Below the pieces are notes generated by a model. The model did no database searches. It was not told the origin of the DNA and worked only from the letters and a program-made list of their open reading frames with translations. The translations under genes and the position numbers were made by a program. This document shows, piece by piece, positions 1 to 64,000 of a stretch of DNA of 64,000 nt; the stretch's first letter is position 1, and the number at the start of each line of letters is the position of its first letter. The stretch is from Jiangella ureilytica (GTDB lineage Bacteria; Actinomycetota; Actinomycetes; Jiangellales; Jiangellaceae). Location: contig NZ_SMKL01000026.1 in the NCBI RefSeq assembly GCF_004348545.1, positions 1 to 64,000 of the forward strand, written 5' to 3'.

Positions 1-1
1 C

Positions 2-136
2 CTGATCGCCAAACACCTCGACAACAAAGGCAAACGCGGCGCCATGCGCGTGCTCAAACGCCACCTCACCGACGTCATCCACCGCACGCTCCGCCGCGAC
101 ATCCCACCGCTGACCTGCCACCAGCCAACCGCTTGA
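2..136 (+). mobile_element. 3' end of an IS110-like transposase gene (cut by window edge)
   Basis: An open frame enters from the left edge and ends at TGA 134-136. Its 44 visible residues are basic and resemble the conserved tail of IS110/IS1111-type transposases (a run of the kind GAMRVLKRHLTDVIHRTLRR). In that family the C-terminal transposase_20 region ends in such a basic helix. The bases after the stop look like a short IS end, but no inverted repeat can be defined because the upstream part is missing. Whether the complete element is intact cannot be judged here. The codon use, with several AAA and AAC codons, is less GC-biased than in the neighbouring genes, consistent with a mobile gene. 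Confidence 0.6.
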
Positions 137-181
137 CATAGAAGCGTCATTCCAAGGCCGGCGAGACCGCTGTCGGAGCCG

Positions 182-715
182 TCAGAGCATGCGGGTGAGC
201 GTGCGGCGGCGCAGGGCCAGGCCGACGTGGAGAGCCAGTGCGGCATACAGGACCAGATGACCACCGATGTGGACGGCCAAGGCCACGTCGTCCGGCACGA
301 CCTCGTACGGAGCCTGCCACTCGTGGTCCTCGGCGACGTCGCGTTCCTCGCCCGAGAGGTACAGCAGCGCGAACCCGGACGCCGGGACCACGAACAGCGC
401 CGCGTACATCACTCGCTCGACCCACGCCTCGACCCGCCGGTCGGCGTCGGTCAGCCGTGAGGACCACGGCGGCAGGGGCGTCCCCGTCCGCCAGGCCAGC
501 CGCAGCAGCGTCAGCACCACGATGGCGCCGCCGAGCCAGCCGTGCACGAACACGGCCGCCTCGTCGGAGTCGCTGTCGTCGGTGCCGGCGACCCAGGCGG
601 ACACCGTGTCGATCGCATAGCCCACCGCGAACTGGACGGCCAGGGCGGCCACCGTCAGCCAGTGCAGCGTCTTGGTGACGAGGCCGTACCCGGCCGGACC
701 GTTCCGCAGCGGCAT
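182..715 (-). CDS. cytochrome b561-family membrane protein
   Basis: This 177-residue protein has four hydrophobic helices and well placed histidines near residues 18, 58, 149 and 163. That pattern matches the bacterial cytochrome b561/Ni-hydrogenase b-type fold, in which two haems b are bound between the helices and electrons pass between quinones and a partner protein. Family members are usually 170-200 residues, so the length is normal. An acidic loop (about residues 45-53) lies between helices 1 and 2. The gene stands alone and is divergent from the DHFR-like gene, so no redox partner is suggested by context. The ATG at 715 is the natural start because the protein then opens directly with the first helix and its histidine. 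Confidence 0.75.
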   Translation of the reverse strand: MPLRNGPAGYGLVTKTLHWLTVAALAVQFAVGYAIDTVSAWVAGTDDSDSDEAAVFVHGWLGGAIVVLTLLRLAWRTGTPLPPWSSRLTDADRRVEAWVERVMYAALFVVPASGFALLYLSGEERDVAEDHEWQAPYEVVPDDVALAVHIGGHLVLYAALALHVGLALRRRTLTRML

Positions 716-932
716 CGCCCCACCCTAGGAGATCGCGCGGGTTGCGAGCGTCGCATCCGTGGGAAGCCTCGCAAGGCGCGGGCGCGAAGGCATGGTGGGG
801 TGCACGTCGCGTGCTCCGCGACGCGGTTTCGTGGTGTGTACTGGCGAGGCGATGGATTCTCGTCAGCCCGCCGATGAGTTCGCGGCTCCCGGCCGGTCAC
901 GAGCTCGTGACATCCTAGGAAAGGACACCGCC

Positions 933-1538
933 ATGTCGGAGCTTCTCGTCGACTTCATCACCTCCCTCGACGGCTACGCATCGGGAGAGGGCTGGCCCGG
1001 ATTCTGGGGCCTCGAGGGCCCGGAGTATCTCGCGTGGCTCGGTGAGCAGCCCGAGGCCACCTACCTGATGGGAGCCAACACCTACCGCCTGATGTCGGGC
1101 TTCGCCGCCGGCGAGGTCCCGAGTGGCCAAGACGAGTTCAGGCCCGAAGAAGAGGCGTCCGTCGACGAGCTCACGCAAGCCACCAAGGTGGTGTTCTCCT
1201 CCTCACTCGAGGAGCCACTGACGTGGGCCAACTCCACGCTGGTCCGCGACGACGCCGTCGAGGCGGTCCGCGCCATGAAGTCGAGTGGCTCGGGACTCCT
1301 CAGCACGATCGGCAGCCTCAGCCTGTGCCGATCCCTGCTACGAGCCGGGCTCGTCGACCGCTTCCGGGTCGTGATGTTCCCCGTGATCACCGGGGCCACG
1401 GGCGACGAACGCATCTACGACGACTATCCGGACGTCGCCCTCGAGATGATCGACCACCGCACCTTCGACGGCCGCATCCAGCTGGTCGAGTACAAGCCCC
1501 GCGTGCTCGAGCACCCGCCCCTCGGCGCCCCTGCGTGA
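933..1538 (+). CDS. dihydrofolate reductase family protein (RibD C-terminal-like)
   Basis: A 201-residue protein that begins with a typical RibD_C/DHFR-like strand (LLVDFITSLDGYASG) and carries the GANTYRLM and STIGSLSLCRSLL-type segments of that fold, which binds NADPH. Actinomycetes hold many such paralogues of unknown substrate, so neither true DHFR nor riboflavin activity should be assumed. The start at ATG 933 is chosen because an AGGAAAGG ribosome site lies 8-15 bases upstream (917-924). The same frame stays open further upstream, but that sequence has no family similarity. The gene is monocistronic and converges on metI, with a strong hairpin between them. Confidence 0.75.
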   Translation: MSELLVDFITSLDGYASGEGWPGFWGLEGPEYLAWLGEQPEATYLMGANTYRLMSGFAAGEVPSGQDEFRPEEEASVDELTQATKVVFSSSLEEPLTWANSTLVRDDAVEAVRAMKSSGSGLLSTIGSLSLCRSLLRAGLVDRFRVVMFPVITGATGDERIYDDYPDVALEMIDHRTFDGRIQLVEYKPRVLEHPPLGAPA

Positions 1539-1561
1539 CCTCGCCCCGTCCGCCGGTCTGG

Positions 1562-1591
1562 CCGCCGGTCTGGCTGCCGCCAGGCCGGCGG
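1562..1591. terminator. hairpin between convergent genes
   Basis: A 12-bp stem (CCGCCGGTCTGG paired with CCAGGCCGGCGG, one G-U pair) closes a 6-base loop between the stop of the DHFR-like gene and the stop of metI. There is no U-run, as is common for actinomycete terminators. Its place between two converging genes supports a bidirectional terminator. Confidence 0.5.
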
Positions 1592-1643
1592 GCGCGGAGC
1601 GGGCTCTGGGCAGACCTGTGCTCGAAGCGCCCGCAGGCACGGA

Positions 1644-2306
1644 TCAGCGGTGCAGCGCCTTCCGCGCCAGCCAGTTCCCGAGCAGTTGCGCCAGCTGGAC
1701 CATCCCGATGATCACCAGGACCGTGACCAGCGTGACCTCCCAGTTGAACCGCTGGTAGCCGTACACGATGGCGAAGTTGCCCAGCCCGCCGCCGCCCACG
1801 TAGCCGGCCAGCGCGGACATGTCGACGATGCCGATGAGCAGGAACGTGTACCCGAGGATGAGCGGCGCGAGCGCCTCCGGCACGAGCACCGTCACCAGGA
1901 TCCGCAGCCGCGACGCGCCCATCGCCCGGGCCGCCTCGATGACGCCGGGATCGGTGGCGACGAGGTTCTGCTCGACGATGCGCGCCGTCACGAACGTCGC
2001 CATGATCGACATGGCGAAGATGACGGCGTCGTTGCCGATCGTGGTGCCGACGACGGCGAGCGTCACCGGCCCGACCGCGGTGATGAAGATGATGAACGGG
2101 ATCGGCCGCACCACGTTGACGGCGACGTTGAGGATCGAGAAGACGACGACGTTCTCGAGCAGGTTGCCGCGCCGGGTCGCGTACAGCAGCACGCCCAGCA
2201 CCAGCCCCAGCAGGCCGCCGGACCCCACCGTCACGCCGACGATGTACAGCGTCTCGCGCACCGACTCCCACAGGATCGGCGAGAGCTCGGACCAGTCGCG
2301 GTTCAT
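1644..2306 (-). CDS. metI: methionine ABC transporter permease MetI
   Basis: A 220-residue inner-membrane protein with five to six hydrophobic segments and the EAA loop of the MetI family (VIEAARAMGASRLRILVTVL), which docks on the MetN ATPase. It forms the membrane channel of the MetNIQ importer for D/L-methionine and related sulfur compounds. Length and topology match the family. The start ATG at 2306 overlaps the metN stop in an ATGA arrangement, so the gene is last in a translationally coupled metQ-metN-metI operon. A longer open frame upstream of this start is only the wrong-frame shadow of metN. Confidence 0.93.
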   Translation of the reverse strand: MNRDWSELSPILWESVRETLYIVGVTVGSGGLLGLVLGVLLYATRRGNLLENVVVFSILNVAVNVVRPIPFIIFITAVGPVTLAVVGTTIGNDAVIFAMSIMATFVTARIVEQNLVATDPGVIEAARAMGASRLRILVTVLVPEALAPLILGYTFLLIGIVDMSALAGYVGGGGLGNFAIVYGYQRFNWEVTLVTVLVIIGMVQLAQLLGNWLARKALHR

Positions 2307-3355
2307 GCGCGCACCCCCGCGACCGCCGCCGTCCCGAGGTCGTCCACGTCGGTCCGGCCGCGCAGGTCCGCGATCAGCGCCGAGATCGCCGCGTCCGAGC
2401 CGGTCAGCTCCAGCGTCAGCGAGCCGAACGGCCGCTCGTCGAGCTCGGTGATGCCGCCGAACACGATCGTCCCGTCGACGCCGTGGGCTCGCAGCGCCGC
2501 CGTCACGTCGACGCCGGAGCCGGCGCCGTTCTCCCTGATCGCGACGGTGACGATCCGGCCGGGATGACGGTGGCGCAGCCGGTCCAGCGCCTCGGGCGTC
2601 GGCCGGTCCTTCAGCGTCGTCGCGACGAACCGGCGGGTAGCCCGCTCGCGTGGCGCGGCGAACACGTCGTACACGGGGCCGTGCTCGACGACCTTCCCGG
2701 CCTCCATGACGGCGACCCGGTGGGCGATCGAGCGGATGACGTCCATCTCGTGGGTGATGACGACGACGGTGACGCCGAGCTCGCGGTTGACCCGGCGCAG
2801 CAGCGCCAGCACGTCCTGCGTGGTGTCCGGGTCGAGGGCGCTGGTGGCCTCGTCGGCGAGCAGGATCCGCGGCGATGTCGCCAGTGCGCGGGCGATGCCG
2901 ACCCGCTGCTTCTGCCCGCCGGACAGCTGCCGCGGGTAGGCCTTCGCCTTGTCGGCGATGCCCACGTAGTCGAGCAGCTCGGCGACCCGCGCGGCCCGCC
3001 GCTCGCGCGGCCAGCCGGCCACCTTCAGCGGGTACGCGACATTGCCGGCGACGGTGCGCGAGTTCAGCAGGTTGAACTGCTGGAACACCATCCCGATGCC
3101 CGCGCGCACCCGCCGCAGCCGCCCTTCGCCGAGAGCGGTGACGTCCTGGCCGTCGACGAGCAGCCGGCCGGACGTCACCGTCTCGAGCGCGTTGACCAGC
3201 CGGACCAGCGTGCTCTTGCCGGCGCCGGAGTAGCCGATGACGCCGAAGATCTCGCCGGCCTCGATGTCGAGCGTGACGCCGTCGACCGCGCGGACGGCGC
3301 CGGCACCCGAACCGAAGACCTTGCTGACGTCCTGGAAGCTGATCACGGGTGCCAT
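2303..3355 (-). CDS. metN: methionine ABC transporter ATP-binding protein MetN
   Basis: This 350-residue ABC ATPase has Walker A (GYSGAGKST, about residues 42-50), the ABC signature LSGGQKQR, Walker B (ILLADEATSALD) and the switch histidine in VVITHEMD. The C-terminal region of about 80 residues has the layout of the NIL domain, which in MetN binds methionine and causes trans-inhibition of transport. That domain separates MetN from other amino-acid ABC ATPases. The gene overlaps metQ by one base (TGATG) and metI by four bases. Transport is therefore likely regulated both at expression and by internal methionine acting on the NIL domain. Confidence 0.94.
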   Translation of the reverse strand: MAPVISFQDVSKVFGSGAGAVRAVDGVTLDIEAGEIFGVIGYSGAGKSTLVRLVNALETVTSGRLLVDGQDVTALGEGRLRRVRAGIGMVFQQFNLLNSRTVAGNVAYPLKVAGWPRERRAARVAELLDYVGIADKAKAYPRQLSGGQKQRVGIARALATSPRILLADEATSALDPDTTQDVLALLRRVNRELGVTVVVITHEMDVIRSIAHRVAVMEAGKVVEHGPVYDVFAAPRERATRRFVATTLKDRPTPEALDRLRHRHPGRIVTVAIRENGAGSGVDVTAALRAHGVDGTIVFGGITELDERPFGSLTLELTGSDAAISALIADLRGRTDVDDLGTAAVAGVRA

Positions 3356-4239
3356 CAGTGCGCGGCGAGGTCCGTCTGGATGCCGTCGAGGATCTCACTG
3401 AGCTCGTCGGCCGGATTGTCGATGAAGACGGCCGTGCCGCCGGACGCCTGCGACGACGCCGCCTCGACCTCGGGCGAGTGGTACAGCTCGACCAGCCGCT
3501 GGAACGTCTCGTTGTCGGCCTCGTCGGACCGGGCGACCCACACGTTGATGTACGGGCGGGCACCGGGGCTGTCGGCCTGGTCCTGATAGAGGGCGTCCGT
3601 GGGCTCCAGGCCCGCGTCGGCGACGAAGTCGTTGTTGATCACCGACGCGTCGACGCTGTTGAGCGCCGTCGCCGTCTGCTCGGCGGCGACGGGGGTGACC
3701 GTCACCTTCGACTCGGACTCGACGACGTCCGACGGCAGCGACGTCGAGCTGCCGCCGCCCTCGAGCGTGATCAGGCCGGCGTCCTGCAGGACGAGCAGCG
3801 CGCGGGCCTGGTTGGTCTCGTCGTTCGGGATGGCGACCTCGCCGCCGTCGGGGATGTCATCGAGCGACTGGTGCCGCTGCGAGTACAGGCCGAGCGGGTA
3901 GATCGCCGTCGCGCCGATGGGCGCCAGGTCGTCGTCGTTCGACACGTTGTACGCGGCCAGGTACTGCAGGTGCTGGAACTGGTTGAGGTCGAGCTGGCCC
4001 TGCGACAATGCCGGGTTGGGCTGTGTGTAGTCGGTGAAGTTGACCAGCTCCACGTCGATGCCCTCGTCGTCGGCGAGCTCGGTGAAGACCTGCCAGTAGT
4101 CCTCGCTGGCGCCGACCACGCCGATGCGGATCGGATCGCCGGACTCGCCGGACGCGGTCTCGGTGTCGCCCCCGCCGCACGCGGCCAGAACGGCGGCGGC
4201 TCCGGCGGCGACGAGGGTCAGGGTGATGCGGCGGTTCAT
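3355..4239 (-). CDS. metQ: methionine-binding lipoprotein MetQ
   Basis: A 294-residue NlpA/MetQ-family substrate-binding protein. It starts with a short lipoprotein signal peptide ending in a lipobox (LAAC, Cys21), then the start of mature MetQ (IRIGVVGASEDYWQVF) and the NFTDYTQPNPALSQGQLDLNQ segment that is highly conserved in the family. It is anchored on the outer face of the membrane and delivers methionine to MetI. It is the first gene of the operon. An ATG at 4239 with a GGAG-like site (CAAGGAGCAG) upstream fits. A Met/Cys-rich leader ORF ends about 150 bases upstream. Confidence 0.93.
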   Translation of the reverse strand: MNRRITLTLVAAGAAAVLAACGGGDTETASGESGDPIRIGVVGASEDYWQVFTELADDEGIDVELVNFTDYTQPNPALSQGQLDLNQFQHLQYLAAYNVSNDDDLAPIGATAIYPLGLYSQRHQSLDDIPDGGEVAIPNDETNQARALLVLQDAGLITLEGGGSSTSLPSDVVESESKVTVTPVAAEQTATALNSVDASVINNDFVADAGLEPTDALYQDQADSPGARPYINVWVARSDEADNETFQRLVELYHSPEVEAASSQASGGTAVFIDNPADELSEILDGIQTDLAAH

Positions 4240-4389
4240 GGCGTGCTGCTCCTTGGTGAGGGTGACGGGTGCGCGGGATGGGCGCGGAAGGTCCCAGGAC
4301 GGCGCGACGGGGGTCGCCGGCCGGTCCCGGTGGGGGTGCGGGGTGAAGAGGGTGGTGCAGGGTGCTGACTCAGTGACGCGCGGACGGCG

Positions 4390-4494
4390 TCAGTGGCAGC
4401 GGCGCATTCGCATCGGACACGGGCGCATGCGCATGCCGCGGCCGGTGGTGGCCGTGGTCATGAGGCGGGCGGTGTCGGACGAAGCGCGAGACAT
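4390..4494 (-). CDS. candidate Met/Cys-rich leader peptide before metQNI
   Basis: A 34-codon ORF starts at ATG 4494, preceded by a GGGAAG site about ten bases upstream, and ends with TGA at 4390. It encodes six methionines and two cysteines. The last 14 residues read MRMRPCPMRMRRCH, so four Met and two Cys codons are packed just before the stop. The composition fits an attenuation peptide whose translation senses charged Met/Cys tRNA, and the ORF lies 150 bases before metQ on the same strand. Short leader ORFs rich in the end-product amino acid are well known for amino-acid operons, and polycysteine uORFs are described in mycobacteria. The regulatory role here is an inference; no clear competing hairpins were identified by eye. 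Confidence 0.55.
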   Translation of the reverse strand: MSRASSDTARLMTTATTGRGMRMRPCPMRMRRCH

Positions 4495-4510
4495 GCGTCC
4501 ATCTTCCCGA

Positions 4511-4529
4511 TTGGACCAGTGGTCTCCAA
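4511..4529. promoter_or_regulatory. GntR/FadR-type palindromic operator candidate
   Basis: The 19-bp sequence TTGGACCAGTGGTCTCCAA contains a perfect GACCA-g-TGGTC core and outer TTGGA/TCCAA arms. Its style matches operators of FadR-type GntR repressors. It lies 17 bases upstream of the leader ORF start and so sits in the metQNI promoter/5' region. The protein that binds it is not known. Confidence 0.45.
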
Positions 4530-4545
4530 ACAAAGTGGCGTGTGA

Positions 4546-4582
4546 TCTCACATCGTGAACGCATCAGGATCACAATGTGAGA
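4546..4582. promoter_or_regulatory. large inverted repeat between tctA and the met leader
   Basis: TCTCACATCGTGA and TCACAATGTGAGA form 13-bp arms (12 of 13 paired) around an 11-bp spacer. Smaller dyads (TGTGA-TC-TCACA, TCACA-a-TGTGA) are nested in or next to the arms. It may be an operator for the met leader transcript or the terminator of the upstream tct operon; the sequence alone does not decide. The stretch 4583-4709 holds no gene, but a perfect 15-bp palindrome (CCATGATcATCATGG, 4701-4715) overlaps the tctA stop codon. Confidence 0.4.
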
Positions 4583-4709
4583 CCCACCGCGAGACCACGT
4601 GGCTCGTAGCCGGGCGAGAGGGAACGGCGGTGATCGACTCTCGAACAGGCTCGGCGTGGTGAGCTTGCTGGTCGTCGCCGCGTGTGCAGCCACTGGATCG
4701 CCATGATCA

Positions 4710-6254
4710 TCATGGAGTGTGGCCGGACGGCGGCTGGTGCGCAGCCGCGAGCAGGGCGCGCTCGCGCCGCGTCGTCTTCACGGTCCCGTAGATGCCGTAC
4801 GCCAGCAGCGCCAGCGCGGCGAGCAGGATCGACGCCGTCCAGGGACGGGTGACGAACTGCCAGAACGACGAGTCGGCGAGCAGCATGCCCTGTCGCAGGT
4901 TCGACTCGAACCCGGCGCCCAGCAACAGCCCGATCGCCGCCGCGGCCGTCGAGTACCCGTACCGGATCATGAAGTAGCCGATGATCCCGAAGCCCAGCAG
5001 CACGATCACGTCGAACAGCGACTGCCGCAGCGAGTAGATGCCTACGTGCGTCACCACGAAGACCAGCGGCATGATCACCCGCCGGTCCAGATGGATCACC
5101 CGCAGCAGCAGCCGGGCCAGCGGCCAGCCGAACGCGAGCAGCAGCAGCGACCCGCCCAGCAGGCCGGCCACCGTCGCGTGCAGCAGCTCCGGCGACTCCT
5201 GCATGAGCATCGGGCCGGGCACGAAGCCCTGCAGCATCAGCGCGCCCAGGACCAGGACCATCGAGTCGCTGCCGGGGATGCCCAGACCGAGCGTCGGCAC
5301 CATCTCGCCGGCCTGCGAGGCGTTGGCGGCGGACTCGTTGGCGGCGACGCCCTCGATGCTGCCCTTGCCGAACTGCTCCGGCGTCTTCGAGGTCAGTTTC
5401 GCCTGCTGGTACGACATGACGGCGGACGCCGTGCCGCTCATGCCGGGGATGGCGCCGATCAGCGTCCCGATGAGCGCTCCCATCGCGACCGGCCGGTAGA
5501 TCGGCTTGAGCTTGCGGAAGCCGGGGAACCGCGCCATCGACTTCGAGGTCGGGAGGATGTCCTCCCAGTTGTAGTTCTGCCGCATGCTGCGGATGATCTC
5601 GCTGATGGTGACCAGGCCCAGGACGGCGGGAATCGTCTGGAAGCCGCCGCGCAGCTCCGGGACGTCGAAGCTGAACCGGGCGACGGCGTTGACCGGGTCC
5701 GGGCCGACCAGCGAGATCGCCACGCCCAGCGCCGCCGCCATCAAGCCCTTGATGACGTTCTTCCCGGTCAGCGACACGACGGCGACCAGCCCGAGACAGT
5801 ACAGGGCGAACAGCTCGGGGGAGAGGAACGTGTACGTCAGCGTCGACAGCGGCACCACGAGCAGCACGAAGAACGGGATGCTCACCAGCTGCCCCAGCAC
5901 GGCGCCGAACAGCGTGCTGCCCAGCGCCAGCCCACTCTTGCCCTGTTTGTGCAGCGCGTAGCCGTCGATCGCGGTGAGGAACGCCGCCGGCGACGCGGGC
6001 ACGCCCAGCAGCACGGCCGGCAGGCTGTTCGAGAACGAGACGGCGACGCTGATCGTCACCAGGAACGCGACCGCCGTGACGGCGTCCATGCTGAAGGTCA
6101 GCGGCACGACGACGCCGATGCCCAGGCCCGACCCGACGCCGGGCAGCACGCCGCAGCAGGCGCCCCACACCACGGCGACCGCGATGGCGAAGATCACGGC
6201 CGGGTGCGTGAGCAGCTCGACCGCGTGCCCGAGCGAGTTCAGTGCGAGATCCAT
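4710..6254 (-). CDS. tctA: tripartite tricarboxylate transporter large permease TctA
   Basis: A 514-residue polytopic membrane protein with about twelve helices and both glycine-rich family signatures: PGVGSGLGIGVVVPLTF near the N terminus and the GLGIPGSDSM segment near the middle. TctA is the large membrane subunit of TTT secondary transporters, which take up di- and tricarboxylates with the help of TctB and a periplasmic-type binding protein. The gene is the last of tctC-amidohydrolase-tctB-tctA, 16 bases after tctB. The substrate cannot be read from the permease, but the TcuA-like flavoprotein in the same region suggests a polycarboxylate. Confidence 0.9.
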   Translation of the reverse strand: MDLALNSLGHAVELLTHPAVIFAIAVAVVWGACCGVLPGVGSGLGIGVVVPLTFSMDAVTAVAFLVTISVAVSFSNSLPAVLLGVPASPAAFLTAIDGYALHKQGKSGLALGSTLFGAVLGQLVSIPFFVLLVVPLSTLTYTFLSPELFALYCLGLVAVVSLTGKNVIKGLMAAALGVAISLVGPDPVNAVARFSFDVPELRGGFQTIPAVLGLVTISEIIRSMRQNYNWEDILPTSKSMARFPGFRKLKPIYRPVAMGALIGTLIGAIPGMSGTASAVMSYQQAKLTSKTPEQFGKGSIEGVAANESAANASQAGEMVPTLGLGIPGSDSMVLVLGALMLQGFVPGPMLMQESPELLHATVAGLLGGSLLLLAFGWPLARLLLRVIHLDRRVIMPLVFVVTHVGIYSLRQSLFDVIVLLGFGIIGYFMIRYGYSTAAAAIGLLLGAGFESNLRQGMLLADSSFWQFVTRPWTASILLAALALLAYGIYGTVKTTRRERALLAAAHQPPSGHTP

Positions 6255-6270
6255 GCCTGCTCCCGGTCCG

Positions 6271-6903
6271 TCACAGGCTCATCCGCGGGATGAGGTCGGC
6301 GAAGAAGAGGTCGACGGGGCCGGCCGGGTACTGGACGCCGAACACCCGGTTGAACAGCACCCACAGCACGATCGTGAACACGACCGGGACGACGCCGAGC
6401 TTCACCCACGAGCGCACGCCCATGGCGACCAGCCCGAACACCGACAGCAGCAGCGACGACACCATGAAGCCGACGCGGGGGAGCAGGAACACCCAGCCGA
6501 ACCCGGCCGCCCACATGACGAACGAGCGCAGCGGCGACGCCGGCAGCCCGAACTCGTCGCCCGCGCCGTCCGACGGCACCTGGTTGCCGGACCGCCGCCA
6601 CGCCAGCAGCCGCCGCCCGATCAGCAGCAGCCCGCCCACGATCAGCCACGCGCCGAGCACGATCGCCAGTCCGTCCGACCCGATCGGGTCGCTGACGCTG
6701 CCCTGGCGGATGTCGCGCGACGACACGATGAGCAGCACGCCGATCGCGCTGCCGGCGGCCGCGACCGCCATGTCGATGCGCCGGTCGACCGTCGGGTCCG
6801 GATCCTCCACCGTCGGCGGCAGCTCCGGCTCCGGCGGCTCCTCAGGCGACTCCATCGACGACGGTGTCAGCTCACTTCCCGCCTGGCTCGCGTCCGGGCT
6901 CAT
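6271..6903 (-). CDS. tctB: tripartite tricarboxylate transporter small permease TctB
   Basis: A 210-residue protein with a Pro/Glu-rich hydrophilic N-terminal extension of about 50 residues followed by four membrane helices, the architecture of the TctB small subunit. Sequence identity within this family is low, so the call rests on the helix pattern, length and position directly upstream of tctA. The start at ATG 6903 is chosen because it overlaps the stop of the amidohydrolase in an ATGA arrangement; the frame is open upstream without family features. The acidic, proline-rich extension before helix 1 is longer than usual. Confidence 0.82.
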   Translation of the reverse strand: MSPDASQAGSELTPSSMESPEEPPEPELPPTVEDPDPTVDRRIDMAVAAAGSAIGVLLIVSSRDIRQGSVSDPIGSDGLAIVLGAWLIVGGLLLIGRRLLAWRRSGNQVPSDGAGDEFGLPASPLRSFVMWAAGFGWVFLLPRVGFMVSSLLLSVFGLVAMGVRSWVKLGVVPVVFTIVLWVLFNRVFGVQYPAGPVDLFFADLIPRMSL

Positions 6904-7904
6904 GCATCCCCCAGGAGGCGCTGGACGTTGCCGGCCAGGATGAGCGCGCGGTCCTCGTCGGACAGCCACGAGTACGACTCCAGCCGCCGGACGGGGTCGT
7001 CGTCACCCATGTCGGAGGGGTAGTCGGTCCCGAGCACCACCTGGCCGGCGCCGACCTCGTCGATCAGGTACCGCAGCGCGGCCGGCGAGTGCGTCAGCGT
7101 GTCGAAGTGCAGCGACTTCAGGTAGTCGCTCGGCACGCCCGCCGGTGCCGTGATCTCGTCGCGCACCGCGCGGCCGTGGTCGATGCGGCCGATGCCGAAC
7201 GCCGTGTAGCCGCCGCCGTGCGCCAGCACCAGGCGCAGCCCGGGCAGCCGGTCCAGCACCCCGCCGAGCACCAGCGACGCCACCGCCACCGTCGTCTCGT
7301 ACGGGTTGCCGATGAGGTTCCCCAAGTAGTGCCGCTTGGTCGCGTCGCCGCAGCGCGGGAAGACCGGGTGGACCAGCACCAGCGAGCGGTGCGCCTCGGC
7401 CGCCTCGAGCACCGGGAACAGCGACTCCGCGTCCCAGTTCACCCCGTTGACGTGCGTGCCGATGGCGATGCCGGCGAACCCGAGGTCGTGGGTGCGTTTC
7501 AGCTCCGCCAGCGAGGCGTCGACGTCGGGCAGCGGCAGCGCGGCCAGCCCGCCGAACCGGTCCGGGAACGCCGTCATCATCTCGGCGATCTCGTCGTTGA
7601 CGGTGCGCAGCGCGGCGACCCGCTGCGCACCGTCGCGCCCGTACTGGTAGAGCGGCGGCAGCACCGAGACGAGCTGGCGGGCCACGCCCATCGCGGTCAT
7701 CCGCTCGACCCGGCGCCCGGGCGGCTCGAGATGCACGGGCGACCCGAACGCCATGGCCTTGCCGTTCAGCTCGGCGACCGGCCGGCCCTGCGCGTTCAGG
7801 GACATCGGGACCCCGAACCAGTCCCGCCCGGTTTCCGCGGCGTTCACCGCCGACTGCGGGAACAGGTGGGCGTGGACGTCGATGCCGGTCGGCCGCTCTG
7901 CCAT
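6900..7904 (-). CDS. amidohydrolase_2 family metal-dependent hydrolase/decarboxylase (ACMSD-like)
   Basis: This 334-residue TIM-barrel protein has the amidohydrolase-2 pattern: an HxH metal motif at the N terminus (DVHAHLFP), a further His in LVLVHPVFPR, a catalytic His in VLAHGGG and the metal Asp in VLGTDYPSD. Relatives include aminocarboxymuconate-semialdehyde decarboxylase, gamma-resorcylate decarboxylase and 4-oxalomesaconate-type hydratases, so decarboxylation or hydration of an unsaturated or aromatic acid is likely. The ATG at 7904 follows a GGGAG site with seven bases of spacing. A GTG at 7910 is less well spaced. Its place between the transporter subunits ties it to the imported acid. 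Confidence 0.82.
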   Translation of the reverse strand: MAERPTGIDVHAHLFPQSAVNAAETGRDWFGVPMSLNAQGRPVAELNGKAMAFGSPVHLEPPGRRVERMTAMGVARQLVSVLPPLYQYGRDGAQRVAALRTVNDEIAEMMTAFPDRFGGLAALPLPDVDASLAELKRTHDLGFAGIAIGTHVNGVNWDAESLFPVLEAAEAHRSLVLVHPVFPRCGDATKRHYLGNLIGNPYETTVAVASLVLGGVLDRLPGLRLVLAHGGGYTAFGIGRIDHGRAVRDEITAPAGVPSDYLKSLHFDTLTHSPAALRYLIDEVGAGQVVLGTDYPSDMGDDDPVRRLESYSWLSDEDRALILAGNVQRLLGDA

Positions 7905-7926
7905 CGTCACTCTCCCGAGGAGATCG

Positions 7927-9030
7927 TCACTGCTGGTCGTAGTGGAGCCCGAGCTCCCGCACCACCGGTTCGGCGAACTCGAGGGTGTTGGTCACGATCT
8001 CCATCACCTCGTCGTGCGTGTAGGTGACGCCGATGGCGCCGGGCAGGTCGGAGATCCGCTGGGCGTACCCGTCGGTCTCGGCCGCGGCCTTGAACAGCTC
8101 GTACAGCCAGTCGCGGTGCTCGTCGGGGACCGACGCCGGGACCAGCAGCCCGCGTACGGAGCCCCAGGGCTCGTCGGCGAGGCCGATGTCGGCGGTGGTC
8201 TGGGCCTCCGGGAACGCGTCGGCCGGCTCGTTGCCGATGGTGAGCATGACGTCGATGCGCCCGGCCTGGAAGTGGCTCTGCGCTGTCCCGGGCAGCAGCA
8301 TGGTGATGTCGGCCTCGCCGGCGCCGACGGTGGTGGCCGCGACCTCGAGGTCCTCGACCGGCAGCACCTCGACCTCGTAGCCGCCCTCCTGGATGAGCCG
8401 CATCATGGCGATCTCCAGCTGGCTGCCGACGCGCGAGGCGAACCGCGCCTGGCCCGGGTTGGCCTTCGCCCACTCGACGAAGCCCTCGTAGTCCTGCCAG
8501 GGCGCATCCTTCCGGGTGGCCAGGACGAACGGCGAGGTCTCGGTGACGATGACCGGGTTCCAGTCGTCGATCGTCATGCCCAGCTCGTCGGTGATCGGCA
8601 CCGTCAGCAGGTCGAGCGCGCTGCCGGTCATGGCGCCGACGACGAGGGTGCGGCCCTCGTCGCCCCCGGCCTGGCCCTCTACGAACTGGATGGCCTCCCA
8701 GGTGCCGTGCGTTGGGCTCGGCCGGTCCAGCACCTGTACGGGCACCGGCGAGATGTCGTCGAGCAGGCTCTGCATGGTGCGGGCGTAGAGCCCGTCGTCC
8801 GAGCCCGGCTCGTCGGCGTTCAGGATGGTCAGATCGCCGTCCGGGAAGCCGCTGGGCAGCGGCTGCAGGACGCCGTCGACGTACTCGGGTTCCCAGTCGG
8901 CGTCCTCGGACGCGTCGCCGCCCGCTGCGGCCGTGTCGTCGTCACCGCCGCCCTCACTCACACAGGCCGCCAGGGCCAGCGCCACCGCGCCGGCCAGGGC
9001 GGTGGCTCTCACACAGCTCGCGAGTCGCAT
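7927..9030 (-). CDS. tctC: tripartite tricarboxylate transporter substrate-binding lipoprotein TctC
   Basis: A 367-residue Bug/TctC-family binding protein. The signal peptide ends in a lipobox (LALAAC) and is followed by an acidic Gly/Asp-rich linker, then the family fold with the PVQVLDRPSPTHGTWEA-type N-lobe strand. It captures the carboxylate outside the membrane for TctA/TctB. The ATG at 9030 has a strong GGGGAGGAAA site upstream. It is the first gene of the minus-strand operon and its promoter region (9031-9268) is shared with the divergent LLM operon. The acidic linker after the lipid anchor is long for the family. Confidence 0.85.
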   Translation of the reverse strand: MRLASCVRATALAGAVALALAACVSEGGGDDDTAAAGGDASEDADWEPEYVDGVLQPLPSGFPDGDLTILNADEPGSDDGLYARTMQSLLDDISPVPVQVLDRPSPTHGTWEAIQFVEGQAGGDEGRTLVVGAMTGSALDLLTVPITDELGMTIDDWNPVIVTETSPFVLATRKDAPWQDYEGFVEWAKANPGQARFASRVGSQLEIAMMRLIQEGGYEVEVLPVEDLEVAATTVGAGEADITMLLPGTAQSHFQAGRIDVMLTIGNEPADAFPEAQTTADIGLADEPWGSVRGLLVPASVPDEHRDWLYELFKAAAETDGYAQRISDLPGAIGVTYTHDEVMEIVTNTLEFAEPVVRELGLHYDQQ

Positions 9031-9099
9031 GCCAGTTTCCTCCCCGGCCTCTGTCCGGTGAATACGGGCATGAGACCTGCGCCTTTGCAGTCGTATTCT

Positions 9100-9116
9100 C
9101 TGCATACAACGTGCAC
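9100..9116. promoter_or_regulatory. shared operator motif, copy 1 (upstream of tctC)
   Basis: CTGCATACAACGTGCAC occurs 70 bases upstream of the tctC start. The same 17-mer with one change (g for c) occurs at 9225-9241, and a looser copy lies before the TcuA-like gene. The GTAT...ATAC words around it resemble FCD-type GntR operators. The regulator encoded at 12243 is the natural candidate. Confidence 0.55.
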
Positions 9117-9224
9117 GATAGACCCGAGCCCAGAGGGCGTCAAGGACTCGTAACCAGGCTGTATCCAGCAGGTATCCGTCCAGGACGGCCATTCCGTTGA
9201 CCCGCGAAGGCACCGGGGAATACG

Positions 9225-9241
9225 CTGCATACAAGGTGCAC
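9225..9241. promoter_or_regulatory. shared operator motif, copy 2 (upstream of the LLM operon)
   Basis: CTGCATACAAGGTGCAC lies 28 bases before the GTG start of the LLM-class gene and matches copy 1 at 16 of 17 bases in the same orientation. It would place a repressor across the promoter of the plus-strand catabolic operon. The rest of the 238-bp divergent intergenic stretch holds no gene. Confidence 0.55.
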
Positions 9242-9268
9242 ACCCGTCGGCGGAGCCGAGGAGACCAG

Positions 9269-10264
9269 GTGGAGTTCGCGTTCAAGCTCAGCATTCACGG
9301 GCAGCATCCGGGGACGGACTTCCGCGATCTGGTCGACCTCGCGGTGTTCGCCGAAGAGGTCGGGTTCGACGGCGTCTACGTCATCGACCACCTGCTGCTG
9401 CCCGGCTCGCGGCTGTCCGGCTACACCAACGCCCCGGCCGACCAGCCCTACTTCCTCGACGCCTGGGTCGCGCTGGCGGCCATCGCGCAGGCGACGCACC
9501 GGGTGAAGGTCGGCCCGCAGGTGACGCCCATCGGGCTGCGGCACCCGGCGCTGGTCGCGCGCGCGGCCGCGACGCTCGACCAGGTGTCGGGCGGCCGGCT
9601 GCTGCTCCAGCTCGGCGCCGGCCACCAGCGCATCGAGTACGCGTCCTACGGGTTCGAGTTCCCCACGCTGGACGACCGCATCACCCGGCTGCGCGAGGGC
9701 ATCGAGGTCATCCGCGCGCTCTGGGAGACCGACGGCCCGGCCAGCTACCGCGGCGAGCATTACCTGCTCGACGAGGTGCCGTTCTATCCGAAGCCCGTGC
9801 AGCCGCGTCCGCCCATCTGGCTGGGCGGCGCGTCGGCGCGCATCCTCGACCTGGTCGCCGAGCTGGCCGACGGCTGGAGCCCGGCGGCACCGCAGGGCAA
9901 GGGCATCACGCCGGCGGTGTTCGGCGACGCGCTGCGCGGCATCCGGTCGCGGGTCACCGACGGCCGCCACGTCACCGGTGGCGCGCTGTTCTACACCGTC
10001 GTCGACGACGACCCCGCTCGGGTCGAGGCCGCGCTGAGCATCCTGCGCCGCCGCGCCGACTGGGCCGACTACACCGTCGACGACTTCCGCGACCGCGCCA
10101 TCGCGCTGGCCGGCAGCGCCGGCACCGTCGCCGACGCCATCCAGGAGTACGCGAAGCAGGGCCTCGAGCACATCAGCCTGGCCGTCGTGCCCATCGACGA
10201 CCTCGAGCTGACCCGGGCAACGCTGCGGCGGCTCGGCGAGGACGTGATGGGGCGCTTCCGATGA
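9269..10264 (+). CDS. LLM-class (luciferase-like) flavin-dependent oxidoreductase
   Basis: A 331-residue bacterial-luciferase-fold TIM barrel with the family landmarks ADLAVFAEEVGFDGVYV-type helix/strand pair (here LAVFAEEVGFDGVYVIDH), the HPALVARAAATLDQVSGGR segment and LGGASARILDLVAELADGW. The SGGR/LGAG region matches F420-dependent members more than FMN luciferases, although the cofactor cannot be fixed by eye. GTG at 9269 is chosen because GAGGAG lies five bases upstream; the open frame further left crosses the operator. It is the first gene of a coupled operon (ATGA overlap with the FAH gene). Likely role: oxidation of the imported or derived acid. Confidence 0.8.
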   Translation: MEFAFKLSIHGQHPGTDFRDLVDLAVFAEEVGFDGVYVIDHLLLPGSRLSGYTNAPADQPYFLDAWVALAAIAQATHRVKVGPQVTPIGLRHPALVARAAATLDQVSGGRLLLQLGAGHQRIEYASYGFEFPTLDDRITRLREGIEVIRALWETDGPASYRGEHYLLDEVPFYPKPVQPRPPIWLGGASARILDLVAELADGWSPAAPQGKGITPAVFGDALRGIRSRVTDGRHVTGGALFYTVVDDDPARVEAALSILRRRADWADYTVDDFRDRAIALAGSAGTVADAIQEYAKQGLEHISLAVVPIDDLELTRATLRRLGEDVMGRFR

Positions 10265-11136
10265 CGGCGGTCGTGCCGTCGCCGCTGCTGGTCGTCGCGC
10301 ACGACGGCGACCGGGTCGCCGTCGGCAACGAGCAGCTGGGCTGGTTCGACCCCGGCGGCGACGGCGACCTCACCGCCCGGGTGGTCGCGGCCGCGGCGCA
10401 GGCCGAGGAACTGCGGGCGCTGATCGGCGCGGGGTCGCTGCCGCCGGTCGAGCTCGGCCGCAGGCTGGCGCCGTCGCCCACCCCCGTGCAGGTGTTCGGC
10501 GCCCCGGTCAACTACCACGCGCATCAGGGCGAGCTCGGCGCGCGTAGCCCGTCGGGCGACGCCACCACGCGTGAACTCGGACTGTTCGTCAAGGCCGTCG
10601 GCAGCGTCTGCGGGCCCGACGACGCCATCGAGCTGCCCGCGCTGCCCGGCCGCGAGAGCCACTACGAGGGCGAGGTCGCCGTCGTCATCAGCCGCGGAGG
10701 CGGGTCGATCCCGGCGGAGCGGGCGCTGGACCACGTCGCCGGGCTGACCGCCGCGCTCGACATCACGCTGCGGCTGGAGGCCGGCAAGAAGGAGGAGCGG
10801 TCGCTGCGCAAGTCGTATCGCACGTTCACCCCGCTGGGGCCGGCGCTGCTGCCGTTGTCGCAGGTCGTGTCGCTGCCGGACGTGGCGGTCGGGCTGACCC
10901 TCAACGGCGAGCCGCGCCAGCACGGCACGCTGGCCCAGTTGATCTGCGACGTCCCCGAGCTGATCGCGATGGCCTCCGCCGTCGTCGACCTGCGCCCGGG
11001 CGACGTCATCCTCACCGGCACGCCCGCCGGGGTGGGGCCGTTGCGCGACGGCGACGAGGTGGCGGTCAGCGTCAGCGGGCTGCCGCCGTTGCGCCTGCCC
11101 GTGCGCCAGGCCGTCGCGGCGGGTGCCCGCGCATGA
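10261..11136 (+). CDS. fumarylacetoacetate hydrolase (FAH) family protein
   Basis: A 291-residue FAH-fold enzyme with the metal-binding HYEGEVAVVIS strand, the FTPLGPALLP segment and the GTPAGVGPL motif near the C terminus. The family includes hydrolases of C-C bonds in 1,3-diketo acids, acylpyruvases and 2-oxopent-4-enoate hydratases or decarboxylases of aromatic meta-cleavage routes. Here it sits between an LLM oxidoreductase and a 2-hydroxyacid dehydrogenase with 4-base overlaps on both sides, so it probably cleaves or hydrates an intermediate made by the upstream enzyme. The exact reaction is not predictable from sequence alone. Confidence 0.82.
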   Translation: MTAVVPSPLLVVAHDGDRVAVGNEQLGWFDPGGDGDLTARVVAAAAQAEELRALIGAGSLPPVELGRRLAPSPTPVQVFGAPVNYHAHQGELGARSPSGDATTRELGLFVKAVGSVCGPDDAIELPALPGRESHYEGEVAVVISRGGGSIPAERALDHVAGLTAALDITLRLEAGKKEERSLRKSYRTFTPLGPALLPLSQVVSLPDVAVGLTLNGEPRQHGTLAQLICDVPELIAMASAVVDLRPGDVILTGTPAGVGPLRDGDEVAVSVSGLPPLRLPVRQAVAAGARA

Positions 11137-12158
11137 ACGCCGTCGTCGTGTTCAGCGAGCGGCTCGGCGCTCTCGGCGAGCCGGAGCGGCGGATCGCCGC
11201 CGAGACCGGGGCGGAGCTCGCCGTCGAGCCGCTGTGGACCGAGGAGCAGCTGATCGACGCCGGCGGCCGGGCCGACGTGCTGGTCCTGGGTGCGGTGGAG
11301 CCGGTGACGGCCCGGGTCATCGACGGGCTGACGCGCACGACGCTGCTGGTCCGGCGCGGCATCGGGGTCGACAACGTCGACGTGGCGGCGGCCACCCGGC
11401 GCGGACTCCCGGTCGCCTACGTGCCCGATGCCAGCGTCGAGGAGGTGTCCGACCACGCGGTCGCGTTGCTGCTCGCGGCCGAGCGCCGGCTGGTGGCCGC
11501 CGCCGACGCCGTCCGCGACGGCGACACCCCGGCCGCGGGTGTCGCCGTCGGGGCCGCCCGCCGCTTCGCCGACCTCGTCGTCGGCGTCGTCGGGTTCGGC
11601 CGCATCGGGCAGGCGACGGCGCGCAAGCTGGCCCCGTTGGTGGCCCGGGTGGTCGCGGCCGACCCGTACGGATCGCCGTCGGCCGCCGCTGCCCTGGGCG
11701 TCGACTTGGTCGAGCTGGACGAGCTGTTCGCCGTCAGCCACGCCGTCACGCTGCACGCCCCGCTGATCGACGCCACCCGCGGGCTCGTCTCCGCGGAACG
11801 CCTTGCGCTGCTGCGGCCGGGCGCCGTGGTCGTCAACACCGCCCGTGGCGAGCTGGTCGACGAGGCCGCGCTGGTCGAGGCGGTGCGGACCGGGCAGGTC
11901 GCCGTCGCCGCCCTGGATGTCACCGCGCGCGAGCCGCTGCCCGCGGGCGACCCGCTGCTGAAGGAGCCGGGCATCGTCCTCACCGGGCACACCGCCGCGA
12001 AGGGCCGGCGGTCCGGGCGGCAGCTGCGCGACGAGGTGGTCCGCGCCGTTCTCGACGGGCTGGCCGGGCGGGCGCCGCGGCACCTGGCCGACCCCGCGGT
12101 GCTGGAGCAGCCGGCGTGCGCGCTGGCGGGCGACGCGGGGGGCCCGGGCGATGGATGA
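11133..12158 (+). CDS. D-isomer-specific 2-hydroxyacid dehydrogenase family protein
   Basis: A 341-residue NAD(P)-dependent dehydrogenase of the D-2-hydroxyacid (SerA/GyaR) family. The Rossmann motif VGVVGFGRIGQATA lies near residue 150 and the catalytic Arg (NTARGELVD), Glu (DVTAREPLP) and His (LTGHTAA) are present in the usual order. It should interconvert a 2-oxoacid and a 2-hydroxyacid, perhaps the product of the FAH-family step. A Gly-rich acidic C-terminal tail of about 20 residues follows the fold. ATG at 11133 overlaps the FAH stop (ATGA). Confidence 0.85.
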   Translation: MNAVVVFSERLGALGEPERRIAAETGAELAVEPLWTEEQLIDAGGRADVLVLGAVEPVTARVIDGLTRTTLLVRRGIGVDNVDVAAATRRGLPVAYVPDASVEEVSDHAVALLLAAERRLVAAADAVRDGDTPAAGVAVGAARRFADLVVGVVGFGRIGQATARKLAPLVARVVAADPYGSPSAAAALGVDLVELDELFAVSHAVTLHAPLIDATRGLVSAERLALLRPGAVVVNTARGELVDEAALVEAVRTGQVAVAALDVTAREPLPAGDPLLKEPGIVLTGHTAAKGRRSGRQLRDEVVRAVLDGLAGRAPRHLADPAVLEQPACALAGDAGGPGDG

Positions 12159-12242
12159 GGTTCTGGTCCGGAGGGCGTGGTGTGATGCATGCTTCGAGTC
12201 GATCGGCCGGCCCGGGCCGCCGGCAGGGACGGAGTGGCGGAC

Positions 12243-12968
12243 ATGACCATGCAGGACGGAACCGGCCAGGCGGAGACGGCGTCGCCGTTCGCCTCTCGCG
12301 CCCTCACCGATCTGTGGCGGCGGCAGGGCCGGTCCCTGGCGACGTCCGAGAGCGTCCACAAGACACTGCGCGAGGCGATCCTCCAGCAGATCCTCGGCCC
12401 GGGGACCAGGCTGGCCGAAGAGGACCTCGCCGGCGGCTTCGGCATCAGCCGCACCCCCGTCCGTGAGGCGATCCTCCGGCTCGAGGCCGAAGGGCTGGCC
12501 GAACGCAGTTCCGGCCGCACGGCGTACGTCACCGAGATCAGCCCGCGCGAGATCGTCGAGATCTACGAGGTCCGCGGCGCCATCGACGGCCTCTCGGCCG
12601 AGCTGGCCGCCACGCGCATCGAGCCGCCGGCGCTCAGCGGCCTCGAGTGGACCAACCAGCAGATGCGCGAGGCCGGCGAGCAGGGCGACTTCGTCACCAT
12701 GGCCCGGCTCAACCTCGAGTTCCACGAGCAGCTGGCGACGGCGTCGGGCAACGCCTTCCTGCTGCAGATGCTCATCGCCGTCCACGACCGCGTCCGCCGC
12801 TTCCCGGGCACGACGTTCGCGCACGGCGACCGCTGGCGCGAGGCCGTCGAGGAGCACGACGCCCTGCTCACGGCGCTGCGCTCGCGCGACGCCGAGGCGA
12901 GCGCGCGGCTGGCCCGGGCGCACATGAATCGCTCCCGCGACGTGCGCATCGCGACCCTGGACGACTGA
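12243..12968 (+). CDS. GntR-family transcriptional regulator with FCD ligand domain
   Basis: A 241-residue regulator: an N-terminal winged helix with the GntR signature GISRTPVREAILRLEAEGL and a C-terminal all-helical FCD domain with the metal/ligand residues typical of carboxylate sensors (an Asp/His set including the EFHEQL and VEEHDALL segments). FCD members commonly sense carboxylates such as lactate, gluconate or citrate-like acids. It lies 84 bases after the hydroxyacid dehydrogenase inside the catabolic operon and is the best candidate to bind the 17-bp motif found in three promoters of this region. ATG 12243 is taken as the start because the HTH then falls at the usual distance. Confidence 0.85.
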   Translation: MTMQDGTGQAETASPFASRALTDLWRRQGRSLATSESVHKTLREAILQQILGPGTRLAEEDLAGGFGISRTPVREAILRLEAEGLAERSSGRTAYVTEISPREIVEIYEVRGAIDGLSAELAATRIEPPALSGLEWTNQQMREAGEQGDFVTMARLNLEFHEQLATASGNAFLLQMLIAVHDRVRRFPGTTFAHGDRWREAVEEHDALLTALRSRDAEASARLARAHMNRSRDVRIATLDD

Positions 12969-12986
12969 CCGGATCGAGGAGGACCG

Positions 12987-14192
12987 ATGCCCCTGGTGGC
13001 CGACTGGCGCCGCGACGTCGACTACGACGAGATCCGCCGGCTGCGGCGGGCGCGGCTGTCCGACGCCATGGCGCGGGCCGGGGTCGACGCGCTGGTCCTG
13101 TTCGAGAACGCGAACGTCCGGTTCGCCGCCGGGCTGCGGCCGCTGTATGCGCCGAACTTCCAGGTCAGGCAGGCCGTCGTCGTGACGGCGGACGACCCCG
13201 GCGCCGTCGTGTTCGTGCACCAGGACGACACCCCTCACCGCCGCAAGACCATGCACTGGCTGGACCCCGCCGATATCCGCGAGTTCCCGACCGGCGTCGT
13301 GCTGGAGGGCGGCGGTGCGTCGGCGCTGGCGCCCCTCGGCGACGCGCTGCGGCAGCTCGGGTTCACGTCCGGACGGGTCGGGACCGACATCGGGACGCCG
13401 GCCAGTCTGGGCAACCTGGCCGCGCTGCTCGGCGGATCGACGCTGGTCGATGCCAACGCGCTGCTCAACCAGGCCCGCATGGTGAAGTCGCCCGGCGAGG
13501 TGGTGCTCATGCGGCATGCGTCGGCCATCGTGGACTCGGCGATGCGGCGGGCGGTGGCGATGCTGGCCCCAGGCGTGCGCGAGTGCGACGTGCTGGCCGA
13601 GGTGATGCACGAGTTCTACACGCACAACGCCGAGGTGCCGCAGTGCAACCTCATCGTGTGCACGGGCGACAACACCGCGCCGATGCAGCGTTTCGCCGGC
13701 GACCAGCTGGTGCGCTACGGCGACCTCGTGTTCATGGACATCGGCGCCTGCTTCAACGGGATGTTCTCCGAAGAGACCCGCACCGTCGTCGTCGGCACCC
13801 CTCATGAGACGCAGCGCGAGGTGTACCGGCTGGTGCACGCGCTGCATTCCGCTCTGATCGACGCGGTGCGGCCCGGGGCGACGGGGGAGGACCTGCAGTC
13901 GGTGGCCGCGGGGGTGCTCGACGGGCACCGGTTCGGCGGGAACCTGCAGAAGATGATCATCGCGCACGGCATCGGCGTCGGCTACGCGGAGTCCCCGTAC
14001 ATCGCGCCGCCCGGCCGGCCCACCCCGAAGCTGGTGCTGGAAGAGGGCATGATGCTGGCGATCGTGCCGACGGTGCTGGTCGAGGGCGTGCCCGGCGGCG
14101 CCGGCGTGCGCTTGGAGGACGTCGTCGCCGTCACCTCGTCCGGCGCGGAGGTCCTGACGGTGCACCCCTACGACGACGCGCTGCTCGCCTGA
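12987..14192 (+). CDS. M24 (Xaa-Pro peptidase/creatinase) fold protein with altered metal site
   Basis: A 401-residue two-domain protein with an N-terminal creatinase_N-like domain and a C-terminal pita-bread domain. The first metal Asp is kept (VFMDIGACF, near residue 250), as are the His in IIAHGIGVGYAESP and the last Glu in VRLEDVVAV. The second Asp is replaced by Glu (FSEETRT) and the fourth ligand, usually Glu in an EPG motif, falls in AIVPT, where it is Val. This points to a metal-independent or altered hydrolase, closer in concept to creatinase than to aminopeptidase P. It follows the GntR gene by 18 bases and likely belongs to the same operon, so an amide or amidino-type bond in the substrate is conceivable. 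Confidence 0.75.
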   Translation: MPLVADWRRDVDYDEIRRLRRARLSDAMARAGVDALVLFENANVRFAAGLRPLYAPNFQVRQAVVVTADDPGAVVFVHQDDTPHRRKTMHWLDPADIREFPTGVVLEGGGASALAPLGDALRQLGFTSGRVGTDIGTPASLGNLAALLGGSTLVDANALLNQARMVKSPGEVVLMRHASAIVDSAMRRAVAMLAPGVRECDVLAEVMHEFYTHNAEVPQCNLIVCTGDNTAPMQRFAGDQLVRYGDLVFMDIGACFNGMFSEETRTVVVGTPHETQREVYRLVHALHSALIDAVRPGATGEDLQSVAAGVLDGHRFGGNLQKMIIAHGIGVGYAESPYIAPPGRPTPKLVLEEGMMLAIVPTVLVEGVPGGAGVRLEDVVAVTSSGAEVLTVHPYDDALLA

Positions 14193-14195
14193 GCG

Positions 14196-15707
14196 CTACT
14201 CGGCGGCGGCGGCCAGGCCGGCGCGACGGCCGAGGACGGCGCCCGCCGAGAGTCCGGAGCCGCCCGGGTAGTTGCCGTAGAAGATGCCGCCGACCGTCTC
14301 GCCGGCGGCGTACAGTCCGGCGATCCGCTGCCCCGTCCGTCCGATGACCCCCGCGTCGCCGTCGACCCGCAGGCCGCCGAACGTGAACGTGATGCCGCAG
14401 GTGACCTCGAACGCGTAGAACGGCGGCTGCTCGATCGGGACGGCCCAGTTGCTCTTCGGCGGCCAGAGGTCGGCCGCGGCCTTGCCGTCGCGCGAGGTCG
14501 GGTCGAACGGGGCGTCCGACGCGGCGGCGTTGAAACGGTCGACCGTGCGGCGCAGGCTCGGTGCGTCGATGCCGGCGCCCTCGGCGAGTCCCTCGATGGT
14601 GTCGGCCATGACGCGCGGCGCGACGTCGGGGTCGTACTCGGCCGGGTCGACCAGCGCGATGGTCTGGCTGTCGAAGATCTGGAACGCGCGGCGCGACGGC
14701 TGGGCGAGGATCTCGCGGCCGTACTTGGCGTAGGTGAAGTTGCGGAAGTCGGCGCCCTCGTCGAGGAACCGCTCGCCGTGCAGGTTGACGACGATGCCCA
14801 GCCAGTAGCCCTGCTTGGTGGCCCGGTTGCTCAGCTCGGGGTCGCCGGCGTGCGGGTTGGTCGAAGCGTCCCAGGCGGTGGCGTGCGCGCCGCTCCACTC
14901 GCCGGCCGACCCGGCCCACGACCCGACGGCGGTCTCGAGCAGCTCGCCGGTGTTGAACGGGGTCCCGCGCACGTGCGCGAGGTCCCAGCCGGGGCCGAGG
15001 TAGGCGGCGCGCAGCCGCGGGTTGGCCTCGAACCCGCCGGACCCGAGGACGACGGCGTGCGCGTCGATCCGCACGGGACGCTGCTCGCGCAGGTCGTAGG
15101 CGACGACGTGCTCGACGTGGCGCAGCCGGTCGTCGAAGCCGAGGTCGACGACGGGGGTCTCGAAGTGAAACGTCACCCCGGCCCGGAGGCAGGCCTGGTA
15201 CAGCCGGTCGACCAGCACCGGGCCCTGGCCCTCGACGCCGAGGAACAGCCCGCCCCAGAACTGCCAGCGCCCGTCGACGTGGTGCGACTGGCGGTCGTAC
15301 ATGAGCGTCCACGGCACGCCCTGGTCGCGCAGCCAGCGGGCGGTCTCGGCCGACCCGTCGATGATCTGCTGCGCGAGGACGGGGTCGGTGCGGCCGCCGG
15401 TGATGCGGTCGAGGTCGCGCTCGAACTCCTTCGCGGAGTACGTCGGCAGGTCGGTGGCCGGGCGGACCCGCTCGCGCATGCCGTCCTCGCCGAGGATGCC
15501 GGCCAGCGTCTCGACGTCGTCGACGGCGATGCGGTAGGCGCCCGCGGTGTAGAAGGAGTTGCCGCCCATGCGATCGCGCGGCGCCTTCTCGAGCACGACG
15601 GTCCGCCGGCCCTCCTTCGCCGCCGACAGGGCCGCGTTCAACGCCGCGTTGCCCGTGCCGACGACCACGACGTCCGCTGCCAGGTGACCGTCCCGCACCG
15701 TTCCCAT
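14196..15707 (-). CDS. FAD-dependent TcuA-like flavoprotein (tricarballylate dehydrogenase / fumarate-reductase superfamily)
   Basis: A 503-residue flavoprotein with an N-terminal FAD-binding dinucleotide motif (VVVVGTGNAALNAALSA), the GGNSFYTAG segment, a substrate-binding cap and the C-terminal FAD segment GLYAAGETVGG...YPGGSGLSAG. These features match FAD-dependent tricarballylate dehydrogenase TcuA and related FrdA-like dehydrogenases that introduce a double bond into a polycarboxylate. Association with a TctABC importer is the classical context for such enzymes. ATG 15707 follows an AGGG site; the frame continues upstream without similarity. The gene converges on the M24 gene with only three bases between stops. 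Confidence 0.8.
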   Translation of the reverse strand: MGTVRDGHLAADVVVVGTGNAALNAALSAAKEGRRTVVLEKAPRDRMGGNSFYTAGAYRIAVDDVETLAGILGEDGMRERVRPATDLPTYSAKEFERDLDRITGGRTDPVLAQQIIDGSAETARWLRDQGVPWTLMYDRQSHHVDGRWQFWGGLFLGVEGQGPVLVDRLYQACLRAGVTFHFETPVVDLGFDDRLRHVEHVVAYDLREQRPVRIDAHAVVLGSGGFEANPRLRAAYLGPGWDLAHVRGTPFNTGELLETAVGSWAGSAGEWSGAHATAWDASTNPHAGDPELSNRATKQGYWLGIVVNLHGERFLDEGADFRNFTYAKYGREILAQPSRRAFQIFDSQTIALVDPAEYDPDVAPRVMADTIEGLAEGAGIDAPSLRRTVDRFNAAASDAPFDPTSRDGKAAADLWPPKSNWAVPIEQPPFYAFEVTCGITFTFGGLRVDGDAGVIGRTGQRIAGLYAAGETVGGIFYGNYPGGSGLSAGAVLGRRAGLAAAAE

Positions 15708-15728
15708 GGACCCTGCCCTACACTCAGT

Positions 15729-15752
15729 GTGTGCTTCGTATACAACGGACAC
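15729..15752. promoter_or_regulatory. shared operator motif, copy 3 (between TcuA-like and ADH genes)
   Basis: A 24-bp imperfect palindrome built around GTATACAA (GTGTGC....GTATAC....GGACAC) lies between the divergent TcuA-like and alcohol dehydrogenase genes. Its right part aligns with 12 of 17 bases of the motif at 9100 and 9225. It is positioned 22 bases before the TcuA-like start, so it could control both directions. Confidence 0.45.
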
Positions 15753-15795
15753 ATTAGTGGTTCGCGGGCGCTCACGCCAGGGAGGTGCTGCGGTG

Positions 15796-16872
15796 ATGCA
15801 GGCGTTGGTGAAGACCCATCCCGGGCCCGGCCTGGAGCTCTCCGACGTCCCGGTGCCGCGGCCCGGCCCCGGCGAGGTGCTGGTCCGGGTCGCCGTCGCC
15901 GCCGTGTGCGGGTCCGACGTCGCGCGGTACCGCTGGAGCCGCAACTACGAGGCAGGCGCCGCCAAGGACATGACCCGCGACCTGCCGCGGATCCTCGGCC
16001 ACGAGTTCTCCGGGACGATCGCCGACGTCGGGCCGGACGCGCCGCCGGACCTGCCGGCCGGCACCCGCGTCGCGATCCGCAACATCCTGGGCTGCGGCCG
16101 GTGCCGGTCCTGCGTCGTCGGCTACGCGAGCACGTGCACGCGACGGCGCACCATCGGCGTGCACACCGACGGCGGTTACGCGGAGTACGCGGTCGTCCCG
16201 GCGGCCAACTGCACGGTGCTCGACGACGGGTTCGACCTGCATCTGGCCGCCGCGCTGCAGCCGTTCGCCATCGCCACGCACGCCGTCGACAAGGCGGGCC
16301 TGACCCCCGGCGCGACCTTCGCCGTCTGGGGCCTCGGTCCGGTCGGGCTCGGCGTCGTCATGGCGGCGGCGCTGTGCGGAGCGGCCGCCGTCGCCGCCTT
16401 CGACCTCAACCCGGAGCGCGTGGCCGAGGCGCGGGCGCTGGGCGTCCCGGCGTACGACCCGCGCGAGACCGCCCCGGAGTCCGTGCTGGCGCCGCGGTCG
16501 GCCGAAGCGCTGTTCGATGCCGCCGGCGCGGGCGCGGCGGTGCTCGAGCAGGCCGGCACGCTGGTGCAGCGCGGCCCGGTGGTGCTGATCGGGAACCTGC
16601 CCGGCCGGGTCGACGCCGAGCTGATGCCGCTGATCATGGCCGAGCAGCGGATCCTCGGCGTGCGCTCCTATTCGGCGCCGGCGTGGGACCGGGCCGTCCG
16701 CACCGTCGCGTCGACCCCGTTCCACCGCACCCTCGGCGACGAGGTGCCGCTCGGCCCCGCTGCGCTGGAACGGTTCGAGCTGGCCGCGAGCGGCGGCGGC
16801 CGCCCGTTCGCCGTCGTCCCCGGATCGGCCCGGAACAGGGCCGCCCGCGCCGGCGCTGCTGATCGACGTTGA
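15796..16872 (+). CDS. zinc-dependent alcohol dehydrogenase (MDR family)
   Basis: A 358-residue medium-chain dehydrogenase. The catalytic zinc ligands are seen in VCGSDVARY and GHEFSG, the structural zinc loop has four cysteines (CGRCRSCVVGYASTC) and the NAD-binding motif is VWGLGPVGLGVV. It oxidises a polyol or hydroxyacid-type secondary alcohol; the threonine/sorbitol dehydrogenase branch is the closest match by eye. ATG 15796 and GTG 15793 are both served by the GGAGG at 15781; the choice is uncertain by one codon. Divergent from the TcuA-like gene across a shared operator, it is likely part of the same catabolic programme. Confidence 0.82.
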   Translation: MQALVKTHPGPGLELSDVPVPRPGPGEVLVRVAVAAVCGSDVARYRWSRNYEAGAAKDMTRDLPRILGHEFSGTIADVGPDAPPDLPAGTRVAIRNILGCGRCRSCVVGYASTCTRRRTIGVHTDGGYAEYAVVPAANCTVLDDGFDLHLAAALQPFAIATHAVDKAGLTPGATFAVWGLGPVGLGVVMAAALCGAAAVAAFDLNPERVAEARALGVPAYDPRETAPESVLAPRSAEALFDAAGAGAAVLEQAGTLVQRGPVVLIGNLPGRVDAELMPLIMAEQRILGVRSYSAPAWDRAVRTVASTPFHRTLGDEVPLGPAALERFELAASGGGRPFAVVPGSARNRAARAGAADRR

Positions 16873-17092
16873 GGCGACGACGGACGCAGGGCAGCGCCGC
16901 CCGGGCGAGGAGGAGGAGATCCGGCTGACGACGGTGCGGCGGCCGTCGAGCCGGTTCGCTCGCCGGCGCCGGGGCGGCCGGCCGCCACGTACCCGCGCGA
17001 CGATGGACCTGGTCGGCGTCACCGCGGACGAGGTCCTGGCGGACTACTCCGCTGTCATCCGGGTCACGCCCACCCGGATCCGCGCCTACTGA
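16850..17092 (+). pseudogene. possible remnant of a protein-phosphatase-like gene
   Basis: A frame without its own start, beginning inside the ADH 3' end in another frame, ends at TGA 17090. Its last part, DLVGVTADEVLADYSA, resembles the segment after the active site of bacterial Y_phosphatase3 tyrosine phosphatases (LAGVPxEVIxADYALS). The middle is Arg-rich and low in complexity. The upstream catalytic part is missing. This is probably a decayed fragment squeezed between two genes, but random similarity cannot be excluded. Confidence 0.25.
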
Positions 17093-17952
17093 CGCTCGAT
17101 CCGCTCCAGGTGCAGCATGCGCGCCAGCACGCGGTCGAGCTCGTCGTCGCGGAAGATCTTCTTCCAGTCGTCGCGGACGATCGACTCGCGGCCGTAGTCC
17201 ATCGCGATGAGGCAGGCGTCGGAGAACGGGTTCGACCCGCGCAGCGTGTTGGCCAGCGCGACCTGGGTGTGACCGAGCAGCATCGCCCGGGCGGCCGGCT
17301 CCGGCACGCCCATGGTCGACACCGCCTCCTCGAGCGCCTCCTTCAGCAGTGCGCCGATCATGCAGGCGACCGTCTCGACGAGCGTCGGCTCCAGCTGGGC
17401 CAGCTGCTTCACCGTCACCCAGTGCACGTCGAGCACCGGCGCGTACATGGCCCGGATCACCGCCTCGGCCCGCGTCCGCGCGAGCCCGTCGTCGCCGTCC
17501 GGAGCCTCGACGGCCGCCACCACGTCCTGGGGCGCCGCGATGCCGCCGAAGGTGTCGGCGTACTCCTCGGGCGTGTGCCGCTCGAGGAACACCGAGGGGT
17601 GGCAGGGATGCGCGACCGCCTGGACGACGTCGTCGCGGCGGGCGAGCAGGCCGGCGTAGGCCGCCGCCGGGTCCAGCGTCAACACGATCGCGCCCGCCTT
17701 CAGCCGCGGCACGACGGCGCCGGAGACGGCGGCGAGCGCGAGGTCGGGGACGGCCAGGATCACCACGTCGGCGCCGGGCACGGCGTCGTCCGCGGGCGTC
17801 ACCGTCCGGCCGGCCGCCGTCACCCGCTCCACGCCGGCCGGCGACGTCTCGGCGTAGAAGACGGTGTGCGGCGTGCGTTGCAGGTTGTCCGACACCCGCA
17901 TGCCCATCTTGCCGCCGGCGCCGATGACGGCGATGGTGAGGTTCTCGGTCAT
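17086..17952 (-). CDS. D-apionate oxidoisomerase-like (phosphogluconate-dehydrogenase C-terminal domain) protein
   Basis: A 288-residue protein with an N-terminal Rossmann motif (IAVIGAGGKMGMRVSDNL) and a helical C-terminal domain with the PCHPSVF and TLVETVACMIGALLKEA segments seen in the family annotated as phosphogluconate dehydrogenase C-terminal domain proteins. The characterised member is D-apionate oxidoisomerase (ApnO) of apiose catabolism. By that relation it oxidises and rearranges a branched or related aldonate with NAD. Its start overlaps the lacI-type gene stop (ATGA), so the two are co-transcribed. Neighbours (SMP-30 lactonase, epimerase, rhamnosidase) support a pectin-sugar acid route. 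The exact substrate is an inference. Confidence 0.65.
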   Translation of the reverse strand: MTENLTIAVIGAGGKMGMRVSDNLQRTPHTVFYAETSPAGVERVTAAGRTVTPADDAVPGADVVILAVPDLALAAVSGAVVPRLKAGAIVLTLDPAAAYAGLLARRDDVVQAVAHPCHPSVFLERHTPEEYADTFGGIAAPQDVVAAVEAPDGDDGLARTRAEAVIRAMYAPVLDVHWVTVKQLAQLEPTLVETVACMIGALLKEALEEAVSTMGVPEPAARAMLLGHTQVALANTLRGSNPFSDACLIAMDYGRESIVRDDWKKIFRDDELDRVLARMLHLERIERQ

Positions 17953-18974
17953 GGTTGCTCCTGGGGTCGAGTGCTCGCCCGGACGACGAGCTCCGGCGGG
18001 TAGGTGCGCTGCGTGTCGTCGGCCGTGCCGTCGAGGAGGCCGAGCAGCAGGTCGACGGCGGCCGCGCCGAAGTCCACCTGCGGTGCGCGGATCGAGCTGA
18101 GCGGGATCAGCGACGCGGCGGCGAACTCGATGTCGTCGTAGCCGATCACCGCGACGTCCTCCGGCACCCGCACGCCCGCGGCGACGAGCGCCTGCAGCAG
18201 GCCGAGCGCCACCAGGTCGTTGACGGCGACGACGGCGTCCGGGCGCCGGGTCGCGGGCCGGGCCAGCAGCTCGGCCGCGACCGCTCGTCCCGCGGCGATC
18301 GTCCGTACCGTGGTCGTCAGCACCTCGAGCGAGCCGGCTCCGCTCTCGCGGACCGCGTCGCCCGCGCCCTGAAGCCGGTCGCCGGCCTGGCGGATGCGCA
18401 GCGGCCCGCCCACGAACGCGAGCCGGCGGCGGCCCAGCTCGAGCAGGTGGCGGGCGGCGAGCCGGCCGCCCATGACCTCGTCGACGGCCACGGAGGGCTG
18501 CGCCGACCCCGCGGCGGCCCGGCCGAGCAGCACCGACGGCGTCCCGCGCTCGCGCAGGTGGGCGAGCCGCTCCTCCATGGGCTCGTGCGACGCGACCAGC
18601 AGGCCGCGCACCCGGTGCTGCTCGAACTGCCGCAGGTAGGCGTCCTCGCGGTCGCGGGTGGCGTGCGTGTTGGCGATGAACACCGACAGGCCCGCCGCGG
18701 CGGCGCGCCGCTCGACCCCCTCGGCGACGGCGGCGAAGAACGGGTTGCTGACGTCCGGGGCGAGGTAGGCGACGGCGTCGCTGCGGCCCAGCCGGAGCTG
18801 CCGGCCGGCATGGTTCGGCACGAAGCCGAGCGTGTCGATGGCGCGCCGGATCCGCTGCGCCTTCTCCGCCGACACGCGGTCCGGGCGGTTGAGGTAGTGC
18901 GACACGGTGCCGCTGGCCACCTCGGCCAGGGCGGCGACCTCGCGGATGCCGACCTTCCGCCGGGGCGCCGTCAT
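17949..18974 (-). CDS. LacI-family transcriptional regulator
   Basis: A 341-residue repressor with an N-terminal LacI helix-turn-helix (IREVAALAEVASGTVSHYLN) and hinge, followed by a periplasmic-binding-protein-like effector domain ending in the IGYDDIEFAAASLIPLSSI strand region. It is the first gene of a two-gene unit with the ApnO-like enzyme and faces the SMP-30 gene across only 20 bp, so it most likely represses itself and that lactonase. The effector should be a sugar or sugar acid of the pathway. Confidence 0.88.
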   Translation of the reverse strand: MTAPRRKVGIREVAALAEVASGTVSHYLNRPDRVSAEKAQRIRRAIDTLGFVPNHAGRQLRLGRSDAVAYLAPDVSNPFFAAVAEGVERRAAAAGLSVFIANTHATRDREDAYLRQFEQHRVRGLLVASHEPMEERLAHLRERGTPSVLLGRAAAGSAQPSVAVDEVMGGRLAARHLLELGRRRLAFVGGPLRIRQAGDRLQGAGDAVRESGAGSLEVLTTTVRTIAAGRAVAAELLARPATRRPDAVVAVNDLVALGLLQALVAAGVRVPEDVAVIGYDDIEFAAASLIPLSSIRAPQVDFGAAAVDLLLGLLDGTADDTQRTYPPELVVRASTRPQEQP

Positions 18975-18994
18975 GGCCCTGGCATTCTGTACGC

Positions 18995-19879
18995 GTGACC
19001 AGCCCTCTCGCCGATGGCGCCGCCCTGGAGCAGCTGTACACCGGAGCCGTGTGGGCCGAGGGCCCCGTCTGGCTGCCCCGCACGGGCCGGGTGCGCTGGA
19101 GCGACATCCCGAACGACCGCATCCTCGAGTGGTCCGCCGACACCGGCGAGACCACCGTCTACGGCACCGCCGTCGAATACACCAACGGCCGAACCCTCGA
19201 CCTCGACGGCCACGTCGTCCAGTGCTCGCACGGGCGGCGCCGGGTCGAGCGCGACGTGGACGGCGTCGTCACCCCGATCGTCGACTCCTTCGAGGGGCGG
19301 CGGTTCAACTCGCCCAACGACGTCGTGGTGGCCGCCGACGGCTCGATCTGGTTCACCGACCCGCCGTACGGCATCCACGAGAGCGGCCGCGAGGGTCACC
19401 CGGGGGAGCAGGAGTACGGCGGCTGCTACGTCTTCCGCTACGACGAGTCCACCGGCGAGCTGACCGCCGTCGTCACCGACATGGTGCACCCCAACGGCCT
19501 GGCCTTCTCGCCGGACGAGTCGGTGCTGTACGTCGCCGACACCGGCGCGCGACCGGGCGACCCCGGGGATCGCTCGATCCGTGCCTACGACGTCGTCGGC
19601 GGCCGGTGCGAGAACGGGCGGGTGTTCGCGACGGTGCGACCGGGCGCCTCCGACGGGCTCCGGGTCGACGAGGAGGGCCGGGTGTGGTCCTCGAGCGGCG
19701 ACTCCGTGCAGGTCTTCACGCCCGACGGCGTCCGGGTCGCCCGCGTGCCGGTGCAGGAGTTGGTCTCGAACGTCTGCTTCGGCGGCGCCGACGGCACGGA
19801 CCTGTTCGTCACCGCGAGCACCAGCCTGTACCGGATTCGCACCACGACCCGGTCGGCGACGCATCAGCGCACCGCCTGA
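18995..19879 (+). CDS. SMP-30/gluconolactonase/LRE family lactonase
   Basis: A 294-residue six-bladed beta-propeller lactonase. The four metal-site segments are present: Glu in WAEGPVW, Asn in FNSPNDVVV, Asn in HPNGLAF and Asp in ASDGLRVD. These enzymes hydrolyse aldonolactones to aldonates, which fits an ApnO-like aldonate enzyme next door. The GTG at 18995 is only 20 bp from the divergent lacI start and has no visible ribosome site, which suggests leaderless translation. Its 3' end overlaps the convergent epimerase gene by 16 bp. Confidence 0.87.
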   Translation: MTSPLADGAALEQLYTGAVWAEGPVWLPRTGRVRWSDIPNDRILEWSADTGETTVYGTAVEYTNGRTLDLDGHVVQCSHGRRRVERDVDGVVTPIVDSFEGRRFNSPNDVVVAADGSIWFTDPPYGIHESGREGHPGEQEYGGCYVFRYDESTGELTAVVTDMVHPNGLAFSPDESVLYVADTGARPGDPGDRSIRAYDVVGGRCENGRVFATVRPGASDGLRVDEEGRVWSSSGDSVQVFTPDGVRVARVPVQELVSNVCFGGADGTDLFVTASTSLYRIRTTTRSATHQRTA

Positions 19880-20724
19880 GCGGCGGCGTACTCCGTGCGC
19901 CAGTCGTGCGCCGGCGCGTAGCCGAGGTGCTCGCGGGCGCGGTCGATCGCGACCAGCGACTCGAACCCGGCCAGTGGCTTCCGGACCGTGACGCCGGGGA
20001 ACCAGCGGCGGGCCAGCTCGGCCGACGGGATGCTCAGGCCGGTGTCGGCCGCAGCCACGTTGTAGACGGCGGCGCCGGGCCGGGCCGCGTCGAGTGCCAA
20101 CGCGACCGCCATGGCCGCGTCGCGCACGTCGACGTACGAGCCGAGCAGGTCGCGCCGGTAGGCCGGATCGCCGGCCCGGGCGAACGTGTCGTAGCCGCCG
20201 GGCGCGACGAGGTTGGTGAAGCGCAGCGCGGTGATCGACAGCGCGTCGTCCCAGCGGGCGAACTGGCCGGCCATCGTCTCCTCCAGGACCTTGACCAGGC
20301 CGTAGGTGTTGCTCGCCGCGGTGACGTCCTCGTCGAGCGGCAGGTACGGCGGCGGCTGGGCGAACGGGAAGCCCATCGCGGTGATGCTCGACGCGTGGAC
20401 GACGGTGCGCACTCCGGCCCGCAGCGCGGCGAAGAGCGTGTTGAACGACGCGGTCAGGTTGGCGTGGAACGTGGTGACGTCGGGGACCAGGCCGTTGACC
20501 GGGATCGCCGCCAGGTGCACCAGCGCGTCCACGCCGTCGTGCCGCGCCGTCACGCCGAGCAGGGCGTCGAGCGTCTGCCCGTAGTCGGCGAGGTCGACCC
20601 GGGTGAACCCCGGCCCGGCCGGCCCGGCGAGGTCGAACCCCACGACGTCGTGTCCGCCGTCCCGCAGCCGGGCGACGGTGGCCGTCCCGAGGGTGCCCGA
20701 GCTGCCGGTGACCGCGATGCGCAT
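19864..20724 (-). CDS. NAD-dependent epimerase/dehydratase family protein
   Basis: A 286-residue extended SDR with the NAD motif TGSSGTLG, the Ser in HASSITAMG and the catalytic YGLVK pair. The size and the lack of a nucleotide-sugar C-terminal extension fit uronate-dehydrogenase-like or aldose-type SDRs rather than UDP-sugar epimerases. It may oxidise a sugar or uronate released by the rhamnosidase locus to a lactone for the SMP-30 enzyme. It is divergent from the rhamnosidase across an operator-like palindrome and convergent with the lactonase gene. Confidence 0.8.
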   Translation of the reverse strand: MRIAVTGSSGTLGTATVARLRDGGHDVVGFDLAGPAGPGFTRVDLADYGQTLDALLGVTARHDGVDALVHLAAIPVNGLVPDVTTFHANLTASFNTLFAALRAGVRTVVHASSITAMGFPFAQPPPYLPLDEDVTAASNTYGLVKVLEETMAGQFARWDDALSITALRFTNLVAPGGYDTFARAGDPAYRRDLLGSYVDVRDAAMAVALALDAARPGAAVYNVAAADTGLSIPSAELARRWFPGVTVRKPLAGFESLVAIDRAREHLGYAPAHDWRTEYAAAQAVR

Positions 20725-20743
20725 CGCCTCATCGTGGCCGGAC

Positions 20744-20774
20744 CATTGAATCGTGTCAATGACATGGCTATCGT
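20744..20774 (+). promoter_or_regulatory. rhamnosidase promoter with overlapping palindrome
   Basis: TTGAAT (20746-20751) and TATCGT (20769-20774) are spaced by exactly 17 bp and point toward the GH78 gene. A perfect 6+6 palindrome CATTGA-atcgtg-TCAATG (20744-20761) covers the -35 box. On the other strand TTGACA (20759-20754) could be the -35 of the epimerase gene. A repressor on this site would block both directions. Confidence 0.45.
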
Positions 20775-20828
20775 CGGTGCCCGGGCGTCCTGAACCGTCT
20801 CATCCCTCGTCCGGAACCGGGAGTGCCG

Positions 20829-23435
20829 ATGACCGTCACGCCGTCCGCTCCGCAGGTGGAACATCATCGCCATCCGCTGGGCATCGGCGAGTCCAGGCCA
20901 CGGCTGTCGTGGACAGTGGCCGGCGACGGGCCGTGGCGCCAGACCGGCTACGACGTCGAGCTGACCCGGCCCGGCTCCGCGCCGCAGGTGCACACCGTCG
21001 CGTCGGTGGAGCAGGTGCTGGTGCCGTGGCCGGGCGAACCGCTGACGTCCCGGGAGCGGCTGGGCGTCCGGGTCCGGCTGCACGGTGACGACGGCACGAC
21101 GACGGCGTGGAGCGCGCCGACCCGGCTGGAGGCCGGGCTGCTGGAGCCCGGCGACTGGTCGGCGGTCCCGGTGGGCGGCGCGTGGGACGAGGACCCGGAG
21201 TCCGACGACCGGCGGCCGTCGCTGGTGCGGCGCGAGTTCACCGTCGACGGCACCGTCGTCGCGGCGCGGCTGTACGCGACCGCGCACGGGCTGTACGAGG
21301 CGGAGCTGAACGGGCGCCGGGTCGGCGACGACACCCTGTCGCCCGGCTGGACGGTGTACCCGCAGCACCTGCGCTACTACACCTACGACGTCACCGACCT
21401 GGTGCGGCCGGGTGCGAACACCGTCGGCGCCTGGCTCGGCGACGGCTGGTACCGTGGCCGGCTCGGCTGGAACGGCGGCTTCCGCAACCTCTACGGCAGC
21501 GACCTGTCCTTCCTCGCGCAGTTGGAGCTGACCTTCGCCGACGGCCGGGTCGAGACGGTCGCGACCGACGAAGCGTGGCGGGCGGCGCCCAGCCCGATCA
21601 TCCGCACCGGCAACTACGACGGCGAGGACTACGACGCCCGAGCGGAACAGCCGGGCTGGTCGTCGCCGGGATTCGACGACGGCGCCTGGACCCCGGTCAC
21701 CGTCGGGGTGCGGGACCCCGCGACGCTGCGCGCGCCCACCGGCCCGCCGGTGCGCTGCACCCAGGAGCTCCGCCCGGCCGCGGTCCCGACGACGCCCAGC
21801 GGGAAACGGGTCCTCGACTTCGGGCAGAACCTCGTCGGCCGCGTCCGCGTCCGGGTCACCGGCCCCGCCGGCAGCACCGTCACGCTGCGCACCGCCGAGG
21901 TCCTGCAGGACGGCGAGCTGTACACCCGCCCGCTCCGCGACGCGCGGTCCACGGACGGGTACACGCTGGCCGGCCGCCCCGGCGGTGAGGAGTGGGAGCC
22001 GCGGTTCACGTTCCACGGCTTCCGGTACGCCGAGGTCACCGGCTGGCCCGGCGACCTCGACGCCGCGGTCGCCGCCGGTGACGTCGTGGCCCGCGTCTAC
22101 CACACCGACCTCGAGCGGACCGGCTGGTTCGAGTGCTCCGACCCGCTGGTGAACCGGCTGCACGAGAACATCGTGTGGAGCATGCGCGGCAACGTCGTCG
22201 ACATCCCGACCGACTGCCCGCAGCGCGACGAGCGGGTCGGCTGGACCGGCGACATCCAGGTCTTCGGGCCGACGGCGAGCTTCCTCTACGACGTGTCCGG
22301 CATGCTGGCCGGCTGGCTCCGCGACGTCGAGCGCGAGCAGCTGCCCGACGGGACGGTGCCGTGGTACGTGCCGGTCATTCCGGCCACACATCGGTGGACG
22401 CCGATCCGGCCGGGTGCGGCGTGGGGCGACGTCGCCACGTTCCTGCCGTGGACGCTGTACGAGCGCTACGGCGACGCCGGCGTCGTCGCCGACCAGTTCG
22501 AGAGCGCCCGCCGCTGGGTCGACCTGATCGAGCGGCTGGCCGGTCCCGATCACCTGTGGGACGACGGGTTCCAGCTCGGCGACTGGCTCGACCCGGCCGC
22601 GCCGCCGCAGGACCCGGCCGATGCGCGCACCGACCGCTACCTGGTCGCGACGGCGTACTTCGCGGCGTCGGCCCGCCGGGTGGCCCGGCTCGCGGAGGTG
22701 CTCGGCCGCGAGGATGAGCGCGCGCACTACGCCGCCCTGGCCGACGCCGTCCGGTCCGCGTTCGCCGCGGCGTACGTGCTGCCGGACGGCCGGATGACCA
22801 GCGATGCGCAGACGGCGTATGCGCTGGGGCTGCGGTTCGACCTGATCCCGTCAGAGCTGCGCGCGGCGGCCGGGCGGCGCCTCGGCGAGCTGGTCCGCGC
22901 CGACGGCAACCGCATCGCCACCGGGTTCGTCGGGACGCCGCTGGTCAGCGACGCGCTGACGGACGCCGGCGAGCTGGACACCGCCTACGACCTGCTGCTC
23001 GAGCGCGAGTGCCCGTCGTGGCTGTACCCGGTGACGCAGGGCGCGACGACGGTCTGGGAGCGCTGGGACAGCCTGCTGCCCGACGGCTCGGTGAACCCGG
23101 GCACGATGACGTCGTTCAACCACTACGCGCTCGGCGCCGTGGCCGACTGGCTCCACCGGGTGGTGGCCGGGCTGGCGCCGGCCGCGCCCGGATACCGGCG
23201 GGTGCGGTTCCGGCCGCGGCCGGGCGGCGGGCTGACGTGGGCCCGGGCCCGGCACCGCTCGCCGTACGGCGAGGTCTCGATCGAGTGGCGGCGCTCGGGG
23301 AACGAGGTGGTCGTCGAGACGGAGCTGCCGCTCGGCACCACCGGCGTCCTGGAGCTGCCCGGCGGTGTCGGCGTGGAGCTCGTCGCCGGCCGGCACGAGC
23401 ATCGATCCTCATCAGCGGCGCCCGGCGGAGCGTGA
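20829..23435 (+). CDS. alpha-L-rhamnosidase, glycoside hydrolase family 78
   Basis: An 868-residue protein without a signal peptide, so probably cytoplasmic. It opens with the GH78 N-terminal sandwich (ENPLGI-like HHRHPLGIGESRPRLSW), followed by a beta-sandwich with the LYATAHGLYEAELNGRRVGD segment. The (alpha/alpha)6 catalytic barrel carries the conserved acidic motif DCPQRDERVGWTGD near residues 460-475, which holds the general acid, and ends with a C-terminal sandwich. It inverts and releases L-rhamnose from oligosaccharides or glycosides such as rhamnogalacturonan fragments or flavonoids. ATG 20829 follows a GGGAG site. The gene pairs with the divergent epimerase and the lactonase/ApnO-like genes. 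Confidence 0.9.
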   Translation: MTVTPSAPQVEHHRHPLGIGESRPRLSWTVAGDGPWRQTGYDVELTRPGSAPQVHTVASVEQVLVPWPGEPLTSRERLGVRVRLHGDDGTTTAWSAPTRLEAGLLEPGDWSAVPVGGAWDEDPESDDRRPSLVRREFTVDGTVVAARLYATAHGLYEAELNGRRVGDDTLSPGWTVYPQHLRYYTYDVTDLVRPGANTVGAWLGDGWYRGRLGWNGGFRNLYGSDLSFLAQLELTFADGRVETVATDEAWRAAPSPIIRTGNYDGEDYDARAEQPGWSSPGFDDGAWTPVTVGVRDPATLRAPTGPPVRCTQELRPAAVPTTPSGKRVLDFGQNLVGRVRVRVTGPAGSTVTLRTAEVLQDGELYTRPLRDARSTDGYTLAGRPGGEEWEPRFTFHGFRYAEVTGWPGDLDAAVAAGDVVARVYHTDLERTGWFECSDPLVNRLHENIVWSMRGNVVDIPTDCPQRDERVGWTGDIQVFGPTASFLYDVSGMLAGWLRDVEREQLPDGTVPWYVPVIPATHRWTPIRPGAAWGDVATFLPWTLYERYGDAGVVADQFESARRWVDLIERLAGPDHLWDDGFQLGDWLDPAAPPQDPADARTDRYLVATAYFAASARRVARLAEVLGREDERAHYAALADAVRSAFAAAYVLPDGRMTSDAQTAYALGLRFDLIPSELRAAAGRRLGELVRADGNRIATGFVGTPLVSDALTDAGELDTAYDLLLERECPSWLYPVTQGATTVWERWDSLLPDGSVNPGTMTSFNHYALGAVADWLHRVVAGLAPAAPGYRRVRFRPRPGGGLTWARARHRSPYGEVSIEWRRSGNEVVVETELPLGTTGVLELPGGVGVELVAGRHEHRSSSAAPGGA

Positions 23436-23452
23436 CGGCGGCCGATTCGCTC

Positions 23453-23662
23453 CTACGACGCCAGCCAGCCGATGAGGCCCAGCACGATCAGCCCGGCGAA
23501 CAGCACCACGATGACCGCGAGGAGCACGGTGCTGCCCGGCCAGCGGCCCTGACGGCCCTCGGTCTGGTCGAAGGCGCTGGGCCGGTCGTCGGGCGCCTGG
23601 TCGCGGGGCCGCTGGGCGGGATCCTCGTAGCCGCCGCCCTGGTGGTCGCTTCGCCCGGTCAT
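23453..23662 (-). CDS. small single-pass membrane protein of unknown function
   Basis: A 69-residue protein: a hydrophilic, Asp/Gln/Arg-rich N-terminal half and one C-terminal membrane helix (TVLLAVIVVLFAGLIVLGLIG). I do not recognise a family. ATG 23662 has a perfect AGGAGG site upstream, which supports it being a real gene; the frame extends upstream without a ribosome site. It could be a small stress or regulatory membrane protein. It follows the second small membrane gene in the same direction. Confidence 0.6.
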   Translation of the reverse strand: MTGRSDHQGGGYEDPAQRPRDQAPDDRPSAFDQTEGRQGRWPGSTVLLAVIVVLFAGLIVLGLIGWLAS

Positions 23663-23732
23663 GGTGGTGCCTCCTACCCGACGCACGTCGTCGTCCTCCA
23701 CCGAGTACCCAGGAGGAGGCGCGGCAATCGGC

Positions 23733-23924
23733 TCAGCGGGTGGTGGCGGCCGGGCCGTCGATCTCGATGAGGTCCGAACGGCTGCCGTCGCCGGCGTTGC
23801 TGAGCAGCATGACCGAGGTGGCGATCATGAGGACGGCCGCGACCAGCAGGACGGCGAGCTTGGCCGGGGTGCCGGACTGGAGGAGCCAGCGGCGCAACGG
23901 CGCCAGCGCGTGGCGGTCGGACAT
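23733..23924 (-). CDS. small single-pass membrane protein of unknown function
   Basis: A 63-residue protein with a basic N terminus (residues 1-22) and one membrane helix (about residues 23-43), then a short acidic tail. No family is recognised. The ATG at 23924 has only a weak GGGA site. It precedes the other small membrane gene by 70 bases on the same strand, so the two may be expressed together. Confidence 0.5.
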   Translation of the reverse strand: MSDRHALAPLRRWLLQSGTPAKLAVLLVAAVLMIATSVMLLSNAGDGSRSDLIEIDGPAATTR

Positions 23925-24017
23925 CGTCGTCCCATCGTCAAACGGAGTGCGTCGATTCGACCGTATGTGACGGGTTCGTCCCCACGCCACCGATTCCGGC
24001 ACATTGGCGGAAAGCGC

Positions 24018-24653
24018 TCACACCGGGCGAACGCCGTCGGCGCCGAACGCCGCCAGGAAGGTCGCGACGGCGGCGTCGGCGTGTGCCGCCAGGTCTCGTG
24101 CGGCCGGCTCCGCCGCGGGCGTGAAGAGGGACTCGTTGAACGGCGCGCCGAGCAGCAGCCAGAGGAACTGCTCGGCCGCGACGTCCATGTCGCCGGCCAG
24201 CAGGCCGCGCTCGGCCAGCGCGCCGAAGAGCCGCCGCAACGTCCGCAGCCCGCGCAGGCGGCCGTGCTCGTCCCAGGTGCGGGCGAGGTCGGGGAAGCGC
24301 TCCGCCTCGCTGGCGACCAGCCGGCGCATCCGCAGCAGGTCGGGGCCGGTGACCGTGGTGACGAACTCACGCGCGAACGCCCGCAGGTCGCCGGGCAGGT
24401 CCGTCGTCGCCGCGAGCGCGTCGAGGTGGTCGTCGGAGCGACGCTCGGCCGCTTCGATGTCGCGCCGGATGACGGCGGCGAACAGCAGCTCCTTGCTGGG
24501 GAAGTACTTGTAGAGCGTGACCTTCGAGATGGCGGCGATGGCGGCGATCTCGTCGACGGCCGCCGGGCCGAATCCGCGGCGCAGGAACACGTCGCGGGCG
24601 GCGTCGAGGATGAGTGGCTCCTTCGGTGCCCCGCGACCCCTTGTCGGTTCCAT
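24018..24653 (-). CDS. TetR-family transcriptional regulator
   Basis: A 211-residue TetR/AcrR repressor. The HTH is seen in AAVDEIAAIAAISKVTLYKYF, with the recognition helix ending in KVTLYKYFPSKE, followed by a helical ligand domain with the C-terminal TetR_C layout. It starts at ATG 24653 next to two near-identical 15-bp palindromes that lie between it and the divergent alpha/beta hydrolase. Self-repression and control of the hydrolase are therefore very likely. The upstream extension of the open frame crosses these operators and is not coding. Confidence 0.88.
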   Translation of the reverse strand: MEPTRGRGAPKEPLILDAARDVFLRRGFGPAAVDEIAAIAAISKVTLYKYFPSKELLFAAVIRRDIEAAERRSDDHLDALAATTDLPGDLRAFAREFVTTVTGPDLLRMRRLVASEAERFPDLARTWDEHGRLRGLRTLRRLFGALAERGLLAGDMDVAAEQFLWLLLGAPFNESLFTPAAEPAARDLAAHADAAVATFLAAFGADGVRPV

Positions 24654-24655
24654 GA

Positions 24656-24698
24656 ACTGAACTGTACAGTACTTCAACAGTGTACTGAACAGTTCAGT
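24656..24698. promoter_or_regulatory. tandem TetR operators
   Basis: Two 15-bp sites occur 28 bp apart, centre to centre: ACTGAACTGTACAGT (24656-24670, one mismatch in symmetry) and ACTGAACAGTTCAGT (24684-24698, perfect 7+1+7 palindrome). Together they make a 15-bp-arm inverted repeat with 14 of 15 bases paired. They fill the whole gap between the divergent TetR and hydrolase genes. Confidence 0.7.
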
Positions 24699-24717
24699 AT
24701 CCAGAGGAGTGGTCGAC

Positions 24718-25503
24718 ATGCAGGCACGATCCGCCGACGGCACGCCGATCGCCGTCAGCCGCACCGGCGACGGCCCGGCCCTGGTCATGGTCGACCCCGC
24801 GGGCGCGTTCCACGGGCTGCGGCCCATGGCCGGCGCGGTGTCGGCGCTGGCGCAGCGGTTCACCGTCCACACCTACGACCGGCGCGGCCGCGGCGACAGC
24901 GGCGACGCGCCGGACCCCGCGCCGGGCGACGCGCCGGAGCGCGAGGTCGAGGATTTGGCGGCGGTCGTCGAGCTGGCCGGGGGCGAGGCGTACGTCTACG
25001 GGTTCAGCTCCGGCTGTGCGGTGGCGCTGCGCGCGGCGGCGGCGGGGCTGCCGATCCCGCGGCTCGCACTGCTCGAGCCGCCGTTCGTCGTGGACGAGCC
25101 CGCCGACACCGCCTTCGTCGACGAGCTGCGCGGCCTGATCGAGCGCGGCGAGCGGGGCGCCGCCGTCGAGTTCTTCAACCGCGGCATCGGCGTCCCCGAC
25201 GAGTTCGTCGCCCAGTTGCGCGAGCACCCGGCCTGGCCCGGCCTCGAGGCCATGGCACACACGTTCCTCTACGACGTCGCGGTGACGGCGTCGATGACAT
25301 CGGACCTGCTCGCGGCGGTGCGGCAGCCCGCGCTCGTGCTGAACAGCGACGGCAGTGACGACTACCTGCGCGGCGCCGCCCGCGACGTCGCCGCGCGGAT
25401 CCCGGCGGGGGAGCACCGCGAACTCCCCGGCGACTGGCACGGTGTGGACGACGCCGCACTGGCCGAGCTCCTCGCCGGCTGGTTCTCCGCCGGCCGCGGC
25501 TGA
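24718..25503 (+). CDS. alpha/beta hydrolase
   Basis: A 261-residue alpha/beta-hydrolase-fold protein. The nucleophile elbow is GFSSGCA (Ser near residue 103) and a late His in GDWHGVDD completes the triad; an oxyanion segment VDPAGAFHG stands where HG usually occurs. Substrate is unknown: the family covers esterases, haloperoxidase-like and C-C hydrolases. ATG 24718 is preceded by AGAGGAG with nine-base spacing. The divergent TetR gene and its operators suggest that the hydrolase is induced by its substrate or by a xenobiotic. Confidence 0.83.
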   Translation: MQARSADGTPIAVSRTGDGPALVMVDPAGAFHGLRPMAGAVSALAQRFTVHTYDRRGRGDSGDAPDPAPGDAPEREVEDLAAVVELAGGEAYVYGFSSGCAVALRAAAAGLPIPRLALLEPPFVVDEPADTAFVDELRGLIERGERGAAVEFFNRGIGVPDEFVAQLREHPAWPGLEAMAHTFLYDVAVTASMTSDLLAAVRQPALVLNSDGSDDYLRGAARDVAARIPAGEHRELPGDWHGVDDAALAELLAGWFSAGRG

Positions 25504-25630
25504 GAGACGTGTCGCCCGGTGCGGACCGGGTAGAATGGACCCATCGGCGCACGGTACGGAGCTCAGTCGAGGCTCCGGCGGCGCCGGCACGACAGATCTC
25601 GGTCGCAAAGGCCGAAGACGGGCCGCGATC

Positions 25631-26095
25631 ATGGCATCGCCCGCATCATCTCAGACATCCACGCCGCAGACTGCGCGTACCGCATTCAAGCCCTTGCCGG
25701 TCGACCGCGACAGCGTCCTCGACGGTGCCTGGTGGCCACGGTCGCGTGAGCTCGCCGCCGAACTGCCCGCCCTGCTGACGGCGTTGCAGGAGCGAGACGT
25801 CGTCGTGGCGCGGGTCGCCTACGGCCCGGACTCCTGGGAGCCCGCCGGCCGGAAGACCCGGGTCGCCGGGCGGGTCATCGCCCTGGGCTGGTTCCGGACC
25901 ATCGATCCGCACTCGGTGAGCGTCACGAGCCTGGACGGCCGCGACCGGCTCGACCTGCTGGTCGTGCCGCCCGACGACGACAAGGCACTCGCCGGCCGCG
26001 CGTTCGCGCTCGTGCTCGACGGCCACGATCGCGACGGCGCCAGCGCGACCCTGGCCGCCGCGGCGGACGACTCGAGGCTCCGGGAGCCGACATGA
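25631..26095 (+). CDS. DUF5994 family protein
   Basis: A 154-residue soluble protein with the landmarks of DUF5994: DGAWWPRSRELAAELPALL, the RVAYGPDSWEPAGRKTRVAGR stretch and GWFRTIDPHSV followed by LDLLVVPPDDD. The family is confined to actinobacteria and has no known function. The stop overlaps the desaturase start (ATGA), so both proteins are made in coupled fashion; a role linked to membrane lipid adaptation is a reasonable guess. A TAGAAT box at 25531 in the upstream gap could be a -10 element. Confidence 0.8.
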   Translation: MASPASSQTSTPQTARTAFKPLPVDRDSVLDGAWWPRSRELAAELPALLTALQERDVVVARVAYGPDSWEPAGRKTRVAGRVIALGWFRTIDPHSVSVTSLDGRDRLDLLVVPPDDDKALAGRAFALVLDGHDRDGASATLAAAADDSRLREPT

Positions 26096-27177
26096 CCACT
26101 GAACGACTCTCCGGCACGGCAGAGGCAAGCGCCCCCGTACGCGTCCGGCACGTCAGCGCGTACACCGAACTGGCCCGGCAGGTCCGTGAGGCCGGGCTGC
26201 TGCGACGTCGCTACGCCTACTACTGGTCCAGGATCATCGCGGCCCTCACGGCGTTCGCGGGGATCTGGGTGGGGTTCGCGTTCCTCGGCGACTCCTGGTT
26301 CCAGCTGTTCCTCGCCGCCGCGCTCGCCGTCGTGCTGGTCCAGTTCGGCTTCCTCGGGCACGACAGCGCCCACCGGCAGATCTTCGCCTCGCACCGGTGG
26401 AACGACTGGACCTCGCGGGTCTTCTCCGGGCTGTTCACGGGACTCAGCTATGGCTGGTGGCAGTCCAAGCACAGCCGCCACCACGCCAACCCGAACAAGG
26501 AGGGCGCCGACCCCGACGTGGGGCCAGGCGTCCTGGCGTTCACCCCCGCGGTCGCGCAGGCCCGGCACGGCCTGGCCGCCCGCCTGACGCCCCGTCAGGG
26601 CTACTTCTTCTTCCCGCTGCTGCTGCTGGAAGGGCTCTCGCTGCACGTCGCGAGCATCCAGACGATCATGCGGCGGCAGCCGCTGAAGCACCGCTGGTGG
26701 GAGGCGGCGTTCGTCGCCGTTCGGCTCGGCGGGTACATCACCGTGCTGCTGCTGGTCCTGCCGCCGGGGAAGGCCGCGGCGTTCTTCGGCGTGCAGATGG
26801 CGCTGTTCGGCCTGCTTCTCGGCGCGTCCTTCGCTCCGAACCACATCGGCATGCCCATCGTCGCGCCCGACGAGAAGGTCGACTTCCTACGGCGTCAGGT
26901 GCTGATGTCGCGCAACATCCGCGGTGGCATCCTGACCGACTTCGCCATGGGCGGGCTGAACTACCAGGTCGAGCACCACCTGTTCCCGAGCATGCCGCGG
27001 CCGAGCCTTCGACGGGCGCAGCCCATCGTGCGGGAGTACTGCGCCCGGCACCTGGTCGGCTACACCGAGACCAGCCTCTTCGGCGCCTACCGCGTGATCG
27101 TCCGCTACCTCAACCAGGTGGGGTTGCGCGGCCGCGATCCGTACCGGTGCCCGCTGACCACGCAGTTCCGGGTCTGA
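26092..27177 (+). CDS. acyl fatty-acid desaturase (membrane di-iron)
   Basis: A 361-residue integral membrane desaturase with the three histidine boxes: GHDSAH near residue 89, KHSRHHANPN near 127 and NYQVEHHLFP near 289, which bind the di-iron centre. Four hydrophobic helices flank them. The layout matches actinobacterial acyl-CoA/acyl-lipid desaturases (DesA3-like), which introduce a double bond into stearoyl-type chains with ferredoxin or an oxidoreductase as electron source. No such partner is nearby. Translation is coupled to the DUF5994 gene. Confidence 0.9.
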   Translation: MTTERLSGTAEASAPVRVRHVSAYTELARQVREAGLLRRRYAYYWSRIIAALTAFAGIWVGFAFLGDSWFQLFLAAALAVVLVQFGFLGHDSAHRQIFASHRWNDWTSRVFSGLFTGLSYGWWQSKHSRHHANPNKEGADPDVGPGVLAFTPAVAQARHGLAARLTPRQGYFFFPLLLLEGLSLHVASIQTIMRRQPLKHRWWEAAFVAVRLGGYITVLLLVLPPGKAAAFFGVQMALFGLLLGASFAPNHIGMPIVAPDEKVDFLRRQVLMSRNIRGGILTDFAMGGLNYQVEHHLFPSMPRPSLRRAQPIVREYCARHLVGYTETSLFGAYRVIVRYLNQVGLRGRDPYRCPLTTQFRV

Positions 27178-27189
27178 GGGCCGGCCCGG

Positions 27190-27519
27190 TCAGCCGGGGC
27201 CGCTCGACGGGCGCCGCCGCAGCTGCGTGATCCGGGCGGCGCCGACGACCGCGACCACGAGGCCCGCGCCGACTCCGGCGATGAGCAGCGCCAGTGCCAG
27301 GGGAACGCTGCCCTCGAGCCAGAGGAAGGCGACGTCGACCCGGCTCGTGTTCTGCAGCATGAACGCGATCAGGATCACGAGGATGAGGGCGGCGACGCAG
27401 CTGCCCGCCCAGGCGGCACTGACGCGAGCGGGTGCGGCCGGCGGCGGGGGCGCCGGGTCTGCAACCTCGAAGTCGACCGACGGCTCCGGGCCGTTGCCGT
27501 TGCGGCGGAACACGGACAT
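27190..27519 (-). CDS. LapA (DUF1049) domain membrane protein
   Basis: A 109-residue protein with two membrane helices separated by a short segment (LQNTSRVDVAFLWLEGSVPLA), the hallmark of LapA_dom/DUF1049. A Pro/Ala-rich cytoplasmic stretch precedes helix 1, and a basic tail follows helix 2. In Gram-negatives LapA assists LPS biogenesis regulation; the actinobacterial role is unknown. ATG 27519 has an AAGGA site. It converges on the desaturase with 12 bases between stops. Upstream, 27520-27854 shows no gene that I can support. Confidence 0.75.
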   Translation of the reverse strand: MSVFRRNGNGPEPSVDFEVADPAPPPPAAPARVSAAWAGSCVAALILVILIAFMLQNTSRVDVAFLWLEGSVPLALALLIAGVGAGLVVAVVGAARITQLRRRPSSGPG

Positions 27520-27854
27520 GACAGTCCTTCGTCGAGATGATCGAGCCGGCGTGGCTGGCACCTCGGGGATGGGATGTCGCAGTTCCCGGATACCTCCACC
27601 CCATGCCCCACGTCAGAGCCGGGGCCGGCCCCCGGACGCTCAGCACGCCGCCGCGGGCGTGACCGTACGGAGGCAGGCGTCGACCTCGTCATCGGCGCCT
27701 TCCGCCGGGCGCCGCTGTCCGGCGCCCCGCCCGCTCGGTACGCGCCGCGCGTGCTCGCCGCCGCTCGGGCTGCTCGCCTTCCTGCCTTGAGCGGTTGCGG
27801 TCCCCGCCCATGGTGGCCGGGTTCGCCGGCCAGATGCCTGTGCGTGCCGCTAGA

Positions 27855-28079
27855 GGTGTGCGGTCGGTTCCGACCGCAGAGGTCTCGCGCGCGCGTTGGC
27901 GGTGTGCGGTCGGTTCCGACCGCAGAGGTCTCGCGCGCGCGTTGGCGGTGTGCGGTCGGTTCCGACCGCAGAGGTCTCGCGCGCGCGTTGGCGGTGTGCG
28001 GTCGGTTCCGACCGCAGAGCTCTCGCGCGCGCGTTGGCGGTGTGCGGTCGGTTCCGACGGCAGAGCTCTCGCGGGGCTG
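27855..28079. repeat. 46-bp tandem repeat array with 20-bp perfect palindromes
   Basis: Four complete 46-bp units start at 27855, 27901, 27947 and 27993, followed by a shortened, diverging fifth copy from 28039. Each unit contains the palindrome TGCGGTCGGTTCCGACCGCA (9-bp arms, TT centre); in copy 5 one arm has a mismatch. A GC-alternating segment (TCGCGCGCGCG) links the palindromes. Copies 1-3 are identical; copies 4 and 5 share a g-to-c change. All frames are open through the array, but the period of 46 rotates the frame, so it is not coding. The array lies between the shikimate-dehydrogenase-like gene and lapA. Confidence 0.9.
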
Positions 28080-28163
28080 ACCGGCCGCGACGTCACTTGT
28101 GCCAGGGAGCGTCTCACCCGCCGCGGGACCGCATGGCGGCGGCCACCGCTCGTCATCCGGCCC

Positions 28164-29162
28164 TCAGGCGCGTGGAGTGCCGCTCAGGCGGGTGAGGTCG
28201 GCGACCACGGCGTCGGTGAACGGGACGCCGGCGATCGCCGTGAGCGCCGCACCCCACCCCGCGACGAAGTAGTCCCAGCCGTCGACGGCGGTGGCGCCCT
28301 GCGCGCGGGCGTCGGCGAGGAACGCGAGATCGCCGCGGTAGTTGAAGTCCCACGCCGTCGCGGTGGGCGGGAGGACGGTGCCGGGCGGCAGCGGCGAGCC
28401 GGGCCGGTCCTTGCCCAGCCCCGTGGCGTTGACGACGAGCGCGCCGTCGGGGACGCGAGCGGGTGCCGTCGCGGGGGAGCGCAGGTCGACCTGGTCCGCG
28501 AGGCCGCACCGGTCCGCCGTCGCCCGCAGCGCGGCCAGGGCGGCCTCGTCGGTGTCGACGACGATGATCGAGCCCGGCCGACGCGGCGGGCCGGCCCCGA
28601 CGTCCAGCGTCAGGGCGAGCAGGAGCGCCGTCCCCGCCCCGCCCGCGCCGTAGACGACGACGTCCCGCCCGGCGACGTCGAACCCGGGCAGGACGGCGGC
28701 CAGCGCGAGCGGGTCGCGCGCGAACCCGTCGACCCCGCCGCCAGAGGTCCGGGCGAGCGCGTTGACCTCGAGCGTGCGGTCCACGAGGGCGTCGGTGCGC
28801 CGCAACCGGCCGGCCGCCGCCCGGTACAGCCGCAGCTTGTGACCGGTGACGACGGCGCCCGCGACGTCCGGGTTCGCGGCGACGGCGTCGACGAGGTCGC
28901 GGTAGGCCTCGGGCGGCGCCGACGGCGGGAGGTCGACGCCGCGCACCATCCACTCCGGCCGGCCGAGGCGGACGGCCCACGCCGGGAACTCCCGGTGGAT
29001 GCGCGACCCGCCGGTGTCGACGCCGACGAACGCGACCAGCCGCCGTCCGCCGGACCCGCCGCCGGACCCGCCGCCGGACCCGCCGCCGGACCCGCCGCCG
29101 GACCCGCCGCCGGACCACTGCCGGAGCGAACCCGGCTCGATCACCCGCCCGTCGTGCGTCAC
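28164..29162 (-). CDS. shikimate 5-dehydrogenase-like protein with N-terminal Gly-Ser linker
   Basis: A 332-residue protein. Residues 1-16 are followed by a (SGGG)n linker (residues 17-39), then a shikimate-dehydrogenase-like fold: a substrate domain with VTGHKLRLY in the place of the usual TxPxK motif, a Rossmann motif VVVYGAGGAGTA near residue 170 and the ATAWDFNYRGD segment that corresponds to DxxYxP. The changed motifs suggest a quinate/shikimate-like paralogue with another substrate rather than AroE of the aromatic pathway. The start is GTG 29162. It is divergent from the EEP-fold gene. Confidence 0.65.
   Translation of the reverse strand: MTHDGRVIEPGSLRQWSGGGSGGGSGGGSGGGSGGGSGGRRLVAFVGVDTGGSRIHREFPAWAVRLGRPEWMVRGVDLPPSAPPEAYRDLVDAVAANPDVAGAVVTGHKLRLYRAAAGRLRRTDALVDRTLEVNALARTSGGGVDGFARDPLALAAVLPGFDVAGRDVVVYGAGGAGTALLLALTLDVGAGPPRRPGSIIVVDTDEAALAALRATADRCGLADQVDLRSPATAPARVPDGALVVNATGLGKDRPGSPLPPGTVLPPTATAWDFNYRGDLAFLADARAQGATAVDGWDYFVAGWGAALTAIAGVPFTDAVVADLTRLSGTPRA
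29046..29114 (-). repeat. 12-bp in-frame microsatellite encoding SGGG repeats
   Basis: A 12-bp unit (CGGACCCGCCGC on the plus strand) repeats nearly six times inside the shikimate-dehydrogenase-like gene and encodes a flexible (SGGG)5SGG linker. Copies are nearly identical, so the tract is likely to vary in length by slippage; any 12-bp change keeps the frame. Confidence 0.85.
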
Positions 29163-29200
29163 GCCGCCAATCTACGGCGGGTCGGCTAGCGTGACGGGCC

Positions 29201-29920
29201 ATGCCGGCGACCCGGGTCCTGCACTGGAACATCCACTCCTGGCGCGACGAGGACGGCGATCGGCCCGGCGGACCGAACGCCGACGCCGTCGCCGCCGTCA
29301 TCGCCGAGACCGACCCGCGGATCGTCTCGCTCACCGAGGTCGACGAGCCCTGGGGCGGCCCGTCGACGCTCGCCTCGGTGGCGGGGCGGCTGGGGTTCGC
29401 GTGGGTCTTCCCGCCCACCGTCCACTACGGCGACGACGACGGCCCGCGCGGCGGGTACGGCAACGCGCTGCTGGTCAAGGCCCCGATCCTGGCCGTGCAC
29501 CAGTGGCAGCTGCGCTGGCCGCTCGGCCTCTACGACGGCTCGGAGTCCTCGGAGCCGCGCACCGTGGTGCTGGTGAAGATCGACATCGGCCCGGACGGGC
29601 TCTGGGCCGGCAGCGCCCACCTGCCCCGCCGGTCGGCCGCCGCCCGGGCGGCCGGGGTGGGCCGCCTGCTCGACCTCGCCCGCGGGCTCGACGCACCCTG
29701 GCTGATCTGCGGCGACTTCAACACTCCGGCGGCGTCGTGGGTGCCGGCCGACGGCTCCGTGGTCGTCCGGCCCTCGGTGCCGGAGCCCTCCTACCCGGCG
29801 AGCGCACCCGCCGAGGCGATCGACTACGTGGTCGCCGCTCCGGCGCTGACGGTGTCCGCCGCGGTCCTCGACCGGCTCGGCTCCGACCACCTCCCGCTCC
29901 TGGCGACGGTCGATGTGTGA
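29201..29920 (+). CDS. endonuclease/exonuclease/phosphatase (EEP) family protein
   Basis: A 239-residue EEP-fold hydrolase. The metal and catalytic residues appear in order: Asn in VLHWNIHSW, Glu in SLTEVDEPW, His in GSAHLPRR, GDFN in ICGDFNTP and the terminal SDHLPLL. No signal peptide is present, so it acts in the cytoplasm on a phosphodiester or phosphomonoester. The closest functional classes are small-molecule phosphodiesterases rather than DNA repair enzymes, but sequence alone does not settle this. The start ATG 29201 is 38 bp from the divergent GTG start of the neighbouring gene. Confidence 0.82.
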   Translation: MPATRVLHWNIHSWRDEDGDRPGGPNADAVAAVIAETDPRIVSLTEVDEPWGGPSTLASVAGRLGFAWVFPPTVHYGDDDGPRGGYGNALLVKAPILAVHQWQLRWPLGLYDGSESSEPRTVVLVKIDIGPDGLWAGSAHLPRRSAAARAAGVGRLLDLARGLDAPWLICGDFNTPAASWVPADGSVVVRPSVPEPSYPASAPAEAIDYVVAAPALTVSAAVLDRLGSDHLPLLATVDV

Positions 29921-29989
29921 GCAGCGAGTCGGCCTCGCCAGGGCAGGGAGAACTCCCGTCTGACGGGGCCAAGCCCTATTCTCAGTGCG

Positions 29990-31318
29990 ATGGCCGTGAC
30001 CGAGACTCCCAGCCGCTCACGCGTCATGGCGACGCTGCGCTCGGCGGGCGTCGACGTGTTCGCGGTGCTGCTGCGGGCGGGGAAGCTGCTCGTGCGGCAC
30101 TGGCCGGTGCTGCTGGCCATCCTGTTCGCCGGCGAGGCCGGCCGGTACGCCGCACTCTGGGCGGCGGTCGAGCTGAGCACGTTCAGCGGCACGCTGGGCG
30201 TCCTCGTGCTGGTGCTGGGCCCGCTCGCCGCGGTGTGCGCACTGATAGCCGCGCTCTATGCGCTGCGCCACTCGCTGCCGTCGCTGCAGGCGTCGGCCGA
30301 CGAGGCGGCGGCGACGGGCGACGAGAACACCGCGGCGCCGAAGCAGCACCCGAGCATCGTCACCGTCCTCGGCAGCGTCATGGTGCCGTTCCTCGCCATC
30401 TACGCCTCGTACGGGTACCTCTCCGAGGACGTGTTCCGGTTCGTGAACACCGCCGTCACCGACGAGCTGTTCAACAACCCGGACCTGCTGCTGGGCACGG
30501 CGGACTTCGACGAGGACCGGACGGCGCTCGCCACCGGCTGGCTGGCCATGGCGCTCGTCGCCGTCGCGATCGTGCTGCGGTACGGGCTGGGCGTCCTCGC
30601 CCGGCAGAAGCCGATGCGCTGGATCCCGTGGGCGGCGGCCTACGTCGAGGTGCTGTGGCTGGTCACGCTGGCCCGCATGCTCGCCGTCCACCAGCAGGCC
30701 GCCATCACCTGGATCCAGGAGCGCTCGGTCGCGCAGGCCGTCGCCGACGGCTGGCAATCGGTGCTGGCGTTCTTCGGGCCGGTCGGCAACGCCGTCGACG
30801 CCGGCAGCAGGTGGCTGTTCGAGCTGCTCAGCGACGCCGACGCGCTGCTGGTCGTCCCGGTCGCCTGGCTGACGGTGGGCGCCGTCGTCTACGGGCAGCA
30901 GCTGCGCGAGCCCGAGCGACGCCGCGCCACGTCGCACCGGCGGCCGCGGAGCGGACTGGTCCGCCGTATGCACGCCCCGGCACGGCAGGTCGGCAACGAG
31001 CTCACCGGCGGCCTCGGCGACCGCTTCGGCGCGCTGGCCCGCGGGCTGCGCCGGCTCGCCGTCGCCGGCCTCGCGCCGATGCTGCTGTTCGCGCTCGCGT
31101 TCGTCGTCGCCCAGCGGCTGGAGTACGCCGTCGAGCTGCTGTGGCGCGAGGTGCTCGGGCCGATGCCCCTGGACGCCTACCTCGCGTTCGTGCCGCACAC
31201 CGGCATGGTGTCGCACGTCGTCGGCACCGTGGCCGTGGTGTGCCTGCTCGGCGCCGCCATCGACCGCGTGCTCGACCGCGGCGGCCACACCGACCGGCAG
31301 ACCGTCAGGATACGGTGA
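29990..31318 (+). CDS. polytopic membrane protein of unknown function
   Basis: A 442-residue protein with about seven to eight membrane helices (for example residues 38-55, 63-92, 127-145, 185-205, 212-232, 283-300, 355-375 and 410-428), an acidic loop near residue 160 and a basic cytoplasmic segment around residues 306-345. No family is recognised. TATTCT (29977-29982) ends seven bases before the ATG, which suggests a leaderless transcript. The 3' end overlaps by 14 bp the convergent gene of an unrelated three-gene set of membrane-anchored proteins, which hints at a functional or antisense link. Confidence 0.6.
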   Translation: MAVTETPSRSRVMATLRSAGVDVFAVLLRAGKLLVRHWPVLLAILFAGEAGRYAALWAAVELSTFSGTLGVLVLVLGPLAAVCALIAALYALRHSLPSLQASADEAAATGDENTAAPKQHPSIVTVLGSVMVPFLAIYASYGYLSEDVFRFVNTAVTDELFNNPDLLLGTADFDEDRTALATGWLAMALVAVAIVLRYGLGVLARQKPMRWIPWAAAYVEVLWLVTLARMLAVHQQAAITWIQERSVAQAVADGWQSVLAFFGPVGNAVDAGSRWLFELLSDADALLVVPVAWLTVGAVVYGQQLREPERRRATSHRRPRSGLVRRMHAPARQVGNELTGGLGDRFGALARGLRRLAVAGLAPMLLFALAFVVAQRLEYAVELLWREVLGPMPLDAYLAFVPHTGMVSHVVGTVAVVCLLGAAIDRVLDRGGHTDRQTVRIR

Positions 31319-31931
31319 TCAGCAGCCCGTCCGGCGGGCCCCAGCTGAGCACCACCTCGGCCACCTCGACGCCCTCGGGCAGCAGCACCACGGGGCTGAC
31401 CCGCCACTCGTCCGGACGCCGCGGCCCGGTGTCGGGATCGAGGCCCTCGATGAGGTCGAGCTCCGGCCCGCGCGCGTCGGGCGGCACGCACGGCGACGTC
31501 GCCTGGTTCTCGATCGACGGCGACGCGATCTGATAGTCGTACTCCACGCCGTCGGTGTCGCGGACGACGAGATCGCAGCTGGTCAGCGGCACGTCGGGCG
31601 GCGCCGCCAGCTCGAGGTCGACGGCAATCGCCTGCACACCCTCGGGCGGGTCGAGCTCGTAGTCGTCGCTGACGGGGCCGAACAGCTCCTCGGCCGGGCG
31701 GACGCCGTCGAGGCGCACCCGCACGCTGAACGGCACGTCGCCGGTGCGGTCGTACTGGCTCGACGAGAACGTCACCCACTCACCCTGTGTCGCGTGCTGC
31801 AGGTCGCGCGGCTTCTCCAGCCACCACTGCGCCTCGACCCGGTACGAGGCCGCCGCCAGTGCCGCGGCCGCCGCCACGGGCAGCGCGACCAGGCCCCAGC
31901 GGTTGCGCCGCCACCAGCCGGCCCTCGTCAC
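31305..31931 (-). CDS. membrane-anchored protein of unknown function (cassette gene 3)
   Basis: A 208-residue protein with one N-terminal membrane helix after a basic start (WWRRNRWG) and an extracytoplasmic domain rich in beta-strand pattern and acidic residues. Two cysteines, near residues 117 and 147, might form a disulfide. No family is recognised. GTG 31931 overlaps the stop of the preceding gene (GTGA), so this is the last gene of a coupled set of three with the same architecture. Confidence 0.55.
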   Translation of the reverse strand: MTRAGWWRRNRWGLVALPVAAAAALAAASYRVEAQWWLEKPRDLQHATQGEWVTFSSSQYDRTGDVPFSVRVRLDGVRPAEELFGPVSDDYELDPPEGVQAIAVDLELAAPPDVPLTSCDLVVRDTDGVEYDYQIASPSIENQATSPCVPPDARGPELDLIEGLDPDTGPRRPDEWRVSPVVLLPEGVEVAEVVLSWGPPDGLLITVS

Positions 31932-32569
31932 GGCGCCTCCGCGTCCGGGCCGTCGGCGGGCCCGGCCACCTCGACCGGCTCCTCGGAGGCCGCCCAGGCG
32001 CCGGCGTCGTCCTGGGTGAGCCCGAGGTCGACGACGGCGATGTCGTCGCGCCGGTGGTCCTCGTCGTTGTCCGGCAGCGCGACGACCAGGTGCGCCCCGG
32101 CGACGGCGTCGGCCGGCAGCTCGACCGCGACGGCCAGCCGGCGCGGGATGCCCGGCTGCGCCTCGCCGCCGGAGTCGTACGGGTTGCGCTCGGAGCTGGT
32201 GCGGAACACCCGCCCGTCGCCGTCGCGAATCGCCACGTACGACGGGATCTGCGGCTCGCCCGCCGCGGTGTAGGTCCAGTCGACGACGACGTACACGCCG
32301 GCGCTGATGCGGCCCGTGCCCAGCGAGTCGACAATGCGGGTGGACCCCTGGACCGCGGTGACCTCGACGGTGCCCCAGCGGGTCTCGACCGGCTCGCCGA
32401 GGGAGCCGGCCCGCTCGAACGGTGCGGACGCCTCCGTCTCGGCCGGCATCAGGCCTTCGACGGCGCGGCCGGTCGCCAGCGCCGCGACCAGCAGCACGGC
32501 GAATGCGGCCTGCCGCGACAGCCGGCTGAACGGCGTCACCGGGGGCCGCGAGACGCGCCGGCCGCCCAT
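31928..32569 (-). CDS. membrane-anchored protein of unknown function (cassette gene 2)
   Basis: A 213-residue protein with one N-terminal helix (FAVLLVAALATG) and an ectodomain of immunoglobulin-like strand pattern (GVYVVVDWTYTAAGEP, RLAVAVELPADAVAG) resembling DUF4352-type extracellular modules. The match is by pattern only. It overlaps its neighbours on both sides (TGATG upstream, GTGA downstream), so all three proteins are likely made together. Confidence 0.55.
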   Translation of the reverse strand: MGGRRVSRPPVTPFSRLSRQAAFAVLLVAALATGRAVEGLMPAETEASAPFERAGSLGEPVETRWGTVEVTAVQGSTRIVDSLGTGRISAGVYVVVDWTYTAAGEPQIPSYVAIRDGDGRVFRTSSERNPYDSGGEAQPGIPRRLAVAVELPADAVAGAHLVVALPDNDEDHRRDDIAVVDLGLTQDDAGAWAASEEPVEVAGPADGPDAEAP

Positions 32570-33258
32570 CAGGACCCACCCCCGGACGGCGACTCCGCCG
32601 GCTCGTCCGGCTCGGGCGCGGTGACCTCGAGGTCGCCGGCGGCCACGGGCAGCGGGTCGAGCCACTCGTCGGTGTGGTCGATGGAGCTCTGCCGCAGCGT
32701 GTGCCCGACCAGCACGAGCCGCGCCGCGGCCGGCACGTCGGCGCGGGCGTCCTGCTCCCACACGAGCGCGACCTCGTACTCGAGGCCGGGCTGGACGGCG
32801 TCGAGCACGGTGCCGTCGGCCATGACGTAGGCGCCCTCGGCCGGCACCGGCTCGTCGGGGTCGCGCGTGCGGCCGGGGCTCTCGTACGACGGCACGCCCG
32901 GCACCCCGGCCAGCGCGAGGCTCTCGTTCAGCAGGTAGCCGTGCTGCGTCTTGGTGCCGGTCGCCTCGACCGTCGCCACGACGGCCAGCACCCGGGTCTC
33001 GTCGTCGCCCTCGGAGACGCCGGGCAGCTCGTCGACCACCCGCATGCGGTCGATGGTGACGACGAAGGGGCCGACGTCGACGGTGTCGCCCGCGGCCAGC
33101 GGCGCGAGCTCCTCGGCGGCCGTCGTCTCGGACGGGTCGAATCCGCCGGCGACGAGCACGGCGAGCACCGCGGCGCCCGCCGCACTGCCGGCCAGCGTCA
33201 GGTGCTGACGCGAGGTTCCCTGGGCCAGGCGCCGCAGCCGACCCCCCGAGTCCGCCAT
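32569..33258 (-). CDS. membrane-anchored protein of unknown function (cassette gene 1)
   Basis: A 229-residue protein with a basic N terminus, one membrane helix near residues 24-41 and an ectodomain with the same DUF4352-like strand pattern (TRVLAVVATVEATG, LEYEVALVWEQDA). A proline/glutamate-rich tail ends in SPSGGGS. It is the first gene of the coupled three-gene set; ATG 33258 or GTG 33261 may start it. No enzyme motif is visible, so binding or signalling outside the membrane is more likely than catalysis. Confidence 0.55.
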   Translation of the reverse strand: MADSGGRLRRLAQGTSRQHLTLAGSAAGAAVLAVLVAGGFDPSETTAAEELAPLAAGDTVDVGPFVVTIDRMRVVDELPGVSEGDDETRVLAVVATVEATGTKTQHGYLLNESLALAGVPGVPSYESPGRTRDPDEPVPAEGAYVMADGTVLDAVQPGLEYEVALVWEQDARADVPAAARLVLVGHTLRQSSIDHTDEWLDPLPVAAGDLEVTAPEPDEPAESPSGGGS

Positions 33259-33323
33259 CACGGGACCAGAGTGTAGGGCCCGACCGGGCGCGACGCCCGC
33301 CGCTCGTCCGGCGGGCCGCGCGC

Positions 33324-34087
<764 letters not shown>

Positions 34088-34091
<4 letters not shown>

Positions 34092-35122
34092 GCCCGCACC
34101 CTCCTGATCCACTGGTCGACCGACACCGCGGCGATGACGAGGACGCCGACGGCGAGCAGGCGGTACTGGTCGTCGACGCCGGCCAGCGACAGCCCGACCG
34201 CGAACGACTGCACGATGAGCGCGCCGAGCAGCGTCCCGAGAATGCCGCCGCGGCCCCCGAACAGGCTCGTCCCGCCGATGACGACCGCCGTGATCGACTC
34301 GAGGTTGGCATCGGCGATCGCGTTGGGGCTGGCCGCCCCCGCCCGCCCGATCAGCACCCACGCGGCCAGCCCGTAGATGAGGCCGGCGACGGCGTACACG
34401 CTGAACAGCACCCGGTTGACCCGGATGCCGGCCAGCCGCGCCGCGTCGGAGTCGTCGCCGACGGCGTACACGTGCCGTCCCCAGGCGGTCCGGCTCAGCG
34501 CCCACCCGACGACCACGTACATCAGGGCGACGATGACCACGCCGTAGGTCAGCCGGAAGTCGCCGATCGGGAACGTCGTCCCGGTCCAGCTCAGCAGGTC
34601 CGGCAGGTCGGCGCCGGGCACGCTCTGCCCGCCGGTGTAGATGAGGACCACGGCGGTGAAGACGCTGAGCGTGCCGAGCGTGACGATGAACGGCGGCAGC
34701 CCGACCCGGGTGACCAGCAGCCCGTTGAGACCGCCCGCCGCCAGGCCCGCCGCGACGCCGATGACCAGCGCGATCGGTGCCGGCACGCCCTGCTCGGCGG
34801 CGAGCATCGCGGCCAGCATGGACGAGCCCACCGCGATGGCGCCGACGGACAGGTCGATGCCGGCGGTCAGGATGATCAGTGTCTGCCCGATCGCCAGCGC
34901 CGCCACGATGGCAGTCTGCTGGATCAGCAGCGACAGCGCGGCGGGCGCGGCGAACCGGTCGTTGAGCAGTGTGAACGCAACGCACGTCAGCAGCAGGATG
35001 ATCGCCGGGCTGAGCGCCGGGTGCGAGTGCAGCAGGTGTTGCGCGCGTTGCGCGGGGGCGCGGCGGCGGCGCTCCAGCTCCGCCGCCGCACCGCCCGGTT
35101 CGTCGGTGGTCAGCCCCAGCAC
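34088..35122 (-). CDS. frcC: fructose-type ABC transporter permease (FrcC-like)
   Basis: A 344-residue CUT2-family permease with eight to ten helices, including LTAGIDLSVGAIAVGSSM near residue 90 and the GGTSLFGGRGGILGTLLGALI motif that is typical of RbsC/FrcC proteins and contacts the ATPase. GTG 35122 is the only reasonable start; it overlaps the end of the binding-protein gene by 13 bases, which implies coupled translation. A hydrophilic N-terminal stretch of about 35 residues precedes helix 1. Confidence 0.82.
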
Positions 35123-36201
35123 TTGTCGGCGCCCTCGGTCGTGTCGATGCTCTCCACGCCGTCGGCCGGCGTGTCGGTCACCAGCGCGACGCCGGTGTTG
35201 AAGAAGTCGAGGCCGTCGCTGGGCTGCGGCGGCTCGCCCCCGCGCGCGATGTCGGCGATCGCCTTGACGCCCTCGGATGCCATGAGCAGCGGGTACTGCT
35301 GCGACGTGGCGCCGATGCGGCCGTCCTTGACCGCCTGCACGCCGTCGCAGCCGCCGTCGACGGAGACGATGATGACGTTCCCGGCGACGCCGGCCGCCTC
35401 GAGCGCGGCGTACGCACCCGCGGCCGACGGCTCGTTGATCGTGTAGACGACGTTGATGTCGGGGTTGCGGGTCAGGCAGTTCTCCATGGCCGTGCGGCCG
35501 CCGTCCTCGGCGCCGCCGGTCGGCTCGTTGCAGACGATCTCGTACGTGCCGCCGGAGTAGTTGCCGGTCGGCGCCTCGTCGCCGTTGCGCTTGTCGTCGC
35601 CGAGCTCGATGCCCATGCCGGACAGGAACCCCTGGTCGCGGTTGTAGTCGACCGAGACGATCTTGTCGTTGAACAGGTCGAGCAGCGCGATGGTGGCCGG
35701 CTGCCCGCCCAGCTGCGCCGCCGCCCACCGGCCGATCAGCTCGCCGGCCTCGAAGTTGTCCGTGGCGAAGGTGATGTCGACGATGTCGGCGGGGTCGGGC
35801 GGGGTGTCCAGCGCGATGACGAACAGGCCGGCGTCGCGGGCCCGCTCGATGGCCGGGTTGACGCCGGGGCCGTTGGGCACGATGAGGATGCCCTGCTCAC
35901 CGGCGGCGATGGCGTTCTCGATGGCCTGGATCTGGCCCTCCTCGTCGCCGTCCTCGGCGCCGGCGGCGATGGTGAGGTCGACGTTCTCCTCCTCGGCGAC
36001 CTCCTTCGCGCCCTCCTGCATGGCGACGAAGAACGGGTTGATGGAGTCCTTGGTGATGAGGGTGACGGCGACGGCGTCGCCCTCGCCCGCCGCGGTGGTG
36101 CCGCCGTCGTCGTCGGAGCCGCAGGCGGTGACGGTGAGGACGGTGGCGGCGGCGAGGGCCGCGGTCGCGGCGAGCCGGCGTCGTGGGTGGGGGAGCGTCA
36201 T
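35110..36201 (-). CDS. frcB: fructose-type ABC transporter substrate-binding lipoprotein (FrcB-like)
   Basis: A 363-residue periplasmic_binding_4 lipoprotein. The signal peptide ends near TVTACGSDDD, and the mature part has CUT2 landmarks: LITKDSINPFFVAMQEGAK at the start, the GILIVPNGPGVNPAIERA strand and VYTINEPSAAGAYAALEAAG, the last being characteristic of fructose-binding FrcB. It is anchored outside the membrane and hands the sugar to FrcC. ATG 36201 has an AAGGAA site. It follows the GH32 gene by 56 bases and so imports the sugars that enzyme releases. Confidence 0.85.
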   Translation of the reverse strand: MTLPHPRRRLAATAALAAATVLTVTACGSDDDGGTTAAGEGDAVAVTLITKDSINPFFVAMQEGAKEVAEEENVDLTIAAGAEDGDEEGQIQAIENAIAAGEQGILIVPNGPGVNPAIERARDAGLFVIALDTPPDPADIVDITFATDNFEAGELIGRWAAAQLGGQPATIALLDLFNDKIVSVDYNRDQGFLSGMGIELGDDKRNGDEAPTGNYSGGTYEIVCNEPTGGAEDGGRTAMENCLTRNPDINVVYTINEPSAAGAYAALEAAGVAGNVIIVSVDGGCDGVQAVKDGRIGATSQQYPLLMASEGVKAIADIARGGEPPQPSDGLDFFNTGVALVTDTPADGVESIDTTEGADKCWG

Positions 36202-36257
36202 GGTCGGTTCCTTCTGCTGGTGGACTGACACGTGTCGGGGGTCGAGGGCGTCACTGG

Positions 36258-38219
36258 TCAGGGCACCGGCCCGACCTGGACGTTCTGGATGACCGCGGTG
36301 CCGTTGTAGACGTTGAGGCCGAACTGGCCGCTCGGGATCGTGTCGTCCACGGCATCGATGACGGGCTCCGCGCCGCCGTCGAGGTATACCCGGATCCGGG
36401 AGCCCTCGGCCACCACTTTCAGGTGATAGGTGCGCCCGTACTCGACGTCGAGCGGGTACGTGGCGATGTCGCGGCCCGGCCGCCAGAGCTTGATCACGTT
36501 GGCGTGCGCGTCGACGTTGGCGGTGTAGTGCCGGCTCGCGTCGCGGTTGGAGCGGAACGTGAGGGCCGCGGCGACGCCGGAGTCCAGCCGCACGTCGGCC
36601 TCGTAGCTGAAGTCGGTGCCGGTGGTCGTGTTCAGGTAGAACGCGTCGCCGCCGCTGGTGCCCTTCTTGCCGCCGGAGGCGTCGGACCAGACGCCGGAGT
36701 CGGTGTACCACTCGCCGCCGACGTTGGACTCCAGGGTGGACTCGCCGCCCCAGACGGAACCGAGCTGGTGCACCGTCATGCCGGTCAGCCGGACGTTGCC
36801 GTCGACGAACAGCTCCATGGCGTCGTCGCCGGGCATGCTGTCGAAGTTGACGTTCAAGCTGCGGTACAGCCGGCCGTCGTTGCCGAAGATCTCCAGCTGG
36901 CCGCGGTCGACGAGCAGCCGGAGCTCGACCTTGCCGTCCTCGAGCGGCAGCGGGACGCCGTCGAGCGTCTGGGTCTTGGCGTCGTAGACGACCTCGTGGT
37001 CGTACCAGCCGTCCTCACCGGTGCCCAGGCGGAAGCCGAACCGCGGCTCCGTCCGCCCGATGACCTCGAACTCGGCCTCGATCTCGGTGGTGTCCATCTC
37101 GACGCCGTCGAGCAGCGCGGCCGCGCGGTCATCGTCGAGCATGCGCGCCTTCCAGGTCTGCGTGCCGGTGCGCAGGCCGTCGATCTCGTCGACCGGCGTG
37201 CTCAGGACCATGGGCGCGCCGTCCACCGTCTCCAGCCGCATCTCGACGGGGAACGTGATGTTGCCGGTCCAGATGGTGCCGGAGTTGCCTGGCTGCCAGG
37301 CCATCGAGACGATGCGGTCGTCGGGCAGGTTCATGAAGGTCAGCCCGGCGTAGTAGGAGCCGCCGAACTGGTTGTTGCCCTGGTTGAAGCGTTGCGGCGT
37401 GGTCTGCTCGGTAGTGAACGTGGTGCCGTCGAAGGCGCCGACGACGTACTCGCCACTCGCGTCGCTCAGCACCCATTTCACGTTCTCGGGGTCGCCGTCG
37501 AGCGGCATCGGCACGAAGTCGGGGCACTCGAACAGCCAGCCGGCGTTGTAGCGCGAGGCGTGCGTCCAGTTCAGCAGGTCGTCGGACGTGTAGAAGTCGA
37601 CGCCGTTGCCGCCCGGCGCGTCGGACCAGACGACCAGCCCCCACGTCTCGGCGGCCTCGTCCCAGAAGACCTTCGGGTCGCGGCTGGTGCCCTGCGGGAC
37701 GACGACCTTCCGGCCGCCGTCATAGGTGTGGAACGTGAACCCGCCGTCGGTGGAGTAGAAGACCTGCACGCCGTTGGTGCCGGAGTAGACGATGATCGGG
37801 TCGTCGTCGCCGTCCTTGAGGCCGCTGACGTTCGCGGTGTCGACCACGCCGCCGCCGGAGAACAGGTCGCCCGGGTGGACGCCGGGCTCCAGCGCGATCG
37901 GCTGCTGCTTCCAGTGCACGAGGTCGGTGCTCGTGGCGTGCCCCCAGTGCATGGTGTCCCACTGCAGGCCGTGCGGGTTGTGCTGGTAGTACAGGTGGTA
38001 CTCGCCGTCGTAGTACAGCGGCGCGTTGACGTCGTTGATCCAGCCGCCGCGCGCACTGAAGTGGTACTGGCCGCGGTTGTCCTCCTGGTAGTTGGTGACG
38101 GGGTAGGGGAACTCCGGGTAGTCCTGCACCGTCCCGGCCGACCCGGTCTGCACCATCACACCCGCGATGCCGGCGGCTGCGGCGAGCGTCGCCACAGCGG
38201 ACCGCATTCTCCTGCGCAT
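36258..38219 (-). CDS. secreted GH32 fructan hydrolase (levanase/exo-inulinase type)
   Basis: A 653-residue secreted enzyme. A signal peptide covers residues 1-28. The five-bladed GH32 propeller carries the nucleophile Asp63 in WINDVNA, the RDP motif at 180-182 and the acid/base Glu231 in FECPD. The GH32 C-terminal sandwich is followed by a further lectin-like module of about 170 residues (from about residue 480) of the type found as CBM66/DUF1080-like domains on fructan enzymes. It should release fructose from levan or inulin. The nucleophile motif differs from the usual WMNDPNG at two places (Val for Pro, Ala for Gly). First gene of the operon with the importer. Confidence 0.88.
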   Translation of the reverse strand: MRRRMRSAVATLAAAAGIAGVMVQTGSAGTVQDYPEFPYPVTNYQEDNRGQYHFSARGGWINDVNAPLYYDGEYHLYYQHNPHGLQWDTMHWGHATSTDLVHWKQQPIALEPGVHPGDLFSGGGVVDTANVSGLKDGDDDPIIVYSGTNGVQVFYSTDGGFTFHTYDGGRKVVVPQGTSRDPKVFWDEAAETWGLVVWSDAPGGNGVDFYTSDDLLNWTHASRYNAGWLFECPDFVPMPLDGDPENVKWVLSDASGEYVVGAFDGTTFTTEQTTPQRFNQGNNQFGGSYYAGLTFMNLPDDRIVSMAWQPGNSGTIWTGNITFPVEMRLETVDGAPMVLSTPVDEIDGLRTGTQTWKARMLDDDRAAALLDGVEMDTTEIEAEFEVIGRTEPRFGFRLGTGEDGWYDHEVVYDAKTQTLDGVPLPLEDGKVELRLLVDRGQLEIFGNDGRLYRSLNVNFDSMPGDDAMELFVDGNVRLTGMTVHQLGSVWGGESTLESNVGGEWYTDSGVWSDASGGKKGTSGGDAFYLNTTTGTDFSYEADVRLDSGVAAALTFRSNRDASRHYTANVDAHANVIKLWRPGRDIATYPLDVEYGRTYHLKVVAEGSRIRVYLDGGAEPVIDAVDDTIPSGQFGLNVYNGTAVIQNVQVGPVP

Positions 38220-38256
38220 ACGTCACAGCTCCCTTGCCAGTGATCGTTGGCCACGT

Positions 38257-38304
38257 CTGACAACCTTGTCAGGGGAGTCTGGAGGTTCGTGACGTGCGTG
38301 TCAA
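38257..38304 (-). promoter_or_regulatory. GH32 operon promoter with LacI-type operator
   Basis: On the minus strand TTGACA (38304-38299) and CAGACT (38281-38276) are spaced by 17 bp. Just downstream, around the expected start of transcription, lies the perfect 7+2+7 palindrome CTGACAACCTTGTCAG (38257-38272). A LacI-family repressor bound here would block the levanase/FrcBCA operon. Confidence 0.65.
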
Positions 38305-38355
38305 TACTTGCTTTCTGCGGTGTTTCGGGGCGATGATTCCGGCCCAGGACGCAGC

Positions 38356-38371
38356 TTGACAATGTTGTCAA
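38356..38371. promoter_or_regulatory. second LacI-type operator (autoregulation)
   Basis: TTGACAATGTTGTCAA is a perfect 7+2+7 palindrome, 14 of 16 bases identical to the operator at 38257. The two centres are 99 bp apart. It lies 79 bases before the lacI-type gene and its first half can serve as a -35 box, so the repressor probably controls its own gene, and looping between both sites is possible. Confidence 0.65.
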
Positions 38372-38449
38372 CGGCGGCCGCTCTGCGGTGGCGTGCTTCT
38401 CGCCCGTCCGTCCCACCCGTGCCGGATACTGTGTCGAAGGGAGGGGCCC

Positions 38450-39511
38450 ATGACCGAACACGCCGATCCGGCGACCATGCCGTACCGGCCGCGGGCGACG
38501 CTGCGCGACGTCGCCGCCATGGCGGGCGTCAGCATGAAGACCGTCTCGCGGGTGGTCAACGGCGAGAACGGCGTCACGCCGCAGAAGGTCGACGCGGTCC
38601 GGCAGGCGATCAGCCGGCTCGACTACCGCCCCAACCTGTCGGCCAGCGCGCTGCGCCGGTCCAGCGGCCGCACCGCCGCCATCGGCACCGTCCTCGAGGA
38701 CCTCGCCAACCCGTTCTCCAGCGCGCTGCTGCGCGCCGTCGAGGACGTCGCCAACGAGAAGCGGGTGCTCATCCTCGCCGGCAGCGTCGACGAGGATCAG
38801 CAGCGCGAACGCGCCCTCGTCCGGGCGTTCACCGAACGCCGGGTCGACGGCCTCATCGTCGCGCCGGTCGGCGAGGACCAGGGCTACCTGCGGGCCGAGA
38901 TGGAGGCCGGCACGCCGCTGGTGTTCGTCGACCGCCAGCCGCAGGGCCTGCTCGCCGACTGCGTGCTGTCCGACAACGAGTCCGGCGCCCGGCAGGCGGT
39001 GCACCGGCTCGCCGACGTCGGCCACCGCCGCATCGCCTACCTCGGCGACCTCGCGCTGATCCCCACGGCGGAGCAACGCTTCGCCGGCTACCAGCGGGCG
39101 CTGCTGGAGCGCGGGCTGCCGCTCGATCCCGCCCACGTCGTCCACGACCTGCACACCGTCGACGACGCCGCCCGGGCGACGACGGCGCTGCTGCGGGGCC
39201 TGGGCGACGGCAACGGCCCGACAGCGATCTTCGCCAGCCAGAACCTCGTCACCATCGGCGCCATCACGGCGCTGCAGGACCTCGGGCTCGAGGACTCCGT
39301 TGCGCTCATCGGCTTCGACGACTTCCCGCTGGCCGACCTGCTGAAGCCGCGGGTCAGCGTCATCGCGCAGAACCCGTCCGAGATGGGCCGGGTGGCCGCG
39401 GAGCTGCTGTTCCAGCGGCTCGACGGCGACCGCGGCCGGCCCCAGCGCATCCTGCTGCCGACGACGACGGTGCTGCGCGGCTCCGGCGAGATCCCGCCGG
39501 CGGTCCCGTGA
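38450..39511 (+). CDS. LacI-family transcriptional regulator of fructan use
   Basis: A 353-residue repressor with the LacI HTH (RDVAAMAGVSMKTVSRVVN) and a sugar-binding core ending in the IGFDDFPLADLLKPRVSVI region. ATG 38450 has an AAGGGAGGGG site. It is divergent from the levanase operon and its stop overlaps the PfkB kinase start (GTGA). The two matching palindromes in the intergenic region are its probable operators; the inducer should be fructose or a fructose phosphate. Confidence 0.9.
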   Translation: MTEHADPATMPYRPRATLRDVAAMAGVSMKTVSRVVNGENGVTPQKVDAVRQAISRLDYRPNLSASALRRSSGRTAAIGTVLEDLANPFSSALLRAVEDVANEKRVLILAGSVDEDQQRERALVRAFTERRVDGLIVAPVGEDQGYLRAEMEAGTPLVFVDRQPQGLLADCVLSDNESGARQAVHRLADVGHRRIAYLGDLALIPTAEQRFAGYQRALLERGLPLDPAHVVHDLHTVDDAARATTALLRGLGDGNGPTAIFASQNLVTIGAITALQDLGLEDSVALIGFDDFPLADLLKPRVSVIAQNPSEMGRVAAELLFQRLDGDRGRPQRILLPTTTVLRGSGEIPPAVP

Positions 39512-40461
39512 GCGGGGTCGCCGGGGCCGCGGCCGCCGCCGTCGTCGTCGGCGAGGCGCTCACCGACGTCATCGTCGACCGTTCCGGTGGCGAGACGCGG
39601 CATCCGGGCGGCAGCCCGGCCAACGTCGCCTACGGCCTGGGGCGGCTGGGCCGGCCGACGGCGCTGGTCACCGAGCTGGGCGCCGACGCCGACGGCGACG
39701 CGATCCGGGCGCACCTGGCCTCCGCGGGCGTCGAGGTGCGGACGCAGGGGAGTGCGGGGCGGACGTCGACGGCGGTGGCGAGCCTCGGGTCCGACGGGTC
39801 GGCCGACTACCGATTCGACCTGACCTGGGGCCTCGGGCCGGTGGCGCTGGGCGCCGAGCGCCCGCTGGTGCTGCACACCGGCTCGCTGGCCACGACGGTG
39901 CCGCCCGGCGCGGCGTCGGTCGAGCGGCTGGTGCGCGCCGTGCGCCCCGGCAGCACCGTCAGCTACGACCCCAACATCCGGCCAGCGCTCATGGGCCCCG
40001 CCGGCGACCTGCGCGCGCGGGTCGAGCACCTGGTGGCCGGCAGCGACGTCGTCAAGGCCAGCGACCAGGACACCCAGTGGCTGGCGCCGGGCCGCGACCC
40101 GCTCGACGTCGCCCGCGCCTGGCTGCGGCTGGGGCCGGCGCTCGTCGTCGTCACGCTGGGCGGAGCGGGCGCCGTCGCCGTGAGCCGTGGGGGAGAGGTG
40201 CACGTGCCGGCCGCGCCGGTCACCGTCGCCGACACCGTCGGCGCCGGCGACTCCTTCACCGCGGGCCTGCTCGACGGGCTCTGGCACGAAGACCTGCTCG
40301 GTGGTGCGGCCCGCTCGCGGCTGCGGGCGGTCCCGGCCGACGTCGTCGAGCGGGTCGTCCGCCGCGCCACCATGGCCGCTGCCGTCACCGTCTCGCGCGC
40401 CGGGGCCAACCCGCCCACGCGCGACGAGCTCGACGCCGTCGCCCGCCCGGCCGGAAGCTGA
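39508..40461 (+). CDS. PfkB-family carbohydrate kinase, probable fructokinase
   Basis: A 317-residue ribokinase-fold kinase with the PfkB N-terminal signature (HPGGSPANVAYGLGRLG) and the C-terminal anion-hole motif DTVGAGDSFTAGLL with the catalytic Asp. It would phosphorylate incoming fructose at C6, completing levan to fructose-6-phosphate in this locus. It is translationally coupled to the repressor gene. Its TGA and the TGA of the convergent sigma factor abut exactly, forming TGATCA. Confidence 0.87.
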   Translation: MSGVAGAAAAAVVVGEALTDVIVDRSGGETRHPGGSPANVAYGLGRLGRPTALVTELGADADGDAIRAHLASAGVEVRTQGSAGRTSTAVASLGSDGSADYRFDLTWGLGPVALGAERPLVLHTGSLATTVPPGAASVERLVRAVRPGSTVSYDPNIRPALMGPAGDLRARVEHLVAGSDVVKASDQDTQWLAPGRDPLDVARAWLRLGPALVVVTLGGAGAVAVSRGGEVHVPAAPVTVADTVGAGDSFTAGLLDGLWHEDLLGGAARSRLRAVPADVVERVVRRATMAAAVTVSRAGANPPTRDELDAVARPAGS

Positions 40462-41718
40462 TCAGGGCGCGCCGGCCCGCGCGGCCCGCGCGAGCAGGAG
40501 CCGGCGCTCGCGGTCGTTGCGGGTGAGCTCCGCCGCGCGCTGGAACTCGGTGCGCGCCTCGTCGTGCCGGCCGAGCCGTTCCAGCAGGTCGCCTCGGACG
40601 CTGGGCAGCAGGTGGTAGCCGCGCAGCGCCGGCTCGGCGGCGATCTGGTCGACCAGGGCGAGCCCCGTCGCGGGGCCGTAGGCCATGCCCAGCGCGACGG
40701 CCCGGTTGAGCTCGGTGACGGGGGTGCCGCCGAGCCGGCCGAGCCGCTCGTACAGCGCGGCGACGGCGGCCCAGTCGGTGTCCTCGGGCCGGGCCGCGCG
40801 GGCGTGGCAGGCGGCGATGGCGGCCTGCAGCGCGTAGGGGCCTGGCCTCTGTGTCAGGGCGCCGGCCCGCTCGAGGGCTGCCAGCCCGCGGCGAATGCGG
40901 GCGTGGTCCCAGCGGCCGCGGTCCTGGTCGGCCAGCAGCACCGGCTCGCCGTCGGGCCCGACCCGTGCCCGCAGCCGCGACGACTGCAGCTCCATCAGTG
41001 CGGACAGGCCGTGCACCTCGGGCTCGTCCGGCACCAGCGTCACCAGGATGCGGCCGAGCCGGACCGCCTCGGCGCACCGGTCGGGCCGGGTCCAGTCGCT
41101 GCCCTCGGTGGCCGAGTAGCCCTCGTTGAACAGCAGGTACACCACGCCGAGGACCGCCGCGAGCCGGGCCGCGCGCTCGGCGCCGACCGGCTCCTCCAAC
41201 GCCGCGCCCGCCTCGGCGAGCGTCCGCTTCGCCCGGCCGACCCGCTGCGTGATCGTCGCCTCCGACGTCAGGTAGGCGCGGGCGATCTCGCGGCTGCTCA
41301 GCCCGCCGACCAGCTTCAGCGTCAGCGTCGTCCGGGCGTCCGCCGTCAGCGACGGATGGCAGCAGACGAACATCAGCCGCAGCACGTCGTCCTCGACGTG
41401 GTCGACGGCGGCCGCGAAGTCGGGCTCGACGACGTCGGACCCCTGGTCGCGCCCGATGGACGTGTAGAGGACGTCGCGCCGCTCGTTGCGGCGGAAGAGG
41501 TCGACGGCGCGGCGCTTGGCGATGGTCATGAGCCAGGCCGCGGGCCGGTCCGGGATCCCCGTCCGCGGCCAGCTGCCGAGGGCGGCGACCAGCGCGTCTT
41601 GGGCGAGGTCCTCGGCCAGGCCGACGTCGCGCACGATGCGCACGAGCCCGGCGATCAGCCGCGTCGACTCCAGCCGCCAGACGGCCTCGACGGCGGCGCG
41701 GGTGGTCTCCTCGGTCAC
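40462..41718 (-). CDS. ECF sigma factor of the ECF42 type with C-terminal extension
   Basis: A 418-residue sigma factor. Region 2 (AEDLAQDALVAAL, RPAAWLMTIAKRRAVDLFRR) and region 4 (LSSREIARAYLTSEATITQRVGRA) fill the first 190 residues. The remaining 220 residues are a helical, TPR-like domain as in ECF42, which lacks an anti-sigma factor and uses this extension for control. ECF42 genes typically stand next to DGPF-protein genes, as here. The conserved VVYLLFNEGYSA motif marks the start of the extension. Transcribed after the DGPF gene with a 42-base gap. Confidence 0.88.
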   Translation of the reverse strand: MTEETTRAAVEAVWRLESTRLIAGLVRIVRDVGLAEDLAQDALVAALGSWPRTGIPDRPAAWLMTIAKRRAVDLFRRNERRDVLYTSIGRDQGSDVVEPDFAAAVDHVEDDVLRLMFVCCHPSLTADARTTLTLKLVGGLSSREIARAYLTSEATITQRVGRAKRTLAEAGAALEEPVGAERAARLAAVLGVVYLLFNEGYSATEGSDWTRPDRCAEAVRLGRILVTLVPDEPEVHGLSALMELQSSRLRARVGPDGEPVLLADQDRGRWDHARIRRGLAALERAGALTQRPGPYALQAAIAACHARAARPEDTDWAAVAALYERLGRLGGTPVTELNRAVALGMAYGPATGLALVDQIAAEPALRGYHLLPSVRGDLLERLGRHDEARTEFQRAAELTRNDRERRLLLARAARAGAP

Positions 41719-41760
41719 ACGTCGATGAGACCACCCGGCCGCGGGCGGGGCAAACCCGTG

Positions 41761-42165
41761 TCAGGGTTCGGAGGCCAGGGGACGCGGGATGCCGGGGTGC
41801 GGGTGGTCGGCGTCCGCGAGCTGGCGCACCTCGCAGGATCCCTCCCAGCCGGGCCAGTGCTGCTGGTGCAGCCGGAGCATCCGCCGGGCCAGCTCGACCG
41901 CCTCCTCGCGCGACCGCACGTCGAGGATCGCGAACCCGCCGATCAGCTCCTTGGCCTCGGTGAACGGCCCGTCGACCGCGCTGATGCGTCCGTCGACCAG
42001 TGACACCACGGCCCCGGCCGAGCTGGGCAGCAGCCCGCCCATGTCGACGAGGGTGCCGGACACGCTCATCTCCTGCGCGAGGTCGGCGACCGCCTGGACC
42101 AGCTCCGGCGGCGGCAGCCCGGCCGGATTCGGCTCCTCGGACCGGATGAACGACACGAACCGCAT
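41761..42165 (-). CDS. YCII-related DGPF-domain protein
   Basis: A 134-residue YCII/DGPF protein with the defining motif AVDGPFTEAKELIGGF and the N-terminal FVSFIRSEE strand. DGPF proteins accompany ECF41/ECF42 sigma factors and are their main regulon members; they may act as oxygenase-like or sensor proteins, but the function is not established. ATG 42165 has a GGAGGAG site. It stands first in the operon with the sigma factor, so the sigma factor probably drives this promoter. Confidence 0.85.
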   Translation of the reverse strand: MRFVSFIRSEEPNPAGLPPPELVQAVADLAQEMSVSGTLVDMGGLLPSSAGAVVSLVDGRISAVDGPFTEAKELIGGFAILDVRSREEAVELARRMLRLHQQHWPGWEGSCEVRQLADADHPHPGIPRPLASEP

Positions 42166-42184
42166 GGCCGGCTCCTCCCAGGTC

Positions 42185-42200
42185 GACGGCGAACGCCGTC
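42185..42200. promoter_or_regulatory. perfect palindrome before the DGPF/ECF42 operon
   Basis: GACGGCGAACGCCGTC is a perfect 7+2+7 palindrome 20 bases upstream of the DGPF start. Behind it lies a second dyad, TCTCCCG...CGGGAGA. They may form hairpins in the 5' leader or be operator sites. A GGAACC box farther upstream (within 42225-42245) would suit an ECF -35 element on the minus strand. Confidence 0.4.
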
Positions 42201-42260
42201 ATTCTCCCGCTCTCTCGTCGAACGGGAGACGCGGTTCCCTACACCGGCCGCTCGTCCATC

Positions 42261-42306
42261 ATGATCGGCGATCGACCCCGGTATGACGTGGTGGATCGCC
42301 GATGAT
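42261..42306 (-). terminator. hairpin downstream of the lipoprotein gene
   Basis: ATGATCGGCGATC (42261-42273) and GATCGCCGATGAT (42294-42306) pair over 12 of 13 bases with a 20-base loop, directly after the lipoprotein stop at 42312. No U-run follows. It separates that gene from the DGPF/ECF42 operon. Confidence 0.5.
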
Positions 42307-42311
42307 CAAGG

Positions 42312-42800
42312 TCATTCGGTGACCTCGATGTCGGCGGTGTACGGATGGGTCGGCTCGGCCGGCGCGGTCCAGACGGGCAGCCGGCCGTCGCCCTCGGCGG
42401 ACTCGGCGGACACCGCGAACTCCACCTGCCCGTTCTCGTTCGTCGCCAGCTCCGCGCGCAGGTGTGCCGCGATCCGCAGCTCGTACTGCCCGTCCGGACC
42501 CGAACGGGCCGCCGCGACCGGGTTCAGACGGGTGGTGAGCGTGACGAGCGCATCCGGCACCACCGCGCCGTCGGCGCGCACCACGCGGCCCCGGGCGACC
42601 ACCGGCTCGGACAGCTCCGCGGAGTCGGGGATTCCCGGCAGCAGCGTCGCGGCGGACTCCGGCTCCGGGATCTCCGACACGGCGGACGGCGGCACGGGCG
42701 AGGTCGCAGCCGGGTGACCGGGCCCGTGCTCCGGCGTCGAGCAGCCGGCCGCGAGCAGCACGGCCGCCGCGGTCGTCACGACGGACCTCGTCGCCGTCAT
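42312..42800 (-). CDS. lipoprotein with carboxypeptidase-regulatory-like domain
   Basis: A 162-residue lipoprotein: signal peptide with lipobox LLAAGC (Cys20), a proline/serine-rich spacer to about residue 65 and a small beta-sandwich (VVARGRVVRADGAVVPDALVTL, GPDGQYELRI) of the carboxypeptidase-regulatory/transthyretin-like type. It is anchored outside the membrane; no enzyme site is visible. It stands alone on the minus strand. The 213-base gap up to the mazF stop shows no gene. Confidence 0.7.
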   Translation of the reverse strand: MTATRSVVTTAAAVLLAAGCSTPEHGPGHPAATSPVPPSAVSEIPEPESAATLLPGIPDSAELSEPVVARGRVVRADGAVVPDALVTLTTRLNPVAAARSGPDGQYELRIAAHLRAELATNENGQVEFAVSAESAEGDGRLPVWTAPAEPTHPYTADIEVTE

Positions 42801-43013
42801 GCCGGGAGTCTAGTTCGCTCCTGGCGGTCCGGCCGGGGCCTGGGAGGTGCCCGACCACACCCGCGGAAGGACCTCCTCGCCGGCGAAGCCCGTCGCCTGC
42901 GCGGGCGTGGTCAGGATCGCCGGATCCGGGCCGCGGAGCGGCCGACGCCGTCGGCCTCGATCTCGCGTCGGTGAAGGATCGCACTCGTTCGGGGAGTTCG
43001 CCGCGACACCCGC

Positions 43014-43355
43014 TCAGAGGCCGAGGACTCGATGGAGCCCGTCGTCGACGGCGAGCATGACGTGGGCGGGGACCCGGCCCGCGCGCTCGCGCAGGTCGCG
43101 CTTGTCGACGGTGACCAGGGCGGCGACGGTGACGACGGAGTCGCGCGGCAGGCCGGTCGCCGATGCCGGGAGGAAGACGTTGCCGGGGAGCTCGGCCCGG
43201 GCGGTGTTCGAGGTGACGACGGCCGCGAGCGCGGTGGAGAGGCGGCTGGCGTTGTACGGGTCGGCCTGGACGATCAGCACCGGGCGCCGCTTCGCCGGCC
43301 GGCTGCCGCGGGCGGGACCGAGGTCGACCCAGTAGAGGTCACCCCGCGAGATCAC
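43014..43355 (-). CDS. mazF: MazF/PemK-family endoribonuclease toxin
   Basis: A 113-residue toxin with the MazF core: ISRGDLYWVDLGPARGS, then KRRPVLIVQADPYN with the catalytic Arg, followed by the TSNTARAELPGNVFLP and PRDSVVTVAALVTVDK strands. MazF enzymes cut single-stranded RNA at short motifs and halt growth. GTG 43355 overlaps the antitoxin stop (GTGA), the usual coupled order antitoxin-toxin. Confidence 0.9.
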   Translation of the reverse strand: MISRGDLYWVDLGPARGSRPAKRRPVLIVQADPYNASRLSTALAAVVTSNTARAELPGNVFLPASATGLPRDSVVTVAALVTVDKRDLRERAGRVPAHVMLAVDDGLHRVLGL

Positions 43356-43606
43356 CAGTCGGGCTCGTCCCAGGTGGCGGCGGCGAGGGCGCGGCGGCCG
43401 GCGGTGGCGGCGGCCGCCGCGGAGTCGTCGTCGCCGGTGCGGTCGAGGATCTCGTCGATGCGGGCCGTGAGGGAGGCGTCGTCGAGCTGGCGCAGGTACT
43501 GCTCGGCGGCGCGCGCGAAGAACTCCGAGCGGCTCATGCCGAGCTCGGCGGCACGCTGCGTGGCCCGCTCGAACGTCTCGTCGGGCAGCGAGATCGCGGT
43601 CTTCAT
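43352..43606 (-). CDS. mazE: ribbon-helix-helix MazE-type antitoxin
   Basis: An 84-residue antitoxin with an N-terminal ribbon-helix-helix (MKTAISLPDETFERATQRA, then SRSEFFARAAEQYL) that binds DNA as a dimer, and an acidic, unstructured C terminus that wraps the toxin (ending ATWDEPDW). TATACT on the minus strand (43618-43613) ends six bases before ATG 43606, consistent with a leaderless transcript from a promoter that begins right after the SDR stop. It represses its own promoter in known systems. Confidence 0.87.
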   Translation of the reverse strand: MKTAISLPDETFERATQRAAELGMSRSEFFARAAEQYLRQLDDASLTARIDEILDRTGDDDSAAAAATAGRRALAAATWDEPDW

Positions 43607-43626
43607 GCCCCGAGTATAACCGGGTA

Positions 43627-44514
43627 CTACCGCCGTCCGGCACCCAGCGGATCGAGCTGCTCGGGCGTCGCGTCGTCGGCGGCGGTCGACAGGCTGAGCT
43701 CGCGGTTCCGCTCGTCCGAGGCGAGCAGGTCGCGGCCGGCGGCGGTGCCGTAGCGGTAGGCGTCGGGGCCGACCAGCAGCCGCAGTGGCGGCTCGTCCAT
43801 CGCCACGATGCGCAGCAGCAACTCGGCGACCTTGGCGGGGTCGCTCGCCATGGTGAGGGCGCTCTCGCCCATCCGTTCCGCGTTGGCGCCGACGGTGCCG
43901 GCGTACTCCGGGCGCACGGGGTCGACGCGCATCGACGAGCCGGCCCAGTCGGTGCGCATGCCGCCGGGCTCGAGGACGGTGACCTTGACACCCAGTGGCG
44001 CCACCTCGGCGGCCAGGACCGACGAGAACCCGCCGACCGCCCACTTCGCGGTCTGGTACGCGCCCAGCCCCGCCGACGCCATGCGCCCGCCGACCGACGA
44101 CACCTGCACGACGTGCCCGCCGCGCTGCTCGCGCAGCACCGGGAGCGCCGCCCGGGTCATGGTGACGACGCCGAACAGGTTGGTCTCGACCTGGGCGCGG
44201 AAGTCCGCCGGGTCGGCGTCCTCGATGCTGGCGAGGTTCGCGTAGCCGGCGTTGTTCACCAGCACGTCCAGCCGCCCGAACTCGGCGACGACGGTGTGAA
44301 CGGCCCGTTCCGCCGCGGCCGGGTCGGTGACGTCGAGCGGGACCACGACGAGCCGGGGGCGGTCGCCGCCGGGCCCGGAAGCGGCGGCGAGCAGGTCGTC
44401 GAGGGCGTGCGGGTCGCGGACACCCGCGACCACTTGGTGGCCGGCGGCGAGCGCGGCGACGACGACGGCGCGGCCCAGGCCTCGGGAGGCGCCGGTGACG
44501 AGGAACGAGGACAT
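43627..44514 (-). CDS. short-chain dehydrogenase/reductase (SDR)
   Basis: A 295-residue classical SDR: NAD(P) motif TGASRGLG at residues 7-14, NNAG at about 88, Ser in VQVSSVGG and the catalytic YQTAK. A C-terminal stretch of about 40 residues is longer than usual. Substrate is unknown; similar proteins in actinomycetes are TetR-controlled detoxification reductases. It is divergent from a TetR gene across two matching palindromes, which supports that view. The mazE gene follows after 20 bases. Confidence 0.85.
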   Translation of the reverse strand: MSSFLVTGASRGLGRAVVVAALAAGHQVVAGVRDPHALDDLLAAASGPGGDRPRLVVVPLDVTDPAAAERAVHTVVAEFGRLDVLVNNAGYANLASIEDADPADFRAQVETNLFGVVTMTRAALPVLREQRGGHVVQVSSVGGRMASAGLGAYQTAKWAVGGFSSVLAAEVAPLGVKVTVLEPGGMRTDWAGSSMRVDPVRPEYAGTVGANAERMGESALTMASDPAKVAELLLRIVAMDEPPLRLLVGPDAYRYGTAAGRDLLASDERNRELSLSTAADDATPEQLDPLGAGRR

Positions 44515-44523
44515 GGCAAGCTC

Positions 44524-44590
44524 CTAACTAACTGATTAGTTGATAACAGTGGACCGCGCTGCCCGGTTTGTCAACTAACTCGTTGGTAAG
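44524..44590. promoter_or_regulatory. paired TetR operators between SDR and TetR genes
   Basis: Two 22-bp sites in opposite orientation, 44524-44545 and 44569-44590, share 17 of 22 bases and the palindromic form CAACTAAnnnGTTrGT. They lie next to the SDR start and over the TetR promoter. A TAAGCT box (44587-44592) ends eight bases before the GTG 44601 and could be a -10 for a leaderless tetR transcript. Confidence 0.6.
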
Positions 44591-44600
44591 CTCCGTCACC

Positions 44601-45179
44601 GTGACGTCCCCGATGCCCCGAGACGCCGAGCGGACCCGCCGCCGGCTGCTCGACGCCGCGCGCGACGAGTTCGCGGCGGTGGGCATCGCCGGGGCCCGGG
44701 TCGACCGCATCGCGGCCGCCGCGGCCAGCAACAAGGCGCAGATCTACCACTATTTCGGCAGCAAGGACGGCCTGTTCGACGCCGTCTTCGACGACCTGTG
44801 CCGGGCCACGCTCGACGCCGTCCCCATGGACGCGCACGACCTGCCGGAGTACGCCGGGCGGCTGTTCGACTCCTACGAGGAGCGGCCCTGGGTGCAGCGG
44901 CTGGCCACCTGGTACCGGCTCGAACGGGCCGGCGCGCGCCCGCTCGACATCGTGCTCGAGAGCAACGCGGCGAAGGTGAGGGTGATCGCCGACGCGCAGG
45001 ACGCGGGCGCGCTGCCGTCGGCCTTCACCCCGGTCGAGCTGCTCGGTCTGGTGCTGCACCTGTCCGGCTTCTGGAGCTCGAACACCCCGGAGTTCGACGC
45101 CGCCGTCGACGACGTCGGCCGCGAGCGCCGCCGGGCGGTCGTCGTCCGGGCGGTCGCGGCGCTCCTCGCCGCACGCTGA
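44601..45179 (+). CDS. TetR-family transcriptional regulator
   Basis: A 192-residue TetR repressor. The HTH is in AAAASNKAQIYHYFGSKDGLF, preceded by RTRRRLLDAARDEFAAVGIAGARV. GTG 44601 or ATG 44613 may start it; neither has a ribosome site, and the -10-like box eight bases before the GTG favours leaderless initiation there. The C-terminal domain has the pattern of TetR_C proteins controlling SDRs. It should repress itself and the divergent SDR gene, and perhaps mazEF by read-through. Confidence 0.85.
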   Translation: MTSPMPRDAERTRRRLLDAARDEFAAVGIAGARVDRIAAAAASNKAQIYHYFGSKDGLFDAVFDDLCRATLDAVPMDAHDLPEYAGRLFDSYEERPWVQRLATWYRLERAGARPLDIVLESNAAKVRVIADAQDAGALPSAFTPVELLGLVLHLSGFWSSNTPEFDAAVDDVGRERRRAVVVRAVAALLAAR

Positions 45180-45216
45180 CGCCGTCACCCCGGGTGCTCC
45201 CCGGGCGAATCCGGCA

Positions 45217-45282
45217 TTGACCGTATTCATGGCATGCCGCTAGGGTGCCGCCACAAGTGTCTATCTGTCTATACCGCTAGAC
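45217..45282 (+). promoter_or_regulatory. promoter and HutC-type operator of the secreted-protein operon
   Basis: TTGACC (45217-45222) and TAGGGT (45241-45246) are 18 bp apart. Downstream, across the likely transcript start, stand a GTCTAT direct repeat and the dyad GTCTATACCGCTAGAC (45267-45282, perfect 5-bp arms). GTCTA/TAGAC half-sites are typical of HutC/DasR-type GntR regulators, and similar words occur before the ROK-kinase operon at 51279-51305. Confidence 0.55.
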
Positions 45283-45298
45283 GACTTCGGGAGGCACG

Positions 45299-47353
45299 AT
45301 GAGCACCTTCACCCGCCGCGCACTGGTCACCGCCGCCACCGCCGGCGCCGCGGCCGGCGTCGTCGCGACCGCGCCAGCGGCCGCCGCGACCCCGATCGGC
45401 ACTGCCCGACCCAGCCCACGGCGGCTCTTCTCCGCCGGGGAGTTCGAGAGCACGATGGACCCCGCCGCCTCGGGCGCCGACAACGCGGCCGCGTTCGTGG
45501 CCGACGTCGCGGCGGCCGACGGACGGCAGGTCGTCGTCGCGCCGGGCACGTACACCGTCGCCCAGGTGATCCTCACCGACCAGGTCGTCAACGTCCGGTT
45601 CATGCCGGGCACCCTGCTGCTGCCCGACGCGAGCCTGCACGCCGTCGGCCCGGCCGGTCGCTGGTTCCACGCCACGAACTGCGACACCCGCCTGTACGGG
45701 CTGACCGCCGACGGGCAGCATCTCCCCGAGGACTGCTGGCGCTCCGACGGCGGCGAGTTTCGCGCGTACGACACGACCATGCTGAACATGGGGTTCGAGG
45801 ACCTCGTCGGCAACTCCACGTCGCTGGGCACGCTCGGGATCCTGTGCAAGAGCGTCGAAGAGGTGATCATCGACGGCTACGCGGGCAGCGAGTTCTGGGG
45901 CCGCAAGGACGACGTCTACGCGAACCAGGCCGGCAAGGTCAACCACCTGATGATGTACGAGTGCGAGCGGGTCGCGATCCGCAACGTCACCATCTCCGGA
46001 GGCCGGGGCGAGGACAACGACTTCTTCCACCTGCTCGACCTGCGTCCGGTCCCGACCATGCACGGCACCATCGAGAGCTGCCACCTCTACTACAACGGGC
46101 AGACCCGCCGCTGCATGAAGTTCCAGGGCGGCAACTGGGACGTCCGCGACGTCCACTGCTACCCGGCCGCGGACTTCGAGGCGGTGTCCGCCGAGACCGA
46201 CATCGGCGAGCAGAACCTCAACTGCATCGACTGGGCCGGTTCGGTCGAGGGCACGCTGCGGCTGTCGGACAGCTACGTCGACGCGACGGGGTACGTCGTC
46301 GGCGTCTCGCACACGTTCGGCCCGCTCGGCCGGGTCATCGTCGAGAACTGCACCATCGTCGGCGGCCGCCGGCTGGCCAAGCGGAACAACCCGGAGCCGC
46401 CGCACGCGTACTCCGAGATCCAGACCATGGGCTTCTTCGCGATCCCGCAGGACAACGACAGCGAGATCCGCGACAGCGTCATCAAGGGCTTCTCGCGCTC
46501 CGTCGTCGTGCAGGGCAACCGCAACCGCGTCGTCGGCAACACCATCGACGACCCGCAGATCTTCTGGCTGCAGGCCGGCAGCTCGACCGCGAAGGACTTC
46601 CTCGAGGTCAGCGGCAACAAGGTGCTGACCCGCACGCCGGGGGCGATGGCGACGCGGTGCAGCCGGATCGACAACTACACCAACGTCGAGGTCTACGACA
46701 ACACGCTGATCCGGGTGCCCGGCACGGTCGTCAACGACACCCACGGCGTGTTCATCGACATCACCAACGGCGGCGCCACCGGGATCGCGACCAACAACCG
46801 TGCGCCCGCCGGCACCGTCTCCGTCCGGTCCGGCGCCTCCAACGTCGCCGTGTACCAGAACCAGGGCCAGCTGCTGCGCCCGCTGCTCACCACGGGCCCC
46901 GTCGGCAACGGCGGCACCGGCGAGGACAACCTGCAGATCCAGGCGATTCCGGCCTACAACCTGCACCGGCTCGGCAGCGCGGTGCGCTCGACGTTCACCG
47001 GCACCACCGCGAACAACGCCAACGCGAAGACTCTGCGCGTCTATGTCGGCACGACGCTGGTGCTGACCGCGCCGCTGACGCCCGGCCAGGCCGGCGGCTG
47101 GGAGGTCCAGCTCGTGGTCATCGCGGTCCCCGTCGTCGGCGGCGAGCTGAAATACACCGTCAAGCTGCTGGAATGCGACAGCGCCGGGGCCGGTGCTCCG
47201 ACCGTGGCCCGGGTCGCTACCGGGACGACGATCCAGGTCACCACGCAGCCGATCATCCTCAAGACCACCGCCGAGGCGGTCGCCAACGGCGACGTGGTCA
47301 GCCAGGTCGCGGTGACCGAGTCGCTCGACGGCCGCCACTTCATCTTCAGTTGA
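45299..47353 (+). CDS. secreted right-handed beta-helix protein (pectate-lyase/GH28-like fold)
   Basis: A 684-residue exported protein. The N terminus has a twin-arginine-type signal (FTRRALVTAATAG) ending near the AAAAT at residue 31. Residues about 55-110 (GADNAAAFVADVAAADGRQVVVAPGTYTV style) match the start of pectate_lyase_3 beta-helix proteins, and repeated strand turns (IIDGYAG, IRNVTISGG, VENCTIVGG, VVGNTIDD) continue to about residue 500. A C-terminal beta-rich domain of about 150 residues follows. It could cleave or bind an acidic polysaccharide; catalytic residues cannot be assigned by eye. First gene of an operon with the beta-propeller protein. Confidence 0.75.
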   Translation: MSTFTRRALVTAATAGAAAGVVATAPAAAATPIGTARPSPRRLFSAGEFESTMDPAASGADNAAAFVADVAAADGRQVVVAPGTYTVAQVILTDQVVNVRFMPGTLLLPDASLHAVGPAGRWFHATNCDTRLYGLTADGQHLPEDCWRSDGGEFRAYDTTMLNMGFEDLVGNSTSLGTLGILCKSVEEVIIDGYAGSEFWGRKDDVYANQAGKVNHLMMYECERVAIRNVTISGGRGEDNDFFHLLDLRPVPTMHGTIESCHLYYNGQTRRCMKFQGGNWDVRDVHCYPAADFEAVSAETDIGEQNLNCIDWAGSVEGTLRLSDSYVDATGYVVGVSHTFGPLGRVIVENCTIVGGRRLAKRNNPEPPHAYSEIQTMGFFAIPQDNDSEIRDSVIKGFSRSVVVQGNRNRVVGNTIDDPQIFWLQAGSSTAKDFLEVSGNKVLTRTPGAMATRCSRIDNYTNVEVYDNTLIRVPGTVVNDTHGVFIDITNGGATGIATNNRAPAGTVSVRSGASNVAVYQNQGQLLRPLLTTGPVGNGGTGEDNLQIQAIPAYNLHRLGSAVRSTFTGTTANNANAKTLRVYVGTTLVLTAPLTPGQAGGWEVQLVVIAVPVVGGELKYTVKLLECDSAGAGAPTVARVATGTTIQVTTQPIILKTTAEAVANGDVVSQVAVTESLDGRHFIFS

Positions 47354-47376
47354 TCCCCGACGGGAGAACCGCTTCC

Positions 47377-49377
47377 ATGCCACGTCTCGCCACACGAGTC
47401 GCGACGCTCGCCGTCGCCGGTGCCCTCGTGGTCGCCGGCGCTGCGAGCGCCCCGGCCGCCGATCCCGCGATCGCCGAGGTGACCGAGGTCGGCACGCCGA
47501 TCACCAACGTCGCGATCGACAAGGTCACCTACGCCACGCTGCCCGATGGCCGGCCAGTCATCTACACGGTGCTGCTCGGCTCCGGCACGACCAGCCTGCA
47601 CGTCATCGACGTGCGCAGCCGCGAGTCGATCCGGTCGGTCCGGCTCCCCGGCGCCATCGGGTCCCGCGACCTCGCCGTCGCGCCCGACGGCACGCTCTAC
47701 ATCGCCACGTTCCAGCAGGGCCGGCTGTACTCCTACGACTACGCGTCCGACACGCTGACCGACCTGGGCCGGCCGTCGACGGCGGTCAGCTACCTGTATG
47801 GGCTGGGCATCCACGCCGACGGGACGGTGTTCTTCGGCGGCTACCCGACGGGGCAGCTGTTCGGCTACGACCCGGACACCGGGGCGTTCCGCGACTACGG
47901 CACCCTGTCGCCGGACTCGCAGTACCTGCGCAGCGTCGTCGTCTGGGGCGACTCGGTCTACGCCGGGCTGGGGACGCAGAAGGCTCGGCTGGTCCGGGTC
48001 GACATCGCCTCGGGCGCCGTCACGCCGATCCCGTTGCCGGCACCGTACGACGCCGAGCACGAGGTCAACCAGGTCAGCGTCCGCAGCGACGTCGCGTACG
48101 TGCACCTGACCTCGTCGCGCACGATGCTGCGCTACGACCTGCGCGCGCAGGAGTGGCTCTCGCCGCTCGGCCCGGCCGGCGGGCTGGACGTGTCGCCGGT
48201 GTCGCCGATGCGCAAGGAGGTCTACTTCGTCGGGACCAACGGGCGGCTGCGCGCGTTCAGCACGCTGACCGGCCGGACCCGCGAGACCGGCGCGTTCCCG
48301 TCGATGTTCACCTCGCGGGGGTTCGCCTGGATCGACATGCAGGAGGACGGCTACCCGGGCGAGTCGCTGGTGATGACCGACTACATCGGCCGGCTCTGGG
48401 TGCACAACCCGCGCACCGGGCGGTCGCGCGTCGACCAGTTGACGATCACCGGCGAGCCGGTGCACATCCGGTCGCTCGGCGTCGGGCCGGACGGGCGCAT
48501 CTGGGCCGGCGGGCTCGGCTCCGGCGGGCTCTCGTGGTACGACCCGGCGACGGGGGACATGGCGCAGGTGCCACGGGGGACCGTCGGGCAGACCGACGAG
48601 ATGCTCCGCGTCGGCGCCGACCTCTACCTCGGCACGTATCCCGCGGGAACGGTGCTGCGGTACCGGCCGGCCGAGCCGTTCGTCTGGGGCAGCAACCCGG
48701 GCCCCGTCGCGAACCTCGCCGGTCAGGGCCAGGACCGGCCGCTCGCGCTGGCGTACGCGGCCGGCCGGGTGGTCATCGGGACGGTGCCGAACTACGGCCA
48801 GCTCACCGGCGCGATCAGCATCTACGACCCGGCGACGGGTTCGGTCGCGGTGGACCGCGGGGTGGCCGGGACCGGCAGCGTCGTGTCCGCCGTGGCGATC
48901 GGCGACGTCGTCTACGCGAGCACGTCGAAGTGGGCCGGACTCGGCATCGTGCCGCCGGACGACGACGGCAAGGTGTTCGCCTACGACCCCGTCACCCGGA
49001 CCAAGCTCTGGGAGGTCGTGCCGTACCCGGGGACGCCCGCGGTCACGGAGCTGGCGGTGTCGCCGTCGGGCACCCTGTGGGGCCTGACGCGGGGCCGGCT
49101 GTTCGAGCTCTCCGCCGCCACGGGGGAGCTGCTGCGCGAGATCGCCGTGCCCGCCGAGAACTGGGACACCGTCGACCACGTGTGGTCCGAAGGGCAGCGG
49201 CTGGTGGTGCTGCCCGACGGCACCCTGTACGCCGTCGTCGGCGGGCAGCTCTTGCGTGCCGACGTGTCGAGCGGGGCCGTCGAGCCGGTGACAAACGGCG
49301 TGTCCGCCGTCGTCCTGGGCGACGACGGCGCGTTGTACCTGTCCAAGGGCGCCGTTCTGCACACGCTGGTGCCGTGA
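47377..49377 (+). CDS. secreted beta-propeller protein
   Basis: A 666-residue exported protein with a Sec-type signal peptide (residues 1-28) and a series of about 50-residue propeller blades marked by recurring YDPxTG turns (YDPDTGAF, YDPATGDM, YDPATGSV, YDPVTRTK) and GxDGxIWAGG-like strands. The pattern is of NHL/SMP-30/PQQ-like propellers. No enzyme site can be named; some relatives act as lyases or lactonases on sugar polymers. It follows the beta-helix gene by 23 bases and overlaps the PTE-family gene by four bases. Confidence 0.72.
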   Translation: MPRLATRVATLAVAGALVVAGAASAPAADPAIAEVTEVGTPITNVAIDKVTYATLPDGRPVIYTVLLGSGTTSLHVIDVRSRESIRSVRLPGAIGSRDLAVAPDGTLYIATFQQGRLYSYDYASDTLTDLGRPSTAVSYLYGLGIHADGTVFFGGYPTGQLFGYDPDTGAFRDYGTLSPDSQYLRSVVVWGDSVYAGLGTQKARLVRVDIASGAVTPIPLPAPYDAEHEVNQVSVRSDVAYVHLTSSRTMLRYDLRAQEWLSPLGPAGGLDVSPVSPMRKEVYFVGTNGRLRAFSTLTGRTRETGAFPSMFTSRGFAWIDMQEDGYPGESLVMTDYIGRLWVHNPRTGRSRVDQLTITGEPVHIRSLGVGPDGRIWAGGLGSGGLSWYDPATGDMAQVPRGTVGQTDEMLRVGADLYLGTYPAGTVLRYRPAEPFVWGSNPGPVANLAGQGQDRPLALAYAAGRVVIGTVPNYGQLTGAISIYDPATGSVAVDRGVAGTGSVVSAVAIGDVVYASTSKWAGLGIVPPDDDGKVFAYDPVTRTKLWEVVPYPGTPAVTELAVSPSGTLWGLTRGRLFELSAATGELLREIAVPAENWDTVDHVWSEGQRLVVLPDGTLYAVVGGQLLRADVSSGAVEPVTNGVSAVVLGDDGALYLSKGAVLHTLVP

Positions 49378-50327
49378 ACGGACTCGTCATGACGGTGCTC
49401 GGCCCGGTCGATCCCGCCGGGCTGGGCGCCGTCGACGCCCACGAGCACCTGTTCCTGCACTCGGCGGCGCTGCCGGGCGAGGACTTCGGCTCCGTCGATG
49501 CGATGGCGTCGGAGGCCGAGACCGTCCGGGCCGGCGGCATCGACACGATCGTCGAGCTGACCCCGGTCGGGCTGGGCCGCTCGGTCACCGGGCTGGCGTC
49601 GGTGAGCCGGCGGACCGGCGTGCACGTCGTCGCCGCGACCGGCTACCACCGCGACGCGCACTACCCGGCCGGGCACTGGGTGTACCGCGAGCCGGCGGAA
49701 GTGCTCGAGGAGGTGCTGCTGGCGGATCTGACCAGCGGCATCGACGAACGTGACTGGCAGGGACCGACGCCCGTGCCGTCGCCGCACCGTGCGGGGATCA
49801 TCAAACTCGGCGCGTCCTACCAGCGGGCGTCGGCGTCCGAGCGGCTGCGGCTGACGGTGGGGGCGTCGGCGGCCCGGCGCACGGGCGCGCCGGTCGCCGT
49901 CCACTGCGAGGTCGGGACGATGGCGCCGGAGCTGCTCGACCTGCTGGCCGCCGACGGCGTGCCGGCCGGCCGGGTGCTGCTGGCGCACCTCGACCGCAAT
50001 CCCGACCCCGGGTTGCACGCCGAGCTGGCCGCGCGCGGCGCCTACCTGCTGTACGACACCGTCGGGCGCATCAAGTACCGGCCCGACTCCGTGCTGCTGG
50101 AGCTGATCGAGCGCATGGTGGCCGCCGGCCACGGCGACAAGGTGCTGCTCGGCACCGACGTCGGGCGGCGATCGCAGCTGCGCGCGTACGGAGGCGGGCC
50201 GGGCATGGCGGTGCTGGGGGAGACGTTCGTCCCGCGCCTGCGGTCGTCGGTCGGCGACGACGCGACGTCGGCCATCCTGCGCACGAACGCCTGGACCGCC
50301 CTCACCTGGTCCATGGTTGCTGAATGA
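49374..50327 (+). CDS. phosphotriesterase-family (PLL/PTE) metal hydrolase
   Basis: A 317-residue TIM-barrel hydrolase with the binuclear-metal residues of the PTE family: HxH in DAHEHLF, Lys in IIKLGASYQ (carboxylated bridge), His in VAVHCEVG, His in LLAHLDRN and Asp in LLGTDVG. Natural roles in the family include lactonase and sugar-lactone or phospho-lactone hydrolysis, which would suit a sugar-acid pathway. No signal peptide is present although both upstream genes encode secreted proteins. GTG 49374 overlaps the previous stop (GTGA); ATG 49389 is an alternative. Confidence 0.83.
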   Translation: MNGLVMTVLGPVDPAGLGAVDAHEHLFLHSAALPGEDFGSVDAMASEAETVRAGGIDTIVELTPVGLGRSVTGLASVSRRTGVHVVAATGYHRDAHYPAGHWVYREPAEVLEEVLLADLTSGIDERDWQGPTPVPSPHRAGIIKLGASYQRASASERLRLTVGASAARRTGAPVAVHCEVGTMAPELLDLLAADGVPAGRVLLAHLDRNPDPGLHAELAARGAYLLYDTVGRIKYRPDSVLLELIERMVAAGHGDKVLLGTDVGRRSQLRAYGGGPGMAVLGETFVPRLRSSVGDDATSAILRTNAWTALTWSMVAE

Positions 50328-50512
50328 CCACGTCCACCACGGAATCCCCTGCCGAACGAGGCCTGCGGGCCTGGCGATGCGGGGAATCGCCTCGTGACGC
50401 GCACGGCAACCGCTTTCCGGCCACGAGGCGCAGCCATCACCAGGCGTTCATGCGCATCACCCGGCCTGCAGGCCTGGTGAAGCAGGGAATCGGGTGGTGA
50501 ACGTGGTCATTC
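50322..50512. repeat. 191-bp imperfect palindromic element between convergent genes
   Basis: The outer 31 bases (50322-50352) pair with 50482-50512 at 26 of 31 positions. The next block, about 23 bases around AGGCCTGCGGGCC (from 50359) and its counterpart ending near 50476, pairs at about 20 of 23. An inner CGCCTCGTG/CACGAGGCG stem closes around 50389-50429. The whole element can fold into one long hairpin. It begins inside the stop codon region of the PTE gene and ends ten bases before the HutC gene stop. It could be a bidirectional terminator or a MITE-like insertion. Confidence 0.7.
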
Positions 50513-50522
50513 CGAAGCGGGG

Positions 50523-51239
50523 TCAGCCGGGCTGGCGGAGCAGCTCGATGTCGAAGAGGTAGCGACCGCCGACGTAGCGGGACTCGGTGAACTCGACCGG
50601 CACGTCGGCCTGGTCGTGGATGGTGCGCTGCTCGATCAGCAGCGGCGCTCCCGTCGGCACGTTCAGCCACTGCGCCTCCTGGACGTCGGCAGCGGCGGCG
50701 GTGAGCGTGCCGTACGCCTGGGTCGGGGTGCGCCCGATCGCCTCGAGCGCCACGAACAGCGACGTCTCCTCGAGGTTCGCCTCGAGCACGCCGGCGCAGA
50801 CGGCGGGCAGCCGCACGTTCTCGACCGCCATGGGGACGCCGTCGGCGAGGCGGAGCCGCTGGATGGCGACCACCAGCCCGCCGACCGGCAGCTGCAGCGC
50901 CACGACCTCTTGGTCGGTGCCGGCACGCACCCCGGACTGCAGCATGCGCGAGCCGGCCTTCAGGCCGCGCCGGCGCATCTCCTCGGTGAACGACAGCAGC
51001 GTGTTGATGCGCCGGTGCACGGGCGTCTGCGCGACGAACGTGCCGCGGCCCGACACGCGGTACAGCAGGCCGTCGGAGGCCAGCCGCTGCACCGCCTGGC
51101 GCGCCGTCATGCGGCTCACGCCGAAGCGCCGGCAGAGCTCGGCGTCGGACGGCAACGGGTCGCCGGGCTGTGCCTTCGCGATCATCTTGCGCAGCTCACG
51201 CTCGATGATCACGTACGCGGGCGGTGTGGTGCTCTTCAT
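50523..51239 (-). CDS. GntR-family regulator, HutC subfamily (UTRA domain)
   Basis: A 238-residue regulator: winged helix with the GntR pattern (LCRRFGVSRMTARQAVQRL, then VSGRGTFVA) and a UTRA effector domain (PVGGLVVAIQRLRLADGVPMAVE, EFTESRYVGGRYLFD). HutC-type regulators such as DasR and NagR sense phosphorylated amino sugars or related metabolites. It is divergent from the ROK/SIS/SDR/FAD operon, with promoter boxes and GTCTA-type words between, so it most likely controls that operon, itself and the secreted-protein operon at 45.3 kb. Confidence 0.88.
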   Translation of the reverse strand: MKSTTPPAYVIIERELRKMIAKAQPGDPLPSDAELCRRFGVSRMTARQAVQRLASDGLLYRVSGRGTFVAQTPVHRRINTLLSFTEEMRRRGLKAGSRMLQSGVRAGTDQEVVALQLPVGGLVVAIQRLRLADGVPMAVENVRLPAVCAGVLEANLEETSLFVALEAIGRTPTQAYGTLTAAAADVQEAQWLNVPTGAPLLIEQRTIHDQADVPVEFTESRYVGGRYLFDIELLRQPG

Positions 51240-51261
51240 CTGGCCCCCGACGTCGCGATGG

Positions 51262-51305
51262 TTGACGAACTCACTAGCAGTATAGATACTCTACCCATCT
51301 AGACA
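51262..51305. promoter_or_regulatory. divergent promoter/operator of the HutC regulator and ROK operon
   Basis: For the plus strand TTGACG (51262-51267) and GATACT (51285-51290) are 17 bp apart. For the minus strand TATACT (51284-51279) is a good -10. The palindrome AGTAT-AG-ATACT (51279-51290) overlaps both. CTACCCATCTAGAC (51291-51304) matches 10 of 14 bases of CTATACCGCTAGAC before the beta-helix gene. Confidence 0.5.
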
Positions 51306-51336
51306 GCCAGTCAGGCTGATCGGAGGGGGTGCCGGA

Positions 51337-52365
51337 GTGCGCGAGCGGGTCCTGGGCATCGATGTGGGCGGCACCACGGTGAAGTGGGCCGTCCTCGAAA
51401 CGCGGGACGCCACCGTCGTGGCGCGCGGCAGCATTCCCACCGCGGGCGACCCCCACACCGTCGCCGCGGACCTCGCCGCCGTCGCCGCGACCCCCGCCGC
51501 GGGCGACACCGCGGCCATCGGCGTCGGCGTCCCGGGCCACGTCGACCGGAGCACGGGCGTCATCCGGTTCCTGCCCAACCTGCGTGGCGACTGGCTCGGC
51601 TTCCCGCTCGCGGCGACGCTGCGCGCGGCGACCGGCCGCCCGGTCACCGTCCTCAACGACGCCCGGGCGTTCTGCCTGGCGGAGTGGCTGCTCGGCGCGG
51701 CCCGCGGCCACGACGACGTGCTGTTCCTGACGCTGGGGACGGGGGTCGGCGGCGGTGTCGTCAGCGGCGGCGCGCTGCTGACCGGCCCGGACGACCGGCT
51801 GGGCGAGATCGGCCACCTGGTCCACGACCGCGCCGGGCCGACCTGCGGCTGCGGCCACCGCGGCTGCCTCGAGACCTACGCCAGCGCGACGGCCATCGCC
51901 CGCGCCGCCGGCCGGCCCACCGCCGAGGACGTGTTCCTGGCGCTGCACGACCTCCAGGCGAACGCGGCCGTCGAGGCGGCCGGCCGGGCCATCGGCGAGA
52001 CCATCGCCAGCCTGTGCGCCGTCCTGCCGGCGGACCTGCTGGTCATCGGCGGCGGCGTGGGGGCGGGACTGCCGCGGCTGCGCCCGCACATCGAGCACGC
52101 ACTCGCCGAGCGACGCGACTTCATCGGCGCGGTCGACGTCGTCGCGGCCAGGCTGGGGGCCGACGCGGGAGCCGTCGGCGCCGCCCTGGCCGCCCTCAAC
52201 GACCTCGACGGTCAGGCGACACCGACCGGCGACTGGGGGCCCGAGGTCCCCACGACCCGTCGGCCGGCGGTCGGGGTCGGCGCCGCGCCGGCACATGAGC
52301 GCTCGTTCGCGTTGCCTGACCCGGCAACCGAGCTGATCGCTGACGACGTACGGAGGTGGACGTGA
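51337..52365 (+). CDS. ROK-family sugar kinase
   Basis: A 342-residue ROK protein without a DNA-binding domain, so a kinase rather than a repressor. Phosphate motif GIDVGGTTVKWAV, catalytic Asp in VLNDARAF, and the zinc motif CGCGHRGCLETYAS are present. It phosphorylates a hexose or an N-acetylated sugar such as ManNAc or GlcNAc; the substrate is not predictable. GTG 51337 starts it. A C-terminal tail of about 50 residues beyond the ROK fold is unusual. Its stop overlaps the SIS gene start. Confidence 0.87.
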   Translation: MRERVLGIDVGGTTVKWAVLETRDATVVARGSIPTAGDPHTVAADLAAVAATPAAGDTAAIGVGVPGHVDRSTGVIRFLPNLRGDWLGFPLAATLRAATGRPVTVLNDARAFCLAEWLLGAARGHDDVLFLTLGTGVGGGVVSGGALLTGPDDRLGEIGHLVHDRAGPTCGCGHRGCLETYASATAIARAAGRPTAEDVFLALHDLQANAAVEAAGRAIGETIASLCAVLPADLLVIGGGVGAGLPRLRPHIEHALAERRDFIGAVDVVAARLGADAGAVGAALAALNDLDGQATPTGDWGPEVPTTRRPAVGVGAAPAHERSFALPDPATELIADDVRRWT

Positions 52366-53129
52366 GCTGGATCGGGCGAGCGCATGAGGTGCTCGACACG
52401 ATCGCGCGGACGCAGGGTGAGGCCATCGAGAAGGCCAGCCGGTTCTGCGCGGAGTCGATCGGCGGAGGCGGCGTGGTGCACACCTTCGGCACCGGCCACT
52501 CGCGGATCCCGGTGGAGGAGCTCTTCCCGCGCTACGGCTCGTATCCCGGCTTCCACCCCATCGTCGAGCTGTCGATGACGTTCCACACGCAGGTCGTGGG
52601 CGCCAACGGGCAGCGGCAGGCGATGTTCATCGAGCGGGTCGAGGGCCTCGCCGAGCAGATCCTGGCGAACTTCACCCTGCGCGGGACCGACGCGATGATC
52701 GTGTTCAGCGCGAGCGGCCTCAACGCCGTCCCCATCGAGATCGCCCAGCAGGCCCGCAAGTCCGGCCTCAACGTCATCGCGGTGACGGCGCTCGCGGAGT
52801 CGCGCTCGGCGCCGGTCCGGCACAGCTCGGGCACGCGTCTCGCCGACCACGCCGACGTCGTCATCGACCTCTGCACGCCGCCCGGCGACGCCCTGTGCAG
52901 CGTCGACGGACTCGACGTGCCGGTCGGGCCGGGCAGCACGCTGGCCGCCGTCGCGATCGTCAACGAGATCAAGGTGCGGGTCGCGGAGCTGCTGACGGCC
53001 GACGGCACCATGCCGCCCGTGCTCACCAGCAAGGCGCTCATCGGCGCCGAGGAGTCCGCCGCCCGGTTCGAGGCGGCCTACCTCGAGCACGGCCGCCGCG
53101 CCGCCGAGGTCCTGCGGGGCACACCATGA
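52362..53129 (+). CDS. SIS-domain phosphosugar protein (UPF0309-like)
   Basis: A 255-residue SIS-domain protein with the sugar-phosphate binding segments HTFGTGHSRIP, VFSASGLNAVPIEIAQQAR and VIAVTALAESRSAPV. The size and the paired GTGHS/SASG motifs fit UPF0309-type sugar isomerase domain proteins, which act on phosphosugars as isomerases, deaminases or etherases. GTG 52362 is chosen because CGGAGG lies five bases upstream and it overlaps the ROK stop (GTGA). The kinase/SIS pairing suggests phosphorylation followed by isomerisation or cleavage of a modified sugar. Confidence 0.83.
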   Translation: MSWIGRAHEVLDTIARTQGEAIEKASRFCAESIGGGGVVHTFGTGHSRIPVEELFPRYGSYPGFHPIVELSMTFHTQVVGANGQRQAMFIERVEGLAEQILANFTLRGTDAMIVFSASGLNAVPIEIAQQARKSGLNVIAVTALAESRSAPVRHSSGTRLADHADVVIDLCTPPGDALCSVDGLDVPVGPGSTLAAVAIVNEIKVRVAELLTADGTMPPVLTSKALIGAEESAARFEAAYLEHGRRAAEVLRGTP

Positions 53130-53857
53130 AGATCCTGGTCTGCGGCGGGTCCGGCGGCATCGGGTCGGCGTGCGTCGCCGCCCTGACGACCGCCGGCCAC
53201 GACGTCCTCGCCGTCGACCGCGACGCTGTCACCTCGGGGCCGGGCGCCGGCCCCGTAGCCCTCGACATCACCGCTCCGGGCGGCGCCGACAAGGCGATCG
53301 ACCGGGCCGTCGAGGCGTTCGAGGGCCGTCTCGACGGCGTCGTGCACGCCATCGGCCGCTCCGGCCGCCGGCTGGGCGACGGTCCGGTCAGCACCTGCAG
53401 CGACGAGGCCTGGCGCGACGTGCACCGGGTCAACCTCGACTCGGTGTTCTGGCTGCTGCGCGCGGCGCTCCCGGTGCTGCGCGACAACGGCGGCGGCTCG
53501 GTCGTCGTGGTCGGCTCGGCGCTGGCCCGCACGCTGGACCGCGACTTCCTCACCGCCGCGTACCTCACCAGCAAGAGCGCGGTCGAGACGCTGGTGCGGG
53601 CGGCCGCCTTCGAGGGGGCGCCCGGCGGCGTCCGCGTCAACGTCGTGGCGCCGGGGCTGGTCGACACCCCCATGGCGGCCCGCGCCCTGACCGACCCGGT
53701 CATCAGCGGCCGGCTGCCCGAGCTCATGCCGCTCGGACGCGGCGGCGCCAGCGCCCCGGACACCGTCGCCGCCGCCGTCGAGTGGCTGCTCTCGCCTGCC
53801 TCGAGCCAGGTCACCGGCGCGGTCCTGCCCGCCGACGGCGGCTGGAGCCTGCGATGA
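53126..53857 (+). CDS. short-chain dehydrogenase/reductase (SDR)
   Basis: A 243-residue classical SDR: GGSGGIG near residue 8 for the cofactor, Ser in VVVGSALAR and YLTSK for catalysis, and the PGLVDTPMAARAL segment. An Asp at the end of strand 2 (AVDRDA) suggests NAD preference. Oxidation or reduction of a sugar hydroxyl is likely in this context. It overlaps both neighbours by four bases (ATGA), so the four-gene unit ROK-SIS-SDR-FAD is tightly coupled. Confidence 0.87.
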   Translation: MKILVCGGSGGIGSACVAALTTAGHDVLAVDRDAVTSGPGAGPVALDITAPGGADKAIDRAVEAFEGRLDGVVHAIGRSGRRLGDGPVSTCSDEAWRDVHRVNLDSVFWLLRAALPVLRDNGGGSVVVVGSALARTLDRDFLTAAYLTSKSAVETLVRAAAFEGAPGGVRVNVVAPGLVDTPMAARALTDPVISGRLPELMPLGRGGASAPDTVAAAVEWLLSPASSQVTGAVLPADGGWSLR

Positions 53858-55146
53858 CCGCGGCGCCGCTGCTGTGGGAGGGCGACGTCGTCGTGGCCGG
53901 CGGCGGGTCCGCGGGCTGTGCGGCGGCGGTCGCCGCGGCCCGCACGGGCGCCCGGACGCTGCTGGTCGAGCCGGCCGGCTTCCTCGGCGGCACCGGCACG
54001 GCCGTCCTCGACACCTTCTACGGCTTCTACGCCCCCGGGGGCGACGACACGCCCGAGAGCAGGGTCGTCGGCGGCATCGGCTGGGAGGTCGCCTCGGCCC
54101 TTCTCGACGGCGGCCAGGCGTTCGAGCGGCCCAACAGCTACGGCGCCGGCACCGGGGTCACCTACGAGCCCGAGGCGCTGAAGCTGACCTGGGACCGCCT
54201 GACCCGGGCCGCCGCCGTCGACACCCTGCTGCACGCGAGCGTCGTCGGCGTCGAGACCGACCCGGCGACCAGGCGGGTCACCGCGCTCACCGTCGCCACG
54301 AAGGCCGGCACCCGCACGGTCCGCGCGGACGCCGTCGTCGACGCGAGCGGCGACGCCGAGGTCGCGTGGCGGGCCGGCGCGGCCCTCGAGCGCCCGTCCA
54401 CGGACCAGAAGCTGCAGCCGCTCACCGCGACGTTCCGGCTCGGCGGCGTCGACACCGGCGTCATCACCACGAAGGACCTGCACGAACGGCTGGCCAAGGC
54501 GGCCGAGTCCGGGCGCTACCGGCTGCCGCGCCGCGAGGGCTCGGTGCACCGGACGGTGCTGCCCGGCGTCGTGCACACGAACCTGACACGGGTGAGCGGG
54601 CTGGACCCGACCGACCCGTGGCAGCTCTCGGCGGCGGAGGCCGAGGGACGGGCCCAGGTGGCCGAGTACGTCCGCTTCCTCACGGAGGAGGTGCCGGGGT
54701 ACGAGGACGCCTACCTGCTCTCCACCTCGGTCCGGATCGGCGTGCGCGAGACCCGCCGGCTGATCGGGCGGTACGTGCTCACCCGCGACGACGTGCTCGA
54801 GGCCCGCGACTTCCCGGACGCCGTCGCCCGCTGCGGCGCCCCCGTCGAGGACCACGGCGGCGGCGAGTCGACCATCTGGGAGTACGTCGGCGGGCACCGG
54901 TCCGGACGCACCTACGGCGTCCCGTACCGCTGCCTGCTCCCTGCCGAACTGGACAACGTCGCCGTCGCCGGCCGGTGCCTGTCCGCCACGCACGACGCGC
55001 ACGCCTCGGTGCGCTCGATGGCCCAGTGCATGGCGCTGGGCCAGGCGGCCGGCACCGCCGCGGCACTGTCCGGCGGCGGCGCCGTCGGCGATCTCGACGC
55101 GACGGTCCTACGCGAGCGGCTGGCCACCGACGCGGCCGTGCTCTGA
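53854..55146 (+). CDS. FAD-dependent oxidoreductase (FAD_oxidored family)
   Basis: A 430-residue flavoprotein with the N-terminal motif VVVAGGGSAGCAAAVAAARTGA, followed by VEPAGFLGGTGTAVLDTF, the pattern of the FAD_oxidored (PF12831) family common in polysaccharide loci. A C-terminal FAD segment VAVAGRCLSATHDAHASVR and GQAAGTAAAL close the domain. These proteins have poorly known substrates, often sugar-related. It is the last gene of the coupled set and precedes the ABC importer by 45 bases. Confidence 0.82.
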   Translation: MTAAPLLWEGDVVVAGGGSAGCAAAVAAARTGARTLLVEPAGFLGGTGTAVLDTFYGFYAPGGDDTPESRVVGGIGWEVASALLDGGQAFERPNSYGAGTGVTYEPEALKLTWDRLTRAAAVDTLLHASVVGVETDPATRRVTALTVATKAGTRTVRADAVVDASGDAEVAWRAGAALERPSTDQKLQPLTATFRLGGVDTGVITTKDLHERLAKAAESGRYRLPRREGSVHRTVLPGVVHTNLTRVSGLDPTDPWQLSAAEAEGRAQVAEYVRFLTEEVPGYEDAYLLSTSVRIGVRETRRLIGRYVLTRDDVLEARDFPDAVARCGAPVEDHGGGESTIWEYVGGHRSGRTYGVPYRCLLPAELDNVAVAGRCLSATHDAHASVRSMAQCMALGQAAGTAAALSGGGAVGDLDATVLRERLATDAAVL

Positions 55147-55191
55147 CGAACCACACCTACGACTGATCGGCAAGAGAGAAGGAGACCGGAG

Positions 55192-56469
55192 ATGCGAACC
55201 CGCACTGCTCCGACCGCAGCGGTGCTCGCCCTGAGCATCGGCCTGCTGGCCACCGCCTGTGGCGGCGGCGACGACGACACGGACACCACGGGCGGCGAGG
55301 GCGGCGGCGACAACGCCGCCGTCTCCGGCGAGGTGACGATGTGGATCTACCCCGCCATCGCCGACGAGGCCACCCACCGGGGGTTCTGGGACGACACCGT
55401 CGCGGCGTTCAACCAGGAGTATCCGGACGTCGACGTGACGGTCGAGATCTTCCCCTGGGCCGACCGCGACCAGGCGCTGACCACGGCCATCGCCGGCAAC
55501 AGCGCCCCCGACGTCGTGTACCTGATCCCGGACCAGCTGCCGGCCTACGCGCGCAACATCGAGCCGATCGACGACTACCTGAGCGAGGACGAGAAGGCCG
55601 ACTACCGGCCCAACGTCGTCGACTCCGTCAGCATCGACGGCCAGATGATGGGCGCGCCGATCCTGCAGAGCGTCCTGGCGCTGGTCTGCAACAAGCAGGT
55701 CTTCGACGCCGTCGGGCAGACGGAGTACCCGGAGACCTGGGACGACCTGCTCGAGATGGCGCCCACCTTCAAGGACGCCGGCTTCGACATGACGGCCTAC
55801 GGCGGCGACGTCGCCAACTCGCTGAACCTCTCGTTCTATCCGCTGCTCTGGCAGGCCGGCGGCGACGTCTTCAACGAGGACGGCACCGAGGTCGCGTTCA
55901 ACAGCGACGCGGGCGTCAGAGCGCTGGAGTTCGTGCAGCAGCTGGTCGAGGGCGGCTTCGTCGACCCGGCCCAGCTCACCACCGAGCCGCCGCTCGAGCA
56001 GACCCGCATCGCGCAGAACAAGGTCGCCTGCGTCTGGCACATGGAGCCGCAGTACCTCGTCGACTTCTGGGGCGAGGAGAACGTCATCGTGCGCCCGCCG
56101 CTGAAGGACGCCGAGCAGATCCATTACGGCACCGTCGGCTCGCTGTCCATGCTGAGCAGCGCCGAGGACAAGGAGGCCGCCGGCGCCTGGATCGACTTCG
56201 CGACGTCGGCCGAGCGGTCCGCCGAGTACGACGTCGCCGGCCGGTTCTTCTCCACCAAGGAGTCCGTCGGCGCGCTCTACGAGGGCGACCCGATCCTCGG
56301 TGAGCTCGAGCAGTTCGCCGGCATGACGACCGTCGGCCCGCTCAACGAGCACGCCCGCGAGGTCATGGGCGTGCTGGCGCCGGAGATCCAGGCGGTCCTC
56401 GTCGGCGACAAGGAACCGCAGCAGGCGCTCGACGACGCCGCAGAAGCGGCGAACCCGCTCCTCGGATGA
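55192..56469 (+). CDS. carbohydrate ABC transporter substrate-binding lipoprotein (CUT1)
   Basis: A 425-residue extracellular binding protein of the SBP_bac_1 type with lipobox LLATACGGG and an acidic Gly-rich linker. Family segments include MWIYPAIADEATHRG, YPDVDVTVEIFPWADRDQAL and a C-terminal AWIDFATSAERSAEYD. It feeds the two MalF/MalG-type permeases that follow. There is no ATPase gene in the window; CUT1 importers of actinomycetes commonly share one MsiK-like ATPase encoded elsewhere. ATG 55192 has a GGAGACCGGAG site. The operon overlaps support one transcript to 59313. Confidence 0.87.
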   Translation: MRTRTAPTAAVLALSIGLLATACGGGDDDTDTTGGEGGGDNAAVSGEVTMWIYPAIADEATHRGFWDDTVAAFNQEYPDVDVTVEIFPWADRDQALTTAIAGNSAPDVVYLIPDQLPAYARNIEPIDDYLSEDEKADYRPNVVDSVSIDGQMMGAPILQSVLALVCNKQVFDAVGQTEYPETWDDLLEMAPTFKDAGFDMTAYGGDVANSLNLSFYPLLWQAGGDVFNEDGTEVAFNSDAGVRALEFVQQLVEGGFVDPAQLTTEPPLEQTRIAQNKVACVWHMEPQYLVDFWGEENVIVRPPLKDAEQIHYGTVGSLSMLSSAEDKEAAGAWIDFATSAERSAEYDVAGRFFSTKESVGALYEGDPILGELEQFAGMTTVGPLNEHAREVMGVLAPEIQAVLVGDKEPQQALDDAAEAANPLLG

Positions 56470-57386
56470 CCGTGAGCGGAACCGCGACGGCCTCCCGCAC
56501 GGCGCCTCGTCCGGCCTCCCGCCGGGCGATGCGCCGGCGGGAGGCCCGCATCGGGCTGCTGTTCGTCCTGCCGGTCCTGCTGCTGTTCCTGGCGTTCCGG
56601 TTCGGGCCGGCGATCGCGGGCGGCGTGCTCGCGTTCACCGACTACACGATCGGCGCGGAGACCAGCTGGACCGGCCTGGACAACCTGCGCCGCATGGTCG
56701 ACGACCCGCTGTTCTGGCGGGCGCTGCGCACGACGCTGATCTACTCGGTGCTCGCGGTGCCGCTGTCGATCCTGGCCGCCCTGGGCATGGCGCTGCTGGT
56801 GCGGCGCTCGTTCCGCGGGGTCAAGCTGTTCCGGTCGATCTTCTTCCTGCCGGTCGTGACCAGCCTCGTGCTGGCCGGCATCGTGTTCACCTGGATCTTC
56901 TCGGCCGGTGGCCCGTGGTCGTCGCTGCTGGGCGCCGTCGGGCTGCCCGAGGGTTCGTGGCTGTCCGACACCACGCTGGTGGTGCCGGCGCTGGTGATCG
57001 TCGCGGTGTGGACGCGGTTCGGCTTCGGCATGCTGATCCTGCTGGCGCGGCTGCAGGACATCCCGCGCGAGCTGGAGGAGGCGGCGCTGACCGACGGCGC
57101 CAACGCCTGGCACCGGTTCCGCCACATCGTGCTGCCGGAGCTGAAGCCGGCGCTGTTCTTCCTCGCCGTCATCGAGACGACGGTGTCGTTCCAGGTCTTC
57201 GACACCGTCTACGTGATGACCGGCGGCGGGCCGGCGCAGTCCAGCTACATGCTCGTCTTCCAGCTCTACGACCAGGCGTTCCGGTACTTCGACTTCGGGT
57301 ACGCGAGCGCGATCGGACTGGCGCTGTTCGTGATGACGCTGGTGGTCGCGCTGATCCAGCGGCTGACCCTGGGGAGGGACCGATGA
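56466..57386 (+). CDS. carbohydrate ABC transporter permease, MalF type
   Basis: A 306-residue permease with six membrane helices and the EAA motif LEEAALTDGANAWHRFRHIVLP near residue 208. The first helix lies at about residues 32-55 (RIGLLFVLPVLLLF). It forms the channel with the next permease. ATG 56466 overlaps the binding-protein stop (ATGA). Confidence 0.87.
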   Translation: MTVSGTATASRTAPRPASRRAMRRREARIGLLFVLPVLLLFLAFRFGPAIAGGVLAFTDYTIGAETSWTGLDNLRRMVDDPLFWRALRTTLIYSVLAVPLSILAALGMALLVRRSFRGVKLFRSIFFLPVVTSLVLAGIVFTWIFSAGGPWSSLLGAVGLPEGSWLSDTTLVVPALVIVAVWTRFGFGMLILLARLQDIPRELEEAALTDGANAWHRFRHIVLPELKPALFFLAVIETTVSFQVFDTVYVMTGGGPAQSSYMLVFQLYDQAFRYFDFGYASAIGLALFVMTLVVALIQRLTLGRDR

Positions 57387-58300
57387 CCGCGCTGAGCACC
57401 CCGGCCGCGCTGGACGCCGACGTGGGCGCGGGCGCGGCCGGCGACGGCGGTTCGTCGCGGCACGGCCGGGCCTACCGGGCGCTGGAGCCCAGCCGCACCG
57501 GCAGGACGGTGCGGGCGGTGCTGCTGTTCCTGGCCGCGCTCGTGACGCTGTTCCCCTTCTACGCGATGGTCGTCCTGTCGTTCAAACCGACCGGCGCGGT
57601 CGTCATGCCCGAGGCGCTGCTGCCGTGGCCGCTGTCGACGGAGGCCTACGAGCACGTCCTCGGCGCGGAGTCGGTCCTGCGCTGGACGCTGAACACCCTG
57701 GTCTACTCCGTCGTGTCGGTGGTCGCGGTGCTGTTCCTGGCGTCGCTGGCCGGCTACGCGTTCGCCCGCAAGCGGTTCCCGGGCAAGGAGGTGATGTTCT
57801 GGTCCTTCATCGCGATGATCATGGTCCCGTACCACGTCACGCTGGTGCCGAGCTTCATCGTCATCTCCGAGGCGGGCGGCGTGAACACGTACTGGGGCCT
57901 CATCCTGCCGACCCTGGCGAACGCGCAGGCGGTCTTCCTGATGCGCCAGTTCATCAAGTCGCTGCCCGACGAGCTGTTCGAGGCGGCCATGCTGGACGGC
58001 TGCTCCGAGTGGCGCATGTACGTGTCCATGGTGCTGCCGCTGATCAAGCCGATCCTGGCGACGCTGGGCGTGTTCGTGTTCCTGTGGCACTGGAACGACT
58101 TCCTCTGGCCGCTGATCGTCGGGCAGAGCAGCGACATGCGCACGCTGACCACCGGCCTGGCGTCGCTGAACGCCGAGAACGCGCCGCTCAACGTCGTGCT
58201 GGCGGGGTCGGTGGTGGCGTTCGTGCCGATCTTCATGGCCTACCTCGTCGGGCAGCGGTACTTCACCGAGGGCGTCACCATGACCGGGGTGAAGGGGTGA
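57383..58300 (+). CDS. carbohydrate ABC transporter permease, MalG type
   Basis: A 305-residue permease with six helices and the EAA motif FEAAMLDGCSEWRMYVSMVLP near residue 200. It starts with an unusually long Ala/Gly-rich hydrophilic stretch (about 45 residues) before helix 1. Together with the MalF-type subunit it imports the sugar bound by the lipoprotein. ATG 57383 overlaps the previous stop, and its own stop overlaps the dehydrogenase GTG. Confidence 0.87.
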   Translation: MTALSTPAALDADVGAGAAGDGGSSRHGRAYRALEPSRTGRTVRAVLLFLAALVTLFPFYAMVVLSFKPTGAVVMPEALLPWPLSTEAYEHVLGAESVLRWTLNTLVYSVVSVVAVLFLASLAGYAFARKRFPGKEVMFWSFIAMIMVPYHVTLVPSFIVISEAGGVNTYWGLILPTLANAQAVFLMRQFIKSLPDELFEAAMLDGCSEWRMYVSMVLPLIKPILATLGVFVFLWHWNDFLWPLIVGQSSDMRTLTTGLASLNAENAPLNVVLAGSVVAFVPIFMAYLVGQRYFTEGVTMTGVKG

Positions 58301-59313
58301 GCGCTGTCATCGCGGTGGCGGTGCCCGCGGACCTGCGGGCGCTGTTCTTCCCTTCGCCGGTGTGGTCGTCGCTCGCCGAGCTGGGTGAGCTGCGGGTGGT
58401 GGCCGACGGCGACGGCGGCAGGCTCGGCGAGCCCAGGGTGCTCGCCGAGCTCGCCGGTCCTGCGGACGTGCTGGTGACGAGCTGGCCGTGCGCATCCCTC
58501 ACCGGGCCGGTGCTGGACGCGGCGCCGCGGCTGCGCCTCGTCGCCCACACCGGGGCGTCGGTGAAGCCCTACGTCGGTCACGACGCGTTCGCCCGCGGCG
58601 TCCGGGTGACCCAGGCCGGCGCCGCCATGGGCCGCGCCGTGGGGGAGCAGGCGTTCGCCCTGACACTTGCCCTGCTGCACCGCGTGCACCGGTTCGACCT
58701 TGCCCTGCGCACCGGTGTGCCGTGGGCCGACGCGAAGGCGTCGGCGCCGCCCCGGCACGAGCTGCTCGGCTGCCCCGTCGGCGTCGTCGGGGCGTCGCGG
58801 ACCGGCCGGGCCTACATCGAGCTGGTGCGCGCACTGGGCGGGGTGGTCACCGTCGCCGACCCGTACCTGTCGGAGGCCGAGGCGTTCGACCTGGGCGTGA
58901 CGGTGGCCGGCCTCGACACCGTCCTGCGGACGTCGCGGGTGGTGGCGCTGCACGCGCCGGTGCTGCCGGAGACCCGGCGGATGATCGGCGCCCGCGAGCT
59001 GGCCCTCCTGCCCGACGAGGCGGTGCTGGTCAACACCGCGCGTGCGGCCCTGATCGACGCAGACGCGCTACTGGCCGAGCTGCGCACCGGGCGCATCGAC
59101 GCGGCCATCGACGTGTACGACGAGCAGCCGCTGCCGGTGGACCACCCGCTGCGGTCGCTGCCGAACGTGCTGTTGACGCCGCACGAGGCGGGCGGGACGG
59201 TGCAGGCGCGGGCGCGCGGCGGCGGGATCGTCGTCGACGAGCTGGCCCGGTTCCTCTCCGGCGAGCCGCTGCGGCACGAGGTCACCGAGGACCTGCTGGC
59301 CCGGGTGGGTTGA
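58297..59313 (+). CDS. D-isomer-specific 2-hydroxyacid dehydrogenase family protein
   Basis: A 338-residue dehydrogenase of the D-2-hydroxyacid family. Catalytic Arg in NTARAALID, Glu in DVYDEQPLP and His in LLTPHEAGG are present. The cofactor motif reads VGVVGASRTGRAYIE, where the second and third glycines of the usual GxGxxG are altered (GASRTG). It should act on a 2-oxo or 2-hydroxy acid derived from the imported sugar derivative. GTG 58297 overlaps the permease stop (GTGA). Confidence 0.82.
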   Translation: MSAVIAVAVPADLRALFFPSPVWSSLAELGELRVVADGDGGRLGEPRVLAELAGPADVLVTSWPCASLTGPVLDAAPRLRLVAHTGASVKPYVGHDAFARGVRVTQAGAAMGRAVGEQAFALTLALLHRVHRFDLALRTGVPWADAKASAPPRHELLGCPVGVVGASRTGRAYIELVRALGGVVTVADPYLSEAEAFDLGVTVAGLDTVLRTSRVVALHAPVLPETRRMIGARELALLPDEAVLVNTARAALIDADALLAELRTGRIDAAIDVYDEQPLPVDHPLRSLPNVLLTPHEAGGTVQARARGGGIVVDELARFLSGEPLRHEVTEDLLARVG

Positions 59314-59400
59314 ATACGAAATACCCGCGCCAAGTCAATGAAATAGTGCGGAAAGGAACGCCGGACAGACTGTGGCTCCCCTACCCCTGAGGAGCCATCT

Positions 59401-62328
59401 GTGGGCACGTCCGCTCGCCGGGGCATCGTCCCGGCCGCGACAGCCGTGCTGTCGTCCGCGCTGCTCGCCGCGCTGATCGTTCCGTCTCCCGCCGGTGCGG
59501 CACCGGCGCCGCCCGAGGAGCCCGCCACCGAGGTCGCAGCCGGCCCGAACTGGTCCGTCGAGCGCGCGCCCGGCGGCTACCAGGTCACCGTCGAGCTCGA
59601 CCGGCCGCTGCCGATCCGCGGCGACGCCCCGACGATCGTCGTCGACGGCGAGCCGATCGGCCTGGCCACCGAGTCCGGCGACGGCCGGTCGCTGACGGTC
59701 GTCACGGCCGACCCCGCGGTCGCCGCGGCTGACACCGTCGTTCCCGGATGGTCGAGCGAGGCTCCGGCGGCGACTCCGCCCGCCGCCACTGCCGGGGTCG
59801 CCGCGGTGCCTGACGCGGCCATCGCCGAGATCGCCGCCGACCCGCTCGTGCCGGGCTCCTACGACTGGACCGAGTCGATCTACGCGTTCGGCGACCAGGC
59901 CGTCCCGCTGGCCGCGATCGGCGGCATCCGCGGCGAGCTCGAGGGCAAGCTCTACCTGCCCACGACCGGCGGCGCCCGGCCGACGGTGATCCTGCTGCAC
60001 GGCCGGCACGGCTCCTGCTACGGCGCGGGCGAGGCGAACCCGAACCGGTGGCCGTGCGCGCCGTCGCCGGACGCCGACCCGGCCCGGCTCTCGATCCCGA
60101 GTTACCTGGGCTACGACGGCACCGCGCGCGCCCTGGCCAGCCACGGCTACGCCGTCGTGTCGATCTCGGCCAACGCCGTCAACGCGAACGACAACCAGCT
60201 CGCCGCCGACCAAGGCGCCCAGGCCCGCGGCCGGCTCCTTCTCGACACCCTGACCATGCTGGACGACGCCACGAACGGCCGCCGGGTCGCCTACCACGAC
60301 GCCTGGACCGACCGTGAGGTCACCCTGAACCAGGCCCTCGCGGCAGGGTCCGCAGCCCTCGCCGCGCGGGCCGACGCCTTCCCCGGCGGTGTCGACGCGC
60401 TCGACACCGTGCGGGCCGCCGACCTGCGCGGCCGCTTCGACCTGCGTCACATCGGCATGATGGGCCACTCGCGCGGCGGCGAGGGCGTGACGTCGGCGAC
60501 GGTGCTCAACCAGGCGCTGGAGCGGCCGTGGGCGATCGAGTCGATCCTGCCCCTCGCACCGGTGGACTTCGGCCGCATGACCGTGCCGGACGTCCCGATG
60601 AACGTGATCCTGCCCTACTGCGACGGAGACGTGTCCAACCAGCAGGGCCAACACATGCTCGACGACTCCCGCTACGCCTTCGACGACGACGTGCTGCGCA
60701 GCGGCGTCTGGGTCATGGGCGCCAACCACAACTTCTTCAACACCGTCTGGACGCCGGGACTGTTCTCCTTCAGCGTCAGCGACGACTGGGGGAGCGCGGC
60801 CCGGCGGGTCGAGCCCACCTGCGGCACCGATCCGTCCGTGGCGGCGACCTCGATCCGGCTGACGCCGGCCGAGCAGTACGACGTCGGCACCGCCTACATG
60901 TCGGCCTGGTTCCGGCTGACGCTGGGCGGCGAGGAGGAGTTCCTGCCGCTGTTCGACGGATCGGGCGCGGTGCCGTCGTCGCTCGGCGGTGCCGACGTGC
61001 GCAGCGTGTCGACGGCGCCGGCCGGGTCGCGCTCGACGCTGGCGTCGTTCGAGTCGCCGTCGCCGGCCGTGACGACGGTGGGCGCGGCGTCGGCCGTCGT
61101 GTGTGCCAGCCTCAGCGGCCGGACGGTGCCGCAGGCGCTGCCACCGTGCGCGTCGGTGCCGAGCGCCGTGGCGCCGCACTGGACCCCGGCGTCGAACGGC
61201 GGCAACGTGCCGGCGACGCCGCTGACGCGGCTGACCTGGACCGCGCCGGGTGACGGGCTCGCGGTGTCGGTGCCGGCCGGGCAGCGCGACGCGAGCGGGT
61301 TCGACCGGCTCTCGGTGAAACTGGCCGCCGACGAGACCGTGGATGTGGCGACCGACCTGGTGCTGTCGGTGACCGACGGTGCGGGCGTCGTGTGGTCGGC
61401 GCCGATCTCGGAGCTGAACCCGTACGCGCTGGTCCGGCTGCCCACGTCCGACTCTGACGCCGCCGCGAGCACGCTGAAGAAGATCGTGCTGCAGCAGGCC
61501 GACGTGCCGGTGACAGCGCTGGCGGCGGCCGGCCTGGACGTCACCGACGTGGCGTCGGTGCGGCTGGTGGGAGCGGGCGGTTCGGGCGCGGCGTACGTGT
61601 CCGACCTGGCGTTCGAGTCGTCGGCCGTCGGGACGGCGCGGGCGCGCACCTGGCGGACGATCGACGTCTTCGCACCCAACACCGACGAGGGCGACGGTCC
61701 GGGCGCCACGGACGTCGCGGTGTACCTCGACCGGCCGTCGACGACGCCGGTGACCGGCTACGTGTCCGTGCTCGGGTCGGCGACCAGCCGGTTCGGCGCG
61801 ACGATGCAGGCGGTGACCTTCGCGCCGGGCGAGACCTGCAAGGTCGTCTCCGCCGGCCGGCAGGGCGACGACGCGGCGAGCGCCAGCGCCGGGACGCAGG
61901 TCAAGGCCAGCGTGATCAACACCTCCGGCGCGGTGATGGGCAGCCGGTCCATCGGCTTCACCTGGTTGCGCGAGGACGACGGCGTGCTGGAGGAGGCGGT
62001 GGAACTGCCGTCGTACGGGACGCCCGGATCGGCCTGCACGGAGCTGGCCCGCGTGCAGGCGGGCGTGCGGATCGGCGCCCGCGGCGCGGTCCGGCCGGGC
62101 TCCGCCGCGGCCGTGACGGCGGCCGGCTTCCGGCCGGGTGAGACGGTGACCGTCACCGTCGGCGACCTGCCGCCGGTCGACGTCGTGGCCGACGCGAGCG
62201 GCGCCGTCGCTCACACCGTCGCTGTCCCCGCCGTCGTCGGCGGCCGCTTCCTCGTGCTCACCGGAGTCGGTGCCGGCACCGGCCTGACCGCGACCGGCCA
62301 GCTGGTGGTGACGTCACCGGGACGGTAA
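59401..62328 (+). CDS. large secreted alpha/beta hydrolase (esterase-like) with C-terminal modules
   Basis: A 975-residue exported protein. A signal peptide (residues 1-34) is followed by a short beta domain, then an alpha/beta-hydrolase domain with oxyanion segment ILLHGRHGSC near residue 200, nucleophile elbow MGHSRGGEG near residue 358 and a His in GANHNFFN near 442. A beta-rich region of about 500 residues follows, with the last about 80 residues (GSAAAVTAAGFRPGETVTVTV) forming a bacterial Ig-like module. It may deacylate a polymer outside the cell. GTG 59401 is preceded by TGAGGAG with six-base spacing. It follows the importer operon by 87 bases. Confidence 0.75.
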   Translation: MGTSARRGIVPAATAVLSSALLAALIVPSPAGAAPAPPEEPATEVAAGPNWSVERAPGGYQVTVELDRPLPIRGDAPTIVVDGEPIGLATESGDGRSLTVVTADPAVAAADTVVPGWSSEAPAATPPAATAGVAAVPDAAIAEIAADPLVPGSYDWTESIYAFGDQAVPLAAIGGIRGELEGKLYLPTTGGARPTVILLHGRHGSCYGAGEANPNRWPCAPSPDADPARLSIPSYLGYDGTARALASHGYAVVSISANAVNANDNQLAADQGAQARGRLLLDTLTMLDDATNGRRVAYHDAWTDREVTLNQALAAGSAALAARADAFPGGVDALDTVRAADLRGRFDLRHIGMMGHSRGGEGVTSATVLNQALERPWAIESILPLAPVDFGRMTVPDVPMNVILPYCDGDVSNQQGQHMLDDSRYAFDDDVLRSGVWVMGANHNFFNTVWTPGLFSFSVSDDWGSAARRVEPTCGTDPSVAATSIRLTPAEQYDVGTAYMSAWFRLTLGGEEEFLPLFDGSGAVPSSLGGADVRSVSTAPAGSRSTLASFESPSPAVTTVGAASAVVCASLSGRTVPQALPPCASVPSAVAPHWTPASNGGNVPATPLTRLTWTAPGDGLAVSVPAGQRDASGFDRLSVKLAADETVDVATDLVLSVTDGAGVVWSAPISELNPYALVRLPTSDSDAAASTLKKIVLQQADVPVTALAAAGLDVTDVASVRLVGAGGSGAAYVSDLAFESSAVGTARARTWRTIDVFAPNTDEGDGPGATDVAVYLDRPSTTPVTGYVSVLGSATSRFGATMQAVTFAPGETCKVVSAGRQGDDAASASAGTQVKASVINTSGAVMGSRSIGFTWLREDDGVLEEAVELPSYGTPGSACTELARVQAGVRIGARGAVRPGSAAAVTAAGFRPGETVTVTVGDLPPVDVVADASGAVAHTVAVPAVVGGRFLVLTGVGAGTGLTATGQLVVTSPGR

Positions 62329-62348
62329 CCCTCGTGCAGCGCGGCCGT

Positions 62349-62392
62349 GGCGGGTGGTTCAGCGGCGCCAGAGCGCCACTGAACCACCCGCC
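62349..62392. terminator. strong hairpin after the secreted hydrolase gene
   Basis: GGCGGGTGGTTCAG (62349-62362) and CTGAACCACCCGCC (62379-62392) are perfect 14-bp arms, extended inward by GGCGC/GCGCC. It lies 20 bases after the stop and is a clear factor-independent-type stem without a U-run. Confidence 0.7.
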
Positions 62393-62656
62393 GCCGGCTC
62401 GAGGCGCCGGTCGACCCGGCGCTGAGCTCCCGGAGGGACGGGCAGCCGCGGCGTCACCTCGCGCCACTGGGCGAGGTCGCGCACATCCAGGATGTTCTCG
62501 GTGCCGGAGGTACAGACCAGGAGATCTTCGATCACGGACACCGACGCCGGCGCGTTGCTGGCGCGCCGGCAGACCGCTGAGCCCTCGGTCGTCGTGGTGC
62601 GTGAGCTCCTGTCGTCACCGGGTCGCCGAACAGGGCCGACTACGAGGTGCGGCGGC
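62393..62656. other. gene-poor stretch, possible gene remnant on the minus strand
   Basis: No convincing gene is seen. A minus-strand frame from ATG 62541 to 62359 encodes 60 residues whose first half (SVIEDLLVCTSGTENILDVRD) looks protein-like, but it ends in the terminator hairpin and is more likely a truncated fragment of a lost gene. Confidence 0.3.
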
Positions 62657-63127
62657 TCAGACCGTCAGGCGGGCGATCGTCTCGCGCATCCCCGGCTCGA
62701 CGCCGAGGTCCAGCCAGGCCTGGACCTCGGCGTCGGTCAGGTGGCCGGGGAAGCCGAAGTGGACGGTCATCTCGGTGCCGCCGTCGACGGGCTCGAGGGT
62801 GACGGTGACGACGGGGTTGTCGTCGGGCCGGGCGGGGTCGAGGTCGGGCCAGCCGCCGGCGGCGCCCCAGGTGAACACCAGCCGCTCCGGCGGGACGATC
62901 TCGCGGTAGACGCCGCCGGTGGTGTAGCGGCGGCCGGGGCTCTCGACCATGTCGATGCGCCAGGCGCCGCCCACCTGCAGGTCGACCGTCGTCCGGTGCC
63001 GGTGGGCGGGCACGCCGGTGTCGCCGAACCACTGCAGCTGGTCGGGGTCGGTCCACGCGCGGTAGACCAGCTCGCGTGGGGCGGCGAAGCGGCGGACGAT
63101 GACGAAACCGCGGGTCAGGGTGCTCAT
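62657..63127 (-). CDS. SRPBCC/AHSA1 domain protein
   Basis: A 156-residue START-like protein of the Aha1/CalC type. It begins with FVIVRRFAAPRELVYRAWTDPDQLQWF, and has GGAWRIDM, VYREIVPPERLVFTW and GTEMTVHFGFPGH segments in family order. These proteins bind hydrophobic ligands in a deep cavity. ATG 63127 overlaps the ArsR gene stop (ATGA). ArsR-SRPBCC pairs are common in actinobacteria and probably form a ligand-response unit. Confidence 0.88.
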   Translation of the reverse strand: MSTLTRGFVIVRRFAAPRELVYRAWTDPDQLQWFGDTGVPAHRHRTTVDLQVGGAWRIDMVESPGRRYTTGGVYREIVPPERLVFTWGAAGGWPDLDPARPDDNPVVTVTLEPVDGGTEMTVHFGFPGHLTDAEVQAWLDLGVEPGMRETIARLTV

Positions 63128-63471
63128 CGGGACTCCTCGTCGGTGCTGTCGGTCATCAGTGAGCGCAGGTGCTGCTCGAGCCGGTCGAACCGGTCCTCGA
63201 AGAACTGCCGGTAGGGCGCCATCCAGGCGTCGACGTCGCGCAGGGGAGCGGTCTCGAGCCGGCACGGCCGCCACTGCGCCTCGCGGCCCTTGACCACGAG
63301 CCCGGCCCGCTCCAGCACCTTCAGGTGCCGCGACACCGCGGGCAGGCTCATCGCATGCGGCGCGGCCAGCTCCTTCACCGTCGCCTCGCCACGGGTGAGC
63401 TGGGCGAGGATCGATCGCCGGGTGGGGTCGGCGAGGGCCGCGAAGGTGAGGCTGAGATCGTCGTCGATCAT
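63124..63471 (-). CDS. ArsR-family transcriptional regulator
   Basis: A 115-residue winged-helix regulator with ALADPTRRSILAQL at the N terminus and the recognition helix in MSLPAVSRHLKVLERAGLV. No cysteine pair for metal sensing is seen, so it is not a classical arsenic sensor. ATG 63471 has a GAGG site. It is the first gene of the pair and stands next to an AT-rich palindrome that is probably its operator. Confidence 0.88.
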   Translation of the reverse strand: MIDDDLSLTFAALADPTRRSILAQLTRGEATVKELAAPHAMSLPAVSRHLKVLERAGLVVKGREAQWRPCRLETAPLRDVDAWMAPYRQFFEDRFDRLEQHLRSLMTDSTDEESR

Positions 63472-63486
63472 GTAATTACCTCACTT

Positions 63487-63496
63487 GTTAATTAAC
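63487..63496. promoter_or_regulatory. AT-rich palindrome before the ArsR gene
   Basis: GTTAATTAAC is a perfect 10-bp palindrome 16 bases upstream of the ArsR start, in a rare AT-rich island of this genome (63470-63512) with a second TAATTA at 63473. A self-repressing operator is the likely role. Confidence 0.5.
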
Positions 63497-63563
63497 GATC
63501 TGGCTAACTACATCATCGCGGCCCGACGGTGTCAACCCCGGCGGTCGCGGGTAAGGGCGGGCG

Positions 63564-64000
63564 ATGACGACGACGCGATCCATCGGTGACGTGATGACGC
63601 CGCACGTGGTGACCCTGCCGCCCGACGCGACCGTGCGCGAGGCGGCGGTGCGGATGCGCGAGTACGACATCGGCGACGTCGTCGTGGTCGACGGCGGCGG
63701 CGACGGCGGCGGCGGCGTGCGCGGAGTGCTGACCGACCGCGACATCGTCGTCCGGGTGGTCGCCGCGGACCGCGACCCCGACGACGCGACCGTCGGCGAG
63801 GCCTGCACCGGCGACGTCGTCACCGTCCGCCCCGACACCAGCGTCGACGAGGCGGTCGGGAAGCTGCGCGAGGCGGCCGTGCGCCGCATGCCCGTGGTCG
63901 ACGAGGGGGGCCGGCCGGTCGGCATGATCTCGATCGGCGACCTCGCCATCACCGACGACTCCCGCTCGGCACTCGCCGACATCAGCGCGGCGCCGCCGAA
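63564..64000 (+). CDS. CBS-domain pair protein (cut by window end)
   Basis: The frame opens at ATG 63564 after a GGGCGGGCG stretch and runs off the right edge, so about 145 residues are visible. Two CBS motifs are present: IGDVMTPHVVTLPPDATVREA...GVLTDRDIVVRVV, then ACTGDVVTVRPDTSVDEAV...RRMPVVDEGGRPVGMISIGDLA. Such stand-alone CBS pairs bind adenine nucleotides and are common in actinomycetes. A Gly/Asp-rich insertion lies in the first CBS domain. Confidence 0.87.
   Translation, partial: MTTTRSIGDVMTPHVVTLPPDATVREAAVRMREYDIGDVVVVDGGGDGGGGVRGVLTDRDIVVRVVAADRDPDDATVGEACTGDVVTVRPDTSVDEAVGKLREAAVRRMPVVDEGGRPVGMISIGDLAITDDSRSALADISAAPP

Follow-up and report, generated by a model that had tools for sequence, protein, structure and literature searches.

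The window, a stretch of 64,000 nucleotides from one Jiangella ureilytica contig, carries a methionine ABC transporter operon, metQNI, and a short open reading frame upstream of it (Table 1). We define "leader" as this ORF of 34 codons, which runs on the metQ strand from an ATG at 4494-4492 to a TGA at 4392-4390 and stops 150 nt before the metQ ATG at 4239. A previous reading of the letters alone, here called the sequence-only reading, had described the ORF, its ribosome site, its strand and its distance from metQ; sequence and coordinates were correct. The best specific NCBIfam models for the downstream genes are MetQ and MetN, both of which score under the curated cut-offs. The leader's frame is open further upstream, where a GTG at 4551 would give 53 amino acids; in alignment, the part common to other genera begins at the ATG, not at the upstream GTG.

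Table 1. Features of the metQNI locus and its upstream region, in window coordinates.
Feature	Coordinates	Strand	Basis
metI, permease	1644..2306	-	Pfam BPD_transp_1
metN, ATPase with NIL domain	2303..3355	-	Pfam ABC_tran and NIL
metQ, first gene of the operon	3355..4239	-	Pfam Lipoprotein_9 (MetQ)
Leader-metQ spacer, C 0.52 / G 0.23, possible Rho loading region	4240..4389	-	base composition
AAGGAG, metQ Shine-Dalgarno	4249..4254	-	sequence
Possible hairpin at the leader stop codon	4364..4400	-	folding of 10 genus sequences
Leader ORF, 34 codons and TGA, encoding MSRASSDTARLMTTATTGRGMRMRPCPMRMRRCH	4390..4494	-	sequence, alignment, profile, composition tests
Putative control tail of 14 residues (MRMRPCPMRMRRCH), with four AUG codons and two for Cys	4393..4434	-	alignment, codon listing, composition test
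CGA-AUG pair, rare Arg codon followed by the last AUG	4405..4410	-	codon comparison with leaders of other families
Cys codon at residue 26, an invariant column	4417..4419	-	UGU in 17/17 Jiangellaceae leaders
GGGAAG, Shine-Dalgarno-like, 8-nt spacing to leader ATG	4503..4508	-	sequence
Conserved imperfect palindrome GGAGACCACTGGTCCAAT (GGAGACCACTGGTCC element) upstream of leader, putative operator or promoter element	4510..4527	-	alignment
Palindrome TCTCACAT-N21-ATGTGAGA, putative operator	4546..4582	.	genus conservation, genome pattern search

Two palindromic elements lie upstream of the leader. The one at 4510-4527, which takes the form TTTGAAGACCnnnGGTCYA in other genera, presumably resembles the McbR operator of Corynebacterium. 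The one at 4546-4582 is kept in the genus, and a similar right arm was seen by eye in several other genera; its pattern, searched with up to 3 mismatches, has this single occurrence in the genome, and it is probably the operator of some regulator. Neither palindrome was found elsewhere in the genome, and no sigma-70 promoter consensus was found at the locus.

The tail of the leader is set apart by its composition. Clustering of Met and Cys codons at the end of the ORF had been remarked on in the sequence-only reading, and the last 14 residues indeed hold six of them (four Met), which makes this the richest Met + Cys tail among the 412 ORFs of 20-60 amino acids in all six frames of the window; the runner-up holds five (one Met). 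Tails with at least six Met + Cys, including at least four Met, occurred in 0 of 15,409 ORFs drawn from 20 first-order Markov windows. The composition of the leader tail is beyond chance. A run of contiguous Cys codons, the mark of polycysteine attenuators, is not what the tail contains: its two Cys codons stand apart.

The leader is conserved throughout the genus and beyond it. Of the same-genus loci that a MetQ search of 60 genomes yielded, ten (counting that of the window) come with upstream DNA, and the leader aligned in all ten. An eleventh same-genus MetQ locus (L011, genome G006) begins at a contig end; the leader of that genome stops 83 nt short of the end of another contig, and their adjacency is presumed, because leader and MetQ sit on separate contig ends. 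The G006 leader (L050, G006:C102), MFRVSPDTARTPLTAPGGGMSMCPASMRCCR, is the most divergent of the genus, carries AGC before its last AUG and lies beside the assembly gap. Six loci from other genera of the family (L012-L016, L030) also have the leader in altered sequence. In these 16 family leaders the tail follows one plan, M, M, C, M and C towards the stop; start and stop codons hold, and the columns M1, M21, C26, M30 and C33 are invariant.

A profile built from the same 16 leaders (ten from the genus and six from other genera, G006 not included) matched 17 of the 22 genomes of the order with E below 1e-9. Close MetQ homologues and the leader occur together: the leader is found in 17/17 genomes of the order that have a close MetQ and in 0/5 that do not. 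The conservation of reading frame and Met/Cys tail upstream of metQ in relatives, which had been proposed as a check, is thereby borne out. Across 393 genomes of the class, with at most 20 candidates scored per genome, the profile returned the same 17 and one further match (G280, L093), which sits within a long ORF opposite another long ORF and was set aside as chance. Each genome has one significant leader place, before metQ; in the J. ureilytica genome no second copy was significant (best other E 0.29).

Analogous leaders precede methionine transport operons in other actinobacterial families. We scored 60 loci of the MetQ family, drawn from further genomes of the class (39 metN-I-Q, 19 metQ-first and 2 in which no metN was found) for a short ORF with at least four Met/Cys in its last 12 residues, no more than 450 nt upstream. 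Eighteen loci passed (17/39 metN-I-Q, 1/19 metQ-first and 0/2 without metN), and for each of them the score was reached by 0/100 shuffles. The leaders of Streptomyces-type genomes read MTTTS...ATEATMTPGARCMCRMCAF and, judged by sequence, are clearly of the S. lividans metL type. The same score, extended to 560 nt and applied without a shuffle control to 80 named metQ loci of unchecked gene order, ten of them Jiangellaceae again, was passed by 21: ten Jiangellaceae, two Cellulomonas, Oerskovia, Antribacter, an Isoptericola MAG, four Sanguibacter and two more. Matches in Arthrobacter castelli and a Bifidobacterium among these 21 were not trusted. A further leader type stands before metNIQ in L108-L110 and L163-L165; it has GGMPS near its end, is rich in Met and carries no Arg before the last Met.

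No Rfam family reached its gathering score in the window or in the 16 family loci, and between 4200 and 4720 a search at E ≤ 10 returned a lone 15-bit match, under the gathering score and on the opposite strand. No SAM riboswitch family of Rfam matched at the Jiangella leader locus, in agreement with the sequence-only reading, which had recognised none and had suggested that the peptide may replace it. The distribution of riboswitches fits that suggestion. In an Rfam scan that covered 54 of the 60 class loci and 20 of the 80 named loci, SAM-IV (RF00634) was found upstream of metQ at about 117 nt in L140, 178 nt in L151 and 311 nt in L137, and at about 200 nt in L252 (Pseudonocardia); by the same score, 0/4 of these loci have a Met/Cys leader. 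Many metQ loci have neither SAM-IV nor a Met/Cys leader.

We consider it probable, from comparative sequence evidence, that the leader is a ribosome-mediated attenuator for methionine uptake. The proposal starts from what was observed: a conserved leader ORF linked to metQ and enriched in Met/Cys, the codon choices and low structure of its tail (described below) and the lack of a known riboswitch. From these we infer that the leader is translated, that ribosomes stall on it, which way the regulation runs, that Cys is sensed and that CGA has a role. A ribosome would translate the 34 codons of the leader and, when charged tRNA-Met (probably tRNA-Cys too) is scarce, would stall in the Met/Cys tail; the stall would raise metQNI expression. 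The tail would be kept fairly free of secondary structure, and slow, wobble-read codons would sensitise the stall: UGU, and CGA, which sits in the P site once the last AUG has entered the A site. By codon content the sensed amino acid would be Met, if the leader works at all. Cys codons occur in the tails of 17/17 family leaders and in the leaders of other families listed. A cystathionine beta-synthase scores above its NCBIfam cut-off in the genome, so that methionine uptake could feed cysteine.

The downstream switch of such an attenuator is less evident. An intrinsic terminator with a U-run, as in trp-type attenuation, was sought after the leader and none was found, nor was a conserved terminator/antiterminator pair found at the locus. 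Across the ten genus sequences, 97.3% of cells are paired in the possible hairpin that begins in the last leader codons and the stop; its covariation did not exceed that of shuffles (66/500 reached the observed value), which lends it no support as a covarying switch. Translation-dependent attenuation, the proposal of the sequence-only reading, stands in part: the conserved leader with its clustered Met/Cys codons is supported, alternative hairpins between tail and metQ start or an intrinsic terminator are not, and attenuation itself is the probable interpretation.

Termination by Rho is a serious possibility that falls somewhat short of an even chance. A fully translated leader would expose a C-rich spacer that loads Rho and stops transcription before metQ, and a stalled ribosome or the stop-codon hairpin would prevent this. 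The window spacer has the highest C and the lowest G content of 19 upstream regions in the window, and the spacers of 10/10 Jiangella loci are similar (C 0.48-0.54, G 0.23-0.27); the absence of an intrinsic terminator also favours Rho, which has been suggested, in the available text of a 2005 survey, for candidate cys leaders of Actinobacteria that likewise have no obvious terminator (PMC1262725). The spacers of the six loci in other genera of the family, however, have C 0.33-0.41 and G 0.29-0.41 (0/6 C-rich and G-poor), and Rho leaves unexplained how a ribosome stalled before the stop codon would block it. Among the loci compared, only those of Jiangella have the C-rich spacer, so that Rho can be proposed for this genus alone. 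Given that the leader is an attenuator, Rho-dependent termination in the spacer would be our first choice for Jiangella, with a likelihood approaching even, and control of translation or of mRNA stability would come second, as a plausible but less likely route.

The codon choices in the tail are not those of the surrounding genes. CGA directly precedes the last AUG in 10/11 Jiangella leaders, the exception being the AGC of G006; in the six loci of other genera the codon there is CGC (2), AGC (3) or GGC (1), so that 7/17 Jiangellaceae leaders are without CGA at that place. CGA makes up 129 of 1,450 Arg codons in the window genes, and UGU, fixed at residue 26, makes up 24 of 122 Cys codons. Among 21 leaders of other families, the discovery set of the motif (18 found by score, with the evident homologues L094, L102 and L111 below it), CGA occupies this place in 16, and the other five (L105, L108-L110, L121) lack an Arg codon at it. 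Twenty held-out loci, 17 of them with MetN and mostly from the same two families as the discovery set, gave CGA for 13/13 Arg codons before the last AUG; three leaders were without Arg there and one locus was without a leader.

A separate count, likewise on loci new to the comparison, used 69 named metQ loci outside the family and short ORFs with Arg-Met no more than 16 codons from the stop and at least three Met/Cys in the last 14 residues. It gave CGA 11, CGC 1, CGG 0 and CGU 0. In 30 rounds of shuffling CGA averaged 0.13 and never exceeded 1; on the antisense strand the counts were CGA 0, CGC 1 and CGG 1. Without the Met/Cys filter the loci gave CGA 14, CGC 3, CGG 0 and CGU 0. Probabilities for such counts treat related genomes as independent; with one leader per clade the count is 4/5 (p about 3e-4), and the genus stands at 10/10 without G006.

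The tRNA set points to wobble reading of both codons. Among 45 tRNA genes found in the draft genome the Arg anticodons are CCG, ACG, UCU and CCU, with no tRNA-Arg(UCG), and the one Cys tRNA has GCA. Anticodon ACG becomes ICG, and since no tRNA-Arg(UCG) was found, CGA should be read by ICG; with this set, CGA and UGU should both be read by wobble only. With an inosine-adenine wobble in its P site, the ribosome could then become hypersensitive when a hungry AUG enters the A site, and CGA-AUG would act as a trigger. In a Salmonella his-leader assay, as described in the part of the article available to us, CGA was poorly read and de-attenuated; CGU stalled as well when it followed a His codon, which is a context effect (PMC4046918). 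Only tentatively do we extend this to a widespread class of actinobacterial attenuators that would co-sense tRNA-Met and tRNA-Cys, use the CGA-AUG trigger, lack an intrinsic terminator and alternate with SAM-IV.

The same codons are also predicted to keep the tail open. Folded with a further 45 nt, the tail has less structure than its synonymous shuffles (fraction at least 0.95) in 20/29 leaders, compared with 0/50 internal gene segments and 1/5 gene ends (0.975) as controls; all shuffles, also those for leaders of other genomes, drew codons from five window genes. At the 0.95 level the tail alone gave 14/29 and the tail plus 160 nt gave 19/29, and two leaders, L113 (0.09) and L015 (0.23), tend the opposite way. 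On these folding models, part of the codon choice in the tail is structure avoidance. That CGA and UGU serve only to lower structure in a GC-rich genome, and not slow decoding, is possible but on the doubtful side. Replacing CGA in silico by CGC added structure in 21/22 leaders (mean -2.5 kcal/mol), replacing it by CGG did so in 22/22 (-3.3), and changing all UGU to UGC added 1.7 on average. CGU, on the other hand, would leave structure unchanged in 14/22 leaders and yet was not seen at that place in the leaders compared.

Attenuation of translation in the manner of ermC, in which the leader would pair with the metQ ribosome site until a ribosome stalled on the Met codons freed it, is unlikely. 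RNAalifold on the ten genus sequences pairs GAUGCG of the leader with CGCAUC of metQ codons 4-5, and for the window's own locus folding predicts a more accessible metQ start when a ribosome sits at Met30 (0.64, against 0.46 in the free RNA); translation attenuation is also cited for cysteine genes of M. smegmatis in the accessible part of one article (PMC13236596). The access change is nearly the same, though, with the ribosome at the stop codon (0.62), and while access at L010 follows ribosome position as at the own locus, a consistent change was absent in most of the 14 loci folded. Tail-metQ start pairing in the genus is weaker than in synonymous shuffles (0.90-1.0 of which pair at least as strongly), and over the 14 loci the fraction is 0.64-1.0, the metQ start of L014 being uncertain. 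By prediction, the leader does not sequester the downstream ribosome site. Neither shuffles nor access predictions support the pairing as a switch, or the alternative hairpins that the sequence-only reading had looked to between leader and metQ.

A conserved DNA or RNA element, such as an operator or mRNA structure in which the ORF is incidental, is quite improbable. Nucleotide conservation does run upstream of the ORF through the two palindromes, and variation at third codon positions does not exceed that at first positions (variable sites in the genus at positions 1, 2 and 3: 9, 7 and 5 of 29). Genus leaders gave no evidence of purifying selection on amino acids: pN/pS was 1.38 overall, 1.10 in the N-terminal part and 3.34 in the tail, and the +1 and +2 control frames gave 0.57 and 1.18. 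With third positions conserved as well, the ratio gives no sign of constraint on residues in the genus, and the test of coding constraint that had been put forward to refute the leader counts against it there. Such selection would strengthen the assignment to the metL kind but does not define that kind. In the six loci of other genera pN/pS is 0.72 (tail 0.60). As a group, six cysteine regulatory sORFs of M. tuberculosis are, like the Jiangella leader, without the usual codon signature, in their case unless Cys codons are excluded, according to the portion of the report available (PMC9094748). Against an incidental ORF, gap runs within it in the ten genus sequences are all of 3 or 6 nt, as against gaps of widely varying length in the spacer; TGC and TGT alternate between leaders at the last conserved Cys; and Met/Cys tails recur on unrelated N-terminal parts in other families. 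At the level of sequence, it is the frame-keeping gaps, the codon identity and the recurrence in other families that carry the case for coding. A functional Met/Cys-rich small protein, for instance a metal-binding peptide, is hardly credible: Met, Cys and His residues can bind copper, but the N-terminal parts are unrelated across families, the peptide has no significant Pfam or NCBIfam match, the constraint lies on codons rather than residues, and the leader has its single significant place per genome before metQ.

The attenuator proposed here would be of a kind already known, since the leader is a short same-strand ORF upstream of a methionine transport operon, has Met codons near its stop and travels with the operon. 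The one description of a methionine leader before metNIQ that we found is S. lividans TK24 metL (SLIV_29928), annotated from RNA-seq and, in the available text, without a typical Rho-independent terminator (PMC8079986). That peptide and the Jiangella leader are both short, end in a Met/Cys tail, precede a methionine ABC operon and lack a clear terminator, and the metL-type peptides of Streptomyces-type genomes share CGA before the last AUG with Jiangella. They differ in that the S. lividans operon is metN-first and that of Jiangella metQ-first, that metL is reported as leaderless whereas the Jiangella ORF has a Shine-Dalgarno-like site, and that their N-terminal parts are unrelated. The part of the article available names Met and Thr, and we found no mention of Cys or CGA in it (PMC8079986).

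Other known systems share fewer traits with the leader. The polycysteine sORFs of mycobacteria are likewise actinobacterial, short, upstream and amino-acid-responsive, as far as the available texts describe them (PMC9031893, PMC9094748, PMC4633059); they are leaderless, have contiguous Cys codons and precede cysteine genes (Canestrari 2020, as cited in these texts), in contrast to the mixed Met and Cys codons before methionine transport in Jiangella. The trp and his attenuators also cluster end-product codons at the end of the leader, but the terminator/antiterminator pair they use is not seen in Jiangella. SAM-IV stands upstream of metQ too, in the four loci above, but senses SAM directly. 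In its accessible part, the 2005 survey found methionine operons of Actinobacteria preceded by no conserved RNA structure (PMC1262725). In the literature searched, which left subscription journals mostly outside, we found no mention of a CGA-AUG design or of mixed Met/Cys sensing, and the codon design with CGA before the last AUG may be new.

These comparisons give support to a leader type that we found described once, from RNA-seq, and extend the metL type to metQ-first operons and to several families. The recurrence of CGA, against codon usage and on unrelated leader starts, predicts that a poorly decoded codon beside the hungry one may tune such leaders. That riboswitch and leader stand in for one another at corresponding operons raises the question of why a cell would sense charged tRNA and not SAM.

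The metN-first loci L094-L113 and L156-L172 carry a conserved CTCGCGCCCCGAAGCGAG hairpin no more than 90 nt after CGAATG in 25/37 cases. No U-run was found after this hairpin in those loci, and it could be the switch of the Streptomyces-type leaders. In L158 both arms of a hairpin of this type are altered together (CCCGC/GCGGG). Finally, 6 of the 20 named relatives scanned, from Isoptericola, Oerskovia, Puerhibacterium, Paraoerskovia and Sanguibacter, have a gene for the small SRP RNA some 410-820 nt upstream of metQ (L234, L235, L236, L237, L240 and L245, at about 1520-2062).
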